Notes: a model not told the origin generated them from the letters alone. 64,000 bases of DNA from Myxococcales bacterium (GCA_012513515.1 JAAZCA010000029.1:124001-188000); one strand, 5' to 3'; counted from the stretch's first letter, positions 1-64,000 are shown. Numbers and translations: made by a program.

Positions 1-79
1 AACGCCAAGCAATCTGTAATAATCTTTTTTCATTCCTTTGAATCGCCTCGATACACAGCTGTAAAAAATTCCACTGCTC

Positions 80-1060
80 TCAAATTAAAAAATTCAGAAA
101 ACTCTTCTTCTCTACAGGAGAGACGAGTTCACTCCAGGTCCTTCCGCCATAGCGAATTTTTATGGGAACCTCCGAGCCTCCGTGGTCAGCGTAGGTCGCG
201 CATATGGACGCCACAAGGTTGACATCCCTTATGGACTTCGGAGAGAGCACTATCGCAGCGGGGCCAGGGAGAACATCGGAGATTAAAAGCGCCCCCAGAG
301 ATTCGGGAAGCGCCTCGATCTTCTGATTATTTTTTTCATTCCTTCCGACGATAGCCTTTACCCCGTTCTCGAAGCGAAAAAACCTTCCGAGTTTCAGCAG
401 CTCCACGTCATCGCACCCTGCTTCCGGCAAATCATGAAGTAAAACCTCGAGCCTCTTCGAAAAAGCCGGATCCGTAAGAAGGCAGCCCCCCGCAGGCTGA
501 ATGTAATGAACAATTCCATATTTCTTCGCGAGTTCCATCTGAGGCTTTCGCGAACGCCCGCTTATCGCACCAAGGCGCGATCTGTCGATCAACCCCTCCC
601 TCTCCGGTTTCGTGGAATCGAGGAGCCTCGCTGATAGAGGCCTAAGAAGTATTTCGGAGCAGCCGGAATTTTTCGCCACCGTATCGAGAGACCGCCTATT
701 CTGGGACATCGGCCTTTCGTTTAAAACCTCGCCGGTCGCAACTATATCGAAGCCCTCGGTTACCGCTATCTCCCCCGCCTTGCGAACCATCATGGCATGG
801 CAGTCTATGCAGGGATTCATATTCTTGCCGCGGCCATGTGGAGGATTTTTGACCATCGCAAGATGCTCATCGGAAATATCCACGATCCTTATGGGAATTT
901 TCATCTCTTTGGCTGCATCCTCGGCATTTTCAGATCCAAAAAAGGGGGTGGTGAAGGTAAGTCCGACCACCTCGATCCCCTGTTCCTCGAGCATACGTAC
1001 TGCCAAAAGGCTGTCTAAGCCGCCGGAAAGAAGTGAAAGCGCCCTTATTTTTTTACCCAC
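80..1060 (-). CDS. PP-loop tRNA-thiolation-like protein (MnmA/ThiI-like) with NFACT-R-like C-terminus
   Basis: The protein (326 aa) opens with a PP-loop ATP-pyrophosphatase motif, SGGLDS, as in MnmA, ThiI and related adenylating sulfurtransferases. A CIDCH motif lies about 85 residues further on, followed by ATGEV, which suits thiolation of a tRNA base. The C-terminal third contains GRNEKNNQKIEAL, resembling the NFACT-R RNA-binding fold found fused to such proteins. The GTG start at 1060 is chosen because AGGGAG lies 8 bases upstream; the reading frame stays open to 1219, but that extension has no homology I recognise. True mnmA is a separate gene at 51879-52931, so this is a different paralogue. 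Its exact RNA target is unknown. It is divergent from the response regulator at 1247. Confidence 0.8.
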   Translation of the reverse strand: MGKKIRALSLLSGGLDSLLAVRMLEEQGIEVVGLTFTTPFFGSENAEDAAKEMKIPIRIVDISDEHLAMVKNPPHGRGKNMNPCIDCHAMMVRKAGEIAVTEGFDIVATGEVLNERPMSQNRRSLDTVAKNSGCSEILLRPLSARLLDSTKPEREGLIDRSRLGAISGRSRKPQMELAKKYGIVHYIQPAGGCLLTDPAFSKRLEVLLHDLPEAGCDDVELLKLGRFFRFENGVKAIVGRNEKNNQKIEALPESLGALLISDVLPGPAAIVLSPKSIRDVNLVASICATYADHGGSEVPIKIRYGGRTWSELVSPVEKKSFLNFLI

Positions 1061-1210
1061 GCGATGTCTCCCTATTCCTGTTCGCCTGTAGCTATTCAAT
1101 GGTGAGGCATAATTTAAGAGAGAGACAAAGGCAATAGAAAGGGTTGAAACTATTGATACAAAATAGAACCGATAATCGTCATTTTTCACATTTTGTAGAT
1201 AAAGCCGCGA

Positions 1211-1239
1211 TTGACGCAAGCGTAAATCTGCTCTAGATA
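1211..1239 (+). promoter_or_regulatory. Promoter of the response-regulator gene, probably leaderless
   Basis: TTGACG (1211-1216) and TAGATA (1234-1239) are separated by 17 bases. The -10 box ends 7 bases before the ATG at 1247 and no Shine-Dalgarno sequence lies between, so transcription should start at or next to the start codon. Confidence 0.5.
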
Positions 1240-1246
1240 TATTAGC

Positions 1247-2242
1247 ATGGAAAAACTCAACATACCGAAGTTCGACCCCCCGCTGAATGTTCTGGCGGTG
1301 GACGATGACGCCACCAATCTCCTGATAATCGAAAAGATGCTCAAGCCCTATGGTTGCATCGTGGAAAAAGCTGCTTCCGGCCAGGACGCGCTAAACAAGG
1401 TCTGGAAAAAACTCCCGGATATCATCCTCCTCGACGTTATGATGCCGGGGATGGATGGCTTCGAGGTCTGCAGGAACCTGAAGGGAAAGGAAAGCACGAG
1501 ACTCGTTCCGATAATCATCGTCACAGCGCTTCATCAGAAGGAAGACCGAATAAAAGGAATCCAAGCCGGCTGCGATGATTTCATAAGCAAACCGATCGAA
1601 CGCCTAGAGTTAATAGCCAGGGTTCACGCATTGGGACAGGTCAAGCGCCTCAACGACGATCTCGACCATGCCGAAGCGGTCGTCCTTAGCCTCGCGCGCG
1701 CAGTCGAGGCAAAGGACCACACCACTGGCAACCACTGCGACAGACTGATGCGCCTCAGCAGGGCATTCGGCGAATATCTTGGGCTGGATGAGCCCGACAT
1801 CCGCACTCTAGAGCGGGTAAGCATACTTCACGACGTGGGCAAGATAGGAATCCCAGATTCGATCCTGCTCAAGCCCGGGAAGCTCACCGAGGATGAATGG
1901 GAGATGATGAGACAGCATCCCATACTGGGGGAGGAGATATGCCACCCACTGCGCTCTCTTTCCGACGTTTGCCCGGTGATCAGGCACCATCATGAAAAAT
2001 GGAGCGGTATCGGATATCCCGACGGACTTATGGGGGAATCAATCCCTTATCTGGCTCGCGTTTTTCAGATACTCGACGCCTTCGACGCGCTGACCAGCGA
2101 ACGCCCGTACAAAAGGGCGTTTTCAGCTCAGGACGCCCTGAAAACCATAGAGGATGAATCCTCGATGGGATACTGGGATCCAACGCTTGTAAAAAAATTC
2201 CGGGAGTTTTTAAATTCACGGGACGCCTCGAAGCCGTTGTGA
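1247..2242 (+). CDS. Response regulator with HD-GYP c-di-GMP phosphodiesterase domain
   Basis: Residues 12-130 are a CheY-like receiver: acidic pocket D19/D20, phosphoacceptor D63 (LLDVMMPGMDG) and K115. Residues 140-325 are an HD-GYP domain with the HD pair at 195-196 (ILHDVGKIG), the HHHEKW motif and GYP at 256-258, the arrangement of RpfG-type enzymes that hydrolyse cyclic di-GMP. The usual Asp after the HHE-x-W segment is Ser253 (WSGIGYP), a small departure whose effect on activity is unknown. It is the first gene of a three-gene run with the lipoprotein at 2273 and the sensor kinase at 3738, so it is probably the output of that kinase. No ribosome-binding site precedes the ATG. Confidence 0.92.
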   Translation: MEKLNIPKFDPPLNVLAVDDDATNLLIIEKMLKPYGCIVEKAASGQDALNKVWKKLPDIILLDVMMPGMDGFEVCRNLKGKESTRLVPIIIVTALHQKEDRIKGIQAGCDDFISKPIERLELIARVHALGQVKRLNDDLDHAEAVVLSLARAVEAKDHTTGNHCDRLMRLSRAFGEYLGLDEPDIRTLERVSILHDVGKIGIPDSILLKPGKLTEDEWEMMRQHPILGEEICHPLRSLSDVCPVIRHHHEKWSGIGYPDGLMGESIPYLARVFQILDAFDALTSERPYKRAFSAQDALKTIEDESSMGYWDPTLVKKFREFLNSRDASKPL

Positions 2243-2272
2243 AGAAGATGTCACGAACGAGAGGGATCTAGA

Positions 2273-3715
2273 TTGAAAAAAAACTTCTTCTGTTATCCTT
2301 TCATTATCAAACGACCCAAAAAAAACAGCAACTACCGTCTCATATCTCTAGCGGTTGTGGCTGCCGTCATTTCCATCGCCTTCGCATCCTGTTCGAAAAA
2401 AAACGACCCCGAGCCGATAAAATCACTGGCGACATCCGTCACGCTGGAAGTAAACCCATCAAAACCCTCGATCAATTTTATCACCTGGAATGAGGACTAT
2501 CTGCATGCCATGCGTGAAAAAATCCCAGCCTTCGAAAAGGAAAACGGCATAGAGGTAACTTGGAGGCTTCTGAGCGAAGATGTGGTGCGCGAAAAGGTTT
2601 TAATTGATCTGGCATCCGGCGCAGGAGAATACGATCTAGTCCTTACCGACGTCTGGATACTTCCGGAACACGTACATTTCGGATATCTGGAGCCGCTTGA
2701 TGAATTCGCAAAATCGGATCCGGCTTTTAAGAAGGATTTCTGGTATCCGGAATTTCTCGACGCACTCACCTACGAAGACCACCTTTATGCCCTTCCAACG
2801 GAGAGCTTCGGCGCCGCGATGATGATCAGAAAAGACCTGCTCGAGAAAAAAGGAATTTCTATTCCCAAGACTACCGACGAACTCGAGGCCGCTGCAAGAA
2901 TGCTGACGCTTGATTTAAGCGGCGACGGCAAGATCGACCTCTTCGGCGCGGTTTCCAGGGGAAAGGCCGGAGAGGAACCGACCATAGTGGTCTCCGGATT
3001 CGCCTGGGCATATGGGGGAAGTTGGTTTGAAGGGGGAGCTTCAACAGCTTCAGAGATACGCACCAAGCAGGCCAAGCCGTCATTCAACTCACCTGAATTC
3101 ATAGCGGGATTTAAAAAATACTGCGACCTGCTGCGCAAATTCGGCCCTCCGGGAATTAAGGACTACAGCTGGTACGAAATAATAGAGCATGGCAAAAAGG
3201 GGACCGCCGCAATAATACTCAACTCGGATTTCAACGTAGGCGCTCTCGACAGACCATCTATCGGGATGAGGGAGAAATACATAGCCGCCCTTCCCGTCAA
3301 AGGACCGGCAAGGTATACTCAGGAAGCCTTCGCAATGGGTTACGGAATAAACAAGCACTCCCGCAATAAAAAAGCAGCATGGCAATTTTTGAAGTTTTTG
3401 ACCGGCACGGATTTCATGGAGGACGTGGTAAAAAATCACGCCACATCCATCGCAATACGATCCCTGCGCGAGGGAGACCTCTACAGGGAGATGCACCCAT
3501 ACAAGACCGATGATGACAAGTTCGTTTTGGAGGAAAGCATACGCTTGATAGACTGGGATTACATGCCGAAGATTCCGGAGTACTCCGTAATTTCCAACAT
3601 GTTGGGCACCGCCACCTCCGAAGTAATAGCCGGAAAGAAAAACCCTAAGGAGGCGATGGATCATTTGAACAACTCCGTATTTAAACTTATGAAGCAGTCG
3701 GGCTATTATAACTGA
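2273..3715 (+). CDS. Extracellular solute-binding lipoprotein (ABC family 1 type)
   Basis: The protein has a basic N-terminus, a hydrophobic segment and a lipobox (FASC, Cys40), so it should be a lipid-anchored periplasmic protein. The mature part (INFITWNEDYL near residue 70, then the DLVLTDVW, EPLDEFA and ALPTESFGAAMMIRKDLLEKKG segments) follows the family-1 solute-binding proteins that bring sugars or similar solutes to ABC transporters. The start is TTG, supported by GAGGGA 6 bases upstream. No permease or ATPase gene is nearby. It lies between an HD-GYP regulator (30 bases upstream) and a sensor kinase (22 bases downstream), so a sensing role, presenting a ligand to the kinase, is more likely than transport. 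The ligand is unknown. Confidence 0.88.
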   Translation: MKKNFFCYPFIIKRPKKNSNYRLISLAVVAAVISIAFASCSKKNDPEPIKSLATSVTLEVNPSKPSINFITWNEDYLHAMREKIPAFEKENGIEVTWRLLSEDVVREKVLIDLASGAGEYDLVLTDVWILPEHVHFGYLEPLDEFAKSDPAFKKDFWYPEFLDALTYEDHLYALPTESFGAAMMIRKDLLEKKGISIPKTTDELEAAARMLTLDLSGDGKIDLFGAVSRGKAGEEPTIVVSGFAWAYGGSWFEGGASTASEIRTKQAKPSFNSPEFIAGFKKYCDLLRKFGPPGIKDYSWYEIIEHGKKGTAAIILNSDFNVGALDRPSIGMREKYIAALPVKGPARYTQEAFAMGYGINKHSRNKKAAWQFLKFLTGTDFMEDVVKNHATSIAIRSLREGDLYREMHPYKTDDDKFVLEESIRLIDWDYMPKIPEYSVISNMLGTATSEVIAGKKNPKEAMDHLNNSVFKLMKQSGYYN

Positions 3716-3737
3716 CGGGAGCAAACGAGGCTCACCA

Positions 3738-5684
3738 ATGTTTAAAAAGATAAAAATTAAATTTTTGATTCCAATACTCCTCCTCCAGCTGGTCGCCCTC
3801 GGCGTACTTGGCTTCATAGCCCACCGATTCAGCAGCGATCTCTTGACCACCTTGGCCGAACGCGAGTTCAATCTCACAATAGAATCAACCAGACAGCACA
3901 TAGAATCTGCAATCAAGGACAGGCTGGACAAATCCAAGGCATTGCTGAACAACGCGGTGTTCATAAAGTTCAATGCGGCACAGTTTTATAAAAGCGACGC
4001 CGACGTGGCTGTTTTCAATTTCCAGAAAGGAAACGGACTAATCTTCTCCGAACCCGAGGTCGGGGGCCTCGTCAACTACCCAATCGGACTTCTCGCCAAT
4101 GAAGGCAACAGGGGCATATCGAGCATGGGTCTCTTTCCATCACAGGAATACGTCGGCAGTGACGGGATGGTTCGCCAGCACGTCTATCTCGGCGGATCGA
4201 ACGATATCGACTTTGAAATCGCATCCCCTGAGAAGCTCGACAGATCACAAGCCGAGTGGTTCAAGGCTGCCATGGCTGGCAACATCTTCGTGGGACGCCC
4301 CCAGGAGATGCCGCTGTATCTGAGAAAATACGATCCGGTCGAAATAGAGTCGGAAGAAGTGGAGAAAAAAGAAAACCTGATAGTCATAGCTATGCCTCAT
4401 AAAATCGGCGACGCTACCGTAGGGGTTCTGATGGTGACCACTCCCCCTGATTTCATATACAATGCCCTGCCGGACCATGAAAGCTCAGCGCTGATAATGC
4501 TCGTCGATTCCAATGGAAACATGATCGCAGAGAGCGGCAACCTCTCTCTTGAAAAATCGATTCCATCTTTCGATCCGGCCAGAGTTACGGCCAGCGGAGC
4601 CGACTCGATACACGAAGAAGAGGATCTTCTGGTCTTGCACGAGCCGATCGACGAATCCGGATGGACTCTTTCGATGTTCGCAAAGAAAAGCGATATCTAC
4701 GGCGCCGTATATAAACTCAGAAATAATATTCTGTTCATAGTAGCGATCTCAGTCACCATAATGGCACTCTGCGTATTCTTCATCATAGGCAAATTGCTCC
4801 GGCCGATCATAAAACTGACAAACGCCTCCGACAGGATGGCCGGTGGCGAACTCGGGCTGCAAATCGACAAGAGTTCCGACGATGAAATAGGAAGGCTGAC
4901 TGAATCATTCAACAAGATGAGCACCTCAACCAAAAAGATGCATGACAGGCTCGCCCGCATAAACTTCGTCAGGAAGCAGATGCTGCAAATAATCAGCCAC
5001 GAGCTTAAAACCCCCCTCAACGGAATCATAGGATTCTACGAGCTGATGAAGGATGAAATCATGAAAGGTTCCTCCTCCAGCATGGAGGAGTTTCAGGAAT
5101 GTTTCGATGGCTTGGGCGGAAGCATCGAAAAATACAGAATGCTCGTCGAAAGGCTCACTAAAACCACGAGTGTGATGACGGGCGAAATGAAGGGGATCGA
5201 TGAGGTGGATGAACCATCGTCGCTTATGGAATCTCTGCAAGCCGCTGTCGATGAAGCCAAAAGGCACCGCAGCTCGATCGAACTCAAATTCGACATGGAA
5301 GATTTTGCCGCAACCAGGGTCGCGGCTCCATTTGGGGCGGTGAAGCTGATCTTCGAAGAGGCCCTCTCCAACGCGATAAAATACTCTCCAGCTGATAGCC
5401 CGATAGAGATATTCCTATCCAGAGGTGACTCAGAGGCAATAATAGAAGTACACGACAACGGAACAGGTATCCCTCAAAAATATCTGGATGAGGTCATAGA
5501 ACCTTTCTTCGAAGTCGCCGATTCTCTCTACCACTCCAGCGGAAAATACAAAGAAGGAGGAGGCGGACTCGGCCTTGGTCTTACAATCATAGGAAATGTT
5601 CTCAGGAGATGCGGCGGCAAGATGAGAATCGAATCGAAGGAAGGAAAAGGCACCTCCCTCATCATCTCCCTTCCGTTGGCATAG
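3738..5684 (+). CDS. Membrane sensor histidine kinase with large periplasmic sensor and HAMP domain
   Basis: Domain order: transmembrane helix 1 (residues 8-28), a periplasmic region of about 300 residues resembling double-Cache sensors, transmembrane helix 2 (about 331-351), HAMP linker (352-405), HisKA with phospho-acceptor H421 (IISHELKTPLNG), then HATPase_c with N box (EEALSNAIKYSP), G1 (DNGTGIP) and G2 (GGLGLGLTI). It has no receiver domain of its own. It follows the solute-binding lipoprotein by 22 bases and the HD-GYP response regulator before that, so the likely route is ligand-loaded lipoprotein, kinase, HD-GYP regulator, lower c-di-GMP. That route is inference from gene order. Confidence 0.92.
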   Translation: MFKKIKIKFLIPILLLQLVALGVLGFIAHRFSSDLLTTLAEREFNLTIESTRQHIESAIKDRLDKSKALLNNAVFIKFNAAQFYKSDADVAVFNFQKGNGLIFSEPEVGGLVNYPIGLLANEGNRGISSMGLFPSQEYVGSDGMVRQHVYLGGSNDIDFEIASPEKLDRSQAEWFKAAMAGNIFVGRPQEMPLYLRKYDPVEIESEEVEKKENLIVIAMPHKIGDATVGVLMVTTPPDFIYNALPDHESSALIMLVDSNGNMIAESGNLSLEKSIPSFDPARVTASGADSIHEEEDLLVLHEPIDESGWTLSMFAKKSDIYGAVYKLRNNILFIVAISVTIMALCVFFIIGKLLRPIIKLTNASDRMAGGELGLQIDKSSDDEIGRLTESFNKMSTSTKKMHDRLARINFVRKQMLQIISHELKTPLNGIIGFYELMKDEIMKGSSSSMEEFQECFDGLGGSIEKYRMLVERLTKTTSVMTGEMKGIDEVDEPSSLMESLQAAVDEAKRHRSSIELKFDMEDFAATRVAAPFGAVKLIFEEALSNAIKYSPADSPIEIFLSRGDSEAIIEVHDNGTGIPQKYLDEVIEPFFEVADSLYHSSGKYKEGGGGLGLGLTIIGNVLRRCGGKMRIESKEGKGTSLIISLPLA

Positions 5685-5737
5685 ATAAAATTATTACAAA
5701 GAAATGTGCCCTGCCCAGCCAATCGCACGCCGATAAA

Positions 5738-5923
5738 TCATTTTTTCCTATTGTGAATATCGAGCCCCGCTTTGGCCAGAAGCTCTAGGACCTCGCTCTT
5801 GGAACGACCGGTCTCCTTGGCTATGCGACTGATATCATCAACCAGCCCTCTAGATAGATAGAAGGCGTAGCTCTGTTTGCGACTCTTGCTATCCGGTTTC
5901 TGTTTTTTCTCGATCAAAGGCAT
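5738..5923 (-). CDS. Small ribbon-helix-helix-like protein
   Basis: This 61-residue protein has a lysine-rich N-terminus followed by a short strand-like stretch (QSYAFYLS) and two helices (GLVDDISRIAKETG, then SKSEVLELLAKAGLDI), the pattern of ribbon-helix-helix DNA-binding proteins. The start at 5923 is chosen because GGAGAGGAGG precedes it; an ATG 48 bases upstream in frame has no such signal. It is transcribed away from the small gene at 6031. No toxin-like partner lies downstream on its strand, so a toxin-antitoxin role is not supported. Confidence 0.65.
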   Translation of the reverse strand: MPLIEKKQKPDSKSRKQSYAFYLSRGLVDDISRIAKETGRSKSEVLELLAKAGLDIHNRKK

Positions 5924-5985
5924 CTGGGCCTCCTCTCCATCTGAGCTTATATATTGTAACAGGCATTGCAAATTGAATTCAATCT

Positions 5986-6014
5986 TTGACTTATATTTTA
6001 GAATATATTAGAAT
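5986..6014 (+). promoter_or_regulatory. Sigma-70-type promoter for the small gene at 6031
   Basis: TTGACT (5986-5991) and TAGAAT (6009-6014) are 17 bases apart inside a strongly AT-rich divergent intergenic region. The predicted start, near 6021, falls at the ribosome-binding site AGGAGA. Confidence 0.5.
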
Positions 6015-6030
6015 TTATATAGGAGAACAG

Positions 6031-6195
6031 ATGAAATATAATAATTTCAGGGAGTTAGAAAAGAAAGTGAGTCTTCTCAAGAAAAGGTGCCCGTGGGTGG
6101 CTATGCTGCTTCTTCATTGCTTAAAAACACGCGACCCCAGGGCATTCCGTGCCATGCGCGTCATGCTAGCCCGCCTGAGCCTCAACGAGGCATGA
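6031..6195 (+). CDS. Small hypothetical protein (54 aa)
   Basis: The ATG at 6031 is preceded by AGGAGA and by a good -35/-10 pair, so this short frame is likely expressed. The protein is basic, with a hydrophobic patch (CPWVAMLLLHCL, residues 20-31) and an arginine-rich helix (FRAMRVMLARL). It is too short and too weakly hydrophobic to call a membrane protein. I do not recognise the family. It ends 9 bases before the stop of the convergent kinase gene. Confidence 0.55.
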   Translation: MKYNNFRELEKKVSLLKKRCPWVAMLLLHCLKTRDPRAFRAMRVMLARLSLNEA

Positions 6196-6204
6196 GCAGT
6201 TCAG

Positions 6205-7287
6205 TCAAGCGTCATTCAATGTCTTTATGGTGAAGTAAAAGGAGCTGCCTCGCCCGACCTCGCTTTCAACCCAGAGCTCCCCGCCCATTAATGAGACCAG
6301 CCCCACCGATATTGGGAGACCAAGGCCGGTCCCCTCCTCTCCCTGCTTCGAATTAATCTCGGATGAAATCGATATGCCGCGAACGATGTCATTGATCCTC
6401 TCGCTGGAAATTCCAGAGCCGCTGTCCTTGACTGAGAATATTATATCACCGCGTTTCGAGCTTCTATTGGAGGCTGCCTCCAAGAGTATGCTGCCGCGCT
6501 CCGTGCATTTCTGAGCATTGCTGAGCAGGTTTATCAGAACCCTGGAGAGTTTATGACCGTCGGCGTTTACCACCTTGCGCAGATCATCCGAAATCACCAC
6601 CTTGAGCTCCACGCCCTTCTCAGCACACTGCGTCCTCACTGTTGCGGCGGCCTCCTCCACGATATCTGCGATGTTGACGTGGGATGGGTGAAGAACCATT
6701 CGCCCGGATTCCAGCCTGAAGAGATCCAGGACCTCGTTTACCAGATGAAGCATGTTCTGGCCGCTCTTTCTGATTATCCCGAGGCTGTGTTTTCTCTCCT
6801 CATTGCTTTCCGAAGATTCCAGTTCCTCGGAAAGACCGATTATGCCCGCAAGCGGAGTTTTCATTTCGTGGCTCATATTCGTAAAAAATTCGCTTTTCAT
6901 GCGCCCCAGTCCGCCAACGCTCCAGCTTCCCGGACGCCTGAAGCGGAAAGCGCCAGCGATGACCGCAAACAGGAGCACAGCAGCGATGACTTGGGCTATG
7001 ACCATTGCGCAGATCGTGTAAAAAAAACGGGCTTGCTCCGCATGGGCAACCTTATTTTCAAGAGATGAAACGGATGGAAGATTCAGGGGAATATTCCCCA
7101 AAAACATTTTGAGAATCGGGCCAAGGCTCTCGGCGGAAAAAAACCTTAGTTGTTCCACTATAGCCGCGACTGAATACCTTGAAATGAGATGCAAAATTGC
7201 GACATTCATAAGCGCAGATAAGGCTAGCGCGAGGAGCACGAAAAAAAACGAGCGCCTGGATAATTTATCCCTCAATATTGGTGACAT
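6205..7287 (-). CDS. Orphan membrane sensor histidine kinase
   Basis: Two membrane helices (about residues 14-34 and 90-114) flank a periplasmic loop of about 55 residues, too small for a standard ligand domain. HisKA follows with H140 (NMSHEMKTPLAGIIG), then HATPase_c with N box (LLSNAQKCTERG), G1 (KDSGSGI) and G2 (GTGLGLPISVGL). There is no HAMP domain and no receiver. No response regulator adjoins it; the nearest is at 1247-2242 across two small genes. Upstream, TATATC lies 9 bases before the ATG with no ribosome-binding site, so it may also be leaderless, on weaker evidence than the others. Confidence 0.9.
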   Translation of the reverse strand: MSPILRDKLSRRSFFFVLLALALSALMNVAILHLISRYSVAAIVEQLRFFSAESLGPILKMFLGNIPLNLPSVSSLENKVAHAEQARFFYTICAMVIAQVIAAVLLFAVIAGAFRFRRPGSWSVGGLGRMKSEFFTNMSHEMKTPLAGIIGLSEELESSESNEERKHSLGIIRKSGQNMLHLVNEVLDLFRLESGRMVLHPSHVNIADIVEEAAATVRTQCAEKGVELKVVISDDLRKVVNADGHKLSRVLINLLSNAQKCTERGSILLEAASNRSSKRGDIIFSVKDSGSGISSERINDIVRGISISSEINSKQGEEGTGLGLPISVGLVSLMGGELWVESEVGRGSSFYFTIKTLNDA

Positions 7288-7438
7288 AGGGGCTCAGATA
7301 TAAGTTTTTTCATCACCGCTGAAAAGTTTTTTCTGGCGCAAAAACACCCAGCCCACCGATCGAAATCCGCGAGAGCTCTACAACTAACCAATATATAAGA
7401 CTTTTATAGCAACTTGCAGAGCGTTTGAGAGCGGAGAA

Positions 7439-8365
7439 ATGCCCCTTGAAGTCGAATGGCAAATTTCATACAAGCCGCGGATGGTCGTAAACCCATTCAA
7501 AGAAAGAAAACCCCTGTCCGGCTTCACGACATTTCGCATCGGGGGCCCCGCCCCAATAGCCGAGGTCTCTTCGCCAGAAGAGCTGCTCGACGCAATTGGA
7601 GATGCAAACTCGCGCGGCCTTGACTGGATCGTAATAGGGCATGGCTCAAACATACTCGCGCACGATGAAGGAGTCGATAAGGGAGTTATAGTTTTTTCCG
7701 ACGATTCGGAACCGAAGCTTAAAGATTGCATCATAGAGGCTTCAGCTGGAATCCCGCTCGCGACTCTGATAGATTTTTCGCAGCTGCACTCCCTATCCGG
7801 CTTGGAAAACCTAGCGGGAATTCCGGGGAGTCTCGGCGGGGCCATAGCGGGCAACGCTGGCGCTTATGGATCATCCATATCGGACTGCATATACGAGATT
7901 GAAATCGCCACGAGAAAAGGAAATCCGCTTAGAATTCCCAAGGAAAAACTCTCATTCTCATATCGCAACAGCGCAATAAAAAGGGAGCGGATCCCGATTC
8001 TTCGGGCCATTCTTAGGCTCACCGTGGGAGAAAGATCCGAGATATCGGAAAGAATTGCGGAACGCATCGAGGATAGAAAAACCAAACACCCGGATTACAG
8101 AGTCGTGCCCACCGCGGGCAGCTTTTTCAAAAATCCGCTGAATTCGGACGGCGACAGAGTCGCCGCAGGAAAACTTCTGGATGAGTGTGGATGTAGAGGG
8201 ATGAGGATAGGAAAAGCCACTACATGGCACAGGCACGCCAACATCATAGTCACCGACGGAAAATCCTCCTACGCCGAAGTCCGAGCACTCGCCACCATGA
8301 TGGCTGAAAGAGTTCGCGAAAAATTCGGGATATCGCTCGAAAACGAAGTTCTTTTCCTGATCTGA
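7439..8365 (+). CDS. murB: UDP-N-acetylenolpyruvoylglucosamine reductase MurB
   Basis: This cytoplasmic FAD enzyme reduces UDP-GlcNAc-enolpyruvate to UDP-MurNAc in peptidoglycan precursor synthesis. Visible hallmarks are the FAD-binding segments FRIGGPA and GHGSNILAHDEG, the LAGIPGSLGGAIAGNAGAYG stretch, YRNS with the substrate-binding Tyr, GSFFKNP carrying the proton-donor Ser, and a C-terminal ENEVLF with the catalytic Glu. At 308 aa it is the short (type II) form. GGAGAA precedes the ATG. It stands alone, not in a mur cluster, between the orphan kinase gene and rluB. Confidence 0.96.
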   Translation: MPLEVEWQISYKPRMVVNPFKERKPLSGFTTFRIGGPAPIAEVSSPEELLDAIGDANSRGLDWIVIGHGSNILAHDEGVDKGVIVFSDDSEPKLKDCIIEASAGIPLATLIDFSQLHSLSGLENLAGIPGSLGGAIAGNAGAYGSSISDCIYEIEIATRKGNPLRIPKEKLSFSYRNSAIKRERIPILRAILRLTVGERSEISERIAERIEDRKTKHPDYRVVPTAGSFFKNPLNSDGDRVAAGKLLDECGCRGMRIGKATTWHRHANIIVTDGKSSYAEVRALATMMAERVREKFGISLENEVLFLI

Positions 8366-8436
8366 TGATCTCAGCAAGGATGTGTTCCGCAGGAAAAAAC
8401 AATATCTGCGCAAGAGGAATTAATTTCAGAATTAAA

Positions 8437-9174
8437 TCACGATCCCTTGCTCATCGCCATCAGGCTTTTGATCTCAGCGGAACGAAGGTCGCGCCACTTG
8501 CCTACGGCGAGCCTTCCGAGCTTGACCGGTCCTATCGCAATACGCTTTAACTCCCTCACCTGACAGCCGATATGCTCGAGCATCCGACGGACCTGGCGGT
8601 TTTTCCCTTCGCGGATGCTTATTTCCAAAAGGGTATTATCTCTTTCGCGTTTCTTGAGCGTCACGCGAGCCGGAAGAGTTTTCCCATCTTTAAGAGAGAT
8701 CCCACTCCGCAGCTTTTCCAGATCCGCATCCGTAGGAGTCCCCTTCACCCATACGCGGTAGGTCTTCCATATCTCGTGACGGGGGTGCGTGAGCAGATTT
8801 ATGAAATCCCCATCGTCAGTGAGAAGCAAAAGCCCTTCCGATTCGAAATCCAGCCGTCCGACTGAGTTCAGCTTGTCCTTGAAATGCCTGAGCGTGGTCC
8901 ATATCGTCTCGCGCCCCTCGGGGTCGGACTTCGTAACCATCTGAAATTTCGGTTTGTGAAAGGCGAAGTACTTCCTCTCTGCCTTGACGATGAGCTGTTT
9001 ATCCTTCAAAAAAACTTTGTCATTAAAGATATCGACCACGGTGCCAAGCTTATTCACAACTACGCCGTTGACCTGCACATCGCCATTTAGGATGGCCTCT
9101 TCAGCAGCGCGTCGGGAAAGATCACTCGACAGAGCGATCATCCTCTGCAGGCGCATCTTCTGCGGCAGATCCAT
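8437..9174 (-). CDS. rluB: 23S rRNA pseudouridine synthase, RluB type
   Basis: An N-terminal S4 RNA-binding domain (MRLQRMIALSSDLSRRAAEE, INGDVQVNGVVV-like region) is followed by a pseudouridine synthase domain with the catalytic Asp in GRLDFESEGLLLL (D109 from this start). RluB modifies U2605 of 23S rRNA in E. coli. The start is uncertain. ATG 9174 or 9156 overlaps scpB modestly, while an in-frame ATG at 9258 has CCGGGGGGATC upstream but would overlap scpB by 137 bases and add a basic, low-complexity tail. It is the last gene of the M50-trpS-scpA-scpB-rluB run. Confidence 0.92.
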   Translation of the reverse strand: MDLPQKMRLQRMIALSSDLSRRAAEEAILNGDVQVNGVVVNKLGTVVDIFNDKVFLKDKQLIVKAERKYFAFHKPKFQMVTKSDPEGRETIWTTLRHFKDKLNSVGRLDFESEGLLLLTDDGDFINLLTHPRHEIWKTYRVWVKGTPTDADLEKLRSGISLKDGKTLPARVTLKKRERDNTLLEISIREGKNRQVRRMLEHIGCQVRELKRIAIGPVKLGRLAVGKWRDLRSAEIKSLMAMSKGS

Positions 9175-10096
9175 CTTGTGCGGAGAAGAATGGATTCTCT
9201 TCCCCGGTAGGAATTTCCGATTCGGCCTCCCCTTGTGCCCCGAATGTCTCTGCTGCATCTGATCCCCCCGGAATTAGATCTGCAAGCTGCGGCGCCTCTT
9301 TCGGGAAAATGTCCTTTTCGATGCGCCTCAAGCTCTTCAAACTCTGTTCCAAATCATCCAGCGCTTCCATATCCTTGCATTCCGCCTCTTTGTCGGCCTC
9401 AAGGGGATAGGCGCGGATGAGCTCGGCAGATTCTTCTGGCTCACCTTCAGGCAAAGCTTCGTCATCGACGATGACCTCGGTTGGTTCATCGCCGTCATCG
9501 ACCACGCTATCATCCAAAGCTGCAGGAACCGGTTCCCTGGAATCGGTCTGGGTGCGACGCTCGCGCAAAAGATCGTCGACATCTTTCAAGGTCGGAAGTT
9601 CTCGCAAGGTGTTCATGTTAAATATTTCCAGAAACTCCTTTGTCGTTCCGTACAAAAGAGGTTGCCCAGGTTCATCCTTGCGACCGACTATGCGAAGGAG
9701 CCTTCTGTCGAGCAATGTCTTTAAAACGCCGCCGCTGTCTACGCCACGGACCTTTTCTATCTCGCTTCTAACGATGGGTTGTTTGTAGGCGACTATCGCC
9801 AAAGTTTCCAGAGAAGGCGCGGAGAGGCGCATCGGTTTTGGAACGTTGATCTTGCGAAGCCATTCGGAGCAGGAGGGCTTGGTTCTGAACTGATAGCCTC
9901 CGGCCACAGTTGCAAGATGCACCCCGCGCTCTGCGGATTCATTCCAATCCTTCTCTATAGAGGCTATACATTCGCGAACAGCGTTTTTCTCAACACCTGT
10001 TTCCTGAAGCGCAAGAAGAATCCCGTTCTCGGTTATCGGTTCATCGGCTACGAATATCATCGCCTCGATTATCGGTTTCAGCTCGGACGTTTCCAT
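9122..10096 (-). CDS. scpB: Segregation and condensation protein ScpB
   Basis: ScpB forms the kleisin complex with ScpA and SMC that organises the chromosome. Two winged-helix domains are visible: KPIIEAMIFVADEPIT through the FRTKPS segment, then RLSAPSLETLAIVAYKQP and VDSGGVLKTLLDRRLL. The start at 10096 is set by GGGGAGGAG; scpA ends 19 bases upstream. Beyond residue 190 the protein carries about 130 residues rich in Glu and Asp, a tail longer than ScpB usually has (about 190-200 aa). Its end overlaps the start of rluB. Confidence 0.95.
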   Translation of the reverse strand: METSELKPIIEAMIFVADEPITENGILLALQETGVEKNAVRECIASIEKDWNESAERGVHLATVAGGYQFRTKPSCSEWLRKINVPKPMRLSAPSLETLAIVAYKQPIVRSEIEKVRGVDSGGVLKTLLDRRLLRIVGRKDEPGQPLLYGTTKEFLEIFNMNTLRELPTLKDVDDLLRERRTQTDSREPVPAALDDSVVDDGDEPTEVIVDDEALPEGEPEESAELIRAYPLEADKEAECKDMEALDDLEQSLKSLRRIEKDIFPKEAPQLADLIPGGSDAAETFGAQGEAESEIPTGEENPFFSAQDGSAAEDAPAEDDRSVE

Positions 10097-10115
10097 TATG
10101 CTCCTCCCCATATTC

Positions 10116-10949
10116 TCATTCCATCGAAGGATTATAGCCACTTTCTGATTTTGACTCGGACGAGGAAGCGTTCGACTCCGTGTCGAGCCTGACCAACTTA
10201 TCTATCTCCTCATCCCCAACCTCTTCCATCACACACTGAAGATGTATCGGGCCGTGGGCCGAGGATTGATATATGCGTATCATCTTGAGTTTGCTCATCT
10301 CTAGCAGCGCCAGAAAAGTAACGACTATAAAAGCACGGCTGTAGTCGCCGGCGAGCATGTCATCTATCGTCTTGGTCATTCCTTTTTTTAGCTGCGAGAT
10401 GATCTGATAGATTCTCTCGTTCACAGAAACCGTATCCATCGCGACGTTGTGAAAATTCTCGGGCGGAATTTTTTTCAGAATATTCGAAAAGGCTGAAATT
10501 AAATCGTAGATGTTCCCCTCTATCGGCCCCTCTTCGAGGGACTCGATCTTCTCCGGCGACTGCTGAACGAAGACGTCCCTGTCTAAGAGTTGTCGCTTCA
10601 TGAGAGCCTCAGAAGCCTCCTTGAACTGCTGATATTCCAGAAGCCTTCTGACGAGATCGGACCTCGGGTCCTCCTCCTCAACCTCGCCGTCATCAGACTC
10701 GTCCGGAAGAAGCAATCTCGATTTTATATGGGCGAGTTCGGCGGCCATGAGAAGAAACTCGCCAGCCAGATCGATATCGAGCTCTTTCAGGGTATCGAGG
10801 TATCTCATGTACTCCTCAAGAACGAACGAGATCGGAATGTCACAGATATCCAGATCGTTTTTCCTGATCAGGTGCATGAGCAGATCCAGCGGCCCCTCGA
10901 ATATCTCGAGATTTACCCTGTAATCTCCAGCTGCGATATTAAGAGTCAT
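10116..10949 (-). CDS. scpA: Segregation and condensation protein ScpA (kleisin)
   Basis: ScpA bridges SMC heads and binds ScpB. The N-terminal signature VNLEIFEGPLDLLMHLIRKN, the DICDIPISFVLEEYMRYL helix and LAGEFLLMAAELAHIKSRLLLP identify it. The C-terminal winged helix (VVTFLALLEMSKLKMIRI) is present. The ATG at 10949 fits the family start; a GTG 21 bases upstream is an alternative. It lies directly after trpS and before scpB. Confidence 0.95.
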   Translation of the reverse strand: MTLNIAAGDYRVNLEIFEGPLDLLMHLIRKNDLDICDIPISFVLEEYMRYLDTLKELDIDLAGEFLLMAAELAHIKSRLLLPDESDDGEVEEEDPRSDLVRRLLEYQQFKEASEALMKRQLLDRDVFVQQSPEKIESLEEGPIEGNIYDLISAFSNILKKIPPENFHNVAMDTVSVNERIYQIISQLKKGMTKTIDDMLAGDYSRAFIVVTFLALLEMSKLKMIRIYQSSAHGPIHLQCVMEEVGDEEIDKLVRLDTESNASSSESKSESGYNPSME

Positions 10950-10983
10950 ATACCATCCACGCGGCCGCACCGATACAACGCGA

Positions 10984-11982
10984 CTATTTGTAGTTTATCT
11001 TTATGGCCTCTCGAACCTGCTGCATTACCTCGCAGGCCACCTTCCTGGCTCGAGCGGAGCCCTCTCTTGCTAGATTCAAAAGTTCCCCTTCCCTTCCGCT
11101 CCAGGAATCGCGCCTCTCCCTTATAGGTTTCCAGAACTTATGCGCATTCTCGATGCACATCTTTTTGCAATCGACACACCCTATCTCAGCCCCTCTGCAT
11201 TTGGAAGCAACCCCACCAACCGCATCGGCATCGGTGAATAATTTATGATAAGCGAAGATGTTGCAAACAGAAGGATCGCCCGGATCGTCGCGTCGTTTCC
11301 TCGCAGGATCGGTTATCGCCTGCATCATCTTCTTCCTGATCTCATCCTCGTCGTCGGAAATGTAGATAGCGTTGCCGAAACTCTTGCTCATCTTGCGACC
11401 GTCTATCCCAGGGACGCGCGCAGACTCGGTCAGCAGAGGCTTTGGCTCGATGAAGACCTCCCGCTTCATTATGAAATGGAAGCGCCTCACCAGTTCTCTC
11501 GCAAATTCAAGATGCGCAATCTGGTCCTCTCCCACCGGAACGAAATGCGCCTTGTAGATGAGTATGTCGGCAGCCTGCAGGAGCGGATAGCCCAAAAAAC
11601 CGTATGTGCTTAGATCTTTGTCGGAGAGCTGCTGCTGCATGTCCTTGAATGACGGAACCCTCTCGAGCCAGCCGAGGGGGGTTATCATCGACAGCAGAAG
11701 GTGAAGCTCAGCATGCTCCGGCACCCACGACTGTACGAAGATGGTGGATTTTTTGGGATCGAGACCGCAGGCGATCCAATCTTTCAGAATCTCCTCCATC
11801 AATGGAAAAATTTCCCCGCTCTCCTCGTAACCAGTAGTAAGCGAATGCCAATCGGCTATGAAATAGAAACACTCGTAATCGTCCTGTATATCCACCCAGT
11901 TTTTAAGGGCACCAAAATAATTCCCCCAGTGTAATTTCCCGGTGGGGCGGTTTCCGCTCAGAACTCTTCTCTGGCTCTGCAT
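10984..11982 (-). CDS. trpS: Tryptophanyl-tRNA synthetase
   Basis: Class I synthetase of 332 aa. It shows the HIGH-type motif in PTGKLHWGNYFGAL and the KMSKS loop in GRKMSKSFGN, with the ADWHSLTT and GEDQIAHLEFARELVRRF segments of TrpRS. The start at 11982 is preceded by AAGGAG; the longer frame to 12054 would overlap the M50 protease gene. trpS next to an M50 protease and scpAB is a common order in Deltaproteobacteria. Confidence 0.96.
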   Translation of the reverse strand: MQSQRRVLSGNRPTGKLHWGNYFGALKNWVDIQDDYECFYFIADWHSLTTGYEESGEIFPLMEEILKDWIACGLDPKKSTIFVQSWVPEHAELHLLLSMITPLGWLERVPSFKDMQQQLSDKDLSTYGFLGYPLLQAADILIYKAHFVPVGEDQIAHLEFARELVRRFHFIMKREVFIEPKPLLTESARVPGIDGRKMSKSFGNAIYISDDEDEIRKKMMQAITDPARKRRDDPGDPSVCNIFAYHKLFTDADAVGGVASKCRGAEIGCVDCKKMCIENAHKFWKPIRERRDSWSGREGELLNLAREGSARARKVACEVMQQVREAIKINYK

Positions 11983-12028
11983 CTGAAATTTTCTCCTTAA
12001 ACTAAAATCCGCCCGCAGGCGCTTCCGG

Positions 12029-12694
12029 TCACGGCAGAAGGTAGTTAGCCACAAAAAACACGGGAATAAGCATGTACCTTAACAACCCGCTCACGAACAG
12101 GGCAAGTAAAATAAAGAAGCTGTACCTCGAGAATTTGTCGTATCCACGAAGGCTTGCTACCGGAAGAATACCTCGGAGAACCGTTCCCCCGTCCAGAGGG
12201 GGAAGTGGGATCATGTTGAATATTCCAAGGACCAGATTCAGAATTACGCCCATCTCGAAAATAGATAGCGATATGCCGATTACTGAAGAAAGTACCCCGC
12301 CCGGCACTAAGTTTGGAAGGATGTAAGGAACCGCAGCATATGTAAGCCGCACGAGGATGGCAAAGACTACCGCCAGAAAGAAATTGCTCAGTGGGCCGAA
12401 GGCGGCGACCCAAAGGCTCGACCTCCTTACGTCGCCGCGAAACTCGCTGGGATCGACCGGAACTGGCTTGCCCCATCCTATGACCGGAGCGCCGGTGAGA
12501 ATCCCAAATATCGGAAGCATCACTGTGCCGACAATATCCATGTGGGCAAGCGGATTCAACGTGATACGGCCGAAGATCCTTGCGGTCCTGTCGCCAAACT
12601 TCTCCGCCATAAAGCCATGCGCCGCTTCGTGAAAGGAGAGCGAAAAAAGAAAGAGCGGATAAAAGAGCAAAAGCTCCATCAGTCGATTTTGCAT
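12029..12694 (-). CDS. Site-2 protease-type M50 metalloprotease
   Basis: A 221-residue integral membrane protein with the zinc motif HEAAH at residues 22-26 and the second metal-ligand motif, IPLPPLDGGTVL, near residue 150, as in the short rhomboid-sized M50B peptidases. Several hydrophobic segments are evident. It lacks a PDZ or CBS domain, so it is not RseP-like in layout. Its substrate is unknown. A TTGACA promoter lies close upstream and there is no clear ribosome-binding site. Confidence 0.9.
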   Translation of the reverse strand: MQNRLMELLLFYPLFLFSLSFHEAAHGFMAEKFGDRTARIFGRITLNPLAHMDIVGTVMLPIFGILTGAPVIGWGKPVPVDPSEFRGDVRRSSLWVAAFGPLSNFFLAVVFAILVRLTYAAVPYILPNLVPGGVLSSVIGISLSIFEMGVILNLVLGIFNMIPLPPLDGGTVLRGILPVASLRGYDKFSRYSFFILLALFVSGLLRYMLIPVFFVANYLLP

Positions 12695-12702
12695 ATCCGC
12701 TG

Positions 12703-12731
12703 CAAGTATTTGTATTCCCTCATTTTGTCAA
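12703..12731 (-). promoter_or_regulatory. Promoter of the M50 protease-trpS-scpAB-rluB run, probably leaderless
   Basis: Reading the minus strand, a perfect TTGACA (12731-12726) is followed after 17 bases by TACTTG (12708-12703), a weak -10, and then 8 bases before ATG 12694. No Shine-Dalgarno sequence is seen. Confidence 0.4.
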
Positions 12732-12748
12732 CGCAAAGGATAAGTAAA

Positions 12749-14071
12749 TCAACCATTTTGGGGCAGCAGCGCCGCACGCAGGTTGAGAGGATCGAGTTGC
12801 CAGATATTTTCGATATCCGACATGGTTTTCCCATATTTGTAAAATACAGGGCTATAGTATGGATCCGTCGCAGGGTCGCCGCTGGGGCGGATTAATCTGA
12901 ACAGCTCATCCTGATTGAGTCCATGCCCCAGATCGAGCCCCAGCCCGCCTCCCAGCGAAATCCATTCGGCCCTCAAATCCATAGGCGTCATATCGCCGGA
13001 ATATTTTGGATACGGAGGGGCAACTCCGAGAAAGGCTTCCATCGTCTGCAGATCATTTCTCGCCAGCGGTTCCCGCTCGTAAAACTGCGTCCATCTTGCG
13101 GCCAGCTCCGCGCACTTTTTAGCCGAAAATATCTTCGAGGGTACAGGGGCTGTCTCTGGAGCGAGTATGTCGTAAAGCTCGGGATTGTTCCTCCTCCATT
13201 TCGCAAGGATTTTCTTGCAGGACTGGGCGGACATTTTATATTCAGCGAGATACATCGAACCCAAATCCTTCATAGCCCGAGGTAAAACAGCTTCGATAAA
13301 ACCTGCGAGAAGTTCCTCGCCCTGATTTTCCCCACCGGCCATCACCCTGGCTATCAACCTGCCATATTTATCCGAGTAGTCCAGGGAGCCCTGAATTCCC
13401 TTGTCCACTCCTAGTATGGTATAAGCCGGGGCAAGGCTGATACCCGTTTCAGCAAAATGGTGACCAAAGGCCGTCGTAACGACGTTTGCGATCTTGCCGC
13501 TATACACAATTCTCAGCCCTATCAATACCTCCAGAGCTTTTCTGTCCGCAGAGGAAAGGCCGTATGTATCGCTCAAATACATGGCTATCGCCCTCTTCTG
13601 GCGATTGAGCTTTTCACTGGGATTGGACTCCGCCGTATCGATTCCATCCATCCTGATGTTGATTCTGGTATCAAACCACTCCCCATCTTTCAAAAATGCT
13701 TCGACGCGCGCGGTATCCCCATCGGCAAATGGTTTATCCGCAGAGAGGCGAACCTCGACGGGAGCGAATCTTCCCTCCTCCATGTAGAGGGGCATCCCTC
13801 CAAAAAAGTTGCGATTGATAGATCCCCATGTTTTACGCGCCAGGTCGGTATCGGTCTTTCTGCCAAACAGCATCTCTCGGCCGACTCGAAAGGCGAGCAG
13901 CGAGGTAACCTGGCCGTTCCTATATTTTAGTTTAGCCTGCGGAAGTGTCCTGCTCACATTGATGAAAAAGGACTCCGCAGCGGAAGGAAGCCCGAGCTGT
14001 GAGAACGGCATCGTAACTGGTACTGGAAATCTTGCTGCAGTGGCTGGAATTGCGGAAACGGGGGAAATCAT
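12749..14071 (-). CDS. Uncharacterised protein with staphylococcal-nuclease-like (SNase) domain
   Basis: A 440-residue protein I do not recognise overall. Residues 115-245 match the SNase fold in short motifs and spacing: DGDT at 117-120, R140, then D145-T146-A147-E148 (GIDTAES), and DKYGR ending at R238. These correspond to D21, R35, D40, E43 and R87 of staphylococcal nuclease, all catalytic or calcium-binding. An insertion of about 40 residues separates E148 from the DKYGR motif. No signal peptide is visible; the N-terminus is Pro/Ala-rich and the C-terminal 180 residues match nothing I know. AAGGAGG precedes the start. It stands alone between the M50 protease and xerD. Confidence 0.6.
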   Translation of the reverse strand: MISPVSAIPATAARFPVPVTMPFSQLGLPSAAESFFINVSRTLPQAKLKYRNGQVTSLLAFRVGREMLFGRKTDTDLARKTWGSINRNFFGGMPLYMEEGRFAPVEVRLSADKPFADGDTARVEAFLKDGEWFDTRINIRMDGIDTAESNPSEKLNRQKRAIAMYLSDTYGLSSADRKALEVLIGLRIVYSGKIANVVTTAFGHHFAETGISLAPAYTILGVDKGIQGSLDYSDKYGRLIARVMAGGENQGEELLAGFIEAVLPRAMKDLGSMYLAEYKMSAQSCKKILAKWRRNNPELYDILAPETAPVPSKIFSAKKCAELAARWTQFYEREPLARNDLQTMEAFLGVAPPYPKYSGDMTPMDLRAEWISLGGGLGLDLGHGLNQDELFRLIRPSGDPATDPYYSPVFYKYGKTMSDIENIWQLDPLNLRAALLPQNG

Positions 14072-14198
14072 AGCTGCCTCCTTAAAGTCTGTTGTGGCCG
14101 TCCCCCGGCGACGAGTCGGATAATACCACTACGCCCCCAACTGTCAATTAATATTCCAATTTTTCTTCCTTTTCCGGGGGGATCATCGCTGACCATGG

Positions 14199-14221
14199 AC
14201 CATGGACAATTGACCATCGAC
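14199..14221. repeat. Dispersed intergenic repeat A, copy 1
   Basis: A 23-base segment beginning ACCATGGACAATTGACC recurs exactly at 34927-34949. Here it sits in the 215-base gap between the SNase-like gene and xerD, next to a loosely inverted copy (14241-14269). Confidence 0.6.
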
Positions 14222-14267
14222 CAAAACCACCGATCGCAGCTGGTCTATGGTCCATTGTCAATCGTCA

Positions 14268-14286
14268 CCAGTCACGGTGGTTACGG
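14268..14286. repeat. Dispersed repeat B, copy 1
   Basis: CCAGTCACGGTGGTTACGG resembles the copies at 17743 and 35056. The shared core is CCRGTCACGGYNGTTRCGG allowing a few differences. It ends directly at the xerD stop codon. Confidence 0.45.
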
Positions 14287-15186
14287 CTAGGCCCTAGGAT
14301 GAAATTTCTTATAGAGCTCCTGTAGGTGCCTTCTGGAAAGATGGGTGTAAATCTGCGTTGTCGCGATATCGACATGCCCCAGCATCATCTGTACGACGCG
14401 CAGGTCGGCGCCGCGTTCGATTAGATGGGTCGCAAATGAATGGCGAAGCATATGCGGGGTAACGTTTATCTTTATCCCCGCCTTTCTCGCATAAAATTTG
14501 ATGATCTCCCATAGGCGCTGCCTGGATATCCTGCCGCCGCGCCGCGAAAGAAAGAGTTCGTCAACAACCATCCCGCGGGCCAGCTTGCCTCTCCCCTCTT
14601 CCAAGTATAACGCAATCGCCGCAATTGCCTCCCCCCCCATCGGGACCACCCTCTCCTTCGAACCCTTGCCGAAGGGCATGCAGTATCCCTGCTGAAGATT
14701 GATCCTGTCGGTGGTAAGCCCCGACATTTCGGAGATCCGAAGCCCGGAGGCATAGAAAAGTTCTAAAATCGCGTGATCGCGAACTCCGAGCGTCGTCTTC
14801 ACATCGGGCTGGCGAAGCATCAGGTCCACCTGCTCGATTGAAAGAAACTTCGGAAGCTTCTTCCACCTGCCGGGAAATTCGATCTGCGCGGTAGGATCGG
14901 TGGATATTATTTTTTCACGGGTCATGAAGGAAAAGAAACCACGCAAAACAACTAGGTACCTGGTGATGCTTCTGGTGCCGATTCCACCCTCGGCAAGGGA
15001 GGCGAGAAAGGAGAGCGCCAAATCCTCTCCAATCTCTGCGACCTCACCTATTTTCCGTTTCTCAGCGTATTCGGCGAAGGATCTCAAATCATGCGAGTAG
15101 GCCTCGACCGAATTTTTTGCGAGCTGCCTCTCCACCCTGAGATGGTTGAGATAAAAATCGATTCTTGAATAGAGATCGGACTGCAT
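14287..15186 (-). CDS. xerD: Tyrosine recombinase XerD/XerC
   Basis: A 299-residue site-specific recombinase with an N-terminal SAM-like core-binding domain (FYLNHLRVERQLAKNSVEAY) and a C-terminal catalytic domain. The catalytic set is visible: Arg in ASGLRISEM, Lys in the beta-hairpin region (GKGSKERVVP), HxxR in HMLRHSFATH, His in LGHVDI and the nucleophile Tyr in TQIYTHL. Length and lack of mobile-element neighbours fit the chromosome-dimer resolvase. AGAGGA supports the start at 15186. XerC and XerD cannot be told apart with confidence here. Confidence 0.92.
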   Translation of the reverse strand: MQSDLYSRIDFYLNHLRVERQLAKNSVEAYSHDLRSFAEYAEKRKIGEVAEIGEDLALSFLASLAEGGIGTRSITRYLVVLRGFFSFMTREKIISTDPTAQIEFPGRWKKLPKFLSIEQVDLMLRQPDVKTTLGVRDHAILELFYASGLRISEMSGLTTDRINLQQGYCMPFGKGSKERVVPMGGEAIAAIALYLEEGRGKLARGMVVDELFLSRRGGRISRQRLWEIIKFYARKAGIKINVTPHMLRHSFATHLIERGADLRVVQMMLGHVDIATTQIYTHLSRRHLQELYKKFHPRA

Positions 15187-15203
15187 TTGTCCTCTATTTC
15201 CCC

Positions 15204-15232
15204 TTGTACGCAACATGATCTTAATTTATCCT
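15204..15232 (+). promoter_or_regulatory. Promoter of the EI24-family gene, probably leaderless
   Basis: TTGTAC (15204-15209), 17-base spacer, TATCCT (15227-15232), then 7 bases to ATG 15240, with no ribosome-binding site between. Confidence 0.45.
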
Positions 15233-15239
15233 GCTCCGC

Positions 15240-16028
15240 ATGTCCAGAATACAACAGTTCAGGGAAGGATTTCACTTCATTTCAAAGGGATTTAAATTCA
15301 TACTTGCGAATAGATCGACATGGCTTCTGGCGGCCCTGCCCATGCTGATCAACCTGATTATTCTCATCGCCATGATAGCGCTGCTCATAAACTACTACGG
15401 CGATATATATTCATTCATAACTTCCCATCTGTGGGAAATAAGTTTCGATCCATCCGGCAGATGGTATCTTTACCCATTGGCAGCCCTCCTCTGGATCGTC
15501 AGGCTTATCCTCAGAATCGTAATAGGACTAATAAGCCTCATATTGATACTGGTAGTCTCCTATTGCATGAGCTTCATAATCGCAGCGCCATTTAACGATG
15601 CGCTCTCCGAAAAGGTGGAGAGGATAGCGACCGGAAAAGATCCGGAGAAGTTCACCTTCGCGAAGTTCGTGCGCGATCTGGCAAGGACGGTGAAGGTCGA
15701 GTTGATAAAAGCGGCGGTACTGATATCCATCCCCATCGTGCTTTTCGTCGTCAGCTTCATACCGATCGCAGGCCCTGCGTTGTACATGGCCCTCACCACG
15801 ATCTTCGGCGCATGCGACCTCGGATTTTCATTCGCAGAACTCCCCATGGGAAGACGCACCGCCCCTTTCAGAGAAAGACTTTCATTCGCCAGAAAAAACT
15901 TCTGGATGTTGACCGGATTTGGCATTCCATTCGCAATCCCATTTTTTGCCATAATCTTTGCACCAGCCATGGTGGCGGGCGGGACGCTGATCTACATATC
16001 CTTGACATCTCCCCCTCTCGATAGCTAG
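15240..16028 (+). CDS. EI24/CysZ-family membrane protein
   Basis: A 262-residue membrane protein. The N-terminus (FREGFHFISKGFKFIL) and the repeated long hydrophobic helices, four to six in all, follow the EI24 domain found in CysZ sulfate permeases and uncharacterised relatives. The PFNDALSEKVERIATG segment and the C-terminal FRERLSFARKNFWMLTGFG helix-loop fit the family. Sulfate transport has been shown only for some members, so the substrate is left open. trmB follows by 12 bases and is probably co-transcribed. Confidence 0.8.
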   Translation: MSRIQQFREGFHFISKGFKFILANRSTWLLAALPMLINLIILIAMIALLINYYGDIYSFITSHLWEISFDPSGRWYLYPLAALLWIVRLILRIVIGLISLILILVVSYCMSFIIAAPFNDALSEKVERIATGKDPEKFTFAKFVRDLARTVKVELIKAAVLISIPIVLFVVSFIPIAGPALYMALTTIFGACDLGFSFAELPMGRRTAPFRERLSFARKNFWMLTGFGIPFAIPFFAIIFAPAMVAGGTLIYISLTSPPLDS

Positions 16029-16040
16029 AGATGCCCGGCA

Positions 16041-16640
16041 ATGCCAGTGCCAATAAAAAAGAAGACTTCCTCCCCTCCTGAGATAGCGAGAACGCCCTTT
16101 TTCTATCCGGCACGCATCTCTCTGCGGGATTACGACCGCATAATACTGGAGATAGGCCCCGGACGCGGCGATTTTCTATTTCACCTTGCGGAAAAAAATC
16201 CTGAGGCGGTGATCGTCGGAATAGAGATAAAGGAAAAGCGCGTCGCCAAACTGATCAGACGCGTCGAAAACCGCGGGTTGAAAAATGTGGTCATCATTTT
16301 AAGCGATGCCAAGGACGTTATTGAAAAGATTTTCGAAAATTCATCAGTGGAAGAAATTCATATAAATTTTCCAGACCCGTGGCCAAAGAACAGGCATTCA
16401 AAAAATCGTTTGATCACTGAGCTCTTCTTGGAGAAATGCGCGCTAATATTAAAAGATGGTGGGGCGATAAACTTTGCCACCGACGATTTTACTTATGCGC
16501 AGGCGGCTGAAAAATCAGCCCTCTGCGTTAAGCGGATCAAGCTTGCCCCTCCCTCCGAGGACCAGTTCCCCACCTATTTTGCGATGAAATGGAAAATGAG
16601 TGGAAGAAAATTGAACTATTTTAGGTTTGTAAAAACCTGA
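16041..16640 (+). CDS. trmB: tRNA (guanine-N7-)-methyltransferase TrmB
   Basis: TrmB makes m7G46 in tRNA using S-adenosylmethionine. The SAM-binding motif ILEIGPGRGDFLFHLA, the acidic GIEIKEKR strand and the family hallmark INFPDPWPKNRHSKNR are all present, followed by FATDD. Length (199 aa) is slightly short of the usual 210-240 aa but complete. It is convergent with hydE, with 27 bases between stops. Confidence 0.96.
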   Translation: MPVPIKKKTSSPPEIARTPFFYPARISLRDYDRIILEIGPGRGDFLFHLAEKNPEAVIVGIEIKEKRVAKLIRRVENRGLKNVVIILSDAKDVIEKIFENSSVEEIHINFPDPWPKNRHSKNRLITELFLEKCALILKDGGAINFATDDFTYAQAAEKSALCVKRIKLAPPSEDQFPTYFAMKWKMSGRKLNYFRFVKT

Positions 16641-16667
16641 CTTCAGCACAAAAACGGATCCCTAATT

Positions 16668-17726
16668 TCACTTGTCAACTTTTCGTCTGTTTCCAATCGC
16701 GGAGCCGGGGCCCTGTGCAACCGTGCGGTTTATCGATTCGATTCGCCTTCTCATACAGCCGTGACAGTCATCAGCCGACTCATTTATGCATGCCTTGTCA
16801 GGATATATCTCGTAATGAACCCTGTACTTCACAGGTGTGATATTTGGCATCAGGACATTTGCCCCCCTCTGAAGCCCGAGCTCGCGCCCCTTGGCCAGAT
16901 TGAGCGTAGCCAGCGCCGTGGTACTGGGGATATTCGCTCGCGGACATACTATTCTGGAAAGCGCCAGGACCTTGTAGGTCATCAATTCACTATTTGGAAC
17001 CTGTTCATCCTCTGAAATATTTTTATCAGCGACGGTTTTTGCAAGAGGAGTTTCCGGGTGAAGGATAAATGGGCCAACTCCGATCATGTCGAGATCGAGG
17101 GAACGAAACAGCTCGAGATCGCTTGCAAGATCCTCATAACTCTGACCCGGTATCCCAACCATGACGCCGCTGCCTATCTCATAGCCTAGACCTCTCAGAT
17201 CGTTCAGAATTGAAATTCTATCGACCTCATCTCTCCCATCACAGGGAGGGTGTATCGAACGAAAGAGATCCGGATTGGAGGTCTCGAAGCGGATGAGGTA
17301 GCGATCTGCGCCGGCATCGCGCCACGCAGAAAGTTCTTCGACAGAACGCTCACCCAAGCTCAAGGTGATAGCAAGCCCGGTTTCGCCCTTGATCCTTTCG
17401 ATGAGATCGGACATCCATACTTTCTTGATTCCGGGATCTTCTCCAGCCTGCATAACGAGGGTCCCGTAGCCAAATTCGGAGGCCTTTTTTGCACAATCCA
17501 GAATTTCATCTGCGGTCATCCTGTAGCGCTTGACTGAATGATTGCCAACCCTGAGCCCACAATATAAGCATCGTCTCACGCAATAATTGGAAATTTCGAC
17601 CAGCCCGCGCAGATGGACACCATCCCCAACTGAAGTCTTTCTAATTTCATCAGCCTTAGCCCAAAGCTCTTCGAGCCTCACCTCATCGTATTCACGCAGC
17701 CAACCGAGTATTTCTTTTCTGTTCAC
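16668..17726 (-). CDS. hydE: [FeFe]-hydrogenase H-cluster maturase HydE (radical SAM)
   Basis: A radical SAM enzyme with CX3CX2C (YCVRRCLYCGLR, Cys49/53/56 from this start), the HydE signatures RYRMTADEIL, VMQAGEDPG, LSLGERSVEELSAWRDAGADRYLIR and FETSNPDLF, and a C-terminal CX7CX2C (ACINESADDCHGC) for the accessory cluster. HydE acts with HydF and HydG to build the H-cluster; neither those nor an [FeFe] hydrogenase is in this window. The start is set at GTG 17726, after AGAGGCGA; the frame is open to 17750 but that start has no ribosome-binding site and lies in a dispersed repeat. Other radical SAM biotin-synthase-like roles cannot be fully excluded. Confidence 0.85.
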   Translation of the reverse strand: MNRKEILGWLREYDEVRLEELWAKADEIRKTSVGDGVHLRGLVEISNYCVRRCLYCGLRVGNHSVKRYRMTADEILDCAKKASEFGYGTLVMQAGEDPGIKKVWMSDLIERIKGETGLAITLSLGERSVEELSAWRDAGADRYLIRFETSNPDLFRSIHPPCDGRDEVDRISILNDLRGLGYEIGSGVMVGIPGQSYEDLASDLELFRSLDLDMIGVGPFILHPETPLAKTVADKNISEDEQVPNSELMTYKVLALSRIVCPRANIPSTTALATLNLAKGRELGLQRGANVLMPNITPVKYRVHYEIYPDKACINESADDCHGCMRRRIESINRTVAQGPGSAIGNRRKVDK

Positions 17727-17742
17727 AGCTCGCCTCTTCTTG

Positions 17743-17763
17743 CCGGTCACGGCAGTTACGGGA
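17743..17763. repeat. Dispersed repeat B, copy 2
   Basis: CCGGTCACGGCAGTTACGGG lies between hydE and folE and is similar to 14268-14286 and 35056-35076. Confidence 0.45.
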
Positions 17764-17776
17764 TGAGACTATCGAA

Positions 17777-18316
17777 TTATTTAATCAAATTCATGAACTC
17801 GGATCTCGTCTCGGGACGCCTGCGGAATGCTCCGTGCATGGCGCTCGTGATCACCGAGGTGCCGCGTTTCTGCACTCCACGCATCTGCATGCAGAGATGC
17901 TCGGCCTCAACGACGACAGCCACCCCTTTTGGTTGGAGGACATCCATCAAAGTATCGGCAATCTGATTTGTAAGACGCTCCTGAAGCTGCAGCCTGCGCG
18001 CGAAGAGATCCACCATTCGCGCTATTTTCGATATGCCAACTATCTTATCGTTTGGAAGATAGCCTACATGGGCATGACCAAAAAACGGCAGCAAATGATG
18101 TTCGCACATGCTGTAGAGGGGGATATTCTTTACGAGAATCATCTCCTCATGCTTATCGGAAAAAACCGAGTTCATTATGAGCGAACGCGGGTCCTGCAAA
18201 TACCCCTCCATCAGAAAAGCCAGCGAATGCTTCACCCTGCCGGGAGTTTTCAAAAGCCCCTCCCTGTCGGGATCCTCTCCAATAGCAATCAAAAGATCCC
18301 TAATTATCTTTTCCAT
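17777..18316 (-). CDS. folE: GTP cyclohydrolase I
   Basis: FolE converts GTP to dihydroneopterin triphosphate, the first step of folate and pterin synthesis. Zinc ligands are visible in [10 protein letters not shown] and EHLCMQMRG, with [19 protein letters not shown] and the QERLTNQIA segment of the family. The start at 18316 has AAGGGGAT upstream. It overlaps the last 17 bases of dsbD, which suggests one transcript dsbD-folE-(hydE). Confidence 0.96.
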
Positions 18317-19955
18317 GGGTATCCCCTTCAGTCCTGCCGATGACATCGATCAGGGCGCTCCTAATCGAGTCCTTGCCATAATCGGCGATATCTATATCCG
18401 CATAGATCCTGCCGTCCGGATCCGTAAAAATTATCGAGGGCATTCCTATGACTCCATAACGGTCCATTATAGCCTTTATATCCGGCGTCTCCACCGTGGT
18501 ATCTATCTTCAGAGGCACCAACCGATATGTAAGCCTAGCTAGTTCTTCATCCCAAAAAAGACAATCCAGTTTTCTGCATGGAGGGCACCACTTGGCCGAA
18601 AAATAGACCATCATCGGACGCCTCTCCCGCGATGCCAAGGCGGATGCTACGTTGACGTCAGTAAGCCACTCCACGTCCGGAACCGCTTGGTGGAAGATCC
18701 TGCACGAACCGCTTATAAGCGCGGACCCATAGAACAAAGCCGGAATAAGAATCAAGACCCCAAGCATCCTCCTGATCCATACGGTCCACTTTCCCCCTCG
18801 TAATTTTCCGGTAAGTTCACCAAATCCGGCGCCAAGGGCTATGAACAAAAGCCCCATCCCCATCGAGAACAGCATAAGTACGGCGAAGCCAAGGAGGTAA
18901 TCCCTCTGGAGCGCAACATATCCAAGCATGGACATGAGCACCGGTCCGGCACACGGAGATGCTATGAGACCCAGCCCCATTCCCGCAAAGAAGGAGCCGA
19001 GATAGCCATCCCCCCCCAACGCATGAAGTTTTACATGCCATCTGCAAGGGAGCCTCACTTCAAAGAGGCCGAACATCGAAAGGCTCATCGCTACAAAAAA
19101 GAGAACTACAGCGGCCAAAAATATTCTACTCTGGAACAGGAAACCCAGGTTCTTGCCCAACCCTACAGCGAGGAGCCCCAGCACTGAATAGACTATGGAA
19201 ATTCCCAGAGTCAGGCAGAAGGACAAGAGCATATTTTCCAAGAACTTCTTATGGGGATGAACTCCGACAAATACCAGGACCGTAGGAATGATCGGCCAGA
19301 CGCATGGAGTAAGAGATGTGAGAATGCCCGCCAAAAATACGAGCAGAAGTGTCAGCGCGATTCCCCCACCCGCAAGCCTACCCGCGGAGATATCCTCATG
19401 AATGCTCTTCAACCTTGAAAGCTGGCTCTTAGCGCTTTTTAACGCATCTGACGACTGTCGCCCGCTTTCCTTCTCAGCGACGGGGGCCTGTTTTATCACA
19501 TCGACCAGAAAGGTAACAACTCGCATCTCCGGCCTGAAGCAAATTTTGTCGGAGCACCCCTGAAAGGATACGTTGGCCACGACCTCCCGTTCACCGATGG
19601 AAAGCTCATCCGGGACCCTCCCTGTTATCTTGAGATGGACATCCGAATCGTACGCCTTGACGAGCCTGTTAAAAAACGGGTCCCTTTTCCTGACAGTTTG
19701 CGGATAGTGAACATCGGTAACTATCAGTCCCTCGAAACTCGAAAAGTCTATATCCGTCTCCTCTGCGTAGAGGTAATGCCCCTCCGGGACGCGTATCTCT
19801 ACCGACAGGGTAAAAGACTCTCCCTGTCTGACCCGTTTGGATTCGTCGTTCCAATGGACGGAAAAGGGCCCACCGGTCGAGATGGAGGAATAAGCGACCG
19901 CGCTGAAAATCTGCGTAAGGAGGATAGTTAAAACGGCAAAGATCGTTCTCTTCAT
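18300..19955 (-). CDS. dsbD: Thiol:disulfide interchange protein DsbD
   Basis: Three-part DsbD layout in 551 aa. After a signal peptide (residues 1-22) comes the periplasmic alpha domain with its cysteine pair ([12 protein letters not shown]). The eight-helix membrane beta domain has one catalytic Cys in [11 protein letters not shown] and one in [10 protein letters not shown]. The C-terminal thioredoxin-like gamma domain has [10 protein letters not shown]. It moves reducing power from cytoplasmic thioredoxin to periplasmic disulfides and, in many bacteria, to cytochrome c maturation. A perfect TATAAT lies about 17 bases upstream of the ATG. It is divergent from the diadenylate cyclase gene. 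Confidence 0.95.
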
Positions 19956-20008
19956 AGGCGGCTCAACCTACATTATAGAAAAGTTGTGGTCAAACACCTC
20001 CTTTGCCC

Positions 20009-20037
20009 TTGAAGTAAAGAGGATAATTCGATATTCT
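20009..20037 (+). promoter_or_regulatory. Promoter of the diadenylate cyclase gene, probably leaderless
   Basis: TTGAAG (20009-20014), 17-base spacer, TATTCT (20032-20037), then 8 bases to ATG 20046. No ribosome-binding site lies in those 8 bases; the GAGG at 20019-20022 is 23 bases upstream of the ATG. Confidence 0.4.
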
Positions 20038-20045
20038 GCCGTCGT

Positions 20046-20945
20046 ATGAAGCCCGAAGATATCCTAATTTTGAAGCACGCCTTTGCAGTAGCCGGAAAAG
20101 TCGGAGCGAAAGCCGTCTTGCTTCATACCGATCCGATTGGAGATCTCTACTGTAACGAAAAGATCCCGAAGAAGATAAAGCTAATCCTGCTCTCAAAAAA
20201 GAAAAAAATCGAAGAACCTGAGGGAAAAGAAAAAAGTCTGGCATCGATAGCCACCGGCGTAGTCGCTATCCCGAAGATCCAGCTGATGAGAAATGCCCTT
20301 ATAAAGATTTCCACCACCCTCGCCCTCTCCATGGACATGATATCTCCTGGCGACAAGCTGGTGTTCGCCGTTGGAGGATCGGATACGGGTTGTCTGGATC
20401 AGATCCAGATCGTGGATACGTCCAAGGAATCGGAGTTCATAGCTGCGAAGGGGGCAGCCAAGATATCCGAAAGCGTTCCCCCGGAACTCTTCCAGACTGT
20501 CCTCAACCTCGCCGTCGAGCTCGCCGACAAGGGACGCGAGGGAAAACCGGTAGGAACGATCTTCGTAGTCGGCGATCATGAAAAGGTGATGCAGCTCTCC
20601 AAGCAGATGATAATGAACCCCTTCAAAGGTTACGAAGAGGAGGAGAGGAACATACTCTCCCCCTCGCTGAAGGAAACCATACGGGAGCTATCAGCCATGG
20701 ATGGTGCCTTCGTCGTCGCCGACGACGGAACGGTTCTAGCCGCCGGGCGATATCTGGGGGCTGCGAGCGATGAGTCGACACTTCCAAGAGGGCTGGGCAG
20801 CCGGCATATAGCGGCTGCCGGAATCACCGGCTTGACTCAGTCCCTCGCCTTTGTTATCTCGGAGTCCTCTGGTGATGTCAGAATTTTCAAGGGCGGCAAG
20901 ATCATCATGCACATCGAGAAGGCCCCCAATAGAAACAACCGCTAA
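20046..20945 (+). CDS. Diadenylate cyclase, DacZ-like (N-terminal PK-C-like domain plus DAC domain)
   Basis: The C-terminal third is a DAC domain that condenses two ATP into cyclic di-AMP: DGA motif at 219-221 (AMDGAFVVADDGTVLAAGRYL), then LPRGLGSRHIAAAGIT with the RH pair at 253-254, then VISESSGDVRIFKGG. The usual RHR is RHI here, like the archaeal DacZ type (RHL). Residues 1-205 form the pyruvate-kinase-C-like domain of DacZ, with FAVGG and TIFVVGDHEKV. There are no membrane helices (unlike CdaA) and no DisA helix-hairpin-helix. A small acidic protein follows by 20 bases. Confidence 0.85.
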   Translation: MKPEDILILKHAFAVAGKVGAKAVLLHTDPIGDLYCNEKIPKKIKLILLSKKKKIEEPEGKEKSLASIATGVVAIPKIQLMRNALIKISTTLALSMDMISPGDKLVFAVGGSDTGCLDQIQIVDTSKESEFIAAKGAAKISESVPPELFQTVLNLAVELADKGREGKPVGTIFVVGDHEKVMQLSKQMIMNPFKGYEEEERNILSPSLKETIRELSAMDGAFVVADDGTVLAAGRYLGAASDESTLPRGLGSRHIAAAGITGLTQSLAFVISESSGDVRIFKGGKIIMHIEKAPNRNNR

Positions 20946-20965
20946 CGGAGGTTTGAAAGACAGCT

Positions 20966-21193
20966 ATGAACAACAACCGAAGAGGAATCACAGAAAAAAT
21001 GAAGTTCGATGTCAGGGTGAGTGAAAAGCTGCTCCAGGACGGAACGCTCGATACCAAGGATTATGAAAAGTATCTGAAAGAGCTTCCGGATGAATCCGCA
21101 AATATGTCATACATATCGGTCTTCGACGAAGAAACCGAGCAGGACGCGGAAACCACCGAACCAATTGAGGGGTTGACCTTCATTTCAGGCTGA
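20966..21193 (+). CDS. Small acidic hypothetical protein downstream of the diadenylate cyclase
   Basis: A 75-residue protein, basic at the N-terminus (MNNNRRGITEKMKFDVRVSE) and strongly acidic at the C-terminus, with no Cys and no membrane segment. CGGAGG lies about 15 bases before the ATG, a long spacing. The gene is followed at once by a terminator, so it is the last gene of a two-gene unit with the cyclase. I do not recognise the family; a regulatory partner of the cyclase is only a guess from position. Confidence 0.6.
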   Translation: MNNNRRGITEKMKFDVRVSEKLLQDGTLDTKDYEKYLKELPDESANMSYISVFDEETEQDAETTEPIEGLTFISG

Positions 21194-21210
21194 CGGGCAG
21201 TTCAATTCAA

Positions 21211-21262
21211 AAAAAAGGCGTCCCGGAATTTTGCTGCAGGTCCGGGACGTTTTTGTTTTTTA
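21211..21262. terminator. Bidirectional intrinsic terminator between the 20966 gene and pgsA
   Basis: The stem CGTCCCGGA (21219-21227) pairs with TCCGGGACG (21241-21249) around a 13-base loop. A T-run follows on the plus strand (21250-21260). The A-run at 21210-21217 provides the T-run for the minus-strand transcript arriving from pgsA. Confidence 0.85.
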
Positions 21263-21274
21263 TACGTTTGAGAT

Positions 21275-21847
21275 TCAGGACCTTCGCACCACGCCCCGCC
21301 TCAGCAATTCGAGGCCCATTCTGACGTATTGATAACCGCTGACGACTATGAACAGGGCTGCTAGATACATAAAAAGGTACTGAGCGGTTTCAAGCGGCGA
21401 ACGGAGCGCCTGCCCCGCATGAAGCCATCCCCTCAAAAGCCCGAGGCTGGCTGTCATCATCTGCATCAGAGTCGCCAGCTTGGAAGGCCAAATCGCTCTG
21501 TACGGAAGCTCTATCTTTTTGTTCTCGAGATAGAAAATTCCGCTTACTATCATCAGATCGCGTATCAGCGCTATCGCGAAAAACCATAAGGGTATAAAAC
21601 CACCGATGAGCAGGAGTACAAAGCAACTCTGCATGAGCAGTTTGTCGGCAAGGGGGTCTATGAGTCCGCCCAGCTTGGACTGTTGTCCGTACATGCGCGC
21701 AACGGTGCCGTCTATGAGGTCGGTGAAAGCCGCAAAGCAAAAGACGATGAAGGCCAGCATCCGCGCCTCAGCTATATACAGATAGATAAAGACGGGCGTT
21801 AGGAATAGGCGGGAAAATGTCAGAATATTGGCGAGATTGGCGCTCAT
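21275..21847 (-). CDS. pgsA: CDP-diacylglycerol-glycerol-3-phosphate 3-phosphatidyltransferase
   Basis: The CDP-alcohol phosphotransferase signature DGTVAR...GGLIDPLADK (residues about 43-67) is complete, in a 190-residue membrane protein with about five hydrophobic helices. PgsA makes phosphatidylglycerophosphate, the precursor of phosphatidylglycerol and cardiolipin. GGAGGGAG precedes the start. About 220 bases separate it from hflX, and I see no gene in that gap. Confidence 0.93.
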   Translation of the reverse strand: MSANLANILTFSRLFLTPVFIYLYIAEARMLAFIVFCFAAFTDLIDGTVARMYGQQSKLGGLIDPLADKLLMQSCFVLLLIGGFIPLWFFAIALIRDLMIVSGIFYLENKKIELPYRAIWPSKLATLMQMMTASLGLLRGWLHAGQALRSPLETAQYLFMYLAALFIVVSGYQYVRMGLELLRRGVVRRS

Positions 21848-22068
21848 TTGCTCCCTCCGTTCCTTTGAATCTTTAAAGTATCATTAAAATATCCTTCGCA
21901 ATCCTTACTTCAAGAGTTCGACAGACTCCTCTGATCGAATTTAAGAACGCATCTCCCTCATCGGAAGAAGTGGAACAAGCTGAGCCTGCCGCCGCAATAC
22001 TGCGATTCTTCGTAACGGAAACGATTCACAATATCCAGCAAAAACATCCCGGAGTTTCCAAAAGCGGA

Positions 22069-23331
22069 TCAGAAGTTGACCGCGTAGCGCCTGTACTTCT
22101 GATAATACTTCTGATGGAGCTCGCACTCGACGAGGATGCAGTCCCCTTCGTAGATGCTTTTGAAGACGTGCCCGGTGGAATAAAGCTTAGAGAGAATATC
22201 CCCTCTCTCCATCGGCAGCCTCAAGGTGGTCCTGCGAAACTCAATCCTGAGAACCCTTTCGATTTCTCCCAGAAGTTCTTCGACGCCGGCCCCGGTACGA
22301 GCCGATACGCTGATCGACGATTTTTCTCCCCTGTATGCCGACGGCAGGTCGGACTTGTTAACGACCTCTATGAGGGGCTTCTGAGACATTTCGAGCTCAG
22401 AGAGCACATCGCGCACGACCTGAAGCTGAGCCGGCGCCTCCTCGTCACTGCCATCGACGACGGCCAACAGCAGATAAGAATTTTCCACTTCCTCGAAGGT
22501 CGCCTTGAATGATTCCACCAGTTCATGCGGAAGTCTCCTTATAAAGCCGACTGTGTCGGCCAGAAGCACTATTCTTCCCGAGGGAAGCCTCAATTTCCTC
22601 ACCGTAGGATCTAGCGTGGCAAAGAGTTTATCCTCCACAAAAACGCCAGCACCTGTTAGGGCGTTCATGAGGGTCGATTTCCCCGCGTTGGTGTATCCAA
22701 CGAGGGAAACCAGAGGAATCGGAACCGACTCGCGTTTCATCCTGTGTATTCTGCGATGTTTTCTGACGCCTTCCAGCTGGCCTCGAAGATGTGAAATTCT
22801 GTTGCGAACGCTTCTCCTGTCGTATTCGAGCGCCGTTTCACCGGGGCCTCTCGTTCCGATCCTCCCCACCTGCTGTGAAAAGAGCTCTCCCCGCCCCACC
22901 AGCCTCGGAGCGAGATATTCCATCTGGGCGAGTTCAACCTGAAGCCTGCCCTCCTTCGTTTGCGCACGCATCGCGAATATGTCGAGTATGACCGCCGTTC
23001 GGTCTATGACGAAAAGGCCGATCTCCTTCTCCAGGTTCCTGTTCTGAACCGGGGAAATTTCATCGTCTATAACTATAGTGTCAGCGCCGACAGCTTCAGC
23101 AAGTTCCCTTACCTCCAGAACCTTTCCACTGCCTATAAAGGTGACAGGATCTATCCGCTTAATTTCCTGGCTGATCTTGGCAACCACCTCACCACCTGCC
23201 GTGTCTATAAGCCTCGTAAGTTCGGCAAGCGATAGTTCCATCTGACGACGACTGCTGCCAGCTCTTCTGACCCCCACGATCAGCGCCTTATCTATTTCGC
23301 GTTTTTTTTCAGAGCTGAGCCTCTTTGGCAT
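22069..23331 (-). CDS. hflX: GTPase HflX (ribosome-associated)
   Basis: The protein has the N-terminal HflX domain (residues 10-200, with DTIVIDDEISPVQNRNLE, RTAVILDIFA and the RGPGETALEYDRR glycine-rich linker). A GTPase domain follows: G1 GYTNAGKST, G3 DTVGFIRRLP and G4 VNKSDL. HflX splits stalled 70S ribosomes under stress. It starts 4 bases after the dnaE stop, with no ribosome-binding site of its own, so translation probably follows dnaE. Confidence 0.95.
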   Translation of the reverse strand: MPKRLSSEKKREIDKALIVGVRRAGSSRRQMELSLAELTRLIDTAGGEVVAKISQEIKRIDPVTFIGSGKVLEVRELAEAVGADTIVIDDEISPVQNRNLEKEIGLFVIDRTAVILDIFAMRAQTKEGRLQVELAQMEYLAPRLVGRGELFSQQVGRIGTRGPGETALEYDRRSVRNRISHLRGQLEGVRKHRRIHRMKRESVPIPLVSLVGYTNAGKSTLMNALTGAGVFVEDKLFATLDPTVRKLRLPSGRIVLLADTVGFIRRLPHELVESFKATFEEVENSYLLLAVVDGSDEEAPAQLQVVRDVLSELEMSQKPLIEVVNKSDLPSAYRGEKSSISVSARTGAGVEELLGEIERVLRIEFRRTTLRLPMERGDILSKLYSTGHVFKSIYEGDCILVECELHQKYYQKYRRYAVNF

Positions 23332-23335
23332 GTTT

Positions 23336-26300
23336 TTATGAAATGAACTTGGTCACATTACGACCGAAGAGTTTGTTAACCGCAGTCACGAGTTGCGGAG
23401 ATGGAGTTAACTTCAAATCATCGGGCAGGGCCAGGATCGTCTCGGTCTTGCTCGGAACAACGAGATGAACAAAGCCCGGGCATTGCCCTGGATATCTCGA
23501 CAGGACATTTTTGAGCTGCGCCAGATGCTGGGGGGCAACCTCCGGCTGGCTCAAAAAGAAATGAACGCTCTTGGTCATTTTTTCAGAAACCTCGTCGATA
23601 GGCATTATCTGCGTCGCGATGATCTTGACATTTTCACTATCGACATCGGCAGTCCCCATGACAAATACCGGCTGATCGCTTTTGATCAGCAGATGAACAT
23701 CGGCATAGAGGTCTGAAAAGATAACCGCCTCGGCGGAACCTTTTAGATCCTCTATCGTGGCAAAGCCCATCCTATTTCCCTGTTTTGTGGTTATCTCGCG
23801 AAGCTTCGATACAACCCCGCCGAGTTTAACCTCCTGTTTGTCATTGCAGGATGCCAACTCGACGGTATCGGTATTGGCATACTGCGAGAGCAGTTCCTCG
23901 TACTGGGCCAGGGGATGCCCCGTGATATAGAATCCGAGAGATTCCTTCTCATACGCAAGAAGCTGCCGCTCGCCCCATTCGGAAACATCGGGAAGTTTTG
24001 GATCGGAGGAAAAACCATCGGATGAACCGAGCAGATCGAACAACCTCGCCTGCCCTGAAATTCTGTCCCTCTGCCTGGAGGCAGCCATCTCCATCGCAGT
24101 ATCGAGGGATGCTAGAAGAGCCGCCCTGGGAGCCTTAGTAAAATCGAAGGCGCCGCATTTTATTAAGCTCTCGATCACCCTCTTGTTTACCCTTCTAGAA
24201 TCTATGCGATCGCAGAAATCGAAAAGCGTCCTAAAAACTCCACCATCATTTCTCGCCGAAACGATGTTCTCTATCGCCCCTTCGCCCACATTTTTTACAG
24301 CGCCAAGGCCGAATCGTATCGTCCCATCGCCAACAACAGAAAAGTCCATCATACTCTCGTTGACATCCGGAGGAAGCATCCTGATTCCAGCAGTCTTGCA
24401 ATCATTGATGTAAAAGAGAACCTTGTCGGTGTTGTCCTTTTCAGCGGTAAGGAGCGCCGCCATGAATTCGGTAGGGTGATGAAATTTAAGGTAAGCGGTC
24501 TGATACGCAACAAGGGCATAGGCAGCGCTGTGGGATTTGTTGAAGCCGTACTCGGCAAACTTCGCCATCAGTTCAAAGAGGCGCTCAGCTTTCGCCTCCG
24601 GAATCTTGTTCTCGAGCGCCCCCTTCACGAACCTCTCGTGCTGCTTGGCCATCTCCTCCGGTTTTTTCTTGCCCATGGCACGGCGAAGAAGGTCCGCTTC
24701 TCCAAGGGAATAATTGGCAAGGACGTTGGCAATTCGCATCACCTGTTCCTGATAAACTATGACGCCGTAGGTCTCTTTGAGAATTTCCTCTAGCTGCGGC
24801 AGTTCATATTTTATCGGAGTCCTGCCATGCTTCCTGTTGATGAAGTCATCGACCATCCCCGATCCGAGCGGACCAGGACGAAAGAGGGCCACGAGAGCGA
24901 CGATTTCAGAAAAAGCACCGGGTTTCAACTTCATGACAAGGTCGGTCATCCCCGAACTTTCCAGTTGGAATATCCCCGCCGTGTCCCCCTGCGAAAGTTT
25001 TTTGTAAACGAGAGGATCGTTCAAAGAAATGGATTCGATATCTATCTTCTCCCCGCTCCCCTTCTCTATCAGCTTGACGCAGTCATCTATGACGGTGAGC
25101 GTCTTGAGACCGAGAAAATCGAACTTGATGAGACCGACCTTCTCCACACACTTCATATCGAATTGAGTTACAATTTCATCCTTCTGCCCCTTGTAGAGCG
25201 GCACCAACTCCGACAGAGGACGATCGGATATCACGACTCCTGCAGCGTGTGTTGAAGCGTGGCGCGGAAAACCCTCAAGCACCTTCGCCACTTCCAGAAG
25301 CCTTGCGATTTCATCCTGCTTTTTAGCGATCTCCTTGAGCTTCGGTTCGATCTTTATCGCATCGGCCAGAGTCATCCCGAGCGTCGCCGGGATCAGCTTC
25401 GCGATTCTGTCTACATCGCCATACGGAATCCCCATCACCCTGCCGACGTCGCGCACCACAGCGCGGGCCTTCATCGTTCCAAAGGTGATGATCTGGCTGA
25501 CATTGCCGTATTTTTTCGAAACGTATGATATAACCTCGTCGCGCCTGCGCATGCAGAAATCGATATCCACATCGGGCATGCTTATTCTTTCCGGATTAAG
25601 AAAACGCTCGAAGAGAAGGCCGTGCTCTATCGGATCGATGTTCGTGATCTCCAGGCAGTACGCAACAAGCGAACCTGCAGCCGATCCACGCCCGGGACCG
25701 ACGGGGAGTTCGATCCCCTTGGCGTAGCGTATAAAATCGGCGACGATCAAAAAGTAGCCTGCAAAACCCATCTTGATGATCGTTTCAAGCTCGGTGCGAA
25801 GCCTCTCCTGATAAACTTTTTTGAGATCATCGAGGTGATCCCTGCCGCGCGAGATGAGCGTCCACCTTTTCTCAAGCCCCTTGATGACTTCCTCACGAAG
25901 ATGGCTCTGAAGGTCCATGCCATCCGGAGGGGAATACTTGGGAAAATAGTATGTATTGAAATCGAAATCCATGTTTAGCCTGGCGGCTATTTCAACGGTA
26001 TTGGAGATCGCTTCGGGGAAATCAGCAAAAAGTTCGCTCATCTCATCGGGGGATTTAAGGTAGAACTGATCGCTGTCTAACCGCATCCTCTTTTCATCGT
26101 CCAGGGTTTTGCCGGTCTGGATGCAAAGCAGGGCATCATGGGCGGCCGCATCGGACCTGTCTATATAGTGGACATCGTTGGTTGCAACTAGGCCGATCCC
26201 TTTCCTCTTGGCAAGTTCGCACAGCCCTTCACGGATCTTAAGCTGACCTTCGATTCCGTGGTCCATGAGCTCTATAAAGAAATTGTTATTGTCGAAAAGG

Positions 26301-26800
26301 GAGGCATAAAAATCGACCGCCTTTTCCGCCTCATCCATCCTACCATCTGAGATGAGTTGAGGAATTTCCCCCTTGAGGCATCCGGAAAGGGCTATAAGCC
26401 CCTTGCTATGCTGTCGCAAAATTTCCTTATCTATTCTAGGTTTATAATAGAAACCTTCTAAATAACTTGAACTTACAAGATGGCAGAGATTGCGGTACCC
26501 CTCCCTGTTTTTGACCAGCAGTGTGAGGTGGGTAAGCGCCCCCTTCTGGTTTAAGTCCCTTATCAGCCTGCTCCCCTCGCTGAGGAGATAGACCTCGCAG
26601 CCGATGCAGGGCTTGACGCCGTGCTTGGATATCTTGTCGTAGAAATCTATGGCGCCAAAAAGGTTTCCATGGTCGGTGATCGCCAAAGCCGGCATCTTGA
26701 GCTCAGCTGCCCTTAAGGCGAGCTCGGAGGTGGGCGCCGCCCCGTCGAGCAGGCTGTAATACGAATGGACGTGTAGATGTACGAAGTTTGAGTGGATCAT
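23336..26800 (-). CDS. dnaE: DNA polymerase III alpha subunit DnaE
   Basis: A replicative polymerase of 1154 aa. Order: PHP domain (VHLHVHSYYSLLDGA at residues 7-21, ITDHGNLFG), catalytic polymerase domain with the metal-binding PDVDIDF (about residues 416-422) and GPGRGSAAGSLVAYCL, the HTHAAGVVI segment, helix-hairpin-helix, and a C-terminal OB fold (VKLGGVVSKLREI). Length is typical of DnaE1. It follows the hydrogenase-like operon with an 86-base gap. Confidence 0.97.
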   Translation of the reverse strand: MIHSNFVHLHVHSYYSLLDGAAPTSELALRAAELKMPALAITDHGNLFGAIDFYDKISKHGVKPCIGCEVYLLSEGSRLIRDLNQKGALTHLTLLVKNREGYRNLCHLVSSSYLEGFYYKPRIDKEILRQHSKGLIALSGCLKGEIPQLISDGRMDEAEKAVDFYASLFDNNNFFIELMDHGIEGQLKIREGLCELAKRKGIGLVATNDVHYIDRSDAAAHDALLCIQTGKTLDDEKRMRLDSDQFYLKSPDEMSELFADFPEAISNTVEIAARLNMDFDFNTYYFPKYSPPDGMDLQSHLREEVIKGLEKRWTLISRGRDHLDDLKKVYQERLRTELETIIKMGFAGYFLIVADFIRYAKGIELPVGPGRGSAAGSLVAYCLEITNIDPIEHGLLFERFLNPERISMPDVDIDFCMRRRDEVISYVSKKYGNVSQIITFGTMKARAVVRDVGRVMGIPYGDVDRIAKLIPATLGMTLADAIKIEPKLKEIAKKQDEIARLLEVAKVLEGFPRHASTHAAGVVISDRPLSELVPLYKGQKDEIVTQFDMKCVEKVGLIKFDFLGLKTLTVIDDCVKLIEKGSGEKIDIESISLNDPLVYKKLSQGDTAGIFQLESSGMTDLVMKLKPGAFSEIVALVALFRPGPLGSGMVDDFINRKHGRTPIKYELPQLEEILKETYGVIVYQEQVMRIANVLANYSLGEADLLRRAMGKKKPEEMAKQHERFVKGALENKIPEAKAERLFELMAKFAEYGFNKSHSAAYALVAYQTAYLKFHHPTEFMAALLTAEKDNTDKVLFYINDCKTAGIRMLPPDVNESMMDFSVVGDGTIRFGLGAVKNVGEGAIENIVSARNDGGVFRTLFDFCDRIDSRRVNKRVIESLIKCGAFDFTKAPRAALLASLDTAMEMAASRQRDRISGQARLFDLLGSSDGFSSDPKLPDVSEWGERQLLAYEKESLGFYITGHPLAQYEELLSQYANTDTVELASCNDKQEVKLGGVVSKLREITTKQGNRMGFATIEDLKGSAEAVIFSDLYADVHLLIKSDQPVFVMGTADVDSENVKIIATQIMPIDEVSEKMTKSVHFFLSQPEVAPQHLAQLKNVLSRYPGQCPGFVHLVVPSKTETILALPDDLKLTPSPQLVTAVNKLFGRNVTKFIS

Positions 26801-26886
26801 ATTTTAAACAGGACCATCCTTATTGCACATGGGGCAAAAATGTCTGCTATTTTTTTCGCTATTTTTGCGATGAAAAACAGGCGAAA

Positions 26887-27648
26887 CTACCTTACTCGGC
26901 CAAGAAGGCGCAAGAACCCATCGAGAACAGTGATTGGATGCGGGGGACAACCCGGAATATAGAGGTCTACTGGTATCAATTTATCCACCCCGCCCTTTAC
27001 ATCCAAATGACCGATGAAGGGGCCGCCGGATATGGCACAGGCGCCCGATGCGATTACTATTTTTGGCGAAGGAATCGCGGCATATGTCTTTTCAAGCGCC
27101 AGCGCCATGTTGTTTGAAATTGGGCCGGTGACTAAAATCCCGTCGGCATGCCTTGGCGAAGCTACAAACTGAATTCCAAAGCGCCCGAGGTCGAATACTA
27201 TCGTCGAAAGAACGTTGATATCCGCCTCGCAGGCGTTGCATCCACCGGCGCTAACCTGCCTGAGCTTCAGCGAACGCCCGAAAAGACGAAGCATCTCTTT
27301 TTTCAATTTCTCCGCTAGGCGAAATTCCGCTTCACCGACGATAAGCCCCTCCCGCACACAGGAGGCCAACCGATAATCGCGAGTGAATTTTATCACTCCC
27401 TCGCCGCATTCCCTCTCGCAGTTTCCGCAGAAGATACATTTGCCAAGATCTATGGAAATTCGTCCTTCTCCGCTGCAGCTAAGCGCACCAACAGGACAGC
27501 TCTTGACGCAGAGGCCACAATCTTTTCCGCAGGCCGAATCATCTATCGAAGGCATGCCCCTGAATTTAGCGGGCAAATTCGGTTCAGCATCGGGAAATGC
27601 GACGGTCCAGCTTTTTTGCTGCAATCTGCTTCGAATTATCTTTAACAT
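26887..27648 (-). CDS. Ferredoxin-NuoB fusion: small subunit of the hydrogenase-4-like complex
   Basis: Residues 35-85 form a 2[4Fe-4S] ferredoxin domain (Cys40/44/47/51 and Cys71/74/77/81). Residues 125-253 form the NuoB/HyfI-type small subunit with proximal-cluster ligands Cys137, Cys140, Cys204 and Cys234 (GGCNACE, SGACAISGGP, PGCPPHP). In E. coli Hyf these are two proteins, HyfH and HyfI. The fusion provides three [4Fe-4S] clusters and is the last gene of the operon. All cluster ligands are intact, so the electron path is complete up to the site the large subunit has lost. Confidence 0.9.
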   Translation of the reverse strand: MLKIIRSRLQQKSWTVAFPDAEPNLPAKFRGMPSIDDSACGKDCGLCVKSCPVGALSCSGEGRISIDLGKCIFCGNCERECGEGVIKFTRDYRLASCVREGLIVGEAEFRLAEKLKKEMLRLFGRSLKLRQVSAGGCNACEADINVLSTIVFDLGRFGIQFVASPRHADGILVTGPISNNMALALEKTYAAIPSPKIVIASGACAISGGPFIGHLDVKGGVDKLIPVDLYIPGCPPHPITVLDGFLRLLGRVR

Positions 27649-27658
27649 ATCGCAAACC

Positions 27659-29110
27659 TCATAGATCGTATCCGCAGTATGAGAGGTTAAAGCTCTTATT
27701 GATCAGCGGAAAATCGGATATCTGTCCGTTGCGAAGCGCCATCTCAAGCCCGCTCCAGTTATGGAACGAGGGATCGACGATCTTATAAAAAGCGATCTTT
27801 CCATCTTTTCCGGTCCCGGCCACGTGGCAGATTTCGCCGCGCCACCCCTCGACCATCGAAACAACGAATGAATCCGGAATCAGAGGCCCAAGGTCGGATT
27901 TTACATCCCCTTCCGCCAGCGACTCGAGCTGATTTCTGATGAACTGCGCCGATTTCACAATCTCCAACCACCTGACGTAGGCGCGGGCGAAGACATCCCC
28001 CCTGTGCCATGTCGAAAGAGGGAGATGGGCGAATCTAAATATCCCCACTGGAAAATCGCTTCGCACGTCCATGGCAATACCTGCTGCACGCGCCGCAGGG
28101 CCGACTATCCCCAAAGCGCGGCATAATTCCTTAGGGAGATGACCTGTATCATCAAAGCGCGCAAGCACCGATGGGGAATCCCACAGAAGTTGCGCCGCCG
28201 ACTCTAAGTCACGCATATGGGCGTCGAGACTTTTAAGGATCGCGGAAATTTCGGAAGAACTCAGATCGAAAAGCACACCTCCAGGACGCAGGAGCCCCCT
28301 GCCAAAACGGCTTCCGCATATTCGGGCCTGCAGATTAAGGAAATCGCCGCGCAGCCTCCCGCAGTAGGATGAGGTCGGAAGGTATCCAACATCGCCCGCA
28401 AGAGCGCCGAGGTCGCCCGCATGGTTGGCGATGCGTTCGAGTTCAAGGGCAACCCCCCTGATCATCTGCGCTCTAAGGGGAACCCGGCAGTTAGCAAGCG
28501 ACTCCACAGCGTGACAGTACGCCGTAGAATGCCCTATGCTCGTATCCCCCGCTACGGTCTCCATATAATGAATAGTTCTTCTATCAGGTCCGCCGACTAT
28601 TCCCTTCTCGACGCCGCGATGCTGATAGCCTAGATGGATTTCAAGATTGAATACCTCCTCTCCGTGGCATTGAAACCTGAAGTGCCCCGGCTCTATGACG
28701 CCGGCATGAACAGGACCCACCGCAACCTCATGTACCCCTTCGCCTGAAAGTTCGTAATACTTATACCCTTCGCGCTTGCGCACGGGCTTGAGCCACGGAT
28801 GCCCCTTTGGCTCGGCACCGGTCTGTTCGAAAATTTCGCGCTCGAATATATGCGCCTGTGAACATTTTGGAGTGATGGAATCGTACGAACCCTTGACCGA
28901 CGTGCCGAATGCGGAGAGGATCCCCGTCTTGTCTTCCGACAGAACGGCGTAGATCATCACCGAACCGCCGGAGGACGGAAGACCAAACATCGCACTGATT
29001 CGGAGCCCTGAATCCGTTTCCTTTATTACCACCCTCTCGAAATCTTCATTGGAGATTATCGGCAAATCAGATTTCTTTATTACTTCGCAGTTTCTCAAAT
29101 CGGATCTCAT
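27659..29110 (-). CDS. Large subunit of hydrogenase-4-like (Ehr-type) complex, nickel ligands absent
   Basis: Residues 1-100 resemble NuoC and residues 125-483 resemble NuoD/HycE, the same fusion as HyfG. In HycE the [NiFe] site is bound by two CxxC motifs. Here the first aligns as TVAGDTSIGHSTAY, with A187 and T190 in place of the cysteines. The second aligns as DPSFHNW, with S448 and N451. The subunit therefore cannot bind Ni-Fe in the known way. EIHLGYQHRGVEKG (157-170) and the flanking fold are well kept, so it is not decaying. The start overlaps the upstream stop (ATGA). The catalytic substrate, if any, is unknown. Confidence 0.9.
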   Translation of the reverse strand: MRSDLRNCEVIKKSDLPIISNEDFERVVIKETDSGLRISAMFGLPSSGGSVMIYAVLSEDKTGILSAFGTSVKGSYDSITPKCSQAHIFEREIFEQTGAEPKGHPWLKPVRKREGYKYYELSGEGVHEVAVGPVHAGVIEPGHFRFQCHGEEVFNLEIHLGYQHRGVEKGIVGGPDRRTIHYMETVAGDTSIGHSTAYCHAVESLANCRVPLRAQMIRGVALELERIANHAGDLGALAGDVGYLPTSSYCGRLRGDFLNLQARICGSRFGRGLLRPGGVLFDLSSSEISAILKSLDAHMRDLESAAQLLWDSPSVLARFDDTGHLPKELCRALGIVGPAARAAGIAMDVRSDFPVGIFRFAHLPLSTWHRGDVFARAYVRWLEIVKSAQFIRNQLESLAEGDVKSDLGPLIPDSFVVSMVEGWRGEICHVAGTGKDGKIAFYKIVDPSFHNWSGLEMALRNGQISDFPLINKSFNLSYCGYDL

Positions 29111-30594
29111 CGTAAGCCTCCGAGTTCTCCGGCAGCCTCAAGAATAAGCGAAGTCAACGCATCGGGAATGCACAGACCCAAAATGAGCACAGCCAGCATC
29201 ATCACAACCGGAGGGATGAATGAAAGGATAGGCTCGCGGTTCACACGCTCGGCAGGCAGCTGGTCCATGTTCCCATATGCCATCTTGAAAAAGGGCCCTA
29301 CCATTCCCACGAAGACAACGGCCAGAAGCGCAAGATAGGCAACGGCGATGAAAATCCGATCCTGATCGACCATCCCCTTCAGTATCGAAAACTCGCTGAA
29401 GAAGGTGCCGAAGGGAGGAGAACCGGTGATCGCAAAAAAACCTGCCACCCATACCACACCGGAAACAGGCAAAAACCTCAGCACCCCTCTCACTTCAAGT
29501 GATGATTTTGACCTGTAGAAGGTGAGGATGTTTCCAGCAGTGAAAAACAGGGCAGCCTTGGCAAGGGAATGGTTAACCGCATGCAGCATGCTTCCGTAAA
29601 CAGCTATCCCCCCGATGCCCACACCTACCGCCAGTATCCCCATGTGTTCGACGCTGGAATACGCAAGCATCCTCTTGTAATCGTTTTGCCCGAGGATAAA
29701 GATCGCGGCGATCGCCATCGAGAAGATGCCGAAGATTATCAACAGATCGCGTCCTAACTGTCCCGCCCCCGCTGCATTGAGAAGCTGCTGCGCCCTGATA
29801 ATCCCCAAAAATGAGCAATTGAGAAGCGCGCCGGACAGAAGGGCCGATACGGCGGATGGAGACTCGCTATGAGCATCCGGTAGCCAGGTGTGCATCGGAG
29901 CAAGTCCCATCTTCGTTCCATATCCAACGATGAAAAGCAAAAAGGCCCCCTTCAGCCAGAAAATATTGATATGGCCAAGTGATGCCCTGTTCATGAGCGA
30001 TGATAAAACAAGTGAGCTGTGAAGACCCCCTTCCGACACAGCAACTGCAAGAAAAAAGTTGCCCAGCAAGGCGATCACGATTCCCACGGAGCAGATGAGC
30101 AAATATTTCCACGCGGCTTCCAGCGATCTCTTGTGCATATGATAATAGATAAGCGGCGCGCTAGCCAAAGTTGTCGCCTCCACACCCACCCAGATCATGC
30201 CAAACTGGAGACTGACGCAGACGAGCGTCATCGTGGAAAGAAAAAGCATCATGCATCCGCAATAGACCGACTCGCTGAAATCGATAAAGGTGGAGGATCC
30301 TTCGAAATCCCGCTTCTTTACAAGAGCTCCGGCGTTGCCGGATCCGACCCTGTATATCGTCGAAAAAAAGAAAAGAAAGCTGGCTACGCTCAAAAAGAGT
30401 AGCCCCAATGAATCGAGGGCAAACCACCCCTGATAGAATGGCGCGGGTCTCGTGTGCCAGCACCACACCACAAGAGAGAGATGAGCAAAGGCCGTCGATA
30501 TCATCAGCGCGCGGGCGGCATAGGCCTTCCTCATGAAGAAGGAAATGATTCCGGCCAAAGCTGGTAGAAGCACGAGTGCGAGTATCATATTCAT
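29107..30594 (-). CDS. Proton-pumping antiporter-like subunit, HyfF type
   Basis: A 495-residue protein with about 14 membrane helices of the NuoL/M/N family. GMIWVGVEATTL carries the conserved helix-5 Glu, and HTWLPDAHSESPSAVSALLSGAL and the VEHMGILAVGVGIGG segment are typical of HyfF. It should form part of the ion-translocating arm. The ATG at 30594 overlaps the stop of the HyfE-like gene (TGATG), with AAGGA just upstream, so translation is coupled. Confidence 0.92.
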   Translation of the reverse strand: MNMILALVLLPALAGIISFFMRKAYAARALMISTAFAHLSLVVWCWHTRPAPFYQGWFALDSLGLLFLSVASFLFFFSTIYRVGSGNAGALVKKRDFEGSSTFIDFSESVYCGCMMLFLSTMTLVCVSLQFGMIWVGVEATTLASAPLIYYHMHKRSLEAAWKYLLICSVGIVIALLGNFFLAVAVSEGGLHSSLVLSSLMNRASLGHINIFWLKGAFLLFIVGYGTKMGLAPMHTWLPDAHSESPSAVSALLSGALLNCSFLGIIRAQQLLNAAGAGQLGRDLLIIFGIFSMAIAAIFILGQNDYKRMLAYSSVEHMGILAVGVGIGGIAVYGSMLHAVNHSLAKAALFFTAGNILTFYRSKSSLEVRGVLRFLPVSGVVWVAGFFAITGSPPFGTFFSEFSILKGMVDQDRIFIAVAYLALLAVVFVGMVGPFFKMAYGNMDQLPAERVNREPILSFIPPVVMMLAVLILGLCIPDALTSLILEAAGELGGLR

Positions 30595-31238
30595 CAATCC
30601 TTGAGAGCCGACAGAAGAGAGGTGTCGGTTCCATCATACTCCCTGTGTATGTGATAGACGGCAAGCCCCATAACGCTTACCGCAAGCAGCGCATCAATGA
30701 GGATTCCAAGCTCGACGATCATCCCCGCTTCTATATCCAGCGCAAATCCGAAGGCGAAAATACCGTTCTCGAGAATTATATAACCCAGAATCTGGTTTAT
30801 TGCTTTTCTTCTGGCTACTATGAAGAATAGTCCGATCAGCATGGTGGAAAGTGCAACTGCGAGGGCGAGAACCGAATGCATATGCCCCACGGCCGGAACC
30901 CTAGAGGCGAGCCAGAGGGATATTATGAATAGAGCAACACCGATGAGAACGGAAACCGTATACCCGACTATAGGCTCTATCTCCCTTCTAAGATTCGTGC
31001 TGGAGAGCACCCTGTTTAGCAAGAAGGGAAAGAGAAAACCCTTAAGCGCTATACTGACAAATGATATGAGATAGGCTCTGAAGAGCTCCCCCTCCGAATG
31101 GGCAAAAATAGGAATCAACCCCAAGAGAATTCCCTGCACGGCCACAACTCGTATCGACGAACGAATTCTGGATGTCACCAGCAGATAAAGATTTGCCAGA
31201 ACCAAAAGTATGAGTATGGAATCTATCGCGCTCTTCAC
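30594..31238 (-). CDS. HyfE-like membrane subunit (NuoK-related)
   Basis: A 214-residue membrane protein of six to seven helices. Its signature ARRKAINQILGYIILENG (about residues 142-159) is the HyfE/NuoK motif with the conserved Glu. It lies between the HyfC-like gene (4-base gap) and the HyfF-like gene (overlapping stop and start) and would complete the membrane arm. Confidence 0.92.
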   Translation of the reverse strand: MKSAIDSILILLVLANLYLLVTSRIRSSIRVVAVQGILLGLIPIFAHSEGELFRAYLISFVSIALKGFLFPFLLNRVLSSTNLRREIEPIVGYTVSVLIGVALFIISLWLASRVPAVGHMHSVLALAVALSTMLIGLFFIVARRKAINQILGYIILENGIFAFGFALDIEAGMIVELGILIDALLAVSVMGLAVYHIHREYDGTDTSLLSALKD

Positions 31239-31242
31239 AAAT

Positions 31243-32160
31243 TCACCCCAATAAAAAAGAAATGAGAAAAGCCAGCATTGCCACAGAAGCAGCTCCGCTC
31301 AAAAGCTGCGGCACGCGCATCATCTTCAACCTCGCCATCGTGGATTCAACAACGCCTACGGCTATCGCCGTGATGAATATAATAGATATACTCGATAGCA
31401 GGGAAAGTGCACAACTGGAGGAACTGGAAGGAAATATCACGCCGCCGAAGAGCGATGAGAAGATCCACAATTTCAAAGCCGCACCATAAGTTATAAAGGC
31501 GAGATCAGGTCCGCCCAAATCCAACACCATAACCTCATGGATCATGGTCAGCTCGAGATGGGTATTTGGATCGTCAATCGGTATCCTGGAATTTTCAGCC
31601 AGAAGCACTATGAACAGAACCACGGCCGCAAGGAATATCGCCATACCATGCCCTCCCCAGGAAGAGGCCAGTCCGGAATATATTCCGGAGAGGGAAAAAG
31701 AATCGGATACCCTCGCAAGAGTGAGCAGTGATATCATAAGCGTCGGCTCGGCCAGCGCTGAAAACATGACATCGCGTGAAGCCCCCATCCCTTCAAAACT
31801 TGAACCGGCATCGAGAGCGCTTAGCACTACGAAGAATCTGGCTACTCCGAGAAGATAAGCAAAGAGTATCAGATCGCCTGAAAAGGAGAGGAATGATGCG
31901 CCTCCTCCCAGAGGGAGCAGCGATAGAGAGATCATCACCGCAACGAGTGAAATCGCAGGCCCTATTTTGGAGATCCAGGTGGCGCTCCAGCTGATCACCG
32001 CACCTTTCCTGAGAAGTTTTATTATGTCATAGTAATTCTGGAGCAAGGGAGCCCCCTTGCGACCAGCAAACTTCGCCTTGGTTCTGTTGATGATGCCGGG
32101 CACAAGAGGTGCCAGGACAAGAGCTGCTGCAATATTTATCAAACCAATCATATTCATCAT
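31243..32160 (-). CDS. HyfC/HycD-like membrane anchor subunit (NuoH family)
   Basis: A 305-residue membrane protein. The NuoH-family loop FAGRKGAPLLQNYYDIIKLL lies near residues 28-47, and IPIDDPNTHLELTMIHEVMV carries the conserved acidic residues at the interface with the peripheral arm. The ATG at 32160 overlaps the stop of the upstream HyfB-like gene (ATGA), with GGTGGA before it. A longer frame to 32247 would lie inside that gene and is rejected. Confidence 0.93.
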   Translation of the reverse strand: MMNMIGLINIAAALVLAPLVPGIINRTKAKFAGRKGAPLLQNYYDIIKLLRKGAVISWSATWISKIGPAISLVAVMISLSLLPLGGGASFLSFSGDLILFAYLLGVARFFVVLSALDAGSSFEGMGASRDVMFSALAEPTLMISLLTLARVSDSFSLSGIYSGLASSWGGHGMAIFLAAVVLFIVLLAENSRIPIDDPNTHLELTMIHEVMVLDLGGPDLAFITYGAALKLWIFSSLFGGVIFPSSSSSCALSLLSSISIIFITAIAVGVVESTMARLKMMRVPQLLSGAASVAMLAFLISFLLG

Positions 32161-34169
32161 AGTCCACCAAGCTTCCATAGAAGCAAAGCGAGCAAAGTGA
32201 ATGCTATATAAAGGATGTACAGATGCACGCTCCCATTTTGCAGCCACCTGAACGCGAATGCAGTTTTTTGGATAAACTTAAAGAGTGGAGCAAAGATCCC
32301 CTCTCTGAAGATGTCAGCAGGATGCGCCTCGTAGGATCCGCCATCCGGAAAAAAATCCTTCAGGACCGGAGGCGAAGTCCTGATTCTCACCAGCGATTTA
32401 AAAAGGCCGACGAGCGGAGCGGCGAATGACGATGCCGTGTACTGCATTTTAGGAGATGGTAGCTCATATCCGCAATCCCACGTCGGAGAAGTTGTCACCT
32501 CTCGCCTGCGGAGCAACCGCTTTCTCAAATACATCACCGCACCTGTAAGAAATATCAGCACAGTGGCAGCAGAAGCGACAACTATCATCGGCCATCGTGC
32601 AAATGAAAGAGCGCTGCCAGCAGATTCACCATCCAGGGATATGGAAGAAACAAGGACGGGAATCATCAAACCCAAAATTAGAGGACCGCAGAGTCCTATG
32701 AAAGCACAAGCGCCGGACAGGACGATCATAGGCAGACGCATGGCCATCGGGACTTCGGAGGACTTCGATGCCCCCTCTTCGCGTGGCTCACCTAAAAACA
32801 CAACGCCAAAGGCCTTTGCAAAACACGCCGATGCCAGCCCTCCTATTAACGCCAAGCCTGCGATGGTTATTAAAGCCGGAACAAAACTCCAGATCCCTGC
32901 AAGGTTTGAGGCTGAAAGATGTGAAATGTACAATATCGCTGAAAGATAGATCAGCAACTCACTTACAAAACCATTGAGCGGAGGAAGCCCTGCAATAGCA
33001 ACCGAGCCAACAAGGAAGGAAGCCCCGGTGACCGGCATGCGTTTCAGGAGACCGCCGAGACGATCTATCGAGGTCGTTCGGGTCGAGTACAAAACCGAGC
33101 CGGCGCCAAGAAAGAGCAAGCCCTTGAAAAGGGCGTGATTAAGAACGTGCAGAAGAGCTCCGGCAAAACCAAGCGCAGCGACGACATTCGCCCCACTGGC
33201 CACACCAACAGTACCGATTCCGATTCCAAGAAATATGATCCCGATATTTTCAACACTGTGATAAGCAAGAAGCGACTTCAGATCGTGCTGCGCAAGCGCG
33301 TACAAAACGCCAAGAACGCCGGAGGTCAAGCCGATGAAAATAAGCAGGTACCCCAACCAGATATGATCGAACCCAAAAAATATCATCATTCTAAGCAGGC
33401 CGTATATACCGGTCTTTATCATCACCCCCGACATTATCGCGGATATATGCGAGGGCGCGGCGGGATGGGCTTCCGGAAGCCATACGTGAAGCGGTATGAC
33501 ACCGGCCTTGCTGCCAAACCCCACCACCGCCAGAAGGAACATCCCAAAAAGTTCCGGGCTAGCGAGCGAGGACAACGTGCCCCATTCGGAAAAATTGAAG
33601 CTGCCAGCCCTGACTCCCGCGATCGCAAAAAACAGGAACAAAAATGCCGTCCCTATGTGCGTAGCCACGAGATAGGTCCATCCAGCTGACCTGACATTTT
33701 TCCTTTCACTGTTGAAACAGACCAGAAAAAATGAGGAAAGTGCCATTATTTCCCACGCAAAGAGAAATAAAATTGCGTTGCGCGCGATGATGACTGCGAC
33801 CATGCTAACGATCAGAAGCGACAGATAAAACCATGAGGAGCCGGTCGATTTCCTACCCGCAAGCTCAGGCAGATATCTGGCCCCATAGAGGGCTGAAAGA
33901 GCCGACAGTATAAAAACGGGGATCAGAAATAAGGCCGAAAGAGAATCGATTCCGACATCGAAAGATCCGTAAGGGACGCTCCATTCGGCAGAAAAACTCA
34001 ACGGGACTGAAGCAAAGAGCGCAGCAAAAACCTGAAAAAGACCCAAGATAGCGCCCAAAGAAATACCAAGCGAGGAAAAGAGAGCGGCTTTTCTGGAAGA
34101 ATTACCCAGCAGAAGTGAAAGCACTCCCCCCAATAGGATGGCGACGATGGAAAATCCTGTCAGGATCAT
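32157..34169 (-). CDS. Proton-pumping antiporter-like subunit, HyfB type
   Basis: A 670-residue member of the NuoL/M family with about 16 helices and a long C-terminal part after residue 500, as in HyfB/HycC. Recognisable segments are FAWEIMALSSFFLV with the helix-5 Glu, HVWLPEAHPAAPSHISAIMSG, and HDLKSLLAYHSVENIG. Its ATG overlaps the stop of the HTH-EIIA gene (ATGA). With the HyfF-like gene, the complex has two antiporter-like modules. Confidence 0.93.
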   Translation of the reverse strand: MILTGFSIVAILLGGVLSLLLGNSSRKAALFSSLGISLGAILGLFQVFAALFASVPLSFSAEWSVPYGSFDVGIDSLSALFLIPVFILSALSALYGARYLPELAGRKSTGSSWFYLSLLIVSMVAVIIARNAILFLFAWEIMALSSFFLVCFNSERKNVRSAGWTYLVATHIGTAFLFLFFAIAGVRAGSFNFSEWGTLSSLASPELFGMFLLAVVGFGSKAGVIPLHVWLPEAHPAAPSHISAIMSGVMIKTGIYGLLRMMIFFGFDHIWLGYLLIFIGLTSGVLGVLYALAQHDLKSLLAYHSVENIGIIFLGIGIGTVGVASGANVVAALGFAGALLHVLNHALFKGLLFLGAGSVLYSTRTTSIDRLGGLLKRMPVTGASFLVGSVAIAGLPPLNGFVSELLIYLSAILYISHLSASNLAGIWSFVPALITIAGLALIGGLASACFAKAFGVVFLGEPREEGASKSSEVPMAMRLPMIVLSGACAFIGLCGPLILGLMIPVLVSSISLDGESAGSALSFARWPMIVVASAATVLIFLTGAVMYLRKRLLRRREVTTSPTWDCGYELPSPKMQYTASSFAAPLVGLFKSLVRIRTSPPVLKDFFPDGGSYEAHPADIFREGIFAPLFKFIQKTAFAFRWLQNGSVHLYILYIAFTLLALLLWKLGGL

Positions 34170-34867
34170 AGCGCCACCTCATCTTTCTTTATCTTGCAGG
34201 GGAAGGATTCTATTCTTTCCAGATCTCCGAACAAAAGCTCTGGAGAGGCGCGGTCGATGAGAAGCTTTCTGAATGAATCGTCATGAATAGCAAGGCTAAT
34301 CATGGAAAGAAGATGCAGATGCTCCCTTATAGTGTTGCTGATTATAAGGAAAAAGATATCCACGGGCTTTTTGTCGGCAGCACCGAAGTCAATCGGATGT
34401 TCCATGAAACAAAGGGATACGCTGGAATCGGAGCGACCAAGCACTATGGGCTTTCTAGGGTGCGGAATAGCTATCCCATAGCCAACTCCGGTAGAACCCA
34501 ACCCTTCCCTGGATAGAAGAAGCTGATACAGAAATTCTTCATCCACGTCATTTGGAATGCGCAAAGAGGAGACTATCGAACGAAGTGCAGACTCCCTATC
34601 GGTTCCCTTGAGGCCGTAGTGAATTCCACCGAGACGCAATGCCTTTGAAAATGACGAAAAATCGAAACCGATATCATCCGAAGATCTGAGAGCAGCCCTT
34701 GAAAGGCGGAGCCCTCTCACCGATGCCCAGTCAAGCACCTCGGATTTTATAAATCTGTTTTGCCCCTTCACACTATAGCAAGGCAGACCGTCACTCTTCA
34801 CCCATCTGGAAACGGTGCCCTCGGAAACATCGAACATATCGGCAATATCACTAATTGTGAGTCTCAT
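34166..34867 (-). CDS. Helix-turn-helix/PTS-EIIA fusion, first gene of the hydrogenase-like operon
   Basis: Residues 1-50 are an excisionase/MerR-type helix-turn-helix (ISDIADMFDVSEGTVSRWV, ending NRFIKSEVLDWA). Residues 70-225 are a fructose-type EIIA domain, in which H136 (GIAIPHPRKP) sits where EIIA is phosphorylated by HPr. No PTS permease is present. Such nitrogen- or fructose-type EIIA domains commonly act as regulatory phosphate receivers. The stop overlaps the next start (ATGA), so the protein is made in step with the complex. It could autoregulate the operon or link it to energy or PTS status; both are inference. Confidence 0.88.
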   Translation of the reverse strand: MRLTISDIADMFDVSEGTVSRWVKSDGLPCYSVKGQNRFIKSEVLDWASVRGLRLSRAALRSSDDIGFDFSSFSKALRLGGIHYGLKGTDRESALRSIVSSLRIPNDVDEEFLYQLLLSREGLGSTGVGYGIAIPHPRKPIVLGRSDSSVSLCFMEHPIDFGAADKKPVDIFFLIISNTIREHLHLLSMISLAIHDDSFRKLLIDRASPELLFGDLERIESFPCKIKKDEVAL

Positions 34868-34876
34868 GGTTGCGCA

Positions 34877-34905
34877 TAGCTACACTATCGCAGTGATAAA
34901 ATCAA
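34877..34905 (-). promoter_or_regulatory. Promoter of the hydrogenase-like operon, probably leaderless
   Basis: On the minus strand, TTGATT (34905-34900), 17-base spacer, TAGCTA (34882-34877), then 9 bases to ATG 34867 with no ribosome-binding site. The -10 match is weak. Confidence 0.35.
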
Positions 34906-34926
34906 CATGCTCGCCCAATAACTTCG

Positions 34927-34949
34927 ACCATGGACAATTGACCATCGAC
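34927..34949. repeat. Dispersed intergenic repeat A, copy 2
   Basis: Exact 23-base match to 14199-14221, here between the HTH-EIIA gene and guaA. Confidence 0.6.
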
Positions 34950-34971
34950 AAAAACATCAAGAAGCTAGAAT

Positions 34972-35042
34972 CTAGAAGTGAGAAGCGAGATTTCTACAAG
35001 CGAGGTTTTTCTAGCTTCTAGCCTCTCGCTTCTAGCTTCTAG
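34972..35042. repeat. Imperfect inverted repeat (hairpin) in the 235-base gap upstream of the hydrogenase-like operon
   Basis: The arm at 34972-34990 (CTAGAAGTGAGAAGCGAGA) pairs with 35024-35042 (TCTCGCTTCTAGCTTCTAG) with two mismatches. The segment is rich in the unit AGCTTCT. It lies between the divergent operon start and the guaA stop. No clear T-run follows the stem, although a short TTTTT occurs at 35049-35053. Confidence 0.5.
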
Positions 35043-35055
35043 CTTCTGTTTTTCC

Positions 35056-35076
35056 CCGGTCACGGTCGTTGCGGGG
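35056..35076. repeat. Dispersed repeat B, copy 3
   Basis: CCGGTCACGGTCGTTGCGGG resembles 14268-14286 and 17743-17763. It lies just downstream of the guaA stop. Confidence 0.45.
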
Positions 35077-35102
35077 ATGATAGCCTTCACAAACCACGGC
35101 AG

Positions 35103-36644
35103 TTATTCCCACTCTATGGTGGCGGGAGGTTTCGATGAGATATCGTACACGACGCGGTTGATCCCCTTCACCTCGTTGATGATTCGATTTGATATCGCAC
35201 CGAGAACTTCGTACGGGATATGCGCCCAATCGGCGGTCATACCATCGATCGAGGTCACCGCTCGCACAGCAACCACGTTCTCGTAAGTTCGTTCGTCCCC
35301 CATGACGCCTACAGACTTCACCGGAAGAAGAACGCAAAAGCACTGCCAGATTTTATTATAGAGCCCCGCCGCCTTTATCTCCTGCATCAGGATATCGTCG
35401 GCATCGCGCAGAAGGTCGAGACGATCCCTGGTTATATTACCTACCACCCTGACCGCAAGCCCAGGGCCGGGAAAGGGCTGTCTGGCTACGATCTCCTCAG
35501 GCATACCGAGTTTTCTGCCAACCTCGCGAACCTCATCTTTGAAGAGCTCCCTGAAAGGCTCCACGAGGCTAAGCCCCATCTTTTCAGGCAATCCTCCGAC
35601 GTTATGGTGACTTTTTATCATAGCCGACGGCCCCCTGAAGGAGACCGACTCGATGACATCCGGATAGAGCGTTCCCTGTGCAAGATATTTCACATCTCCA
35701 AGTCTTTTAGCCCTCTCCTCAAACACCTCTATGAATACTCGTCCTATTATCTTACGCTTTTTTTCCGGATCCTCGACGCCGGAAAGCTCGGAAAGAAATT
35801 TCTGTGAGGCATCGACGACTTCGAGATTGATGTGAAAATTATCGCGAAAAATTTTCTCGACCTTGGCGGCCTCGGATTTCCTCAAAAGGCCGTTATCGAC
35901 GAATATGCAGGTGAGCTTCTCTCCTATTGCGCTGTGCAAAAGCATGGCGGCGACCGAGGAATCCACCCCTCCGGAGAGACCCAGTATCACCCTTTCCTCC
36001 CCAACCCTGTTCCTAATCTCATCTCTCTGAATCTCGATGAATGAATCCATCGTCCAGTCGGCCTTGCATTCGCATATCTTAAAAAGAAAATTGGAAATAA
36101 GAGCGCCTCCCTCCGGAGTATGCGTAACCTCAGGATGGAACTGGACGCCAATCACCGTGTTGGCAGCGTTGGAAATGATCGCACACGAGGAGTTGTCGCT
36201 ACGCGCGATCACGCGAAATCCGTCGGGAATTCTTTCGACCTTGTCGCCGTGGCTCATCCATACCGGCATCGGCCATGACTTGATCCCCGAAAATACCGGA
36301 TGCGATTCGTCGGCTGTGAGCATGGCGCGCCCGTATTCCCGTTTGCCGGCACGCACCACCTCTCCTCCGAGCAACTTCGATATCGACTGCATCCCGTAAC
36401 AGATCCCCAGAACGGGAAGACCTAGAGAAAGCAGCTTCGGATTCAGGACCGGGGAGCCCTCTTCGGTGACAGATGCTGGAGAACCGGAAAGGATTACTCC
36501 TTTTGCTCCAAATTTTTCCACCTCCGAGAGGGGCCAATTGAACGGATGAATTTCGCAATAGACATTGGCCTCTCGAACGCGCCTGGCTATCAGCTGGGTA
36601 TACTGCGAACCGAAATCCAAAATTAGAATTTTACTGTAGTCCAT
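35103..36644 (-). CDS. guaA: GMP synthase (glutamine-hydrolysing)
   Basis: GuaA aminates XMP to GMP. The class I amidotransferase domain shows the nucleophile in GICYGMQSI and the His-Glu pair in [11 protein letters not shown]. The ATP-pyrophosphatase domain has the P-loop [11 protein letters not shown], and the C-terminal dimerisation domain ends PPATIEWE, as in the family. Length (513 aa) is standard. It follows guaB by 7 bases. Confidence 0.98.
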
Positions 36645-36651
36645 TGAAAGT

Positions 36652-38157
<1,506 letters not shown>

Positions 38158-38175
38158 TTAGCTTGTTTTTGAAGA

Positions 38176-40143
38176 TCAATCCAGCCATCTGGACGGAGGA
38201 GAGGCTGAACTGCCGCCGCCTGGCACCACAGGCTCGGTTTCCTTCTCGGCAGGAACTACGACAGCCGATGCAGGCATGCCGTTTTCGGGAGGTTTGTAGT
38301 TCATGTATCTGTTGGTAGAAACATGAAAGATAACCCTGCGGTTCTTGGCACGACCCTCCTCGGTCTCATTGGAGGCGGCCGGCTTCACATCACCATGCCC
38401 ATAAGGCAATAGATCGACTCCGGGGCGAAGCCCATGACTCCTCATATAAGATATGACTACGTTGGCCCTCTTTTCGGAGACGATCTTGTTAGCCGCCGGA
38501 GTTCCCATGGAATCTGCATGCCCCTCGATGCTTATTCGGCTGATCCAGTTGGTAGCATTGATGGTAGCAATCACCTGATCCAGAGCTTGGGCAGCCTGAG
38601 AATCAAGAGTGGAACTGTTGAAGGCAAAATAAACCGGTTTCAGACTCTTCACCTCTCCGCCGCTGACCCCTGCTCTTTCAGCATCCAATTTAGCGTACTT
38701 GACCATCGTATCCCACTGGTCCTCGCCGTAATCCTGACGCAGCATATAGAACTTCGGACAGGATGGGTCGTCTATCCCGTAGCGAAAATCCGCCGGATTC
38801 GCAGGGCACTGACCGGATATATCTACCGCATCCTTGAGGGTATAGAATTTTGGACACGCGCTATCGTGAACGCCGTGCTTAAAATCAGCCGGGTCATCGG
38901 GACACTTGAGCCTCATTTCTGAGACGCTCAGGGAGTAGATGCTCCTAATCTCGTCCTGCGAATAGGTATCAGAAAGCACGAAGATTTTAGGACAAGAAGG
39001 ATCGTGCTGGTTCGGGTTATAGAGATCGGGGCTTGCGGGACACCTTACGACGAGGTCTGCCAACTCCCTCAGCTCGTAATATTTCGGACACTGCTCGCTA
39101 TGAACGCCGCTCTGAAACTGCGCTGGATTATCCGGACAGTTCATCTTGAGGGCATACAGTTCGTCAGCGGAAAGCTGTTTCTTGAAGAGCGCGTTGTATT
39201 TTATCCACTCATCACTATCGAGCTGGCGATATTTCTGTGTATTTAGCCGGTATTTCACGGAAAGGATTCCCCTGCCCCTAGCACCAGTCACACCGCAGAC
39301 CAGACAAGTGCCGCCACCGGCCTGCAACGTAACACCAGTATCCTTGATATCCCACCTCGCACCCAGATAGGCTTCGGCAGGAGTGGTATCTCTGTCCTTG
39401 AAAAAATTATCTATCGAAGTCTGGGCATTGACCTCGCCGAATAGCCATACATCCGGAATCGGTATGAAGGAGGCCCCTCCGCCGACCAGAAATCTGTGCC
39501 GATAATCCACGTTGCGGAAATCGACCTTTTTACCCCCCTGATAGCCAAGGTTCATGGCAAGGGCGACCTTTGGATGGAGCCTCGCATCCAAGGCGACCTT
39601 TATCCCCCCGGTGAGACCGTCATCTCCGACATAGCGCTCCGATTTTCCAGTAGGAGCTGTTATGAACGGAATGAAGGCGAGGCCGATATATTTGTCATAG
39701 GGTGTGAGCACCCTGGCCTTGAATTCGGCACGAACGTCCCCGATGTTGAAATAGTTTTTCAGAGGATCGGCGGAGGGATCGTTCGGAGCCTTGAACTTGT
39801 TGATGACTACCAGCGGAAAATCGACGCCTATCTGCAGCCATTCAAGTATTCCAAAGGCAGCGACGAAATCCTCGACCAAAAGCTGATCTATTATTCCGCG
39901 AACTCGCTGCGTTCCTTGTCTGAGCTCCATCGGATGGTAAGCGTAAGAACTAACGACACCGACATCGAACTGCAGCTTATGAAGCGTCTCAGAACTGTGA
40001 AGCATGAAATATGGATTCCTGCCGATGGCGGGCTTGAAAAACTGGGCATTGAAATGCTCGGTGGAGGCATTGGAAACGGATGCCATGGATAGAAAAAGCG
40101 CAATGACGAGAGCAGAGCCAAAATAGCGCGAAAACCTTCCCAT
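38176..40143 (-). CDS. OmpA-family outer-membrane protein with four 16-spaced cysteine-pair repeats
   Basis: After a signal peptide comes a beta-barrel-like region (to about residue 305, alternating strands, LGYQGGKK, VWLFGEVNAQ). Next is a linker with four units of pattern CPxxPxxFxxGxxDxxCPKFYxL, then an OmpA C-terminal peptidoglycan-binding domain (VYFAFNSSTLDSQA, ISIEGHADSMGTPAAN, AKNRRVIF). Counting from the upstream ATG at 40155, cysteines fall at 340/356, 372/388, 418/434 and 450/466, always 16 apart. The start is placed at 40143, where spacing to G-rich upstream sequence is better; 40155 is possible. It is the last gene of the envelope cluster, 118 bases after the propeller gene. Confidence 0.85.
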   Translation of the reverse strand: MGRFSRYFGSALVIALFLSMASVSNASTEHFNAQFFKPAIGRNPYFMLHSSETLHKLQFDVGVVSSYAYHPMELRQGTQRVRGIIDQLLVEDFVAAFGILEWLQIGVDFPLVVINKFKAPNDPSADPLKNYFNIGDVRAEFKARVLTPYDKYIGLAFIPFITAPTGKSERYVGDDGLTGGIKVALDARLHPKVALAMNLGYQGGKKVDFRNVDYRHRFLVGGGASFIPIPDVWLFGEVNAQTSIDNFFKDRDTTPAEAYLGARWDIKDTGVTLQAGGGTCLVCGVTGARGRGILSVKYRLNTQKYRQLDSDEWIKYNALFKKQLSADELYALKMNCPDNPAQFQSGVHSEQCPKYYELRELADLVVRCPASPDLYNPNQHDPSCPKIFVLSDTYSQDEIRSIYSLSVSEMRLKCPDDPADFKHGVHDSACPKFYTLKDAVDISGQCPANPADFRYGIDDPSCPKFYMLRQDYGEDQWDTMVKYAKLDAERAGVSGGEVKSLKPVYFAFNSSTLDSQAAQALDQVIATINATNWISRISIEGHADSMGTPAANKIVSEKRANVVISYMRSHGLRPGVDLLPYGHGDVKPAASNETEEGRAKNRRVIFHVSTNRYMNYKPPENGMPASAVVVPAEKETEPVVPGGGSSASPPSRWLD

Positions 40144-40261
40144 CTCCCCCCCCATTCCTGATAATGCCGCACTAAACCATCAAGATTATCGAGAAGTTAG
40201 CAGATAGATCAGGCAGTTGCAACGCGTTTTTCCGATATCCTCTAAAGCCCCTCGCCTGCCC

Positions 40262-41482
40262 TCAGCTCTTCTTCGATCGTTTGCGCGGCGAGTGTTCCTT
40301 GACTTCGAAGGTGAAGATGCGGCCGCTGTTGGAAAGTATATAGAGCATATCGTCCGCAACGACGAGGTCGCCGTAGCTCCCCCCCCTTATGTACCGCTGA
40401 AAAAGTATGTCACCGGTATCGCTGTCGATGAGATAGAGGCGCTGCTTGGTCGAAGCGACCGCGACATAATCCTTCCCGGCGGCGGGTGAAGAGAGCCCTG
40501 CTTCCTCAAGATCCTGCTGCCAGATAAAATTTCCCTCTATGGGATCGAGCGCGGCAACCCCTCCACCGCCCGAGACGTACATCCTCTCTCCGTACAGTAT
40601 GGGATCACTCGAGCCTCCGGCGTTGGCATCCCAGTCTATTCGCCCGGTAACCGTATCGATACAGAAAAGGGAATTGTCGGCGGTCGTAACATAGACTTTG
40701 TCGCCGACGAAGAGCGGCCTGCTGTCCACGTCAAAAACCTGAGATCTTCTGTCGCCAAGCTGCCTTGTCCAGACGATCCTGCCATCGCTTTCCCTGTAAG
40801 CGATCAAAAGTCCGGAGGACGAACCGAGGTATATCAGGCCGTCCCTAAGAACGGGGGCTGCTGCCCTCCGAACGGAAAATCCGAAATCGTCATCGAAGGC
40901 TTCGGTATGCCAGAGCTCGACGCCGCTCCCCCTGTCCAGCGCGAAGAGCCTGCCGGACATCGTGGCGATATAAACGCGATCGCCGGTAACAAGAGGTTGG
41001 GCTAGAACGGAGGTGTCAACCTTGCTCTTCCACCTCTCCGCGCCGGTCTCGACATCGAGAGCATAAACGTTCGCCTTGCAGTCCCCGAAGAAAACATCTC
41101 CGCCGGAAACTGTCGCTTCAGCCTGTATCGCACCATCGGCTTTGTAGGACCAAATCTTGTTTTTGAGTTTGGTGTCTATCGAATAGAAATACCCAGCATC
41201 GACCCCTACGAATATCTTTCCGTCGCTGAGAAGCGGCGTGGAAAACTGGTACGGTCTGCTGTTCCAGAATGAGGATTTCTTGAGGCTCACCACCTTGCGT
41301 CTGGAAAGTTCGATCCTCCTGTCCGACTTGATGTACGAACTGAGTCTCCTGTATTGTTCCGGCCTTCTCAGAGATTCGTGGCTCAAAAAATGGCGCTTTG
41401 GCGGAGGCCGATACCTTGCCGACGCATCAGAACAGATACTGAAGATGACGACCACCGCAATGGCGGCAACAAAAAACCTCAT
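40262..41482 (-). CDS. BamB-like PQQ-type beta-propeller protein
   Basis: A secreted protein (406 aa) with a signal peptide ending near SDASA and seven to eight propeller-blade repeats of the type GxVYALDxxTGxxxWxxx (VYALDVETGAERWKSKV, FALDRGSGVELWHTEA, FCIDTVTGRIDWDANA). It resembles BamB of the outer-membrane assembly machine, and the adjacent YfgM-like gene matches the E. coli yfgM-bamB-der neighbourhood. Unlike BamB it has no clear lipobox (FSICSD lacks a small residue before Cys), so it may be soluble. The ATG overlaps the upstream stop (TGATG). Confidence 0.82.
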   Translation of the reverse strand: MRFFVAAIAVVVIFSICSDASARYRPPPKRHFLSHESLRRPEQYRRLSSYIKSDRRIELSRRKVVSLKKSSFWNSRPYQFSTPLLSDGKIFVGVDAGYFYSIDTKLKNKIWSYKADGAIQAEATVSGGDVFFGDCKANVYALDVETGAERWKSKVDTSVLAQPLVTGDRVYIATMSGRLFALDRGSGVELWHTEAFDDDFGFSVRRAAAPVLRDGLIYLGSSSGLLIAYRESDGRIVWTRQLGDRRSQVFDVDSRPLFVGDKVYVTTADNSLFCIDTVTGRIDWDANAGGSSDPILYGERMYVSGGGGVAALDPIEGNFIWQQDLEEAGLSSPAAGKDYVAVASTKQRLYLIDSDTGDILFQRYIRGGSYGDLVVADDMLYILSNSGRIFTFEVKEHSPRKRSKKS

Positions 41483-42213
41483 CACTTGTTATCCCCTTTC
41501 AGCGCCAGCCATATCAAACGTTCCTCGCTCTTGGCCTTGGCTTCAGCATCGTACTCCTCCGCTTCATCGACCACCTGTCGGTAGAGCTTCAGGGCCTCAT
41601 CGAGGTTGCCTGAATTTTCCAGGATGAGAGCGGCCCTATAACGGCTATCCGCGCTCATGATATTGGATGGATCGGCTGCAACTTTGAGATAAGTCTCGGC
41701 AGCTCCCGCCGGATCCCCCGAGGCCAGTTCGGCATCGGCAGCTCGATACATGGCGGCGACAAAGAGCATTGGGTTATTGCGCGACTTGCCCGCCAATTTG
41801 CGAAAGCCTTCGATCGCCTCCTCAAATCGCCCCCTTTCGATATAGATCTCACCGAGCTGCATGAGGGCCTGTTTTCCGGCGGCGGTACCGAGATATGAAT
41901 CCACCACAGATTCAAGTGCTTCCATCTGATCTTCGGAATGGTGGGACATTTGCTGCGCGGCATAAAGTGCGTCCGCAGCCTTGTTCGAACGCCATTTCCA
42001 ATATCCGCTGGCCCCTATTACTATTGAGAAGAGAAGCCCTGCTACAACGACTATCTCGAGGGCGCTCTTCCAGTGTTCCTTCAACCACAGGACGACGCGA
42101 ACGGTCCAGTTGACGAAGTCATCATGCGGTTTCGATTTTTCACGCGGCAATCTCTTATAGGTACCTATGGCACACCTCCCCGGCGCTCTATGCGCCCCAA
42201 CCGCGCCGCCCAC
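41482..42213 (-). CDS. YfgM-like tetratricopeptide membrane protein
   Basis: A short cytoplasmic N-terminus is followed by one membrane helix (residues 51-70 from the outer limit, ALEIVVVAGLLFSIVIGASG). Periplasmic TPR-like helices come next (LMQLGEIYIERGRFEEAIEG, AAMYRAADAELASGDPAGAAETY, AALILENSGNLDEALKLYRQ), the layout of YfgM, a partner of SecYEG and periplasmic chaperones. The start is unclear. GTG 42213 (the limit given) has no ribosome-binding site. ATA 42168 has GGGAGG exactly 6 bases upstream. TTG 42150 is a third choice. The next gene, bamB-like, overlaps its stop. Confidence 0.8.
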   Translation of the reverse strand: MGGAVGAHRAPGRCAIGTYKRLPREKSKPHDDFVNWTVRVVLWLKEHWKSALEIVVVAGLLFSIVIGASGYWKWRSNKAADALYAAQQMSHHSEDQMEALESVVDSYLGTAAGKQALMQLGEIYIERGRFEEAIEGFRKLAGKSRNNPMLFVAAMYRAADAELASGDPAGAAETYLKVAADPSNIMSADSRYRAALILENSGNLDEALKLYRQVVDEAEEYDAEAKAKSEERLIWLALKGDNK

Positions 42214-42223
42214 AGCGGCAATT

Positions 42224-42574
42224 TTATGTTTCGGATATCAGCCCTTTTTCCCATCTGCGCCCAACCAAAATTACCGAAGCGACAGTCAGAATGAAGAGCC
42301 AGCCCACGCCTGTTATCATGGCGATCCTACCGGGATATCCTCCGTAGGGACTATCGAGGCTATCAAATAGCGCGCCCGCCAATAGAATCAAGAGGATAAC
42401 TGGGGCGACGTATTTCAGCGAACGAACCCATATTCGCGGGCGACCGCCTGTCTTTCCACTGACATAATCCGAAATCCTCGGCGCAACGGAGAGCCGTCCA
42501 AACACCGAAAACTCAGCAAACCCCGCAAACAGCATGCCGATCCGGCATTCCCTGTTCCGCGCATACCAGTTCAC
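42224..42574 (-). CDS. Small membrane protein resembling the C-terminal helices of LeuT-type sodium symporters
   Basis: A 116-residue protein with three hydrophobic segments. Its segments GMLFAGFAEFSVFGRL, PRIWVRSLKYVAPVILLILL and the final helix ending GRRWEKG follow the order and spacing of helices 10-12 of LeuT/neurotransmitter:sodium symporters. The rest of such a transporter (helices 1-9) is absent. Even so, translation signals are excellent: GTG 42574 overlaps the stop of the YihY gene (GTGA) and AGGAGG precedes it. It is either a gene remnant kept in frame or a small protein in its own right. The family match is from memory of LeuT and is moderate. Confidence 0.6.
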   Translation of the reverse strand: MNWYARNRECRIGMLFAGFAEFSVFGRLSVAPRISDYVSGKTGGRPRIWVRSLKYVAPVILLILLAGALFDSLDSPYGGYPGRIAMITGVGWLFILTVASVILVGRRWEKGLISET

Positions 42575-43386
42575 GGAGCTATCCTCCTGCGGTGCAATAC
42601 CCCTTTGAACTGAAGGGCTGCAACGAGCTCCGCGCTGAATAAAAACACGAGCGAGAGATAATAAATCCACATGATCATAAGCACCACCGCCGTAAGAGAG
42701 CCGTAGATGAGATTATATCTCTCTATCGCTGTCACCAGATACCAGCGGAATGCGAATCTGGCAGCGGCCAAGCCGAGGGAAAAAATCACTCCCCCAACAA
42801 AGGCGTAGCGCACATAGACCTTCTGGTTCGGCACGACGACGACCGTTATCACGTAGGCCAGAAAGGAAACCATTATGAAATAGCTCTTTCCGGTCATCAG
42901 CCATGACAAGGGCAGATGAAACCCCGCCTGCGCGAATATCCCCTCGAAGATCCTCGCCGCGGTTGGAAGAGAAAAAAGAAGTGTAATTCCGACTATGATG
43001 ACCACCCCAAGCAATCTCGAGTGAAGGAAAATCCTGCGCTTCTCCGCGTTGAAAACTACGTTCAGCGCCCTCTCGATGGAGGCGAGCACCAGCGTCGATA
43101 CGAAGACGAGAAAGATAGTGCCATACAAGCTGAACGAGGACCTCTGCTTGAGCAACAGTTGAAGGTTGTTCACAAACTGCTCCCGCCCAAACGGTATAGC
43201 GTTGGTTACAATTTCTACAACCCCGCGAAGGGCATCATCGGACCCTCCTATGAAATAACCGAGAAGCGATACAATTATCATGCCCATCGGTATCATCGCC
43301 AGCATCGAGCAGAAGGCGATATTTTCGGCCATCGCGTGACAGTCATTATTGAAAAAGGATTTCACAACTGAAACTATAAATTTCAT
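42571..43386 (-). CDS. YihY/BrkB-family inner-membrane protein
   Basis: A 271-residue membrane protein with about six helices. The segments DCHAMAENIAFCSMLAMIPMGMI near the N-terminus and YGSLTAVVLMIMWIYYLSLVFLFSAELVAAL near the C-terminus are typical of the YihY/BrkB family. The family was once misnamed ribonuclease BN, but no nuclease activity is supported. ATG 43386, preceded by GAAGGGAC, is preferred; a GTG overlapping the der stop at 43404 is the alternative. Confidence 0.88.
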   Translation of the reverse strand: MKFIVSVVKSFFNNDCHAMAENIAFCSMLAMIPMGMIIVSLLGYFIGGSDDALRGVVEIVTNAIPFGREQFVNNLQLLLKQRSSFSLYGTIFLVFVSTLVLASIERALNVVFNAEKRRIFLHSRLLGVVIIVGITLLFSLPTAARIFEGIFAQAGFHLPLSWLMTGKSYFIMVSFLAYVITVVVVPNQKVYVRYAFVGGVIFSLGLAAARFAFRWYLVTAIERYNLIYGSLTAVVLMIMWIYYLSLVFLFSAELVAALQFKGVLHRRRIAP

Positions 43387-43400
43387 CTGCCAGTCCCTTC

Positions 43401-44702
43401 TCACTTTTTCCTACACACTATCTTAACAGGAATTCCCTCAACGCCCAGCGCAGCCATGATCTTCTTTGTGAGGTATCTCCTGTAGGAATATGGAACAGCC
43501 GCGGGATAATTGGAAAATAGGGCAAAAGTCGGAGGATTCTTACCCGTCTGTGTGGCGTAGTATATTCTAACCTGTTTTCCACGAAAGACGGGGAGATGGT
43601 GGTTGTCCAGCGCCTCCTGGATGATATCGTTCAGCTTCGACGTGGAAATTTCCGTTGAAAGGGCCTCCTGGATCTCGTCGATTTTTCTGAATAGCTTGAG
43701 GCAATTCGTTCCGCTCATCGCAGAGATGGGGAGTATAGAAAGATCATGCATGTCCCCCAGTCCCTTCCTGAGCCTCTCCTCATAAAGCTTCCATTCAACC
43801 TCGGCCAGATCCCACTTATTGACCAGAAGCACACATCCCTTTCCCTCTTCGCGCACAAATCCGGTAAGGTTTATATCCTGTTTGGTCAGGCCGTCGGCCG
43901 CATCGATGAGCTGCAATACGATGTCGGCCCTGTTCACCGTACGAAGGCTGCGCATCGCGGTAAACTTTTCGAGGCGGTCGGAAACTCCCCAGCGCCTTTT
44001 TACGCCGGCCGTATCTATAAAGACGTATTTTTTTCCGTCGAACTCTATCTCGACATCTATCGCATCTCGAGTCGTTCCCGCCATTTCATGGGCCACTACG
44101 CGCTCTTCCCCCGCCAGCCTGTTGATCAGAGTTGATTTGCCTACGTTGGGCTTACCAACTACCGCGATGGTAAGGGCATCCCCCTTTTCGCGTTCCTGCC
44201 AGTTGTCGGGAGATAGTTTTTCAAAGACCCTGTCGAGAAGATCGTCCACGCCAATTCCATGCTCAGCGGAAATCGCGGCGATCTCATCGACGCCAAGTTC
44301 GTAGTAAGCCATTCCAAGGTCGCGATCCTCCGGTTCGTCCACCTTATTGACGGCAAAAAGCACGGGTTTTTCAGACTGCCTCAGTTTTTCCACCACGCTT
44401 CTATCCGCCGCCGTCGGATCGTTCCTCGCATCGAAAAGGCAGATTATCAGATCCGCTTCGCTTACGGCTATCAGACTCTGTTTTGTGATATGCCTGCCGA
44501 GATCGGCGTCGGGATCGAGATCGAGGCCGCCAGTATCGACGACGATGAACTTTTTCCCGCACCACTCCCCTTCCGCATAATGACGGTCGCGCGTGACCCC
44601 GGGGATATCGGCAACGATCGCCTTGCCGCGACCGACGAGGCGGTTGAAGAGGCGGGATTTCCCTACGTTGGGCCGCCCGACTATTGCGATAATTGGAAGC
44701 AT
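43401..44702 (-). CDS. der: Ribosome assembly GTPase Der (EngA)
   Basis: Two tandem GTPase domains mark Der. The first has GRPNVGKSRLFN, DTGG and NKVD, and the second has GKPNVGKSTLIN, DTAGVKRR and NKWD. A C-terminal KH-like domain ends PVKIVCRKK. Der acts in 50S subunit maturation. The start at 44702 follows GGAGAG and the family N-terminus (LPIIAIVGRPNVG); the frame stays open to 44819 without homology. Length 433 aa is normal. The first-domain P-loop has GKSR rather than GKST. Confidence 0.97.
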   Translation of the reverse strand: MLPIIAIVGRPNVGKSRLFNRLVGRGKAIVADIPGVTRDRHYAEGEWCGKKFIVVDTGGLDLDPDADLGRHITKQSLIAVSEADLIICLFDARNDPTAADRSVVEKLRQSEKPVLFAVNKVDEPEDRDLGMAYYELGVDEIAAISAEHGIGVDDLLDRVFEKLSPDNWQEREKGDALTIAVVGKPNVGKSTLINRLAGEERVVAHEMAGTTRDAIDVEIEFDGKKYVFIDTAGVKRRWGVSDRLEKFTAMRSLRTVNRADIVLQLIDAADGLTKQDINLTGFVREEGKGCVLLVNKWDLAEVEWKLYEERLRKGLGDMHDLSILPISAMSGTNCLKLFRKIDEIQEALSTEISTSKLNDIIQEALDNHHLPVFRGKQVRIYYATQTGKNPPTFALFSNYPAAVPYSYRRYLTKKIMAALGVEGIPVKIVCRKK

Positions 44703-44870
44703 TAAACTCTCCGGATGCACAACTCCCCCCGCAGCGGCGGGAGGTTCGCGGTGATTAGACGATTTTCTTAGACAATTCAAGGAGATATTGCGCAGATTCG
44801 AAGAGGGATAACCAGGCAAAGGTTGAGGTTCCGCCTACGCCATCGCACATAGTCCGTACAAATCAGAAGA

Positions 44871-46466
44871 TCAGAAGCTCACCTTATTCAAAGTTTCCCT
44901 GATCATCTTCTCTTTGTCGGCGATGAGCTTCGCCATCCCTTCCTCACGTTCCGAAAGCAGTTTTTTCACACGACTGAAGGGCTGACACCCCTTGCCGCGG
45001 GCATCTATGCGAAAGAACTCTACCTGCGAATTTCTGTATCCGTAGGCTCCGCATGATTTCCCCTTCGCCTTGGAGTCGAGGACGGTCGCCCTCATCTCTT
45101 CGCATATTCTCCTGTTTATTTCCTCGAGATAACTCTCTGCGGAGAGGTCGAAGGATCGCAAGAGGTCGCATTCGGCCTTCTCACCTTTATAAAAATCCAG
45201 ACCGATGTTGAACTTGCAGGAACCGCTTCTGGAGTATGATGCCGAATCCAAAACGGTTCCAAAAAAATCAGCATGTGGGACGAGCTGATCACATCCCTCC
45301 GTCGATGGAGTCACCCCGTCGCGCAACGGGTCTATGGTGGTGATCTCTACAAGACCATCATCACCCTCCTCCTCGCCATCAGTGGCAAGTTTACGCATGG
45401 GTTTTTCCCCAAGGAGCGCAGGAGCCATTTGGAGCTCCACCACCCCGTCCCCGATATCGGCTTCAGAAATTTCAGGAGACTCCACCAAAAGATTCGCATC
45501 AGGTTTAGTTTTTGATCCTTGCGACAAAACGCCTGAGGCGGAACCCGGTGAAGATATCGTTGAGGCAGTCTTGACGAAGGCGATGCAGCGATCAAAGCTC
45601 GGGAAGGGTCCAAACTTTTTATCACCTTCGCCGAAAAGTAAAAACTCGCCGGCCCTTTTTTCGTTTTGATCCACGCACTGCGTAACATATCCCTCACAGC
45701 GATCGGGATACTTGGAGCCCTGGCATTTTTGTTTCGCGTAATCATCGGGGTCCGGTGAGGAATCAGCCGCCCGGAGGTCAACCTTCGGTTCTGGCTTTGG
45801 TTGAGGTTGAGGTTGAGGTTGAGGTTGAGGTTCAGCTTTAGGTTCGGGTTCGGGCTCAGGTTGAGGTTCTGGCCTTACGTCTTCAGATAAATTGTCCCCT
45901 TTGCTCCTGAGAAAACCTGCGACAAGGTCGAGGGCGGAATTAGGTTCAGGTTTAGGTTTAGGTTCAGGTTTAGGTTCAGGTTTAGGTTCTGCTTCCGGCC
46001 CCAACTCTTCCAACGAGTCATTTTTTTTGCTCCTGAGAAAATCTGCGACAAGATCGAGGGCGGAATTAGGTTGAGGTTGAGGTTGAGGTTGAGGTTGAGG
46101 TTGAGGTTGAGGTTGAGGTTGAGGTTGAGACTTGGAAATGCTCTCAGGCTTATCGGCACCCTTTAAAACCCCACATGAGGTCGCAGCAGAACCCACAGAG
46201 ATAGAATTCTTCATGAAATAATCGGCAGCGCTCATGCACTGTGTAAAGCTGAAGGGGGTAAGATAAAATCCGCTCTCTGTGCATATCCTCCCGCCGACGT
46301 ACTGGTCTATCTGCATTTCAGTGCACTGCTGCAGGTACTTCTTGCAGTCCTCTGACTTGGAGGGATCGATCCCGCGGGACTGTAGAGATGCCGCAGAACA
46401 GATTTGAAGTTTTTTTTCCACTGTGGACATACTAACCCCCTCAAAAATGGAAATTTCCCCAGCCAT
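44871..46466 (-). CDS. Unrecognised protein: two cysteine modules joined by Pro-Gln/Glu-Pro repeat linkers
   Basis: A 531-residue protein with no signal peptide or membrane helix visible. Module A (residues 20-90) has C41-x6-C48 and, 29 residues later, C77 (PFSFTQC). Module B (245-305) has C257-x6-C264 and, 30 residues later, C294 (PFPSFDRC), so the two look duplicated. Between them lie a (PQ)n run, an (EP/KP)n run and the segment PNSALDLVA-x-FLRSK, which occurs twice. The C-terminal 120 residues are again cysteine-rich and end in a helix with [27 protein letters not shown] precedes the start. The function is unknown; module A carries the N-terminal [11 protein letters not shown]. Confidence 0.75.
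46069..46130. repeat. Hexanucleotide tandem repeat encoding Pro-Gln
   Basis: GGTTGA repeats about ten times in a row, coding (on the minus strand) for the longest Pro-Gln run of the 44871 gene. Shorter tracts of GGTTGA or GGTTTA/GGTTCA lie at 45799-45833 and 45946-45987. The tract is a multiple of 3, so length changes would not shift the frame. Confidence 0.8.
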
Positions 46467-46588
46467 TATCGTCCTTCCCTGGGAAATGTTGCTAAATTTG
46501 GAAATTGTAAACAAATCGGATCCTCAAAGATAACCAACTGATAAATAAACAAAAACGCGGATCGAGCTCTTCCTCGAACCGCGTCTTG

Positions 46589-46662
46589 TGGCGGAGGACG
46601 GGATCGAACCGTCGACCTAGGGGTTATGAATCCCTCGCTCTCACCAACTGAGCTACCCCGCC
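46589..46662 (-). tRNA. tRNA-Met (CAT), elongator type
   Basis: A 74-base cloverleaf. The acceptor arm GGCGGGG pairs with CTCCGCC, and the arms AGCTCAGTTGGTGAGAGC (D) and GGTTCGATCC (T) are canonical. The anticodon loop TTCATAA gives CAT. The anticodon stem has one A-C mismatch. The 5' pair G-C and D-loop sequence differ from initiator tRNA. A lysidine-modified Ile(CAT) tRNA cannot be excluded without comparison. CCA is not encoded. Confidence 0.93.
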
Positions 46663-46724
46663 ATAATTCCCAAAAAAGTGCGCCGCATATGCCATAACCG
46701 ATCTTTTTACGCAAGATGTATTGA

Positions 46725-47129
46725 TCAGAGGACTCCTTTGCAAATAGAGAAGACCCACTTCGCGTCATCGAATGCCTGTTTGGCATCCTCTTCCTTGTAA
46801 AATTCCGAGGGAGTAAGGTCTTCGCTCCCGTAAAAAGCCAGCTCTCTATCGCGGCGAAGGTTCCTTGAAACCCTCCCCAACTGGGCGACGTGGGGCTTTA
46901 CCGAAGCCGGAAGGGCCGCAGCGGCATTCGCAAGAATGTCGCTGACATCGTGAAGCCTCGGAACTTCTACATTGGCGACACGAAGCAGCCCCTTCATGCA
47001 AAGCTCCACGATCTCCTGCGCCTCCCTTACAACATCGGCATAACTCTGCCGCTGCATCAGGACTTCAAGTGCTGCAAGCCTGTGGCCCGCCCTAGATATG
47101 TAGTCCGCAGCGAGGCTTTTGTTTCTCAT
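46725..47129 (-). CDS. HEPN-domain protein, second gene of a HEPN/MNT pair
   Basis: A 134-residue all-helical protein (KSLAADYISRAGHRLAALEVLM, VVREAQEIVELCMKGLLRVANVE, DVSDIL) matching the HEPN nucleotide-binding/RNase fold. The usual RX4-6H catalytic motif is not obvious; the place where it would be expected reads RRDRELAFYG, without His. GGAGGTAAT sits before the ATG, and only 1 base separates it from the upstream MNT gene. HEPN partners are usually the toxic component of such pairs. The name rests on fold-type similarity and the pairing. Confidence 0.75.
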   Translation of the reverse strand: MRNKSLAADYISRAGHRLAALEVLMQRQSYADVVREAQEIVELCMKGLLRVANVEVPRLHDVSDILANAAAALPASVKPHVAQLGRVSRNLRRDRELAFYGSEDLTPSEFYKEEDAKQAFDDAKWVFSICKGVL

Positions 47130-47130
47130 A

Positions 47131-47703
47131 TTACCTCCAGATCCAATAAGAATGCCCGTTGGATGTGTATCTTCTGACGCGCCCCTCATCGATCAACTCC
47201 TTTATCTTCTTGAAGAGATCGGTCAAGGCGCTCCCGCTCTCATATAAAATTCGTCCGGCAGTGGCGACCTCAAGCCAGAGGCCGCCCGCCCGCTCCGCAT
47301 CATCTGGAATATTTACAAAGTGTGGATTCAGTGTTGCACCCTCATACCAGATGACGTTGTCGTCCCACCACTTGTAAAGACTTCTCTCAATCGGAGTCCC
47401 CCTGTTAAGAACTATGAGGAGATCGATATCGGAGGCTGAAGTAGCATCGCCGGTGGCGTACGACCCGAAGAGGGCCGTCCCGCAAAGGGTGGGACCAAAG
47501 TGTTTTTTTAACTGCAGGGAGAGGGCTCTTAAGTCCTCGAAAAAGGCCGGTTCCGGGTCTTGGACTTTCGCCTTCAAACCATCAGCAAGCAGCGAAACAC
47601 AGAGCTGATTTAATGAGAGCTTTTTAGACCTCGCCATGGCAGATAGGGATTCGTGCATATCTGCTGGAATTCTAAGAACAAATTTCCCTGAACGCGAAGA
47701 CAT
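47131..47703 (-). CDS. Minimal nucleotidyltransferase (MNT) fused to an N-terminal ribbon-helix-helix
   Basis: Residues 1-46 form a ribbon-helix-helix segment (GKFVLRIPADMHESLSAMAR, then KLSLNQLCVSLL) like HicB-type antitoxins. Residues 70-160 form an MNT domain with LFGSYATG (G80-S81) and SDIDLLIV (D92, D94), the metal-binding motif of polymerase-beta-type nucleotidyltransferases. A HEPN gene follows by 1 base. MNT antitoxins neutralise HEPN toxins in known systems, in some cases by AMPylation. The attached DNA-binding part suggests that this protein also represses its own operon, at the palindrome directly upstream. Confidence 0.85.
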   Translation of the reverse strand: MSSRSGKFVLRIPADMHESLSAMARSKKLSLNQLCVSLLADGLKAKVQDPEPAFFEDLRALSLQLKKHFGPTLCGTALFGSYATGDATSASDIDLLIVLNRGTPIERSLYKWWDDNVIWYEGATLNPHFVNIPDDAERAGGLWLEVATAGRILYESGSALTDLFKKIKELIDEGRVRRYTSNGHSYWIWR

Positions 47704-47704
47704 G

Positions 47705-47716
47705 GTACTATAGTAC
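47705..47716. promoter_or_regulatory. Palindromic operator upstream of the MNT-HEPN pair
   Basis: GTACTATAGTAC is a perfect 12-base palindrome. Counting outward, 20 bases from 47701 to 47720 are palindromic apart from one mismatched pair and include the start codon. It overlaps the -10 box. Autoregulation by the ribbon-helix-helix part of the MNT protein is inference. Confidence 0.5.
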
Positions 47717-47738
47717 TATGCCAGGTATCGGTGGTCAA
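47710..47738 (-). promoter_or_regulatory. Promoter of the MNT-HEPN pair, probably leaderless
   Basis: On the minus strand, TTGACC (47738-47733), 17-base spacer, TACTAT (47715-47710), then 6 bases to ATG 47703. No ribosome-binding site. Confidence 0.5.
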
Positions 47739-47773
47739 GGATCTCGATTGATTTCGGCTTATGACAGCGAGTT

Positions 47774-47819
47774 ACTTTGCTCCGTCTGATGGTTTTACTT
47801 TGCTCCGTCTGATGGTTTT
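47774..47819. repeat. Tandem 23-base direct repeat in the 180-base gap before the FG-GAP gene
   Basis: Two adjacent copies of a 23-base unit beginning ACTTTGCTCCGTCTGATGG occupy 47774-47796 and 47797-47819. A third, diverged copy (AGTTTGCTCCGTCCGATAAT) lies at 47840-47859, and a further TCGTCTGATG at 47861-47870. They sit between the stop of the FG-GAP gene and the start of the MNT gene. Confidence 0.75.
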
Positions 47820-47883
47820 ATCAAAAATAACAGTGGGTTAGTTTGCTCCGTCCGATAATTTCGTCTGATGATTTTGACGATTT

Positions 47884-48990
47884 TTAGAAATCAAACCGGA
47901 ATATTCTGGACGAGGTGCTCTTCATGAAGAAGTCCCCTCCCTCATGGATGATGACGTATATGCTGTCCGAACCCTCCTTGCGGGGTAGAACTGCTAAGTC
48001 CACTATCGCGCCGGGAAGCTTCGGGGTCCGCGATTTTTCGACGAGCCCGAGCACCGGATCGGGCCTGAAAAAGACGACCATCGAATCCTTCACGTAGGGA
48101 GTTCTTCCGACGATGCTGCGTATCGGCATCTCGTTTTGAACAACCGCCACAAGGATTCCATCCACAGCCTTCATAGCAACCGGAGGGATATCGAATATCG
48201 CTATCTCGCTCGATTCCTCGCCCATGACATTTCTCGATGACGCCGGAAGATAGTTGACGCTGCCCCCGAACTTTTCCGAACTCTTCCAGAAGCGTTTGAA
48301 GGATCTCTCTTCGCGCCTCATTATCTCAAGCGGTGAATAGCTCTTCTGCAGCAAGACGAAATGCTCCTCTCCCATCTCAGGCAGAATAAGAAAATCGTAA
48401 AGCGAAGCGAAGCGTGGCAACAGGAGTTTATCCCTCTTCTTTATTTTTTTGGATATCTCGATCGAATAAACAGGGCCGGAAAAATATTTTTGCCCGCTCC
48501 ACCATTGCCCGTAAAGCCCATCCTGCTCTCCGCCGGAGATAGCGCGGAAGGACCAGGGAATTTCGCTTTTCACCACGCGGCATCCGGCGGAATCGTAATC
48601 GATAAGCATCGCTGTGGGTTTCCCGATTGTAATTGCGGTAACGACCGCCTCGTAATCTCCATCTCCATCGATATCGAATAAATCGAGGCGCGCCCCCTTA
48701 GCACCATTTTTGAAATTGCAGCTTGCGCTTCTGACGAAGGCACCATCCTTGAAATGTCCGATCTCAAGAAAATCCCTGTAAAGCAGAATTATTTCCTCAT
48801 CCTTGTCGCCGTCGAGATCGCCGACTTCAAGCCCCCATGGCATTACATCCATGCGATCGGAGACCCAAGCGTAGGAAAGGACCCCAGCATCTGAGGACAG
48901 GGCTTTATCAATGGCAAAAAGAGGTCTAAATGACGCGACGAGGGCGATGACGCAAAGAAATATCGTAAACAACGAAATATTTTTTTTCAT
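47884..48990 (-). CDS. Secreted FG-GAP/VCBS-repeat protein
   Basis: A signal peptide (residues 1-26) precedes a protein of 368 aa that carries calcium-binding-type FG-GAP motifs (VGDLDGDKDEEIILLY, LFDIDGDGDYEAVVTA), the beta-propeller repeats of integrin-like and VCBS proteins. The later parts contain weaker blade-like repeats. The gene begins 2 bases after the era stop, so it is probably co-transcribed with era. Its function is unknown; exported or periplasmic location is inferred from the signal peptide. Confidence 0.75.
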   Translation of the reverse strand: MKKNISLFTIFLCVIALVASFRPLFAIDKALSSDAGVLSYAWVSDRMDVMPWGLEVGDLDGDKDEEIILLYRDFLEIGHFKDGAFVRSASCNFKNGAKGARLDLFDIDGDGDYEAVVTAITIGKPTAMLIDYDSAGCRVVKSEIPWSFRAISGGEQDGLYGQWWSGQKYFSGPVYSIEISKKIKKRDKLLLPRFASLYDFLILPEMGEEHFVLLQKSYSPLEIMRREERSFKRFWKSSEKFGGSVNYLPASSRNVMGEESSEIAIFDIPPVAMKAVDGILVAVVQNEMPIRSIVGRTPYVKDSMVVFFRPDPVLGLVEKSRTPKLPGAIVDLAVLPRKEGSDSIYVIIHEGGDFFMKSTSSRIFRFDF

Positions 48991-48992
48991 AT

Positions 48993-49904
48993 TCAGTCCA
49001 CCTGATTGGTATAACCGAACTTGCGAATTGAACCGGGGTCCTTCGTCCAGTTGTATTCCACTCTAACGAACAGCTGCAAAAAAACCTTTCCTCCGACCAA
49101 CTCCTCTATCGCCTCGCGTGAACGGGATCCGATCTCCTTTATTCTCGTTCCGCCCTTGCCTATGACCATCCCTTTCTGCGAATCCTTCTCGACGATGATG
49201 GCGGCCTTGATGCGAAAGATGGGATCATCTTCGGTGGCATCGGTAAACTCCTCTATCTCGACGGCCGCGGAATACGGAAGCTCCTGGTGCATCTGCAGGA
49301 AGAGCTGTTCGCGTATCAATTCGGCGACCAGAAAACGAACGGAGTGATCGGTAAAAATATCGTCTGGAAAATATTTCGGGCCTTCCGGAAGTCGCCCCTT
49401 GATAGCCTCGACGAGCTCACCCATCCCTATCTTCTGCAGAGCTGATATAACCATGAGCTCCTTTGCGCCCCACGCATCGCGATATTTCAAAATCTTCGTC
49501 TCGAGTTCGGCGTGCGAGACGAGGTCGGCCTTGTTGATGACGATGAGAGCCCTCTCACTCCCTATCCTCTCGAATAACCCCTTCTCGATCCCGTCCTCAT
49601 CCACATGATTGGCAGGAATGAGAAGACATACGACATCAGCGTCGTTTATGACCGAATCGACTATATCGTTCATCGCCTCATTTAGAGGCTTGTGTGAGCG
49701 ATGATACCCAGGGGTATCAAAAAAGATGATCTGTGAACCGGCATCGTTTAGAAGTCCTCTTATCCTGTGCCGCGTGGTCTGCGGCTTTTCGGTCACTATC
49801 GAAAGTCTCTCTCCCAATATCGCATTGATGAGTGTGGATTTCCCGGCGTTGGGTCTGCCTACGATCGCAACATATCCAGACTTGAAACCCTTTTCCTCGT
49901 TCAT
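48993..49904 (-). CDS. era: GTPase Era
   Basis: Era acts in 16S rRNA maturation and 30S assembly. Its GTPase domain has GRPNAGKSTLIN, DTPGYHRSHKPLNEAM and NKADL, followed by the C-terminal KH domain with VIGKGGTRIKEIGSRSREAIE and the family ending VRVEYNWTKDP. Length 303 aa is standard. The ATG overlaps the rnc stop (ATGA); the order rnc-era is typical. Confidence 0.98.
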   Translation of the reverse strand: MNEEKGFKSGYVAIVGRPNAGKSTLINAILGERLSIVTEKPQTTRHRIRGLLNDAGSQIIFFDTPGYHRSHKPLNEAMNDIVDSVINDADVVCLLIPANHVDEDGIEKGLFERIGSERALIVINKADLVSHAELETKILKYRDAWGAKELMVISALQKIGMGELVEAIKGRLPEGPKYFPDDIFTDHSVRFLVAELIREQLFLQMHQELPYSAAVEIEEFTDATEDDPIFRIKAAIIVEKDSQKGMVIGKGGTRIKEIGSRSREAIEELVGGKVFLQLFVRVEYNWTKDPGSIRKFGYTNQVD

Positions 49905-50629
49905 AATTCTTCCTCTTCCGAAAACTCCAGCTTCTGCAGGGCTTTTCTTGCAGCCTCCTGCTCGGCGGATTTTTTATTGTGACCTTTTCCAACGCCGAAT
50001 ATTTCATCGTTGATGTACAGGTTTATTTCAAAAATTTTGCGGTGATCCGGCCCCGAGGTGCACATCAGACGGTACTTTGGAACCGTCTTGAAACGGGACT
50101 GGGAGACCTCCTGCAGCCTGGTCTTGTAATCCTTCACGAACCCGACCCCTCCCGCACGATCGAGAACCGAGTCGTAGAGCTTCGCTATGAGGTCGAAGGC
50201 CTTGCCGAATCCACGGTCGAGATAGACCGCACCGAGCACCGCCTCGAGTGCATCGGAAAGAAGAGAGTGCTTCTCCCTGCCGCCGGTCCCATCTTCCCCT
50301 TTTCCGAGATACAAAAATTCGCCGAGTCCGATCTCCTTGGAGATCTCGGCGAGCTGCTCTTCATTTACTATCGCGGCGCGAAGCTTCGACAGCTCTCCCT
50401 CCGGATGATCGGGGAATCTTCTCATTAAAAGTGTGCTAACGCCAAGCTCCAAAACGGCATCGCCCAGATACTCGTAACGCTCGTTATGTTCAAGGGGGGA
50501 AAGCCTCAGCTCGTTCGTATAGGATTTGTGAGTAAGCGCGCGTTTGAGATAATCCCTGTGTCTGAACTTGTAGCCGAGTTTTTTTTCAAAAACTTTGAGT
50601 CTCTTTTTTTCCTGAGTGGTCAGATCCAT
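49901..50629 (-). CDS. rnc: Ribonuclease III
   Basis: Double-strand-specific endoribonuclease for rRNA precursors. The signature HNERYEYLGDAVLELGVS with catalytic Glu/Asp, a second acidic pair in SDALEAVLGAVYLD, and the C-terminal dsRNA-binding domain (DYKTRLQEVSQSRF, GKGHNKKSAEQEAARKAL) are complete. Length 242 aa. It overlaps the mtaB stop by 10 bases and the era start by 4. Confidence 0.98.
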   Translation of the reverse strand: MDLTTQEKKRLKVFEKKLGYKFRHRDYLKRALTHKSYTNELRLSPLEHNERYEYLGDAVLELGVSTLLMRRFPDHPEGELSKLRAAIVNEEQLAEISKEIGLGEFLYLGKGEDGTGGREKHSLLSDALEAVLGAVYLDRGFGKAFDLIAKLYDSVLDRAGGVGFVKDYKTRLQEVSQSRFKTVPKYRLMCTSGPDHRKIFEINLYINDEIFGVGKGHNKKSAEQEAARKALQKLEFSEEEEL

Positions 50630-51882
50630 TTTCCGAATATCCTCATTCCATCAACCCTGTTTATTTCGCCCGTTGCGAGCTCTCCATAGGAAGCTCCTGC
50701 GGAAGGCATCGTAACGGAAATCGCATTGTCTGAAAAGGCGGAAACGAAAGGCAGCCCTGCGGGGGGGGAGGTAACGATCAAGCCAAGCTTCGCACCAAGA
50801 AAACCTTTTAAAAAGTCCCTCCTTTTTTCCGCTGCGGATTTTCTCAAAGCTGCAGCCCTGCCTCGTACTTCATCCTTTGAAAGATGCCCGTCGATATCGC
50901 AGGCCTTTGTACCCGATCTGAGGGAGAAAGGAAAGACGTGAAGCCCCGCGAAGGGAAGCGCCTCGATGCTCTCCATCGCAAGAAGATGATCCTCTTCACT
51001 TTCTCCCGGAAAACCGACAATGAGATCGCCCGTTATCGCTATGCCCGGAACCGCGCTGCGCAGAAGCTCCACCGCCTTAAAAATATCAGCGCGCCCATAC
51101 CCCCTCGACATCAACTTCAGCAGCGAATCGGAAAAACTCTGTATCGAGAGATGAATATGCCTGCAAAGCTTTGCGCCCGCAGAAAAGGCATCAGCGAGCC
51201 TGTCGTTTATCATCGCAGGATGAAGAGAGCTGAGCCTGAATCTCGCAGCTATATCTGAGGAGATCAGCCTCTCTACAAGATCGTAAAGCCTCGCACCGCT
51301 TCGCGGACAGAGGTACTGCCCTATATCAATGCCGGTTATGACTATTTCAGAATGAAATCGAGAGAGAGATCTGGCGTTTTCAACAACTTCGTCCAAAGAA
51401 AGGCTGCGGCTCTTCCCACGCGCGGAAGGCACTATGCAATATGAACAGGTGCGGTCGCAGCCATCCTGAATTCTCATGAACGCCCTCGCCCTGGACTGGC
51501 GCATCCGCGAATGACTTATCTCCAAAACCGGGCGGTTGATCTCAGCTATCCTGAAAATTTCCTCAAGAAGCCTTTTTCGATCGGATGTCCCGAATATCGC
51601 GTCTATCTCGGAGATGGCGCGCATTGACTCCGCCCCCACCTCTCCCGAACAGCCCGTCGCAAAAACCGCTGCATCCGGATTTCTTCTGCGCGCGCGACGA
51701 AGCATCTGGCGGGACTGCTGATCGGCGACAGCGGTCACCGTACAGGTGTTGACGACGTATATGTCGGCCTCTTCTTCGAATTCCACGACCTCCAGCCCGG
51801 CCTCCCTGCAGGATTGAAGAAGGGCCTCGGTATCGGTCCAGTTCGCCTTGCATCCCAGCGTTGCAAATGCGACCCGCTTCAC
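50620..51882 (-). CDS. mtaB: tRNA (N6-threonylcarbamoyladenosine37-C2)-methylthiotransferase MtaB
   Basis: A radical SAM methylthiotransferase converting t6A37 to ms2t6A37. It has the N-terminal UPF0004 domain (VAFATLGCKANWTDTEALL, VVNTCTVTAVADQQSRQMLRR, TGCSGE), the radical SAM motif GCDRTCSYCIVPSARG and a C-terminal TRAM-like part. Length (420 aa) suits MtaB rather than MiaB or RimO. The GTG at 51882 overlaps the mnmA stop (GTGA) with GGTGGGGGG upstream. It sits in a run of tRNA and rRNA modification genes. Confidence 0.92.
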   Translation of the reverse strand: MKRVAFATLGCKANWTDTEALLQSCREAGLEVVEFEEEADIYVVNTCTVTAVADQQSRQMLRRARRRNPDAAVFATGCSGEVGAESMRAISEIDAIFGTSDRKRLLEEIFRIAEINRPVLEISHSRMRQSRARAFMRIQDGCDRTCSYCIVPSARGKSRSLSLDEVVENARSLSRFHSEIVITGIDIGQYLCPRSGARLYDLVERLISSDIAARFRLSSLHPAMINDRLADAFSAGAKLCRHIHLSIQSFSDSLLKLMSRGYGRADIFKAVELLRSAVPGIAITGDLIVGFPGESEEDHLLAMESIEALPFAGLHVFPFSLRSGTKACDIDGHLSKDEVRGRAAALRKSAAEKRRDFLKGFLGAKLGLIVTSPPAGLPFVSAFSDNAISVTMPSAGASYGELATGEINRVDGMRIFGKWI

Positions 51883-52931
51883 AGGATCCACCCCCCACCG
51901 ATCACCTCATCGCCATCGTAGAAAACGGCAGCCTGCCCCGGAGCGACCCCCGAAACGGGCCTTTCAAAGGAGAGCTTCGCCGTTCCATCACCGGATTGAA
52001 AAAACCCTGCGCGCTCGCCGGCATGTGTGGAGCGAATTTTAACCAGAAGATCCTTTCCATTCGAAGGCTCCTCCACAACCCATGAGATATCCCTCACTGA
52101 AATCTCTTTTGTTTGCAGCTCTTCCTTGGAGCCGAGAACTATCCGATTGGAGGAAGTATCGATTTTTATCACATACTGGCGCTCGCCCACACCGAAGCCC
52201 AGACCGCGGCGCTGCCCTATCGTGTAGCGGTGAATTCCGCTGTGCCGCCCCAGAATTTTTCCGCTTGAATCAACAAAATCCCCCGCCCCGGCGCTTCCAC
52301 CTGAGGGATGAGACTCCACAAAACTCGCGTAATCATCATCCGGAATAAAGCATATCTCCTGACTCTCCGGTTTCTCTCTGGTTATCAGCCCGTGATCGGA
52401 AGCGATCGCACGAATCTCCGTCTTTTTCATTTCACCGATAGGAAATAATATCTTTGAAAGCTGTTCCTGTTTGAGCGTGAAAAGAAAATACGACTGATCC
52501 TTGACGAGATCCACTCCGCGAAGGAGGTGAAAGAATCCCCCTTCGCTGACTACCCTTGCGTAATGTCCGGTGGCGACGGCCTTAGCACCTATTCGATCCG
52601 CCTCCTCCAAAAGAGCGCCGAATTTCATGTGTTCATTGCAGAGTATGCACGGAGATGGAGTTCTCCCTGCGAGATATTCTTTCACAAAAGACGAAACGAC
52701 CCTCTCTTCGAAAAGTTTTCGGAAATCCACTATATAGTGTTTGATCCCTATCTGTTCGCATATCCTTGCTGCATCCAGACGATCGCTCGATGAACAACAA
52801 CTGGCTGACCCAGCCTTGCTGCAGGTCATCAGGTTCATCGAAACGCCCACGACCTCGTGACCGCCTATTTTCAAAAGCAGCGCTGCTACGGAGGAATCTA
52901 CTCCACCGCTCATTGCGGCAAGGACCTTCAC
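51879..52931 (-). CDS. mnmA: tRNA-specific 2-thiouridylase MnmA
   Basis: MnmA makes s2U34 in tRNA-Lys, -Glu and -Gln. The P-loop [15 protein letters not shown], the catalytic Cys in [13 protein letters not shown], the second Cys in [13 protein letters not shown], and [10 protein letters not shown] are all present; the length is 350 aa. The ATG overlaps the cysE stop (ATGA). Sulfur-relay partners are not in the window. Confidence 0.97.
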
Positions 52932-53599
52932 TGCGTCTTTCTCTCCACATCGATCAGCCTTCGTTCAAGCTCATCCACGCTCTTTCTAAGCCCCTGTATT
53001 GCATCGCCGAACGGGTCAGGGAGTGTGGCATGCTGAAGGTCGAAGTGATAATCCCCCTCTTTCTTGATAATGGGATCCCTCCTGCGGATCACCTTGCCCG
53101 GTATGCCTACGACGGTGGAAAATGGCGGAACGTCATTGATCACAACTGAAGAGCTTCCTATTCTGCTGTCATTTCCGATCGTAACTGGGCCGAGCACGAT
53201 CGCCCCGGCGCCCACTATGACCCGGTCGTGGAGAGTCGGATGGCGCTTCCCCTTGCTCCAGCTCGTACCACCGAGAGTCACACCCTGATAAAGGGTGCAA
53301 TCGTCGCCTACCTCCACCGTCTCCCCGATTACGATCCCCATCCCGTGATCTATGAAGAAGCGCTTTCCGATCTTGGCACCTGGATGTATCTCTATTCCGG
53401 TTATCCATCTGGCAAAGTGCGAAATACATCTGCCAAAAAGTTTCAGATGATTATTCCACATCGCATGCGCTATGCGATATAGAACCAGAGCATGCAGCCC
53501 CGGATAACAGAGCACGATCTCAATCCTGGATCTGGCGGCTGGATCCCGGTCGAAGACCATGGCAAAATCGGATTTTATCGCCTGCATAAATTTTATCAT
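52928..53599 (-). CDS. cysE: Serine O-acetyltransferase
   Basis: CysE acetylates serine as the first step of cysteine synthesis. The protein (223 aa) has the SAT N-terminal helices ([18 protein letters not shown]), the left-handed beta-helix of hexapeptide repeats ([27 protein letters not shown]) and the substrate-loop HPTLHDRV with a catalytic His. AGGAAGG supports the start at 53599; the frame is open to 53791 without recognisable homology. Its stop overlaps mnmA, linking cysteine supply and tRNA thiolation in one transcript. Confidence 0.94.
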
Positions 53600-53807
53600 T
53601 CTCAAAACCCTTCCTGAAAATATGCCCCGCAATGACTCTTGAAGGTCACCCCGGGGCCAGACTGCACTGATGCCTGTGCAGAAGCCAGCATCAGAAATAG
53701 TTACATTATGGTCGAAAAAGATGAAATCCAAAATCACAAAAATCTTCAGCCGAAATTCCTGATCGAAACGAAACATCGCTCTCTCAACCAAAAACAGCTT
53801 CCCTCGG

Positions 53808-53882
53808 TCGGGGCGACGAGATTTGAACTCGTGACCCCTTGCACCCCAAGCAAGTACTCTATCCAGGCTGAGCTACGCCCCG
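53808..53882 (-). tRNA. tRNA-Pro (GGG)
   Basis: A 75-base cloverleaf. Acceptor CGGGGCG/CGCCCCG is perfect, the D-arm is AGCTCAGCCTGGATAGAGT, anticodon stem CTTGC/GCAAG carries loop TTGGGGT giving GGG, and the T-arm is CGAGTTCAAATCTCG. Discriminator A. CCA is not encoded. Confidence 0.95.
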
Positions 53883-53985
53883 ACCAAAAGAAGCTTCAAT
53901 TCAGTTTTTAAAAAACGATATCTCATCTTCGATTCGCAAGCCACTAGTTACGAGTCACGGACTCTAACGGATCTCCGACAAAAAT

Positions 53986-54438
53986 TCAAACCCGGCCGTG
54001 ATCCTCCCCGCGAACTATCCCGAGAAGAAGCTCAAGATCCTTCCTGATCTTCTTGAGCGTCTTGCCATGGGCCGGGTTCAGTTTTGAAGTCGCCGCTTCC
54101 TGCTCCGCACCCTCGCTGCCGGATGAGGAAAAAACTTCAAGCTGCCTGGGCTCACCATCAACCCTCTCGGGGGCCTGCTCTTTGGTCTCGATCCGCGGAG
54201 TCTCTTTGAGCCTCTTACGGGCACCGTTTATCGTATATCTTTCATCATAGAGAAGCTCCTTGATCTTGACGAGCATCTCGACATCGCGGCGCTTGTAAAG
54301 CCTCTGACCCGATTTCGACTTCGACGGCTTGATCTCGGTAAACTCCGACTCCCAATATCTCAAGACGTACGGCTCGACATTCAGGAGCTTGCTGACTTCG
54401 CCTATTCTGAAATAAAGCTTGTTGGGAATGTTGGGCAT
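53986..54438 (-). CDS. MerR-family transcriptional regulator
   Basis: A 150-residue protein. Residues 1-80 are a MerR-type winged helix (YFRIGEVSKLLNVEPYVLRY, GQRLYKRRDVEMLVKIKELL), followed by a short helix and a Glu-rich linker. There is no cysteine-rich effector domain, so it is not a metal sensor of the MerR or CueR type. It commonly follows ihfA in this lineage. The target is unknown. Confidence 0.88.
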   Translation of the reverse strand: MPNIPNKLYFRIGEVSKLLNVEPYVLRYWESEFTEIKPSKSKSGQRLYKRRDVEMLVKIKELLYDERYTINGARKRLKETPRIETKEQAPERVDGEPRQLEVFSSSGSEGAEQEAATSKLNPAHGKTLKKIRKDLELLLGIVRGEDHGRV

Positions 54439-54505
54439 GCGTTAAAGCCCCCTTCCCTCCGGAATCATCCGGAGACTGGTTAATTAAAGAGATCAGCCCG
54501 CCAAA

Positions 54506-54799
54506 TCACCCAGCCGCCGGCTCCTCGCTGTTGAGCGCCGATTTTAAAACCTGGCTCGGCCTGAAGGTGAGAACCTTCCTGGCAGATATCTCTATCTCTT
54601 CGCCAGTCTGCGGATTGCGCCCTATTCTGGGTCTCTTCTGGCGGACGACGAAATTGCCGAATCCGGAGATCTTTATCTTCTCACCCTTTTCGAGAGTCTC
54701 CTTCATCGTATCGAACACGAGTTCCACGATTTCGGCCGATTCCTTCTTTGAAAAACCAACCTTTTCGTAAATCTGTTCTATTATCTCAGCCTTCGTCAT
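54506..54799 (-). CDS. ihfA: Integration host factor alpha subunit (HU family)
   Basis: A 97-residue DNA-bending protein: helices MTKAEIIEQIYEKVGFSKKES, the beta-arm tip RNPQTGEEI with the intercalating Pro, and ISGFGNFVVRQKRPRIGRN. Position after pheT is the IhfA location in many Proteobacteria. HU cannot be excluded on sequence alone. GGGAGGA precedes the start. Confidence 0.92.
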   Translation of the reverse strand: MTKAEIIEQIYEKVGFSKKESAEIVELVFDTMKETLEKGEKIKISGFGNFVVRQKRPRIGRNPQTGEEIEISARKVLTFRPSQVLKSALNSEEPAAG

Positions 54800-54870
54800 G
54801 CCGTCCTCCCTTCTTCCGGCTGTCGCCCTGGCGAAAATCGCCAGACCGGCTCCGGAATAAAGTTATACTA

Positions 54871-56934
54871 TCATGTCCTGAGCGTCGCGCCCAGCTTAGT
54901 CTTTAAAGTTTCAACGATTTTTTCCATCGCCATGCCGACCTCTTCGTCGGTAAGCGTCCTGTCATGAGTTGCAAATCGCATGCTAACCGCCAGACTCTTC
55001 TGACCCTCCGGGATTCCCTTCCCCTTGTACAAATCGAATATGGAAACTTTGGTTATCAGAGTTTCTCCGCTATCCTGTATGCTCTTTTCCACTTCGACCG
55101 CAGGGATTCGGTCGGGAAGCAGCATCGAGATATCACGTTCCACGAAGGGAAACTTTGAGAGCTCGGCAAACCGCGCCGGCTCTCCGAGAGACATCTCCGC
55201 CACAAGTCTAAAATTGATCTCGAACAGGTAAACGCCCCGCTGCAGATCCCACTTGGCGGCGACCTCGGGATGAAGTTCTCCCACGAAGCCAACTCTTTTC
55301 CCTCTGCACAGTATGTGGGCAAAACGCCCCGGGTGGAGAAAGGAATATCCCTCTCCCCTCTGAAATATCGTATCGGAATGAATTCCAAGGGCGGCCATAA
55401 CATTTTCAACGACCCCTTTGGCGTCGTAGAAATCGACATTTTCCTTGGCGCGCTCCCAAGCCCCCAGGTTCCTAGCGCCCGATAAAAGACCGGCAAAACA
55501 CCTCGTCTCCCTGAAGCCGCCGGCTGAATCCGTCTTCGAAAAAACATTCTGAAAGGCGTATATCCGGGAATCATGCCGATGACGGCTTGCATTTAGCTTG
55601 TACACATCAAGCAGCCCCGGAAGCAGCATGGTCCTCATGACGCTTTGATCCGCCGAAATAGGATTGGCAAGCGCAACATGGGTCCCACCGGCCTCCGCAA
55701 AAGGCGTCAGCGACTCTGCCGATGTGAAGGCATAGAGAACCGTTTCTGTAAGGCCGGAACCCGCGAGCGCCGACCTGACAGCCGCTTCCTGCTCGAAATA
55801 TTTCGGACGCGTTATCGATTTCATCGCGACTTCCGGCATCCGGCTGGAAATATTATCGTAGCCGTGCAGCCTCGCGACTTCCTCTATCAGATCCACCTCT
55901 CGTTCGATATCCGGGCGAAAGGTAGGAACTGAAACATTCAGTTTGCCCGGAGATGCGGGAGAGACTTTCATCCCGATGCTCTTGATCAATTTCGATATGG
56001 CAGCAGGCTTCAGATCTATTCCTAAAATCCTTTTGACCTCGGCGGATGATATCGAAATCTTTCTCGGTAAAATTTTCTTCGGAAAGAGATCGATATGATC
56101 CGCGCTTGGAGTGCCGCCCGCACTTTCAACTACCAGTTTCGTCAGAAGGTTGAGGGCGTCGAGCAGCCCCAGCGGATCCACGCCGCGCTCAAATCTTCTG
56201 GATGATTCAGATGCGAGACCAAGACGCCTTGAGCTTCTACGCACCCCTTTAGGTTCAAAGAAGGCGCTCTCGAGCAGAAGGGAGTGCGTGTCCTCCCGAA
56301 CCTCGGAGTTTTCCCCTCCCATTATTCCCGCGAGGGCCACGGGTCCTTCGCCGTCGCATATCATCAGATCCTCACGAGAGAGAATCCTCTCCACACCATC
56401 GAGAGCCTTGAACTTCATGCCTTCATCGGCCTGTTTGACGACTATCTTGTTTCCGCGGACCCGGGATAAATCGAAGGCGTGCAGAGGCTGCCCCGTAAGA
56501 AGCATGACGTAATTCGTCGCATCGACAACGTTGTTGATCGAACGGACGCCGCATTCGGCGAGGCGCTTGACCATCCAGTCGGGAGATGACCCTATCCTTA
56601 TCCCTTCAATTATCTTGGCGCAATACCTAGGACACCTCTGGCTGCTCCTCACTGAAACTTTTATGCGCCCCGCCATTTTCCCCTTCCCTTTTACGGAAGC
56701 GAAGGAGGGCGGCTTCAGCGGCAAACCGAAGGCGGCGGAAATTTCACGCGCAATTCCAATGATGGAAAGACAGTCGCCGCGATTGGGGGTGACGCCTATT
56801 TCGAAGATGCACTCCCCTCCAACGCGCTCGATGGATTCCACCTCGAGGCCTGAGATCGTAAGGGCGAGCGCCAGCTTTTCGGGCTTCGCCTTCACATTCA
56901 CGTATTGCCTGACCCATCCGAGAGGTAATCTCAT
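54871..56934 (-). CDS. pheT: Phenylalanyl-tRNA synthetase beta subunit lacking the N-terminal tRNA-binding domain
   Basis: PheT is usually about 790-800 aa; this one is 687. After LGWVRQYVNV and GLEVESIE (about residue 35) the sequence runs straight into IFEIGVTPNRGDCLSIIGIAREI (B1 core). The EMAPII-like OB-fold tRNA-binding domain (about 110 residues) that normally intervenes is missing. B3/B4 (SINNVVDATNYVM, LDGVERILSREDL), B5 and the C-terminal anticodon-binding FDX domain (FPFVERDISML) are intact. The frame is clean, so this looks like a domain loss, not an error. It overlaps the pheS stop (ATGA). Confidence 0.95.
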   Translation of the reverse strand: MRLPLGWVRQYVNVKAKPEKLALALTISGLEVESIERVGGECIFEIGVTPNRGDCLSIIGIAREISAAFGLPLKPPSFASVKGKGKMAGRIKVSVRSSQRCPRYCAKIIEGIRIGSSPDWMVKRLAECGVRSINNVVDATNYVMLLTGQPLHAFDLSRVRGNKIVVKQADEGMKFKALDGVERILSREDLMICDGEGPVALAGIMGGENSEVREDTHSLLLESAFFEPKGVRRSSRRLGLASESSRRFERGVDPLGLLDALNLLTKLVVESAGGTPSADHIDLFPKKILPRKISISSAEVKRILGIDLKPAAISKLIKSIGMKVSPASPGKLNVSVPTFRPDIEREVDLIEEVARLHGYDNISSRMPEVAMKSITRPKYFEQEAAVRSALAGSGLTETVLYAFTSAESLTPFAEAGGTHVALANPISADQSVMRTMLLPGLLDVYKLNASRHRHDSRIYAFQNVFSKTDSAGGFRETRCFAGLLSGARNLGAWERAKENVDFYDAKGVVENVMAALGIHSDTIFQRGEGYSFLHPGRFAHILCRGKRVGFVGELHPEVAAKWDLQRGVYLFEINFRLVAEMSLGEPARFAELSKFPFVERDISMLLPDRIPAVEVEKSIQDSGETLITKVSIFDLYKGKGIPEGQKSLAVSMRFATHDRTLTDEEVGMAMEKIVETLKTKLGATLRT

Positions 56935-57962
56935 CTGAACTGCTCCAAAAATCTCAAATCGTTTTCGTAAAAGAGACGAATGTCGTTGATCGCGTACTTG
57001 AGCATCGCTATGCGGTCGACGCCCAATCCGAAAGCAAAGCCGCTGTATTTCTTTGAATCTATCTTCACCGCCTTGAAGACCGCGGGGTCAACCATCCCGC
57101 ATCCCAATATTTCTAGCCACCCATTCTGTTTGCAGACCCTGCACCCCTTCCCGCCGCAGATGACGCACTGTATGTCTATCTCTGCCGAAGGTTCCGTAAA
57201 GGGGAAATAGCTGGGACGAAACCTGACGCCGACGCCCTGCCCAAAAATTCTGTGGCAAAATTCTGAAAGCACGCCCTTCAGGTCGCGCATCGTTATGTGA
57301 CTGTCGACCATCAGCCCCTCGACCTGAAAGAACATCGGCGAATGGGTTACGTCATTGTCGCGCCTGTAAACCGCACCCGGGAAAATCCCCGCTATCGGCG
57401 GCTTGTGATTTTCCATCACATGGATCTGAACCGGGGAGGTGTGGGTGCGAAGCAGCCTTCCACCTTCCACGTAAAAGGTGTCCTGCATATCACGCGCAGG
57501 GTGATCGGCTTTGACGTTTAAGGCCTCGAAGTTGTAGTACTCCGTCTCGATCTCGGGACCAGCGTAGATGGAAAAACCCATCCCTGTAAAAACCGTGATG
57601 ACTTCCCGCATCACACCCATCAGAGGGTGTTCGTGCCCCATCGGTGTACGCCTGCCCGCGAGGGTGATATCGATTTTATCGGAGGCTATCCTGCTATCCC
57701 GTAGCTGCTGCTGAAACCCTGAGATAAGAGAAGATATCTTCTCGTCTATTTCCGATTTGAGGATATTGACCTCCTTGCCGATCGCAGGGCGATCTTCGGA
57801 TGAAAGCGAACCCATCGATTTGAGAACCGATGTAATAAGCCCCTTCTTGCCGAGATATTTGATTCGGCAAAACTCTGCCGCAGCTGCGTCCTTGACGGCC
57901 GACAGCTCGGAGCCAGCCTCCGCCCTTATCTCGCCTATTGTCCGAAGCAATTCTTCTTTCAT
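56931..57962 (-). CDS. pheS: Phenylalanyl-tRNA synthetase alpha subunit
   Basis: Class II synthetase catalytic subunit (343 aa). It has motif 2 in YRRDNDVTHSPMFFQVEGLMVD, motif 3 in GFAFGLGVDRIAMLKY and the zinc-like CxxC stretch CVICGGKGCRVCKQNGW. The start at 57962 follows GAGAG. It lies between rplT and pheT, as in many Gram-negative genomes. Confidence 0.97.
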   Translation of the reverse strand: MKEELLRTIGEIRAEAGSELSAVKDAAAAEFCRIKYLGKKGLITSVLKSMGSLSSEDRPAIGKEVNILKSEIDEKISSLISGFQQQLRDSRIASDKIDITLAGRRTPMGHEHPLMGVMREVITVFTGMGFSIYAGPEIETEYYNFEALNVKADHPARDMQDTFYVEGGRLLRTHTSPVQIHVMENHKPPIAGIFPGAVYRRDNDVTHSPMFFQVEGLMVDSHITMRDLKGVLSEFCHRIFGQGVGVRFRPSYFPFTEPSAEIDIQCVICGGKGCRVCKQNGWLEILGCGMVDPAVFKAVKIDSKKYSGFAFGLGVDRIAMLKYAINDIRLFYENDLRFLEQFR

Positions 57963-58020
57963 CCCAGACTCTCTCGCAAACAGGTTAAGGAAGAACCAAT
58001 AGCGCCTCTGGCAATGAGGT

Positions 58021-58371
58021 CTAGTTCGCCTTCGACCACTCGACCATGGCGGCAAAATCCTGCGGATAGCGCACAGCTATCTCAGAGAGAACTTTTCTGT
58101 CCAGCAGGGAGCTTTTTTTCTTAAGACCACCCATGAACTTGCTGAACGAAGTCCCGTTGGCCTTTGCAGCCGCCGAAATTCTGGTCTGCCACAGCGCCCT
58201 GAAATCCCTCTTCTTGAGTTTGCGGCCTACATATGCGTGCTGAAGCGCCTTGTCGACGGCCTCCATCGCCGTTCTTACAAGACGGTGCCTGGCTGCATAA
58301 TAGCCCTTCGCCTTTTTAAGCACCTTGTTGCGGCGACGTCTCGCTTTGAAACCTCTTCTTACCCTTGGCAT
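58021..58371 (-). CDS. rplT: 50S ribosomal protein L20
   Basis: The N-terminus PRVRRGFKARRRRNKVLKKA, the AMEAVDKALQHAYVGRKLKK segment and FRALWQTRISAAAKANG are diagnostic. 116 aa. In E. coli L20 represses its own operon by binding the rpmI leader; the 51 bases between infC and rpmI could hold such a site, but I do not see a clear hairpin. Confidence 0.98.
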   Translation of the reverse strand: MPRVRRGFKARRRRNKVLKKAKGYYAARHRLVRTAMEAVDKALQHAYVGRKLKKRDFRALWQTRISAAAKANGTSFSKFMGGLKKKSSLLDRKVLSEIAVRYPQDFAAMVEWSKAN

Positions 58372-58393
58372 ATCAATCCACCTTTCTTGAAGA

Positions 58394-58591
58394 TCAGCTC
58401 GCGCAGAGCAGCTTCCTTATGTTCTTAGTATCCGACTTGGACACATGCGCCTTCGAGCGCAGGCGGCGCTTCTGTTTTCTCGTCTTGCCTGTCAGAATAT
58501 GACGGAGCTTAGCACGCTTCCTTTTCACCTTGCCTGACTTTTTAGCTTTGAAGCGCTTCGCTGCGCCCTTCCTCGTTTTAAGTTTCGGCAT
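58394..58591 (-). CDS. rpmI: 50S ribosomal protein L35
   Basis: A basic 65-residue protein with [20 protein letters not shown] at the N-terminus. AAGGAG precedes the start. It is the gene between infC and rplT, the usual order. Confidence 0.98.
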
Positions 58592-58642
58592 CTTTCACTC
58601 CTTTTTACCCCCGGCGAAACGCTTCGCGCGGAGAAGTTTGAT

Positions 58643-59311
58643 TCATTTTGAACCGCCTGAAATTTTTTCGGTGCCGGTTACCCTGTGGACCTCCACCTCA
58701 AGCTCCCTCGAGCGCCTCTCAACCGAAGGTTCGTTCAGCTGATCCGGCTCCTTCTTCTCATCCTGACGTTTGGCCGAGGATAGCATGATCATGAGCTGCT
58801 TGCCCTCCAACTTTGGATGCGATTCGGCCTCTCCAAGATCCTTAACCTCTTCGATTATCCTCCTCATCCGCTCATGACCGAGATCCAAGTGGGCCATCTC
58901 CCTTCCCCTGAACCTAATCGTGACCTTCACCTTGTTGCCTTCCTCCAGAAAACGCTTTATGTGTTTGAGCTTCGTCTGGAAATCATGTTCATCAGTCGAA
59001 GGCCTCAGTTTTATCTCCTTTATATGAACGACGACCTGCTTCTTCCGCTGCTCGTGTTTCTTCTTCGCCTGTTCATATTTGAACTTGCCATAGTCCATTA
59101 TCTTGCAGACCGGCGGGCGGGCCATCGGGGAAATCTCCACCAGGTCGAGGCCCGCATCCTCGGCCCTCCTCAGCGCTTCCCTGGTTATGAAAACACCGAG
59201 CTGGCCTCCATCCTCATCTATAAGCCTCACCTCCGGCACCCTGATCCTGAAGTTGATGCGATGTTCATCCTTACGCGGCCTGCGTTCCTCAAACGGCATG
59301 ACTTTCTTAAT
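58643..59311 (-). CDS. infC: Translation initiation factor IF-3, AUU start codon
   Basis: IF-3 blocks premature 50S joining and checks the initiator codon. The N-domain (NFRIRVPEVRLIDEDGGQLGV), the linker (YGKFKYEQAKKKHEQRKKQ) and the C-domain (RPSTDEHDFQTKLKHIKRFL, VTIRFRGREMAH) are complete, in 222 aa. The start is the ATT at 59311, because AAGGAGG lies exactly 7 bases upstream. The first ATG is 12 bases downstream, too far from the Shine-Dalgarno sequence. In E. coli infC starts at AUU for autoregulation. Confidence 0.95.
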   Translation of the reverse strand: MKKVMPFEERRPRKDEHRINFRIRVPEVRLIDEDGGQLGVFITREALRRAEDAGLDLVEISPMARPPVCKIMDYGKFKYEQAKKKHEQRKKQVVVHIKEIKLRPSTDEHDFQTKLKHIKRFLEEGNKVKVTIRFRGREMAHLDLGHERMRRIIEEVKDLGEAESHPKLEGKQLMIMLSSAKRQDEKKEPDQLNEPSVERRSRELEVEVHRVTGTEKISGGSK

Positions 59312-59325
59312 GGCTACACCTCCTT
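59309..59325 (-). promoter_or_regulatory. infC ribosome-binding site with AUU start
   Basis: AAGGAGG (59325-59319), a 7-base spacer, then ATT (59311-59309). The upstream thrS stop is 34 bases away. IF-3-dependent discrimination against AUU is the known mechanism in E. coli. Confidence 0.85.
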
Positions 59326-59345
59326 GTAAAAATTGTGGAAAAAAA

Positions 59346-61091
59346 TCACCCGTTCCTGCGATTGGTGATTTCATTCAGTATCTTCATTTTAAATTCCTCT
59401 ACCGACATGGTTCCAAGATCCCCTTCCCCCCTCGAGCGCACCGCCACCGTCGAGGAGTCAGACTCCTTGGCGCCGACGACGAGCATATATGGAACCTTGT
59501 TCATCTGGGCATCGCGTATTTTGTAGCCCAGCTTTTCGTTTCTAGAATCGACTTCCACGCGAACTTCGGCGGCTCTCAGATCGTCGGCGACCGACTGTGA
59601 ATACTTCACAAAATCATCTCCGACTGGAAGAAGCCTGACCTGCACCGGCGCAAGCCACGTCGGGAAAGCCCCTGCGTAGTGTTCTATGAGAACCCCGAAA
59701 AACCTCTCTATGCTACCGAGCAGCGCCCGGTGCACGACGTAGGGACGATGCTTCGCGCCATCGACGCCGATGTAATTCATATCGAAGCGTTCGGGAAGGT
59801 TGAAATCAAATTGTATCGTGGTCATTTGCCATTCGCGCCCTATGGCGTCTTTGATCTTCAGATCTATCTTGGGACCGTAGAATGCACCGCCCCCTTCATC
59901 CATCTCATAGGCGATGTTTTCTTTTTCCACCGCACTCTTGAGAGCTGCAAGCGCCTGATCCCATCTTTCAGGATCACCAACCGCGTCTGCGGGGCGCGTA
60001 GCGAGATAAGCCTTTATATCCTTGAACCCAAAGATATCCCACATAAACAAAGAGAACTTCAAGACCTCGGAGATCTCGCTCTCTATCTGTTCGGGAGTGC
60101 AGACTATATGCGCATCATCCTGTGTGAAACCCCTCACACGCAAAAGGCCGTGGAGCACCCCGCTCTTCTCATAGCGATATACAGTGCCGAGTTCGGCCCA
60201 CCTCATCGGCAGATCCCTGTATGAGCGAACGTGCTTTTTGTAGATCATGATGTGGAAGGGGCAGTTCATCGGCTTGATGTAGTAATCGAACTCATCGACA
60301 CTCATCGGGGAATACATCCCCTCTTTATAAAAATCGAGATGCCCCGAAGTTTCCCAAAGAGCAGCGCGCCCCATGTGCGGCGTATAGAGAATTTCGTAAC
60401 CGTGTTTATAGTGCTCGGACTTCCAGAAGGCCTCGATCGCGTCGCGTATCCTAGCACCCTTGGGATGCCACAGTATCAGCCCCGGACCGTAGTCATCGAG
60501 GCTGGAAAAAAGGTCGAGCTCCTTGCCGAGCTTTCTGTGATCGCGCTTGGCGGCCTCTTCCAAAAGCTTCAGGTATTTTTCAAGTTCTTCCTTGGAAGCA
60601 AACGCGGTGCCGTAGATCCTCTGAAGTTGGGCGTTCTTTTCATCCCCACGCCAGTATGCACCCGCTACTTTGAGAAGTTTGAAGACACGAACCTGACCCG
60701 TGTGTTCCACATGAGGGCCTCGGCAGAGATCGACGAAATCTCCATGCCTGTAAGCCGTTATAGTTTCCTCTTCAGGTAGTTCATCTATTAATTCAATCTT
60801 GTATCTATTATCGGCAAAAAGTTTTTTTGCATCCTCGCGCGAAAGCTCTTCGCGAACAAAAGGCCTCGCCTCGCCGACAATCTTATTCATCACCTTTTCG
60901 ATCTCTTTGATATCCTCTTCGGTGAATGCATGCTTGAACTCGAAATCGTAATAAAAACCATCCTCGACTGAAGGGCCGATAGTAGGTTTGGCATCCGGAA
61001 AAAGGCGAAGCACCGCGTCGGCCATTATGTGCGCAGCCGAGTGACGAAGCATATCCAGATCTATTTGGGGCTTCTCCCTCTTGGAAGACAT
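59346..61091 (-). CDS. thrS: Threonyl-tRNA synthetase without TGS domain
   Basis: Typical ThrS is about 640 aa; here it is 581 and starts directly at the editing domain (MLRHSAAHIMADAVLRLFP, then DLCRGPHVEHTGQV). The N-terminal TGS domain (about 60 residues) is absent. The catalytic core has its zinc ligands in PMNCPFH, DDAHIV and RALLGSIERFFG regions, and an anticodon-binding domain closes it. AAGAGG precedes the ATG, and 63 bases separate it from tRNA-Val. TGS-less ThrS occurs in some bacteria. Confidence 0.96.
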   Translation of the reverse strand: MSSKREKPQIDLDMLRHSAAHIMADAVLRLFPDAKPTIGPSVEDGFYYDFEFKHAFTEEDIKEIEKVMNKIVGEARPFVREELSREDAKKLFADNRYKIELIDELPEEETITAYRHGDFVDLCRGPHVEHTGQVRVFKLLKVAGAYWRGDEKNAQLQRIYGTAFASKEELEKYLKLLEEAAKRDHRKLGKELDLFSSLDDYGPGLILWHPKGARIRDAIEAFWKSEHYKHGYEILYTPHMGRAALWETSGHLDFYKEGMYSPMSVDEFDYYIKPMNCPFHIMIYKKHVRSYRDLPMRWAELGTVYRYEKSGVLHGLLRVRGFTQDDAHIVCTPEQIESEISEVLKFSLFMWDIFGFKDIKAYLATRPADAVGDPERWDQALAALKSAVEKENIAYEMDEGGGAFYGPKIDLKIKDAIGREWQMTTIQFDFNLPERFDMNYIGVDGAKHRPYVVHRALLGSIERFFGVLIEHYAGAFPTWLAPVQVRLLPVGDDFVKYSQSVADDLRAAEVRVEVDSRNEKLGYKIRDAQMNKVPYMLVVGAKESDSSTVAVRSRGEGDLGTMSVEEFKMKILNEITNRRNG

Positions 61092-61154
61092 CGAAATACC
61101 TCTTGAAAAAATCCGCCGTTGCCGGCGGAACAGCGCTAAAATCGAGGATGTCCC

Positions 61155-61231
61155 TGGTGGGCGTAACAGGACTCGAACCTGTGACCCCTACCATGTCAAG
61201 GTAGTGCTCTAGCCAACTGAGCTATACGCCC
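61155..61231 (-). tRNA. tRNA-Val (GAC), CCA encoded
   Basis: A 77-base gene with an encoded CCA end. Acceptor GGGCGTA/TACGCCC, D-arm AGCTCAGTTGGCTAGAGC, anticodon stem CTACC/GGTAG with loop TTGACAT giving GAC, T-arm ACAGGTTCGAGTCCTGT. It heads the thrS-infC transcript. Confidence 0.95.
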
Positions 61232-61256
61232 ATCAGAAGCACCCTGATTTGTTATT

Positions 61257-61282
61257 CTTTCCGGGGTCCATCCCCCGGAAAG
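61257..61282. repeat. Inverted repeat between the tRNA-Val promoter and the tRNA
   Basis: CTTTCCGGGG (61257-61266) and CCCCGGAAAG (61273-61282) form a perfect 10-base-pair stem with a 6-base loop. No T-run follows on either strand, so it is not an ordinary terminator. It lies within the predicted transcript upstream of tRNA-Val. Confidence 0.65.
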
Positions 61283-61323
61283 CCGCGCCTTATTGTCAAA
61301 ACCCTCAAAAATAATCAAGAATT

Positions 61324-61352
61324 TTGATATTGAAGGGGGCAAAAAAAGTCAA
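61324..61352 (-). promoter_or_regulatory. Promoter for tRNA-Val and the thrS-infC-rpmI-rplT-pheST-ihfA-merR genes
   Basis: On the minus strand, TTGACT (61352-61347), 17-base spacer, TATCAA (61329-61324). It lies just downstream of the trxA terminator and about 90 bases before tRNA-Val. Confidence 0.5.
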
Positions 61353-61361
61353 GGGAATTGA

Positions 61362-61402
61362 TTTTAAAGAAAAAACAATCCACCCCATAAAGGGGTGGAT
61401 TG
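61362..61402 (-). terminator. Intrinsic terminator of trxA
   Basis: On the minus strand, the stem CAATCCACCCC / GGGGTGGATTG (61376-61402, 11 base pairs, short loop) is followed by GTTTTTTCTTTA (61365-61376). Confidence 0.85.
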
Positions 61403-61436
61403 ATTAACCCACGTAACCCCATGTTTTAAAAACGAA

Positions 61437-61760
61437 TCAACCCTTTGATACCAGTGCGTCAATAGCACCCTTCGGAACATTGCCTATTAGCTGCCCTACG
61501 TTCTCACCGTTTTTGAATAAAAGCAGAGTCGGGATACTCCTGATGGCATATCTACCGGCTACATTGGGGCTGCTATCGATGTCTATCTTACAAACCTTGA
61601 GCGATCCGATTCTCTCCGAAGCGACCGCCTCGATAGTAGGCGCAAGGGCGCGGCAAGGACCACACCATGAAGCCCAGAAATCTACGAGCACGGGCTTGTC
61701 AGACTCGATTACCTCCTGTTGAAAATTACCATCTGTAACCTCAATAACGTGTCCGGCCAT
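61437..61760 (-). CDS. trxA: Thioredoxin
   Basis: A 107-residue classic thioredoxin with WASWCGPCRALAPT at the active site, a cis-Pro in RSIPTLLLF and the buried Asp in LVDFWA. GGGAGG precedes the start. It supplies electrons to DsbD and reductases. A terminator follows directly, so it is monocistronic with respect to the thrS run. Confidence 0.97.
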   Translation of the reverse strand: MAGHVIEVTDGNFQQEVIESDKPVLVDFWASWCGPCRALAPTIEAVASERIGSLKVCKIDIDSSPNVAGRYAIRSIPTLLLFKNGENVGQLIGNVPKGAIDALVSKG

Positions 61761-61859
61761 ATAACCTCCCTGTCAGTTGATATCGGCGAAAGGCCTTCGT
61801 ATAGGATGAAGAAAAAAATGGCAAGAATTTTGGCTATTGATGTTGGCTATTAGCCTCAA

Positions 61860-62957
61860 TCAAAACATGAACCTCTTCCTGTTTATGCTCAGAAGAATGC
61901 CGATGGATGCAAGGATCGCTATCATCGATGAACCGCCGTAGCTCATGAGGGGAAGGGTAACACCGGTCAGGGGCATCAACCCCAAGACCCCACCGAGGTT
62001 GATCGCCAGTTGCCAAAATAGAAGCGAGACTACCCCGATAGCTGTGAAGGCGCCAAACCTGTCTCGGGCATGGGCGCCTATATCAACTCCTATCATCAGC
62101 AGGGATGCGTAGAGGATCAAAAGCACCAACGAACCGGCGAACCCCCACTCCTCAGCAAAAACTGGAAAAATGAAATCAGTATGTCTTTCAGGTAGATATC
62201 TTAATTTATTAATATTACCCTTTAAATATCCCTTCCCGAATATCTGCCCGGAACCGACCGCTATTTTTGACTGCATCAGGTGATAGCCGCTCCCCCTCAA
62301 ATCCGCCTCGGGGTTCATAAAGGTAAAGATCCTGTCGCGCTGATACTCCTTGAGGCCGAAGTTAAAAACGGCCCAGCCCGCCAATGCAGCTATCAATACG
62401 CATATGACGAGGGTTTTAGTTTTCACCTTCGCAAATAGCGCCATGGACACGAATATGCACAGGATAAAAATGGAGGAGCCCATATCCCCCTGAAGAACGA
62501 TTAACGCAACGACGAGGCTCATCATCAAACCCGGCTGCCAGAGCTCGCGCAGATTGTATCCTTCGGGATTGGGATTGTTCGCAAAAAAGCGGGCAGCTAC
62601 CAGAATGTAGGCGATCTTTGCAAATTCAGCGGGCTGAATCGAGAAAGATCCTATCTTTATCCATCCGTGCGTCCCCCTCACCGCATCACCGGTAAAGAGC
62701 GAGAGCAAAAGCATCGCACAGGCAACTCCGAAGAAGAGGAAAGCGAATCTATAAAAAAACCGGTAGTCCATCATCGCGATGAATATCACCGTCGCAATGC
62801 CTATGAGCGTCCAGGCAAGCTGCGACCAGAAGAGGGCCATCGAAACCCCTTCTCCCCAGAAGTAGATGGCGCTGTAAAGATTGACAATGCCGATCAGGAC
62901 GATCGCCGAAGAGACCCATATGAGGGGCCAGCTCAATGTGGAGGTCTTTTTATACAT
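61860..62957 (-). CDS. rodA: Rod-shape SEDS glycosyltransferase RodA
   Basis: A 365-residue protein with about ten membrane helices of the SEDS family, which polymerises lipid II with PBP2 during side-wall growth. It shows SIQPAEFAKIAYILVAARFF, the GSGQIFGKGYLKGNINKLRYLPERHTDFIF loop and the final GGSSMIAILASIGILLSI. The order PBP2-RodA rather than FtsI-FtsW supports RodA. The ATG at 62957 overlaps the mrdA stop (TGATG). Confidence 0.95.
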   Translation of the reverse strand: MYKKTSTLSWPLIWVSSAIVLIGIVNLYSAIYFWGEGVSMALFWSQLAWTLIGIATVIFIAMMDYRFFYRFAFLFFGVACAMLLLSLFTGDAVRGTHGWIKIGSFSIQPAEFAKIAYILVAARFFANNPNPEGYNLRELWQPGLMMSLVVALIVLQGDMGSSIFILCIFVSMALFAKVKTKTLVICVLIAALAGWAVFNFGLKEYQRDRIFTFMNPEADLRGSGYHLMQSKIAVGSGQIFGKGYLKGNINKLRYLPERHTDFIFPVFAEEWGFAGSLVLLILYASLLMIGVDIGAHARDRFGAFTAIGVVSLLFWQLAINLGGVLGLMPLTGVTLPLMSYGGSSMIAILASIGILLSINRKRFMF

Positions 62958-64000
62958 CAAAAAACCTGTCTTTTCTCCGGACTCTTCTCATTTTTCTTAT
63001 CCGGTTTTTCCTGTCCGCCGTGTTCGATATCGTAGTATCTCTCGAATAGAGCACCCACAATCGGAGCCGCAGCCGAGGCTCCGAAACCGCCGTGTTCGAC
63101 GATGACCGCTGCCGCTATCTCCGGTTTGTCAGTCGGAGCGAATCCTATGAACCAACCATGGTCGCGGCACTTCTCTCCGCTGCATTTAGCGGCAGCTTCC
63201 ATGCTCATGGTTTGCGCTGTACCGGTCTTTCCGCCTATTGAAATCTTGAGTCTCGAAAGTCGGTGCCCCGTTCCCCCTTCTGAAACAACTCCTGTCATCG
63301 CATCCTTGACTATTTTCAAAATCGACGGATCGACATCCACGCGCTGTTCATCCTTTGGGGCTTCCCATCTATAGGGCTCTCCCCCCGAGGCGTCGAATGC
63401 AGCGTCAACGAGATGAAGTTGGGGAATTTTTCCTCCACCCGCCACTATCGATGTAAAGTAGGCATTTTGAATCGGCGTTACTACATCATAACCCTGACCG
63501 ATGGAGATCGATATGGTCTCACCCTGCTGCCAGGGAATTCCGAATCTCTTCAGTTTCCATTCGGAAGTTGGAATAAGCCCGGAGGACTCCCCTTCAAGCG
63601 GAACTCCGGTCTTTCTGCCAAAGTTGAACATCTTTGCGTATTTCGCAAGGTTGTCGACCCCTGCGCGGAGCCCGGCCACATAGAAATAGACGTCACAGGA
63701 TGAAACTATCGCCCTATGGACGCTTATGGGACCGTGCCCCCCCTTCGCCCAGCACTTATAAGGCCTACCTCCGAAAAGGAAGGCCCCTCTGCATGTTATA
63801 TTCTCCTCGGGCTTCACGACCTTTTCACTGAGAGCCGCAATAGCCGTTAGAATTTTATAAGTCGAGGCCGGTGGATATCCGCCTTGTATGGCGCGGTTGA
63901 GAAGATATTTATCCGGATGAGAGGATATCTCCTGCCAGTACTGCCCTCCGATGGCAGAAGCCAGTTTATTGAGGTCATAAGAGGGGGAGCTGTACATGGC
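62957..64000 (-). CDS. mrdA: Penicillin-binding protein 2, C-terminal part (runs off the window)
   Basis: The frame is open to the window edge, so this is the transpeptidase half of PBP2 and the N-terminal helix and dimerisation domain lie outside. The catalytic Ser is in YPPASTYK (SxxK), the second motif is SSCDVYF (SxD, as in PBP2), and the third is GGKTGTAQ. A proline-poor, lysine-rich tail (QEKPDKKNEKSPEK) closes it. With RodA it forms the elongasome synthase. Confidence 0.95.
   Translation of the reverse strand, partial: AMYSSPSYDLNKLASAIGGQYWQEISSHPDKYLLNRAIQGGYPPASTYKILTAIAALSEKVVKPEENITCRGAFLFGGRPYKCWAKGGHGPISVHRAIVSSCDVYFYVAGLRAGVDNLAKYAKMFNFGRKTGVPLEGESSGLIPTSEWKLKRFGIPWQQGETISISIGQGYDVVTPIQNAYFTSIVAGGGKIPQLHLVDAAFDASGGEPYRWEAPKDEQRVDVDPSILKIVKDAMTGVVSEGGTGHRLSRLKISIGGKTGTAQTMSMEAAAKCSGEKCRDHGWFIGFAPTDKPEIAAAVIVEHGGFGASAAAPIVGALFERYYDIEHGGQEKPDKKNEKSPEKRQVF

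Follow-up and report, generated by a model that had tools for sequence, protein, structure and literature searches.

An intact Ech-hydrogenase-related (Ehr) complex lacking all four nickel ligands is encoded by a Myxococcales genome

A compact seven-gene cassette of a Myxococcales bacterium (GCA_012513515.1, JAAZCA010000029.1:124001-188000; this stretch of 64,000 nt is referred to as the window) encodes an intact Ehr (Ech-hydrogenase-related) complex, which has lost the nickel ligands of the hydrogenases and is maintained under purifying selection rather than decaying. Ehr is already a named and widespread family, known since 2005 and represented in hundreds of genomes from many phyla (Coppi 2005 and Marreiros 2013, in the passages of PMC6688271 that cite them; PMC6349859, PMC7894505, PMC10284858), to which the present locus adds a member. 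We consider it somewhat probable that Ehr is a ferredoxin-linked cation pump acting on a small non-quinone acceptor in a rebuilt pocket.

The cassette runs along the minus strand from position 34867 to 26887, with neighboring genes overlapping or separated by a few bases. The position of the operon given in the original prediction was borne out, with every gene on the minus strand and the expected domains recognized by Pfam and NCBIfam models:

34166..34867, minus strand: ehrR, HTH_17 and PTS EIIA type 2 fusion, 233 aa (Pfam PF12728, PF00359)
32157..34169, minus strand: ehrA, HyfB-like antiporter-type subunit, 670 aa (NCBIfam hydrogenase 4 subunit B)
31243..32247, minus strand: ehrB, HyfC/NuoH-like subunit (Pfam NADHdh); start codon uncertain
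30594..31238, minus strand: ehrC, HyfE (NuoK)-like subunit, 214 aa (NCBIfam PRK11492)
29107..30597, minus strand: ehrD, HyfF-like antiporter-type subunit, 496 aa (NCBIfam hydrogenase 4 subunit F)
27659..29110, minus strand: ehrL, fused 30-kDa and 49-kDa large subunit, 483 aa (Pfam PF00346, PF00329; HycE is the best PDB match)
26887..27648, minus strand: ehrS, 2x[4Fe-4S] ferredoxin domain followed by a NuoB domain, 253 aa (Pfam)

The genes ehrR and ehrA overlap by 4 bp, and ehrB, as the listed open reading frame with its uncertain start, overlaps ehrA by 91 bp. HyfB-, HyfC-, HyfE- and HyfF-like membrane subunits are thus found in one cassette together with EhrL and EhrS. The description of the locus as a complete hydrogenase-4 operon holds only in part: the cassette is whole as an Ehr cassette, but when compared to E. 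coli hyf it contains no HyfA, HyfD, HyfJ or separate HyfH. The cassette presumably also resembles Rv0082-Rv0087 of M. tuberculosis.

EhrA, EhrC and EhrD match the NCBIfam hydrogenase-4 models strongly, although all three score under the model cut-offs (EhrA, 590 bits to subunit B, cut-off 667; EhrC, 96.8 bits to PRK11492, cut-off 136; EhrD, 337 bits to subunit F, cut-off 610). EhrA residues E140, K221, K298, H341, K349 and E404 are identical to those of E. coli HyfB and invariant in 64 relatives. Conserved charged residues are also present in EhrB (E167, E218, D225, E232 and E238), EhrC (E157, E176 and D182) and EhrD (E140, K229, K308 and K347). Judging from this agreement with E. coli Hyf, the antiporter-type subunits and hence the pumping arm appear intact, as had been proposed. 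Most Ehr loci encode two antiporter-type subunits, and three are found in 13 of the 56 loci with room upstream.

The key departure from group 4 [NiFe] hydrogenases is the absence of the four nickel-ligating cysteines from EhrL. Alignment with HycE equates the nickel ligands C241, C244, C531 and C534 with EhrL A187, T190, S477 and G480, respectively, so that the loss of all four had been correctly predicted, with the N-terminal pair (HycE CGIC, EhrL AGDT) placed as we find it. The C-terminal pair had been assigned to S448 and N451, which in both the sequence and structure alignments belong to a separate conserved stretch, DPSFHN (N451 is equivalent to HycE N505); the true positions lie at the extreme C-terminus. 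This misassignment leaves the overall conclusion about Ehr unaltered. The predicted structure of EhrL (pLDDT 88, pTM 0.90) aligns with HycE (7z0s_E) across 471 residues at a Z score of 41.9. This superposition stops at model residue 477 and HycE residue 531, which supports the corrected register; in this isolated-chain model, the pocket segments 131-141 and 479-483 have pLDDT values below 50. The last residue, L483, aligns with HycE R537, with no C-terminal extension of the kind removed during hydrogenase maturation. HycI trims HycE after R537, so that EhrL is made directly in the processed form. The relevant positions of EhrL, all taken from alignments, are the following:

28691..28693, minus strand: E140, equivalent of MbhL E21 (proton-reduction glutamate); the adjoining I139 stands in place of Nqo4 H38
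28541..28552, minus strand: AGDT (187-190), in place of the hydrogenase N-terminal CxxC
27827..27829, minus strand: C428, usually paired with C479 across the family (alignment of 81)
27662..27682, minus strand: SYCGYDL-COOH (477-483), in place of the C-terminal CxxC

None of the 81 aligned large subunits has the four cysteines. By contrast, all 81 share I139, E140, G188, D189, H194, R424, N471-K472-S473-F474, S477, Y478, G480, D482 and L483 without exception, including the entire set that replaces the nickel site (I139, G188, D189, S477, Y478, G480, D482 and the C-terminal L483). EhrL thus lacks the nickel ligands but keeps the hydrogenase-like acid/base residues E140 and R424, and the anticipated conserved alternative pocket is recovered at the level of residue invariance. 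The pocket residues with which a candidate substrate has to be compatible are now defined. The concern that the cysteines had only shifted by a few residues applies weakly: C479 lies one residue ahead of the G480 position, but it is common rather than universal, being replaced by alanine in 7 of the 81 sequences, and the second cysteine of a CxxC motif is missing. C428 and C479 are both present in 65/81 sequences, C428 is missing in 16, and all 7 sequences with Ala479 are among those devoid of C428 (raw counts that ignore kinship).

The iron-sulfur wire was predicted to be intact, and all 12 ligand cysteines of EhrS (8 ferredoxin-type and 4 of the proximal cluster) are indeed present:

27406..27531, minus strand: ferredoxin-domain ligands C40, C44, C47, C51, C71, C74, C77 and C81 (alignment)
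27229..27240, minus strand: proximal-cluster C137xxC140, with hydrogenase-type spacing; the other two ligands are C204 and C234

In the core Ehr members, each ligand is kept in 64-75 of 78 rows, with some of the exceptions being gaps in partial rows. A sister clade has no ferredoxin domain, nor do plasmid-borne relatives, and a member from Allomeiothermus has lost all four proximal-cluster cysteines while keeping the gene set, so electron transfer may be dispensable in some members.

Affiliation of the locus with Ehr, which had been expected, is supported by both phylogeny and sequence identity. EhrL is 52% identical over its full length to the proteins of Geobacter argillaceus and Geomonas limicola, and in a maximum likelihood tree of 46 rows it falls with the Geobacter/Geomonas sequences in an Ehr group that a 100/100 branch separates from both group 4 hydrogenases and complex I (the bootstrap is not fully settled, some branches are long, and the tree does not include Fpo, Mbx and MBS large subunits or EhrL of G. 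sulfurreducens). Clear orthologs were identified in 17 of the 60 relatives searched, 16 of which entered the alignment at 40-61% identity. In a scan of named genomes, at least 573 related stretches turned up; the 80 retained for analysis come from Thermodesulfobacteriota (Geobacter, Geomonas), Myxococcota, Planctomycetota, Verrucomicrobiota, Lentisphaerota, Elusimicrobiota, Omnitrophota, Spirochaetota, Acidobacteriota, Gemmatimonadota and others. The host genome (1.79 Mb, 99.3% complete) encodes no further copy with intact CxxC motifs, which would have made the locus a decayed paralog; EhrL is its only Complex1_49kDa protein.

Only the HTH-EIIA regulator recurs alongside the six structural genes across the 80 loci; it is present in 46 loci and in 37 of the 56 with room upstream. 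EhrR conserves His136, D165 and H183 among 45 relatives; His136 (34460..34462, minus strand, in the EIIA domain; 98% conserved) is likely the phospho-acceptor, by analogy with the EIIA family, and the host genome encodes one HPr. The conserved EIIA-type regulator offers an independent handle on when cells use Ehr. Conserved neighbors in the 80 loci include no gene for a partner enzyme, and no formate dehydrogenase-type gene recurs within 10 kb. Other recurring clusters of open reading frames are probable shadow ORFs; they have no member in the window, and the examples inspected lie on the opposite strand.

The host looks like a ferredoxin-centered fermenter. Its genome encodes a 1190-aa pyruvate:ferredoxin oxidoreductase scoring far above the cut-off, a second 2-oxoacid:ferredoxin oxidoreductase, a group A6 [FeFe] hydrogenase and Rnf genes, whereas searches of the same genome returned no molybdopterin oxidoreductase (PF00384), no heme-copper oxidase (COX1), no MqnA or MqnD and no match at all to MenD. 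Self-made menaquinone is therefore unlikely, although a single UbiA-family, MenA-like prenyltransferase, scoring under all MenA cut-offs, may point to an imported or unusual quinone. The relatives differ in this respect: five (G012, G014, G019, G024 and G028) have MqnA/MqnD-family genes and thus probably make menaquinone via the futalosine route, whereas the Ehr-bearing G001, G017 and G023 have no MqnA/MqnD, with G017 showing split, sub-cut-off matches to MenD. No PF00384 protein was detected in G028, an Ehr-bearing relative with an 88% complete genome.

In the mechanism that we somewhat favor, pyruvate:ferredoxin oxidoreductase would reduce ferredoxin, the electrons of which would enter EhrS through its ferredoxin domain and continue to the proximal [4Fe-4S] cluster of hydrogenase type, located where EhrL and EhrS meet. 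A small acceptor other than a quinone would be reduced in what was once the NiFe cavity, with the aid of the retained E140 and R424 together with the family-specific D189, S477, Y478 and D482, and the energy would be conveyed via the NuoH-like subunit to the two antiporter-type subunits exporting H+ or Na+; the reaction might also run in reverse. The ferredoxin link, raised in the original prediction as a possible ferredoxin-driven pump, is supported indirectly, by the eight-ligand ferredoxin domain and the two 2-oxoacid:ferredoxin oxidoreductases. The literature searched contained no report of a purified Ehr. Because the host has neither a molybdenum formate dehydrogenase nor menaquinone of its own making, the list of possible acceptors is shortened. 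A broader proposition, which we advance tentatively as a joint claim, is that Ehr constitutes its own functional class among complex-I-type energy converters: a ferredoxin-linked pump with an acceptor other than H+, quinone or polysulfide, with a pocket formed by the retained E140/R424, the new D189 and the C-terminal SYxGxDL, serving an organism devoid of complex I, its own menaquinone and molybdenum oxidoreductases.

The main rival to a ferredoxin-linked pump is a redox-gated, Mrp-like cation antiporter, the cytoplasmic arm of which senses a redox state or a ligand without turning over an acceptor. The EIIA-type regulator at the head of the cassette, the lack of a linked acceptor enzyme, the Allomeiothermus member that retains the gene set without proximal cysteines and the plasmid-borne relatives without a ferredoxin domain all fit such a gate, but the retention of iron-sulfur ligands in nearly all core members does not, and we judge it rather unlikely. 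That Ehr is a short complex I, acting as a ferredoxin:quinone oxidoreductase, is distinctly unlikely: the fold is that of complex I and five relatives carry MqnA/MqnD-family genes, but these genes are missing from the host and three other Ehr-bearing genomes, the host has no MenD match, the headgroup residues H38/Y87 are invariably I/G in Ehr, and the proximal cluster has a CxxC motif rather than the CC of complex I. Alternatively, another metal or cofactor could perform the chemistry, bound by D189, S477, Y478 and D482 and, in some members, C428/C479. Invariant polar residues at or near the four old ligand positions and the frequent co-occurrence of the two cysteines would suit a binding site, but either cysteine can be missing and the cassette contains no maturation gene, making this reading very unlikely.

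Two published views bear on the same question. Ehr has been hypothesized to receive electrons from a molybdenum/tungsten formate dehydrogenase, with which it co-occurs in Margulisbacteria/Saganbacteria (PMC6349859), and Ehr of Geobacter sulfurreducens is more abundant on formate (PMC7894505). However, with PF00384 absent from both the host and G028 and no formate dehydrogenase-type gene recurring near the 80 loci, we regard such a partnership as highly improbable. In the host, the fermentative context renders the hypothesis inapplicable as stated, and a molybdenum formate dehydrogenase partner is ruled out unless a non-molybdopterin formate dehydrogenase exists. Geobacter Ehr has also been called nonfunctional and drifting (PMC13194489, 2026). 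The nickel ligands are gone and hydrogenase activity is not expected, but a decayed hydrogenase is almost certainly the wrong explanation: the replacement residues are invariant across many phyla, the reading frames and cassette order are intact, and EhrL dN/dS in close pairs is 0.04-0.20, including 0.05 in a Geobacteraceae pair (L080/L081). Thus, the invariant residues and low dN/dS contradict the statement on nonfunctionality. Some ehrA comparisons gave values close to 1, which stem from the pairing of non-orthologous antiporter genes.

Among known systems, the host Ehr is closest in plan to that of Geobacter (GSU0739-0745 type), with which it shares the structural subunit types, the fused large subunit and the absence of nickel ligands; the Geobacter argillaceus and Geomonas loci carry an extra EhrA copy, whereas the host has two antiporter-type subunits (the G. 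sulfurreducens genes were outside this comparison). With E. coli hydrogenase-4 and FHL-1 (HyfG, HycE), Ehr has in common the large-subunit fold, the membrane subunits with their charged residues and the proximal CxxC, and the Glu and Arg flanking the HycE active site align with their Ehr counterparts; the differences are the replaced nickel ligands and the fusion of a HyfH-like domain to the small subunit. The MBS complex of Pyrococcus, a sulfane sulfur reductase, is likewise hydrogenase-derived, has lost nickel and is driven by ferredoxin (PMC7684303), but, by its published description, it has lost the equivalent of MbhL E21, conserved as E140 in 81/81 EhrL sequences, and has a three-cysteine proximal cluster rather than four cysteines with CxxC spacing (PMC7684303). 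MBS also keeps two of the four nickel cysteines, of which Ehr keeps none. Complex I (NuoB/C/D/H/K/M core) shares with Ehr a homologous core fold and the absence of the four nickel cysteines. Since the tree separates Ehr from Nuo, both on branches with 100/100 support, the analysis suggests that the nickel cysteines were lost independently in the two lineages. The residues used for quinone in complex I, Nqo4 H38 and Y87, are I139 and G188 in Ehr, and the adjacent cysteines of the NuoB proximal motif contrast with C137-x-x-C140 of Ehr (residue roles and motif rule from PMC7684303).

Both Cys428 and Cys479 of the large subunit, EhrL, occur in 65 of the 81 aligned sequences, and none of the 81 combined Ala479 with Cys428. 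The HTH and PTS-EIIA fusion regulator, encoded by the first gene of the Ehr cassette in the window, was present at 46 of the 80 Ehr loci compared.

27827-27829 and 27674-27676, (-) strand, Cys428 and Cys479 codons of EhrL
34166-34867, (-) strand, HTH-EIIA regulator gene

At loci L071 and L112, this regulator accompanies an additional EhrA gene on the opposite strand, and hence the regulator and EhrA seem to travel as a pair. In one Verrucomicrobia MAG, the Ehr cassette is succeeded by a further EhrA/EhrD-like antiporter gene pair (L065:12482-17427), perhaps representing a tandem cassette.

The small subunit departed from the ferredoxin-NuoB fusion at several loci.

L115:17556-24740, L116:6904-14066, L119:4908-12076 and L120:4161-11947, Ehr-like plasmid cassettes (hosts Variovorax, Paraburkholderia, Rhizobium and Methylocalor)
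L117:13293-14165, Allomeiothermus silvanus Ehr small-subunit gene

The small subunits of the 4 plasmid cassettes are NuoB-only proteins (175-179 aa) devoid of the ferredoxin domain, and thus electron entry into these complexes is either absent or located elsewhere. The plasmid of Variovorax sp. PBL-E5 carries 2 distinct Ehr-like cassettes approximately 10 kb apart (L115:6860-24740), only one of which encodes a small subunit with the ferredoxin domain. In A. silvanus, all 4 proximal-cluster cysteines are replaced (by T/D/E/S) and several ferredoxin-domain cysteines are also lost, although the six-gene cassette remains intact; this complex possibly no longer transfers electrons.
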